Made by a program: the position numbers and the translations under genes
The notes under the pieces: generated by a model
Database searches by the model: none
What the model was told of the DNA's origin: nothing
The model's input: the letters and a program-made list of their open reading frames with translations, nothing else
Shown here: piece after piece, positions 1 to 7,809 of the stretch
Layout: each line of letters opens with the position of its first letter
Position numbering within the stretch: position 1 is the first letter of the stretch
DNA from: Synechococcales cyanobacterium 340R_concoct_173_sub
Lineage (GTDB): Bacteria; Cyanobacteriota; Cyanobacteriia; Leptolyngbyales; Leptolyngbyaceae
Direction of reading: 5' to 3'
Assembly (NCBI GenBank): GCA_025354065.1
Contig: JANXNM010000304.1
Coordinates: 1 to 7,809, forward strand
Length of the DNA stretch: 7,809 bases

Positions 1-9
1 AAAATTAAT

Positions 10-39
10 TTGACACAAGATCCACTTGCTGACGATAAT
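10..39 (+). promoter_or_regulatory. Probable sigma-70 type promoter of purA
   Basis: A perfect -35 hexamer TTGACA (10-15) is followed after an 18-bp spacer by GATAAT (34-39), five of six matches to the -10 consensus. Transcription would start near 46, leaving a leader of about 37 nt before the TTG start of purA. This is the best promoter match I found in the window. It suggests sigma-70 type housekeeping expression. No operator or riboswitch structure is evident in the short leader. Confidence 0.6.
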
Positions 40-73
40 TGTAGGCTGTTGAAAACTTTATCATTGTTTTTGA

Positions 74-1408
<1,335 letters not shown>

Positions 1409-1417
1409 CAATAGGTT

Positions 1418-1435
1418 TAAGAATATAAATTCTTA
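1418..1435. repeat. AT-rich perfect inverted repeat after purA
   Basis: The arms TAAGAAT (1418-1424) and ATTCTTA (1429-1435) are perfect complements around a 4-nt loop, 9 bp after the purA stop. The stem is weak and no T-run follows, so it is a poor intrinsic terminator. It may instead protect an mRNA end or be chance. A TTGACG at 1451-1456 further down could be part of a promoter for the L25 gene, but I see no convincing -10 at the right distance. Confidence 0.3.
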
Positions 1436-1499
1436 GGGTCTAGGTTAGGTTTGACGACGGTTTAAAATTTAGTGAAGACATCGAAGGTAGAGTTTCATC

Positions 1500-1796
1500 A
1501 TGGCAAAGTTTTCAATCGAAGCGACCAAGCGTCTTGAAGGTAGCAAACCCAACGCACTCCGACGCGCGAACCTTGTACCTGCGACGATGTATGGTCACAA
1601 TGGAACAGAATCTGTTCAATTGACCGTTGATGCAAAGACTATTGAATTGCTGATCCGTGATGCGGGCCGAGGCGGCGTGGTGGAATTGAATGTTCCTGAG
1701 TTGAACTACACCACCAGCGCACGAATTCAAGAAGTTCAGTCCCATCCTTGGAGGGGCTATTTGTATCACGTTAGCTTCAAAGCAAACAAAGCCTAA
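1500..1796 (+). CDS. rplY: 50S ribosomal protein L25 / general stress protein Ctc, short form
   Basis: Protein of the large ribosomal subunit that binds 5S rRNA. The 98 residues show the L25 N-terminal pattern: a basic start, then RR-x3-VPA (21-28) and YG (31-32), followed by a beta-rich core and a C-terminal VQSHPWRGYLYHVSF (79-93) that corresponds to the family's conserved closing strand. It is the short, E. coli-like version and lacks the extra C-terminal domain of the longer TL5/Ctc proteins. The ATG is preceded by GAAGGT at 1483-1488. It lies 91 bp after purA on the same strand, and a strong terminator closes the pair, so readthrough from purA is possible. The assignment is firm; whether it acts mainly in the ribosome or in stress as Ctc cannot be told from sequence. 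Confidence 0.93.
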   Translation: MAKFSIEATKRLEGSKPNALRRANLVPATMYGHNGTESVQLTVDAKTIELLIRDAGRGGVVELNVPELNYTTSARIQEVQSHPWRGYLYHVSFKANKA

Positions 1797-1820
1797 GTTC
1801 TCTTTTTAGATTTGTTTTAA

Positions 1821-1866
1821 TAAAAACCGTACTTTTCTTTAATGCGAAGGTACGGTTTTTATTTTA
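1821..1866 (+). terminator. Intrinsic terminator after rplY
   Basis: A 12-bp perfect stem is formed by TAAAAACCGTAC (1821-1832) and GTACGGTTTTTA (1850-1861). The 17-nt interior can pair further (TTTTC with GAAG-type pairing). The right arm runs into TTTTTATTTTAA. The A-run before the left arm means the structure can also act on the opposite strand. It lies 24 bp after the L25 stop and closes the purA-rplY unit. Confidence 0.85.
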
Positions 1867-1894
1867 AATCGATATTCATTGACGATCGAATTCT

Positions 1895-1902
1895 GCGATC
1901 GC
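1895..1902. repeat. HIP1 octamer (GCGATCGC)
   Basis: A complete GCGATCGC, the core of the highly iterated palindrome of cyanobacterial genomes. It is the only full octamer I found in the window, although the inner CGATCG is frequent. It supports a cyanobacterial origin. Confidence 0.8.
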
Positions 1903-2119
1903 GGCTTTACAGGTGAGGGAATTTCGTTTTGGGTGGCAAGCATAACTATTACTCGTTTGATTGCCTGAAGTTGGATTGAGGGGCAGACATAGTATTGTCA
2001 AAGTGATTTTCACTAACTTTATCAAATCAATAAAATTAGGGTGGGAGTTCGATCGCTTAATTCAGCTAGGTTGAATAATAGTTGCATTTTTATGGGTAAA
2101 AGCGGTAATGATGAATAGT

Positions 2120-2140
2120 CTTGATAGATTGAGTATCAAG
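2120..2140. promoter_or_regulatory. Perfect inverted repeat, candidate operator or leader hairpin
   Basis: The arms CTTGATA (2120-2126) and TATCAAG (2134-2140) are perfect complements with a 7-nt spacer, centred 45 bp before the ATG of the 116-aa gene. The arrangement fits a dimeric repressor site, or a hairpin in the 5' leader if transcription starts near 2116. No regulator gene is in the window. The repeat is seen directly; the regulatory role is inferred. Confidence 0.4.
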
Positions 2141-2174
2141 TTTCATCCAATTCACCATTAGAGGCAAATGAGAT

Positions 2175-2525
2175 ATGCCAATCTTTGACCAACGTGGGCA
2201 GCAAGTAAATTATCAGTACAATGCTGCTGGCGATATTAACTTAGGTTCCGTCCAAAATCAGGCGCAGCTCATTGAGGAGCTTGGGAAGCTTAAATCTGAA
2301 CTTTCAAAAGCTGCTGAGGCTCAAGTGATAGATGCCGAAATCTTCACAGATGCTGATTATCAAATGACTAAGGCGATTCAACAAGCTAAAAAGCCAGAGC
2401 CGGATAAAAAAGGCATTATGGATCACTTAAATAACACGAAGTCTCTTCTAGAAGGTGTGAGCGCTGCAAGTGGAATTGCAACAGTCCTGAACGAAGTAGT
2501 TCAGATAGTTGTCAGTCTTTTTTAA
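2175..2525 (+). CDS. Small protein with N-terminal QxVxxQxNAAGxI tag and hydrophobic C-terminal helix
   Basis: Unrecognised 116-residue protein. Residues 4-21 carry the motif F-D-Q-x2-Q-x-V-x2-Q-Y-N-A-A-G-D-I, which the next gene's product repeats at the same position. Residues 28-50 look like an amphipathic helix or short coiled coil. A charged, proline-containing linker follows (71-80), and residues 90-116 are strongly hydrophobic, ending VVQIVVSLF, so the C-terminus could insert into or lie on a membrane. No signal peptide is present. The ATG has AGAGG at 2160-2164 as ribosome binding site. The second gene starts 26 bp after the stop, which indicates an operon. Gln/Asn-rich tags of this kind are used in bacterial and fungal NLR-type signalling to bring partners together. 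By analogy this could be a small effector or adaptor, but that is inference. Confidence 0.8.
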   Translation: MPIFDQRGQQVNYQYNAAGDINLGSVQNQAQLIEELGKLKSELSKAAEAQVIDAEIFTDADYQMTKAIQQAKKPEPDKKGIMDHLNNTKSLLEGVSAASGIATVLNEVVQIVVSLF

Positions 2526-2551
2526 GATGATTAAATTTTACGGGGCATACA

Positions 2552-4111
2552 GTGAGTAACTTTAATCAATCGAATCAAAAAGTAGACCGTCAGTTCAACG
2601 CAGCAGGACATATTATTGACAATAGGGTCAGAGTGGCAAATCATAAAATTGTCCATAATCATATTCCCGCGCCTCTTGAAACTATTAAGGAAGCATGGTC
2701 AATCACCTCAAATTGGTTTCGGAATTTGCTTCCCGAAAGGCGCGATCATTCTAGCATTGTGCAGTTTGATACCAATCATCATAGAGAAATAGAGAGAATT
2801 GCAAGTGAGAGATTAGAATTAGCAAAAATAGATTCAAGTCGTCGAGCCGATGCTCAAAATAGATTGATTCAACTTAAAGAGGAAGAGAGGACGCTTCAGA
2901 AAGCAAAGTTTGAATGGGAAAAATCAGTTGTTCAAGAAAATTTGAGACTGATACGGAATTCTCATGATCTTGCTATTGAGGCTAGTCGAAGAAATCATCA
3001 AAGCATAACAGATATGCACTACTTGCCCCTCCAAGGCAGTCGAGATGACATTATTGACTCTTTGTCTCAGGATGCTGGAAAATTCTTTATTATTTCATCG
3101 CCTCCGAAAGTTTTCCGCGACGATGTGCAAGCATTTAAATCATTGGAGGCTGAAATTCCACATGAATTATGCGATGCTATTAAGAAATACTATGGTGATG
3201 AAATGACAGAATCGGTCATTGGTTATAGAAATATATTTAATGGCCCAATTGATGAAATTAATGCATCGACTGTTGGAAAGTTTATAGCGCCAACCCCAAC
3301 ATTAATTTTTCACAGCCAAGTGACTTATCAGAAAGTCATTATATGGATAACTCTAACTCTTCCGGTAGTTGAATTAGTCGCTTCACAAGCACAATCTTCC
3401 GAACAACAATTCGATATAAAGATTCTTCAGGATAAATTTTCCCTACCAGCATGGAATTGGATGAATCTCAAGAAAGAACTTGAGGCAGAAGGTCAAGACT
3501 CTGATGCAACTATATTAGAAATAGTCTCAACTATTCACTTGATAGTAGCGCTATATTTTTGTGATTTGTATTGCTTAAAATTGAATCCTAACCATATCCC
3601 TAAATTATTTGAATTTTTAGCAGAACCTAGCTTTCCAGATCATTTACAGGCATGGTCTGAACCTCTAAAAAGTTCCTTAATAGAAGCACAGAAGAAAATT
3701 AAGGAAGAATTAGATAGAATAGTTGCTTTGGAAGTAAACTTAAGGCAAAGTCGCACCGAAAATTACAGTGATTACAGTGATTTTTCTAATTTTCCAGTTA
3801 TCGGTTCTGTAATTGGAATAATATTTTTGTTTACAATGTGTAGCCATCAATCTCCCAATATAACCGGAGGTAATGTTGGCACACAAAGCTTCATAGCGCA
3901 ACAGCAAGTTAGAACTGGAATAATTCAAGCAGATCGCGATGGTAAGGGTTCAGCTAGACTGCGTGTTGTTCCAGACGGTAAAATAATTAGCGAATTACTT
4001 AATGGTACTTCTGTAGTTATGGGAGAAGTGAGCAGTAATGGTAAATGGCAACGGGTCACTACTGAAAATGGAAAGTCTGGCTGGGTTTGGGCTGACTACA
4101 TTCAACAATAA
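2552..4111 (+). CDS. Tagged coiled-coil membrane protein with C-terminal bacterial SH3 domain
   Basis: Unrecognised 519-residue multidomain protein. Order: the tag F-N-Q-x2-Q-x-V-x2-Q-F-N-A-A-G-x-I (4-21) shared with the upstream protein; a His-rich stretch (31-38); a charged coiled coil (about 75-150); a central alpha/beta-looking domain (about 155-355) with IISSPPKV (180-187) and a helical, hydrophobic patch near 331-354; a second coiled coil (about 385-410); one short transmembrane segment (about 414-430); and a bacterial SH3 domain (about 456-518) ending GKSGWVWADYI. With no signal peptide, the likely topology is a cytoplasmic N-terminus with the SH3 domain in the periplasm, where such domains often bind cell-wall peptides. 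The GTG start is preceded by GGGG at 2542-2545. The gene is AT-rich and contains no CGATCG, unlike its housekeeping neighbours. I cannot name the central domain. Confidence 0.82.
   Translation: MSNFNQSNQKVDRQFNAAGHIIDNRVRVANHKIVHNHIPAPLETIKEAWSITSNWFRNLLPERRDHSSIVQFDTNHHREIERIASERLELAKIDSSRRADAQNRLIQLKEEERTLQKAKFEWEKSVVQENLRLIRNSHDLAIEASRRNHQSITDMHYLPLQGSRDDIIDSLSQDAGKFFIISSPPKVFRDDVQAFKSLEAEIPHELCDAIKKYYGDEMTESVIGYRNIFNGPIDEINASTVGKFIAPTPTLIFHSQVTYQKVIIWITLTLPVVELVASQAQSSEQQFDIKILQDKFSLPAWNWMNLKKELEAEGQDSDATILEIVSTIHLIVALYFCDLYCLKLNPNHIPKLFEFLAEPSFPDHLQAWSEPLKSSLIEAQKKIKEELDRIVALEVNLRQSRTENYSDYSDFSNFPVIGSVIGIIFLFTMCSHQSPNITGGNVGTQSFIAQQQVRTGIIQADRDGKGSARLRVVPDGKIISELLNGTSVVMGEVSSNGKWQRVTTENGKSGWVWADYIQQ
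3763..3780 (+). repeat. Tandem 9-bp repeat within the SH3-protein gene
   Basis: TTACAGTGA occurs twice in direct succession (3763-3771, 3772-3780), giving the peptide repeat YSD-YSD just before the membrane segment. It keeps the frame and probably reflects local slippage in a flexible juxtamembrane linker. Confidence 0.6.
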
Positions 4112-4178
4112 GAGTTTTTTAGAGCATACTATATGACCTTGATAATTAGAGAATAAAGATCTTGGACCTTTATAGAGA

Positions 4179-4216
4179 AGTTTCAAGAAAATCCAAAAAT
4201 CTCAGAGCTTGAAACT
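4179..4216. repeat. Inverted repeat with competing hairpins
   Basis: AGTTTCAAG (4179-4187) and CTTGAAACT (4208-4216) are perfect 9-bp complements around a 20-nt loop. The right arm also takes part in two shorter alternatives: CAGAG (4203-4207) with CTCTG (4215-4219), and GAAAC (4211-4215) with GTTTC (4220-4224). They cannot all form together. It lies about 70 bp after the SH3-protein stop and may be a weak terminator or mRNA-end structure, or a remnant of a mobile-element end. Confidence 0.4.
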
Positions 4217-4311
4217 CTGGTTTCTCGTTTCGCTCAAATTCTACACAGAGACAATGATCGGCTGGAGCCTGTTTAGGTTATTCTAAATTTGGAATTGCTG
4301 TAGAAATATAA

Positions 4312-4434
4312 GTGTATACTCAAATTACCGTGCGAACCTCAAACGCAGATGCACTATCTTTGATTCATCAGGCCCATGATGAAAGCTGGGAAGAACTCTA
4401 TCTCTCCGTCATGGATCCAATGGATTTGTCATAG
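4312..4434 (+). pseudogene. 40-codon open frame, possible gene remnant
   Basis: An uninterrupted frame from GTG (4312) to TAG (4432-4434) has protein-like composition, including QITVRTSNADAL and DESWEELYLSVMDP. I do not recognise a family. There is no ribosome binding site before the GTG, and an in-frame TAA lies directly upstream (4309-4311). Its beginning loosely recalls the start of the 122-aa protein downstream (MAQLTIEIPDAL), but the match is too short to claim homology. It could be a genuine very small protein, the leftover of a decayed gene, or chance. Confidence 0.25.
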
Positions 4435-4510
4435 GACATCTGTTGCTGATCTAATCGTAGATTATCAAATCGGGTAAAATTAGCCTTATAAACTGATAGG
4501 TCAATAAATT

Positions 4511-4879
4511 ATGGCTCAGTTAACAATCGAAATTCCCGATGCATTATTACCGGAGTTGGAGCAGGTTCGATCGAAATTACCTATGCTATTGACTCAATGG
4601 ATTACTGCATCGCGATCGGTTCAACAAAACGTCGATCAAACGACTTCTCAGGAAGTGTTGAGCTTTTTAATGACACAGCCGACTCCACAAAATATTTTGA
4701 ATTTTAAAGTTTCGGAAAAAGCGCAGACCAGGTTAAAGATATTACTCGATCGTAATTATGAGGGTGGATTGAGTGAAGATGAGTCTTTTGAATTGGATGG
4801 TTATGAGCAATTGGATCAATTGATGCAAATGTTAAAAATTCAAGCTTATTCGGTTGTGCATCAGGACGTTATAGGCTAG
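4511..4879 (+). CDS. Hypothetical protein paired with an HNH endonuclease
   Basis: Unrecognised 122-residue soluble protein. It opens with a short beta strand (MAQLTIEIPDALL), a beginning often seen in small DNA-binding or antitoxin-like proteins, followed by mostly helical sequence. The C-terminal half is acidic (GGLSEDESFELDGYEQLDQL, about 89-108) and there are no membrane segments. The ATG follows GATAGG (4495-4500). The HNH nuclease gene begins 5 bp after the stop, so the two are almost certainly co-transcribed and translationally coupled. Frequent CGATCG sites show that it has the base habits of the host chromosome. From context it could bind, recruit or restrain the nuclease, but no sequence feature proves an antitoxin role. 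Confidence 0.8.
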   Translation: MAQLTIEIPDALLPELEQVRSKLPMLLTQWITASRSVQQNVDQTTSQEVLSFLMTQPTPQNILNFKVSEKAQTRLKILLDRNYEGGLSEDESFELDGYEQLDQLMQMLKIQAYSVVHQDVIG

Positions 4880-4884
4880 ATTTT

Positions 4885-5298
4885 ATGCCATCAGAAGTTA
4901 GTGCATCGTTGCGTCGATCGGTGATTGAACGATCCCAGGTAAAATGTGAATATTGCAAGCTTCACCAAGATTTTTCAATCTATACCCACGAGATCGATCA
5001 TGTGATTGCAATGAAACATGGTGGGAGAACAGTGCTTGAGAATTTAGCCTTATCCTGTTTGTCTTGTAATCGTCATAAGGGTTCCGATTTAACGAGTTTT
5101 GATCCACTGACGGGGGATGTGACCCGGTTATTTGATCCCCGGTCGCAGGTCTGGGCAGAATATTTTGAACTCGATCGTGGACGCATTCAAGGTTTGAGTG
5201 CGATCGGTCGAACAACAGTGATGTTATTAAAATTCAATACCCCGACGGCAGTTCTGAATCGTCAACTTTGGCAGCAGGTCCAATCTGATTTGGACTAG
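4885..5298 (+). CDS. HNH endonuclease
   Basis: Small stand-alone HNH-family nuclease of 137 residues, expected to cut DNA with a metal ion at the active site. Two CxxC pairs form the structural zinc site (Cys21/Cys24 in CEYC, Cys58/Cys61 in CLSC). Between them lies HEIDHVIAMKHGG (35-47), with the catalytic-type Asp38-His39. Asn53 in the EN-LALSC block and His64 in NRHKG complete the H-N-H set. All key residues are present. The rest of the protein is a compact extension (about 70-137) without a separate DNA-binding domain. The ribosome binding site is weak, consistent with coupling to the gene 5 bp upstream. No intein, intron or phage packaging genes adjoin it. The target is unknown. Confidence 0.92.
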   Translation: MPSEVSASLRRSVIERSQVKCEYCKLHQDFSIYTHEIDHVIAMKHGGRTVLENLALSCLSCNRHKGSDLTSFDPLTGDVTRLFDPRSQVWAEYFELDRGRIQGLSAIGRTTVMLLKFNTPTAVLNRQLWQQVQSDLD

Positions 5299-5302
5299 AT
5301 TC

Positions 5303-5725
5303 TCAATTTAACAATCTCAAAAATTCGATTGCCAACCCATCGGGATCAGCTAAAAACGCCACCTCATACCACCGATCGCCAATCTGCTGTTTTTGCGGAT
5401 CCAGTAGCACCGTCGCCCGCTGACCGATCGTGCTCAACCGTTCCTGAAACATCGTTACCCAATCTAGCAAACTCTCAGCAATGCCTATCCGGGCCACATC
5501 AAACGACAAATGATAGTAGCCCACATAATGTTCATCAAAAAAAGCATCGACCGCAGGCTTCGGCTCAGGAATTTGGATTAATTCTAGTCGCCCCCCTAAT
5601 CCTTCCATCCAACAGGCTAACGTCGTACCCGCCGTGAACCGATCGTTCACCTGAAATCCAAGTTGTTCATAGAACGCGATCGACTTAAAAATATCCGCCG
5701 TCCGAATCGACACATGATGCAGCAT
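5303..5725 (-). CDS. VOC family (glyoxalase/dioxygenase fold) protein
   Basis: Single-chain vicinal oxygen chelate protein of 140 residues, with two beta-alpha-beta-beta-beta modules. It opens with the classic LHHVSIRTAD and FYEQLGF block and ends with ADPDGLAIEFLRL. Counting from the ATG, the four expected metal ligands are His4, Glu48, His72 and Glu134, so a metal-dependent lyase, isomerase or dioxygenase-type activity is likely. The substrate cannot be told. The start is the ATG at 5723-5725, preceded on this strand by GGAG. A TTG directly before it (5728) would add one residue. The stop of the upstream gene lies 6 bp away, so they form an operon. The stop codon is 4 bp from that of the convergent HNH gene. 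Confidence 0.9.
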   Translation of the reverse strand: MLHHVSIRTADIFKSIAFYEQLGFQVNDRFTAGTTLACWMEGLGGRLELIQIPEPKPAVDAFFDEHYVGYYHLSFDVARIGIAESLLDWVTMFQERLSTIGQRATVLLDPQKQQIGDRWYEVAFLADPDGLAIEFLRLLN

Positions 5726-5731
5726 CAATCC

Positions 5732-6241
5732 TTACTCCAAAAGTCGAAAGTAAGGATAACGTACTGGCGCACCTGGCTCTTTCTCTAGATCAAAATTAAT
5801 CACATCCCACCGAGGCTCAACTGAGGCTTCCACACTAAACTCCACTGGAAGTCCATACAGCTTCGGCATTTGAGCATCCAAAGAGTCACGCCAAGGGGTA
5901 CTGCGTTCTAAATAGGTACTCACCAACTCCTGATAGCGCGCTGCAATAATTACCTTTGTAGCCCGATAGCCCTGGGTATATAGCCGATCGAGTGCCTCGT
6001 GAATTTCAAATCGAATGCCATCAGGATGGTTATGTTGGCGATACCATTCATCCTTCCACAATCGCCAATGTCGCCCTGACTGGAGATGAACTAGCTCCTC
6101 CGCTTTGGGATCCGCCTCAAACGCACCATGACGTGGACATAGATAGGTGTCTGTCAGAGTCAAGGCTGGAATAACCTGTCGGCAATGCGGACAAGAAATC
6201 TCAGCGCCATAGATGGGATATTGCAAGAGCAAACTATTCAT
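5732..6241 (-). CDS. TIGR02652-like conserved cyanobacterial zinc-ribbon protein
   Basis: Protein of 169 residues that I recognise as resembling the TIGR02652 family, a cyanobacterial family of unknown function and about this length. Near the N-terminus a C-x2-C...C-x2-H set (Cys17, Cys20, Cys35, His38, within [19 protein letters not shown]) is a likely zinc-binding ribbon, followed by HGAFEADP. The rest is mixed, rich in Trp, Arg and Tyr, with no membrane segment. It is the first gene of a minus-strand pair with the VOC protein, and diverges from the carbonic anhydrase-like gene across 148 bp. The ATG start fits the family's usual beginning (a few residues, then QYPIYG). No strong ribosome binding site is seen. 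Its role is unknown. Confidence 0.85.
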
Positions 6242-6321
6242 ATCATCTGAAACTTATAGAGAGGATATTAAGCGGGTTCCAGGAGGATGCCAAACTCGTA
6301 GAATATCTGAGTTGCTCCACT

Positions 6322-6339
6322 ATTATAGCGATGTATATT
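6322..6339. promoter_or_regulatory. Divergent promoter elements between the TIGR02652-like and carbonic anhydrase-like genes
   Basis: On the minus strand, a perfect TATAAT occupies 6327-6322, about 80 bp before the ATG of the TIGR02652-like gene, but the -35 region is poor. On the plus strand, TATATT (6334-6339) lies 16 bp after TTGCTC (6312-6317), giving a likely start near 6346 and a leader of about 44 nt for the carbonic anhydrase-like gene. The two -10 boxes almost abut, so polymerase binding on one side may affect the other. Confidence 0.4.
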
Positions 6340-6389
6340 TGTTGCGGTATTCCTCCTCCATCAATTTGTCACAAACTCCCCGAATCACT

Positions 6390-6941
6390 ATGCCTCCTGC
6401 AAACTCCGGCCCTTCTACTAATTCCGGTCCAACCTATTGGCAATCCCCTGATTTAGCCAATGCCACATTCATTGCCCCCAATGCGACAATCGTTGGTCAC
6501 GTTACGCTTGGTGTTGGTGTAAGTATTTGGTATGGGGCGGTTCTTCGTGGGGATCTGGAATCTATTATTATTGGCGATCGGAGCAATATCCAAGATGGGG
6601 CAATTCTCCACGGCGATCCCGGCCAACCTACCATTCTGGAATCCGACGTGACCATCGGCCATCGCGCCATTGTCCACAGTGCCCATATCGAATCCGGTTG
6701 CTTAATTGGTATGGGCGCTATAGTGCTTGATGGCGTTCGAGTTGGATCGGGCAGTATTATCGGTGCGGGGGCTGTTGTAACTAAAAATGTGCCACCCCGA
6801 TCGCGTGTTGTCGGTGTCCCTGGAAAAGTCATTAGTCAGGTCAGTGATACTGAGGCCCAAGAACTGATTGCCCATGCGAACCACTATGAAAAACTTGCTC
6901 AAGTTCACAATGGTACTGGAATAGATTTAGGATTTCACTGA
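6390..6941 (+). CDS. Gamma-class carbonic anhydrase family protein
   Basis: A 183-residue left-handed beta-helix protein built of hexapeptide repeats (about residues 27-145). It closes with [21 protein letters not shown] and a C-terminal helix. The three zinc-binding histidines of the gamma class are present at 74, 91 and 96 (ILHGD, GHRAIVH), along with the conserved Arg53, Asp55 and Gln68. It is probably a soluble trimer. Members interconvert CO2 and bicarbonate, but many homologues of this short type show little activity, so function is less sure than fold. I chose the ATG at 6390. The frame is open back to 6213, but that would overlap the start of the divergent gene and add a non-homologous extension. 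No clear ribosome binding site precedes 6390. The first residues contain a repeated NSGP. Confidence 0.9.
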
Positions 6942-7048
6942 GTTTCAACTTTATTAGCCTCAAGCTTGTTAAACTTTGTTGGAAATAAGATTGGCAAAAA
7001 CTATTTCAGAAGATTGGGCTGTAAAGGGTTTAAGCGATATTACTATAA

Positions 7049-7087
7049 AACTGAAACCCTCACTCAGCAAGGATTTCAGTTATTTTA
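7049..7087. terminator. Bidirectional intrinsic terminator
   Basis: AACTGAAA (7049-7056) pairs perfectly with TTTCAGTT (7074-7081). After one C-A mismatch, CCT (7058-7060) pairs with AGG (7070-7072), leaving a 9-nt loop. ATTTTAG follows on the plus strand and GTTTTATAG on the minus strand. Lying between the convergent carbonic anhydrase-like and DUF4436-like genes, it can serve both. Confidence 0.65.
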
Positions 7088-7130
7088 GATAAAGTCTAAT
7101 ATTGCGATACTTTATTTTCTTGCCCCTCCC

Positions 7131-7809
7131 TTAGCTAGGCTTTTTATAGCGAGTTAACCAAGTAGAAAATAAAAATGGCATCGAAATAGCCACTAAAGCT
7201 TCTGCCCAAAAGAAGGCTAAAAAGTCAGATAAGCCTCCAAGAGGAGGTACGCCAGGTTGAAGATTTCGTACTGCGGGCAAGGCGAATAACATACCTGCAA
7301 TCAGCGTAAACATGCCAAATTCAATAGGACGCGGTTGCCAAATTACTACCATTGACATTGTGAATACTACTAAGCCAATCAACCACATGGCAAGCATTAA
7401 GAAGATAGAAAATGATTTAGTGATCACCGATCGCGACGTTTGCACTCGCAGACCAAGATAACTGTTAGATGATTCAAACTCATTTTTGGGGATGAGATCA
7501 ACATCAATGTTATAACCGGAGATTGCTCCATAAAAATGCAGAGATATCGGAATCTCTTCTTTTTCATCTTTAGGGTTTGAAAAGGAGAGATAAAGGTCTG
7601 ATTTATGTATATCAAAGGGATAATCACTGACCCGACCATCTAACGAGATTGAGCCTGTCACAGTTTCAGGAATTCGATTATTCTCAAGAGTAACTTCAGA
7701 TTTACCACTTTCAATACCTGTAAAAAACTTTAACTCTTTTGTAAGGCGGTCATTTTTGTCGTATGTTCCTTCTGGTTTAGCTGAAAAACGAATATTCATC
7801 TCTCCTTTA
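7131..7809 (-). CDS. DUF4436-like membrane protein, probably 5'-truncated by the window end
   Basis: The visible part resembles DUF4436 proteins, a family of unknown function. Counting from the in-frame ATG at 7799: a soluble beta-rich part (1-125) with DYPFD (59-63), a first membrane helix (about 130-154), a second (about 161-178), then the conserved run LPAVRNLQPGVPPLGG (174-189) and a third helix (about 191-213). The C-terminal tail is basic (RYKKPS). The frame stays open to the window edge (K-G-E before the ATG). Family members usually have a longer N-terminus with another membrane helix, so the real start is likely outside. The AAAGGAGA before the ATG looks like a ribosome binding site but sits only 1-2 nt from it, too close to be convincing. 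If the ATG is right, the protein is 222 residues. Confidence 0.75.
   Translation of the reverse strand, partial: KGEMNIRFSAKPEGTYDKNDRLTKELKFFTGIESGKSEVTLENNRIPETVTGSISLDGRVSDYPFDIHKSDLYLSFSNPKDEKEEIPISLHFYGAISGYNIDVDLIPKNEFESSNSYLGLRVQTSRSVITKSFSIFLMLAMWLIGLVVFTMSMVVIWQPRPIEFGMFTLIAGMLFALPAVRNLQPGVPPLGGLSDFLAFFWAEALVAISMPFLFSTWLTRYKKPS

Follow-up and report, generated by a model that had tools for sequence, protein, structure and literature searches.

Why should two adjacent genes, whose products are otherwise dissimilar, start with the same short string of amino acids? The question is posed by P1 and P2, which lie side by side in a cyanobacterial contig stretch of 7,809 nucleotides (the whole of which is referred to here as the window; Table 1). 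The answer that we consider probable, though not strongly so, is that the two proteins constitute a two-part signalling unit: P2, a predicted membrane sensor, would recruit P1 through homotypic, probably amyloid-like, interaction of their N-terminal tags.

Table 1. Features of the P1-P2 gene pair and its surroundings (window coordinates)
Feature	Position	Strand	Basis or remark
Islet with P1 and P2	1944..4386	.	2,443 bp absent from G002, flanks contiguous (blastn)
P1 gene	2175-2525	+	ATG start, 116 aa; ORF call
Type-A tag of P1, residues 4-21: FDQRGQQVNYQYNAAGDI	2184..2237	+	
Predicted four-helix bundle of P1, residues 29-115	2259..2519	+	AlphaFold
P1-P2 intergenic gap	2526..2551	+	26 nt
P2 gene	2552-4111	+	GTG start, 519 aa; ORF call
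Type-A tag of P2, residues 4-21: FNQSNQKVDRQFNAAGHI	2561..2614	+	
Long helices of P2, residues 42-150	2675..3001	+	AlphaFold
Alpha/beta core of P2, residues 160-390	3029..3721	+	AlphaFold
Predicted membrane helix of P2, about residues 411-432	3782..3847	+	Hydropathy
SH3_3 domain of P2, residues 468-518	3953..4105	+	Pfam, 28.7 bits, 1.6e-06

The shared tag was noticed in an original prediction made from the letters of the window, and exactly the positions listed there are identical: 10 of 18 in an ungapped alignment of residues 4-21, with D/N at position 5 and Y/F at position 15. Shuffling and a survey of same-locus ORF pairs rule out a chance origin of the match. When residues 2-31 were shuffled with their composition preserved, ten identities never arose: the best of 20,000 shuffles compared at equal offset had 8, and the best of 5,000 compared at any offset had 9. 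Ten identities occurred in one of 3,336 same-locus pairs drawn from 302 mechanically called ORFs on related contigs, and that single pair consists of two similar, homologue-like 140-aa ORFs of locus L004. (When ORFs are pooled across loci, with cross-locus homologues left in, 12 of 12,876 pairs have at least 10 identities, the maximum being 18.) "Q/N-rich", as the tag had been called, is apt only in a mild sense, with 6 of 18 residues in each protein. The remainders of P1 and P2 are dissimilar, as had been claimed: past residue 55 their local alignment score is 35, inside the range of 17-37 covered by the other 18 pairs. Might the tag belong to a larger common domain? This was rejected, in keeping with the prediction: AlphaFold has low confidence over the tag in both proteins and places it outside their confidently folded parts, and on these models it is not part of any fold common to P1 and P2. 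At the DNA level the two tags agree in 34 of 54 nucleotides and in 9 of 18 third codon positions. Different codons specify 5 of the 10 shared residues, so the tags are no recent DNA copy of one another. P1 and P2 are likely to be expressed from one transcript; gaps of at most 56 nt separate the genes in 17 of the 21 tagged pairs analysed. Pfam finds no NTPase match in either protein, which bears out the claim that neither gene encodes one, and no EAD match up to E 1.

P1, which has 86 database matches (itself included), is modelled by AlphaFold (pLDDT 81.8) as helices 29-48, 54-72, 78-92 and 96-115, preceded by the tag, with a block pLDDT of 50-51 over residues 1-20. The bundle has no decisive fold match in the PDB. 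Its C-terminal helix is borderline hydrophobic (hydropathy 1.62 over residues 98-116). In alignment A1, comprising 36 of the 86 matches, seven of nine invariant columns fall within residues 4-22, and mean conservation in this set is 0.89 in the tag versus 0.63 downstream of it. PDC-M14B (PADLOC) is matched at 23.3 bits by residues 9-114, which align with positions 161-264 of its 267; the AbiTii domain PF18864 is absent from P1 (Pfam, up to E 1) and present in its relatives P0113 and L011. P1 is predicted to be the effector or adaptor side of the pair.

P2, the predicted sensor side, has 21 database matches, again counting itself. The solved chain nearest to its SH3 domain is an endolysin (4krt), and the domain is predicted to lie outside the membrane. 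The membrane helix is predicted only, because AlphaFold shows no confident helix at residues 411-432; its hydropathy of 1.85 is slightly under that of a stretch of the core (1.92 for residues 319-337), and the same place in homologues scores 2.07-2.85 in three of four and 1.56 in P0105. A low-confidence linker connects the alpha/beta core to the SH3 domain. At the other end, pLDDT is about 30 over residues 1-30 and stays below 50 up to residue 35. Among 15 full-length near homologues, counting P2 itself, the tag residues F4, Q6, Q14 and N16 are invariant, while Q9 and V11 are conserved in 14; a variable linker follows (conservation 0.45 over residues 17-40). (A technical note: alignment A3 holds 20 of the 21 P2 matches, P0089 being omitted; the conservation rows omit P0089, P0102, P0104 and P0106, which lack the N-terminal end, and set P0105 and P0107 apart.) Eight P2 clusters, that of the window included, agree with a P1 cluster in the length of their longest contig, which hints that the two lie on the same contigs but is no proof of it.

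The core of P2 leads a wider life. It is present in 16 of 386 cyanobacterial genomes, that is, in 15 besides G001 (the genome nearest to the window), where it resides in frames of 650-759 aa. Eight of these proteins were read: their N-termini are tagless and WD40-like repeats follow the core, with WD40 confirmed by Pfam in all four relatives tested. P1 is absent at E <= 0.01 from the 15 genomes. (In one of them, G277, the P1 search gives 0.0218, over a part that bears no tag.) The core carries varied C-terminal parts, as sensors do, and can therefore be regarded as a module; in what was read, it appears to be tagged only where a tagged partner adjoins.

Does the tag recur on other pairs of proteins? 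Genomes, one per species, were scanned with a pattern lying inside the tag, a design that makes tagless P1-like proteins undetectable; 79 stretches were retrieved, of which 14 are P1 relatives and the other 65 are non-relatives. Eleven of the 14 P1 loci have a tagged downstream neighbour, and these neighbours are of different kinds, so that the recurrence which the original prediction had set as a test is indeed found. At ten loci the P1-type gene is free-standing and the gene after it is tagged as well. This second gene encodes, in L002 (nearly a copy of the window), a P2 homologue with its SH3/membrane architecture; in seven loci (L004, L005, L006, L007, L008, L013 and L014, the last from the Bacteroidota member Chitinophaga eiseniae) it encodes a TPR-like protein (the TPR matches fall under the Pfam cut-off in L004, the sole one of the seven run on Pfam), and in all seven the product of the next gene, 246-262 aa long, has stretches that look hydrophobic to the eye. 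The neighbours in L003 and L010 are, respectively, an unclassified 132-aa protein and a coiled-coil-like protein. In the chloroflexal locus L012, tag and bundle are fused to a caspase domain, and the following gene encodes an EAD10-tag-NTPase protein for which Pfam finds EAD10 and AAA_16 above, and NB-ARC and NACHT below, the cut-off; the frame of the former gene is split in the assembly, and the latter gene is cut by the contig end. The caspase-tag-bundle gene of L009 is intact and lies close to a contig end; L011 has an AbiTii-tag-bundle fusion but no tagged neighbour (its genome, G438, has no second strong tag), and L015 is a decayed P1 locus. Type-A tag loci are found in Cyanobacteria, Chloroflexi and Bacteroidota. 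A search with the tag-bundle part of L009 yielded 10 proteins, the query included: caspase in four, AbiTii in three, EAD1 in two and no Pfam domain in one. Fusions and neighbours of the sort that the original prediction had proposed looking for are thus at hand, the L012 NTPase and, with a different tag, NACHT proteins in five loci described below among them.

(On the tag models: the first was built from 49 of 56 rows, omitting P0063, P0105, P0090, P0092, P0069, P0020 and P0023, and gave less than 12 bits or no listed match for the neighbours in L004, L006, L007, L008, L013 and L014; these six weak-scoring tags were accepted by position and key residues. Model A2 consists of rows hand-picked from the type-A loci and the window, the partner rows being of unrelated kinds; its 18 chosen tags, 11 from partners and 7 from P1-type proteins, all keep Q3, Q6, V8, Q11 and N13.)

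It had also been suggested that a receptor elsewhere in the genome might nucleate the pair. This fared less well: in 12 genomes with type-A loci (13 loci, L007 excepted), tag matches below 1e-4 are confined to the known loci and a second, decayed copy in G441. Since A2 was seeded from loci that were later scanned, only the lack of further matches is informative here. The idea that the type-A tag is widespread in cyanobacteria and marks many receptors in each genome was likewise entertained and rejected: among 386 cyanobacterial genomes the tag is strong only in G001 (46 and 36.4 bits), and all other matches, at 18.1 bits or less, were treated as noise. One weak type-A match, L023, looks by eye like an ABC transporter.

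The distant relatives of P2 lead to another motif. P0107 is matched at 1e-20 in three of 388 class genomes, G001, G1063 and G1099. The P2 homologues of G1063 and G1099 have no type-A tag, and P1 is absent from both genomes at E <= 0.1. Each of these distant P2 genes is directly preceded by one that encodes 140-141 aa, and in either pair (L105 and L106) the two genes start with one and the same tag of a different type, type B, with the form QSINISGSxLxxSQFGxAGRDLTQ. (P0105 and P0107 had been considered as bearers of degenerate type-A tags; the idea was dropped, their N-termini aligning better with type B.) A type-B model built from six tags has matches at E <= 0.01 in 10 of the 194 class genomes searched, nine of which have the pair of small gene and partner, making nine cyanobacterial pairs beyond the two distant P2 loci. 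Reading 12 type-B regions (the two seed genomes included) disclosed a 140-152 aa gene with a tagged partner in 11; the twelfth, L133, is noise. (The small gene of L127 and the partner in L130 were missed by the model and found by reading neighbours.) The partners are diverse: NACHT proteins above the Pfam cut-off in five loci, L128 (which has two), L129, L130, L131 and L132; PDZ-tailed proteins in L125, L126 and L127 (by Pfam for L126, by similarity to the eye for L125 and L127); a 204-aa protein in L124; and P2-core proteins in L134 (with SH3) and L135 (no Pfam match). That NACHT receptors serve as type-B partners in these sister loci places P2 in the receptor slot. The label "receptor-less" that had been proposed for the pair is better replaced by "NTPase-less": P2 fills a slot occupied elsewhere by NACHT receptors.

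The small proteins of the type-B pairs may be helical bundles like P1, to which their resemblance is weak. In P1 and in ten of them the tag lies within the first 46 residues; their hhalign comparison with P1 scores 25.9 (probability 34%), against 15.7 or less in 30 column shuffles, which are a lenient control. One of them has a sub-threshold Pfam match to HeLo (14 bits, E 0.046, cut-off 23.2).

Do the tags of a pair vary together? For 21 pairs the first 50 residues of the partners were aligned, and partners were re-dealt 20,000 times. The mean N-terminal score is 57.0 for true pairs versus 35.4 for re-dealt ones and was never reached in the 20,000. With re-dealing confined to a tag type, the true-pair score was reached once in 20,000; when the set was thinned to 17 pairs, it was reached 35 times in as many trials, and in an earlier run without L127 and L130 five times. 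The within-type signal comes from type B (2 in 20,000 when taken alone), where genome relatedness may contribute. Type A alone, with 10 pairs, shows no such signal: re-dealt tags did as well as cognate ones in 7,945 of 20,000 trials, which may reflect how little the P1 tags vary. (Omitted from these permutations were L002 as a near copy, L012 for its internal tags and split frame, L009 and L011 as having no pair, L015 as decayed and L133 as noise.) The tag would seem to be exchanged jointly in both genes of a pair.

The two genes also appear to come and go together, a behaviour common among defence modules. Both are present in G001 and absent from G002, a genome of the same genus: window positions 1-1943 and 4387-7809 abut in the G002 contig L147 (blastn), leaving out the islet of Table 1. 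The other congeners are uninformative: G004 matches positions 1-1777 only, and G003 ends 248 bases past its match. (The G003 sequence past the match resembles neither continuation.) A transposon origin of the islet was considered and then dropped.

How might such a unit work? P2 would cross the membrane, expose its SH3 domain to the envelope and respond to a wall or phage signal. Its cytoplasmic tag, once clustered, would template the tags of P1; the tags of the two proteins would stack, probably in amyloid-like fashion, in a co-assembly nucleated by the P2 tag, and the stack would gather the P1 bundles, whose C-terminal helix might, upon clustering, insert in the membrane. In the fused forms, stacking would bring caspase or AbiTii domains together and activate them. 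The outcome would be cell death or dormancy. The sensing role of P2, the stacking of tags, the action of P1 and the outcome are all read from the arrangement of the genes.

What else could put matching ends on neighbouring proteins? The tag could be a docking peptide by which P1 and P2 bind a common third partner (a scaffold, chaperone, lipid or compartment) and not each other. Conserved F, Q, Q, V, Q and N residues spaced by free ones would suit a peptide bound in a groove no less than a beta-arch, and the fused protein of G438 carries the tag in a genome without a second strongly tagged gene. We nevertheless regard docking as improbable: a common third partner gives no reason for both genes to bear the same alternative tag elsewhere, as they do in the nine cyanobacterial genomes that use the type-B tag in the same gene arrangement, and nothing next to P2 in the window visibly corresponds to the gene that comes third in the seven TPR-like loci. 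Alternatively, the tag might simply be glue that holds a constitutive complex together by soluble tag-tag or tag-bundle contact, with no nucleated polymer. AlphaFold confidence is low for the tag, monomer predictions cannot separate a polymer from a dimer, and we know of no amyloid assay of these tags; a matched motif on a receptor and a small helical effector, their adjacent genes and the NACHT proteins of the sister loci do, on the other hand, resemble amyloid signalosomes as reviewed in PMC7889193, and we consider such glue rather unlikely.

That the common N-terminus might be just a trace of ancestry, left by gene duplication or by an exchange of 5' ends and serving no joint function, is suggested by the confinement of the similarity to the 5' ends of adjacent genes. 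It seems to us very improbable indeed, given the differing codons at half of the identical residues, the conservation of the P1 tag above that of the rest of P1, the spread of the tag over loci in three phyla, and the distant loci in which both genes carry the same other tag.

Homotypic recruitment of P1 by P2 thus stands as our preferred reading, and one can conceive of a generalization that we offer tentatively, as somewhat less than an even bet: tag-coded signalosomes would form a family, with small helical effectors of a single kind plugged, N-terminus to N-terminus, into interchangeable receptors (NACHT, PDZ, TPR-like, or a membrane sensor that has a wall-binding SH3 domain and no NTPase), and the tag would serve as an address that is rewritten in both genes at once and that keeps pairs mutually insulated. 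Descriptions of bacterial amyloid-type signalling pair an NLR with an effector tagged at its C-terminus, and a 2021 review asks whether signalling amyloids occur in NLR-independent pathways (PMC7889193). One gene slot beside a tagged small protein is occupied by NACHT proteins in some genomes and by an NTPase-free predicted membrane protein in others; finding an NTPase-free partner in the NACHT slot makes that question testable in a two-gene unit of 2.4 kb, for which the two tag types are ready-made specificity controls. If the generalization is correct, immune signalling of the amyloid type that crosses a bacterial membrane without an NTPase would represent a new class of receptor. The pair also supplies a rule for searching, namely to compare the N-termini of neighbours: surveys of C-terminal effector motifs could miss such pairs. 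No earlier description of these tags was found in the literature searched.

How does the pair compare with systems already known? The RHIM core is [IV]-Q-[IVLC]-G. Like the RHIM, HET-s and PP motifs, which are used for pairing, the tag is a short motif with conserved polar and hydrophobic positions; Pfam finds no RHIM, HET-s or PP-type motif in P1 or P2, and the RHIM core is absent from both tags, as read directly. The AbiTii-tag-bundle fusions among P1 relatives are reminiscent of the AbiTii entries of PADLOC, from which, as from PDC-M14B, the P1 of the window differs in having neither an AbiTii domain nor the first 160 positions of PDC-M14B. A further likeness is to the EAD systems, in which homotypic adaptors link effectors to a core (Kaur 2020, 2021; PMC7159879, PMC8195603); the occurrence of EAD1 and EAD10 together with the tag in P1 relatives is a link between the two. 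EADs are folded alpha-helical domains (PMC7159879, PMC8195603), whereas the tag is some 20 residues long and has no confident fold. By its domain content, P1-P2 is not an EAD system.

Closest are the bacterial amyloid signalosomes known as BASS or Bell-NLR, which were reportedly described by Dyrka in 2020. No Bell-named match was found in the libraries used, and P1 is modelled as a helical bundle. What is shared (PMC7889193, PMC8086366, PMC12261475) is the following: adjacent genes, a short matched motif, a small helical protein paired with a receptor, cyanobacterial hosts and, in five type-B loci, NACHT receptors. What differs is that the pair in the window is without an NLR, P2 having no NTPase match, and that the tag is N-terminal in both P1 and P2 (internal, before the C-terminal bundle, in the fused forms), while the effector motif of BASS and Bell-NLR systems is C-terminal. 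By analogy, the P1-P2 arrangement would work as Bell-NLR amyloid signalosomes do (PMC7889193), but because it lacks two of their defining features, the NLR in the pair and the C-terminal motif of the effector, P1-P2 is not filed as Bell-NLR.

Behind the tagged TPR-like partner of the P1-type gene stands a conserved third gene, present in all seven loci of this type (7/7) and found in hosts ranging from Cyanobacteria to Bacteroidota; P1-type gene, TPR-like partner and third gene constitute a three-gene version of the module. The third-gene product has hydrophobic stretches, as judged by eye, and no above-cut-off Pfam match was obtained with the proteins of 2 of the 7 loci, which were run.

Two decayed tag-bundle loci (L015 and L067) lie in the genome of a symbiont, Candidatus Thiosymbion, and in one of them a second tag survives as a remnant, in a different reading frame. 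Proteins bearing a type-A-like tag (FNQQGQNVG...) are encoded at L077 and L074 of genome G655; in L077 the tag is located in mid-protein and adjoins repeated GGN-type motifs. The tag may be one of a broader class of repeats like these.

Features and their coordinates
Feature	Location	Remarks
Third gene	L004:8908-9687; equivalents in L005, L006, L007, L008, L013, L014	246-262 aa
122-aa gene, then HNH endonuclease gene 5 bases on	window 4511-5298	downstream of islet
Islet ends	window 1934-1943, 4387-4396	
Type-B small protein	L128:5666-6121	

At the empty site of the congener G002, the islet ends overlap by ~10 bases, the short sequences at the two ends being alike, not identical; the overlap is possibly the trace of an insertion or deletion event. 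G002 also has the DNA of the 122-aa and HNH endonuclease genes.

The small protein of L128, a type-B locus with NACHT partners, has a sub-threshold match (14 bits, E 0.046; not significant) to the fungal Pfam model HeLo (prion inhibition and propagation), though the place of the match is suggestive.
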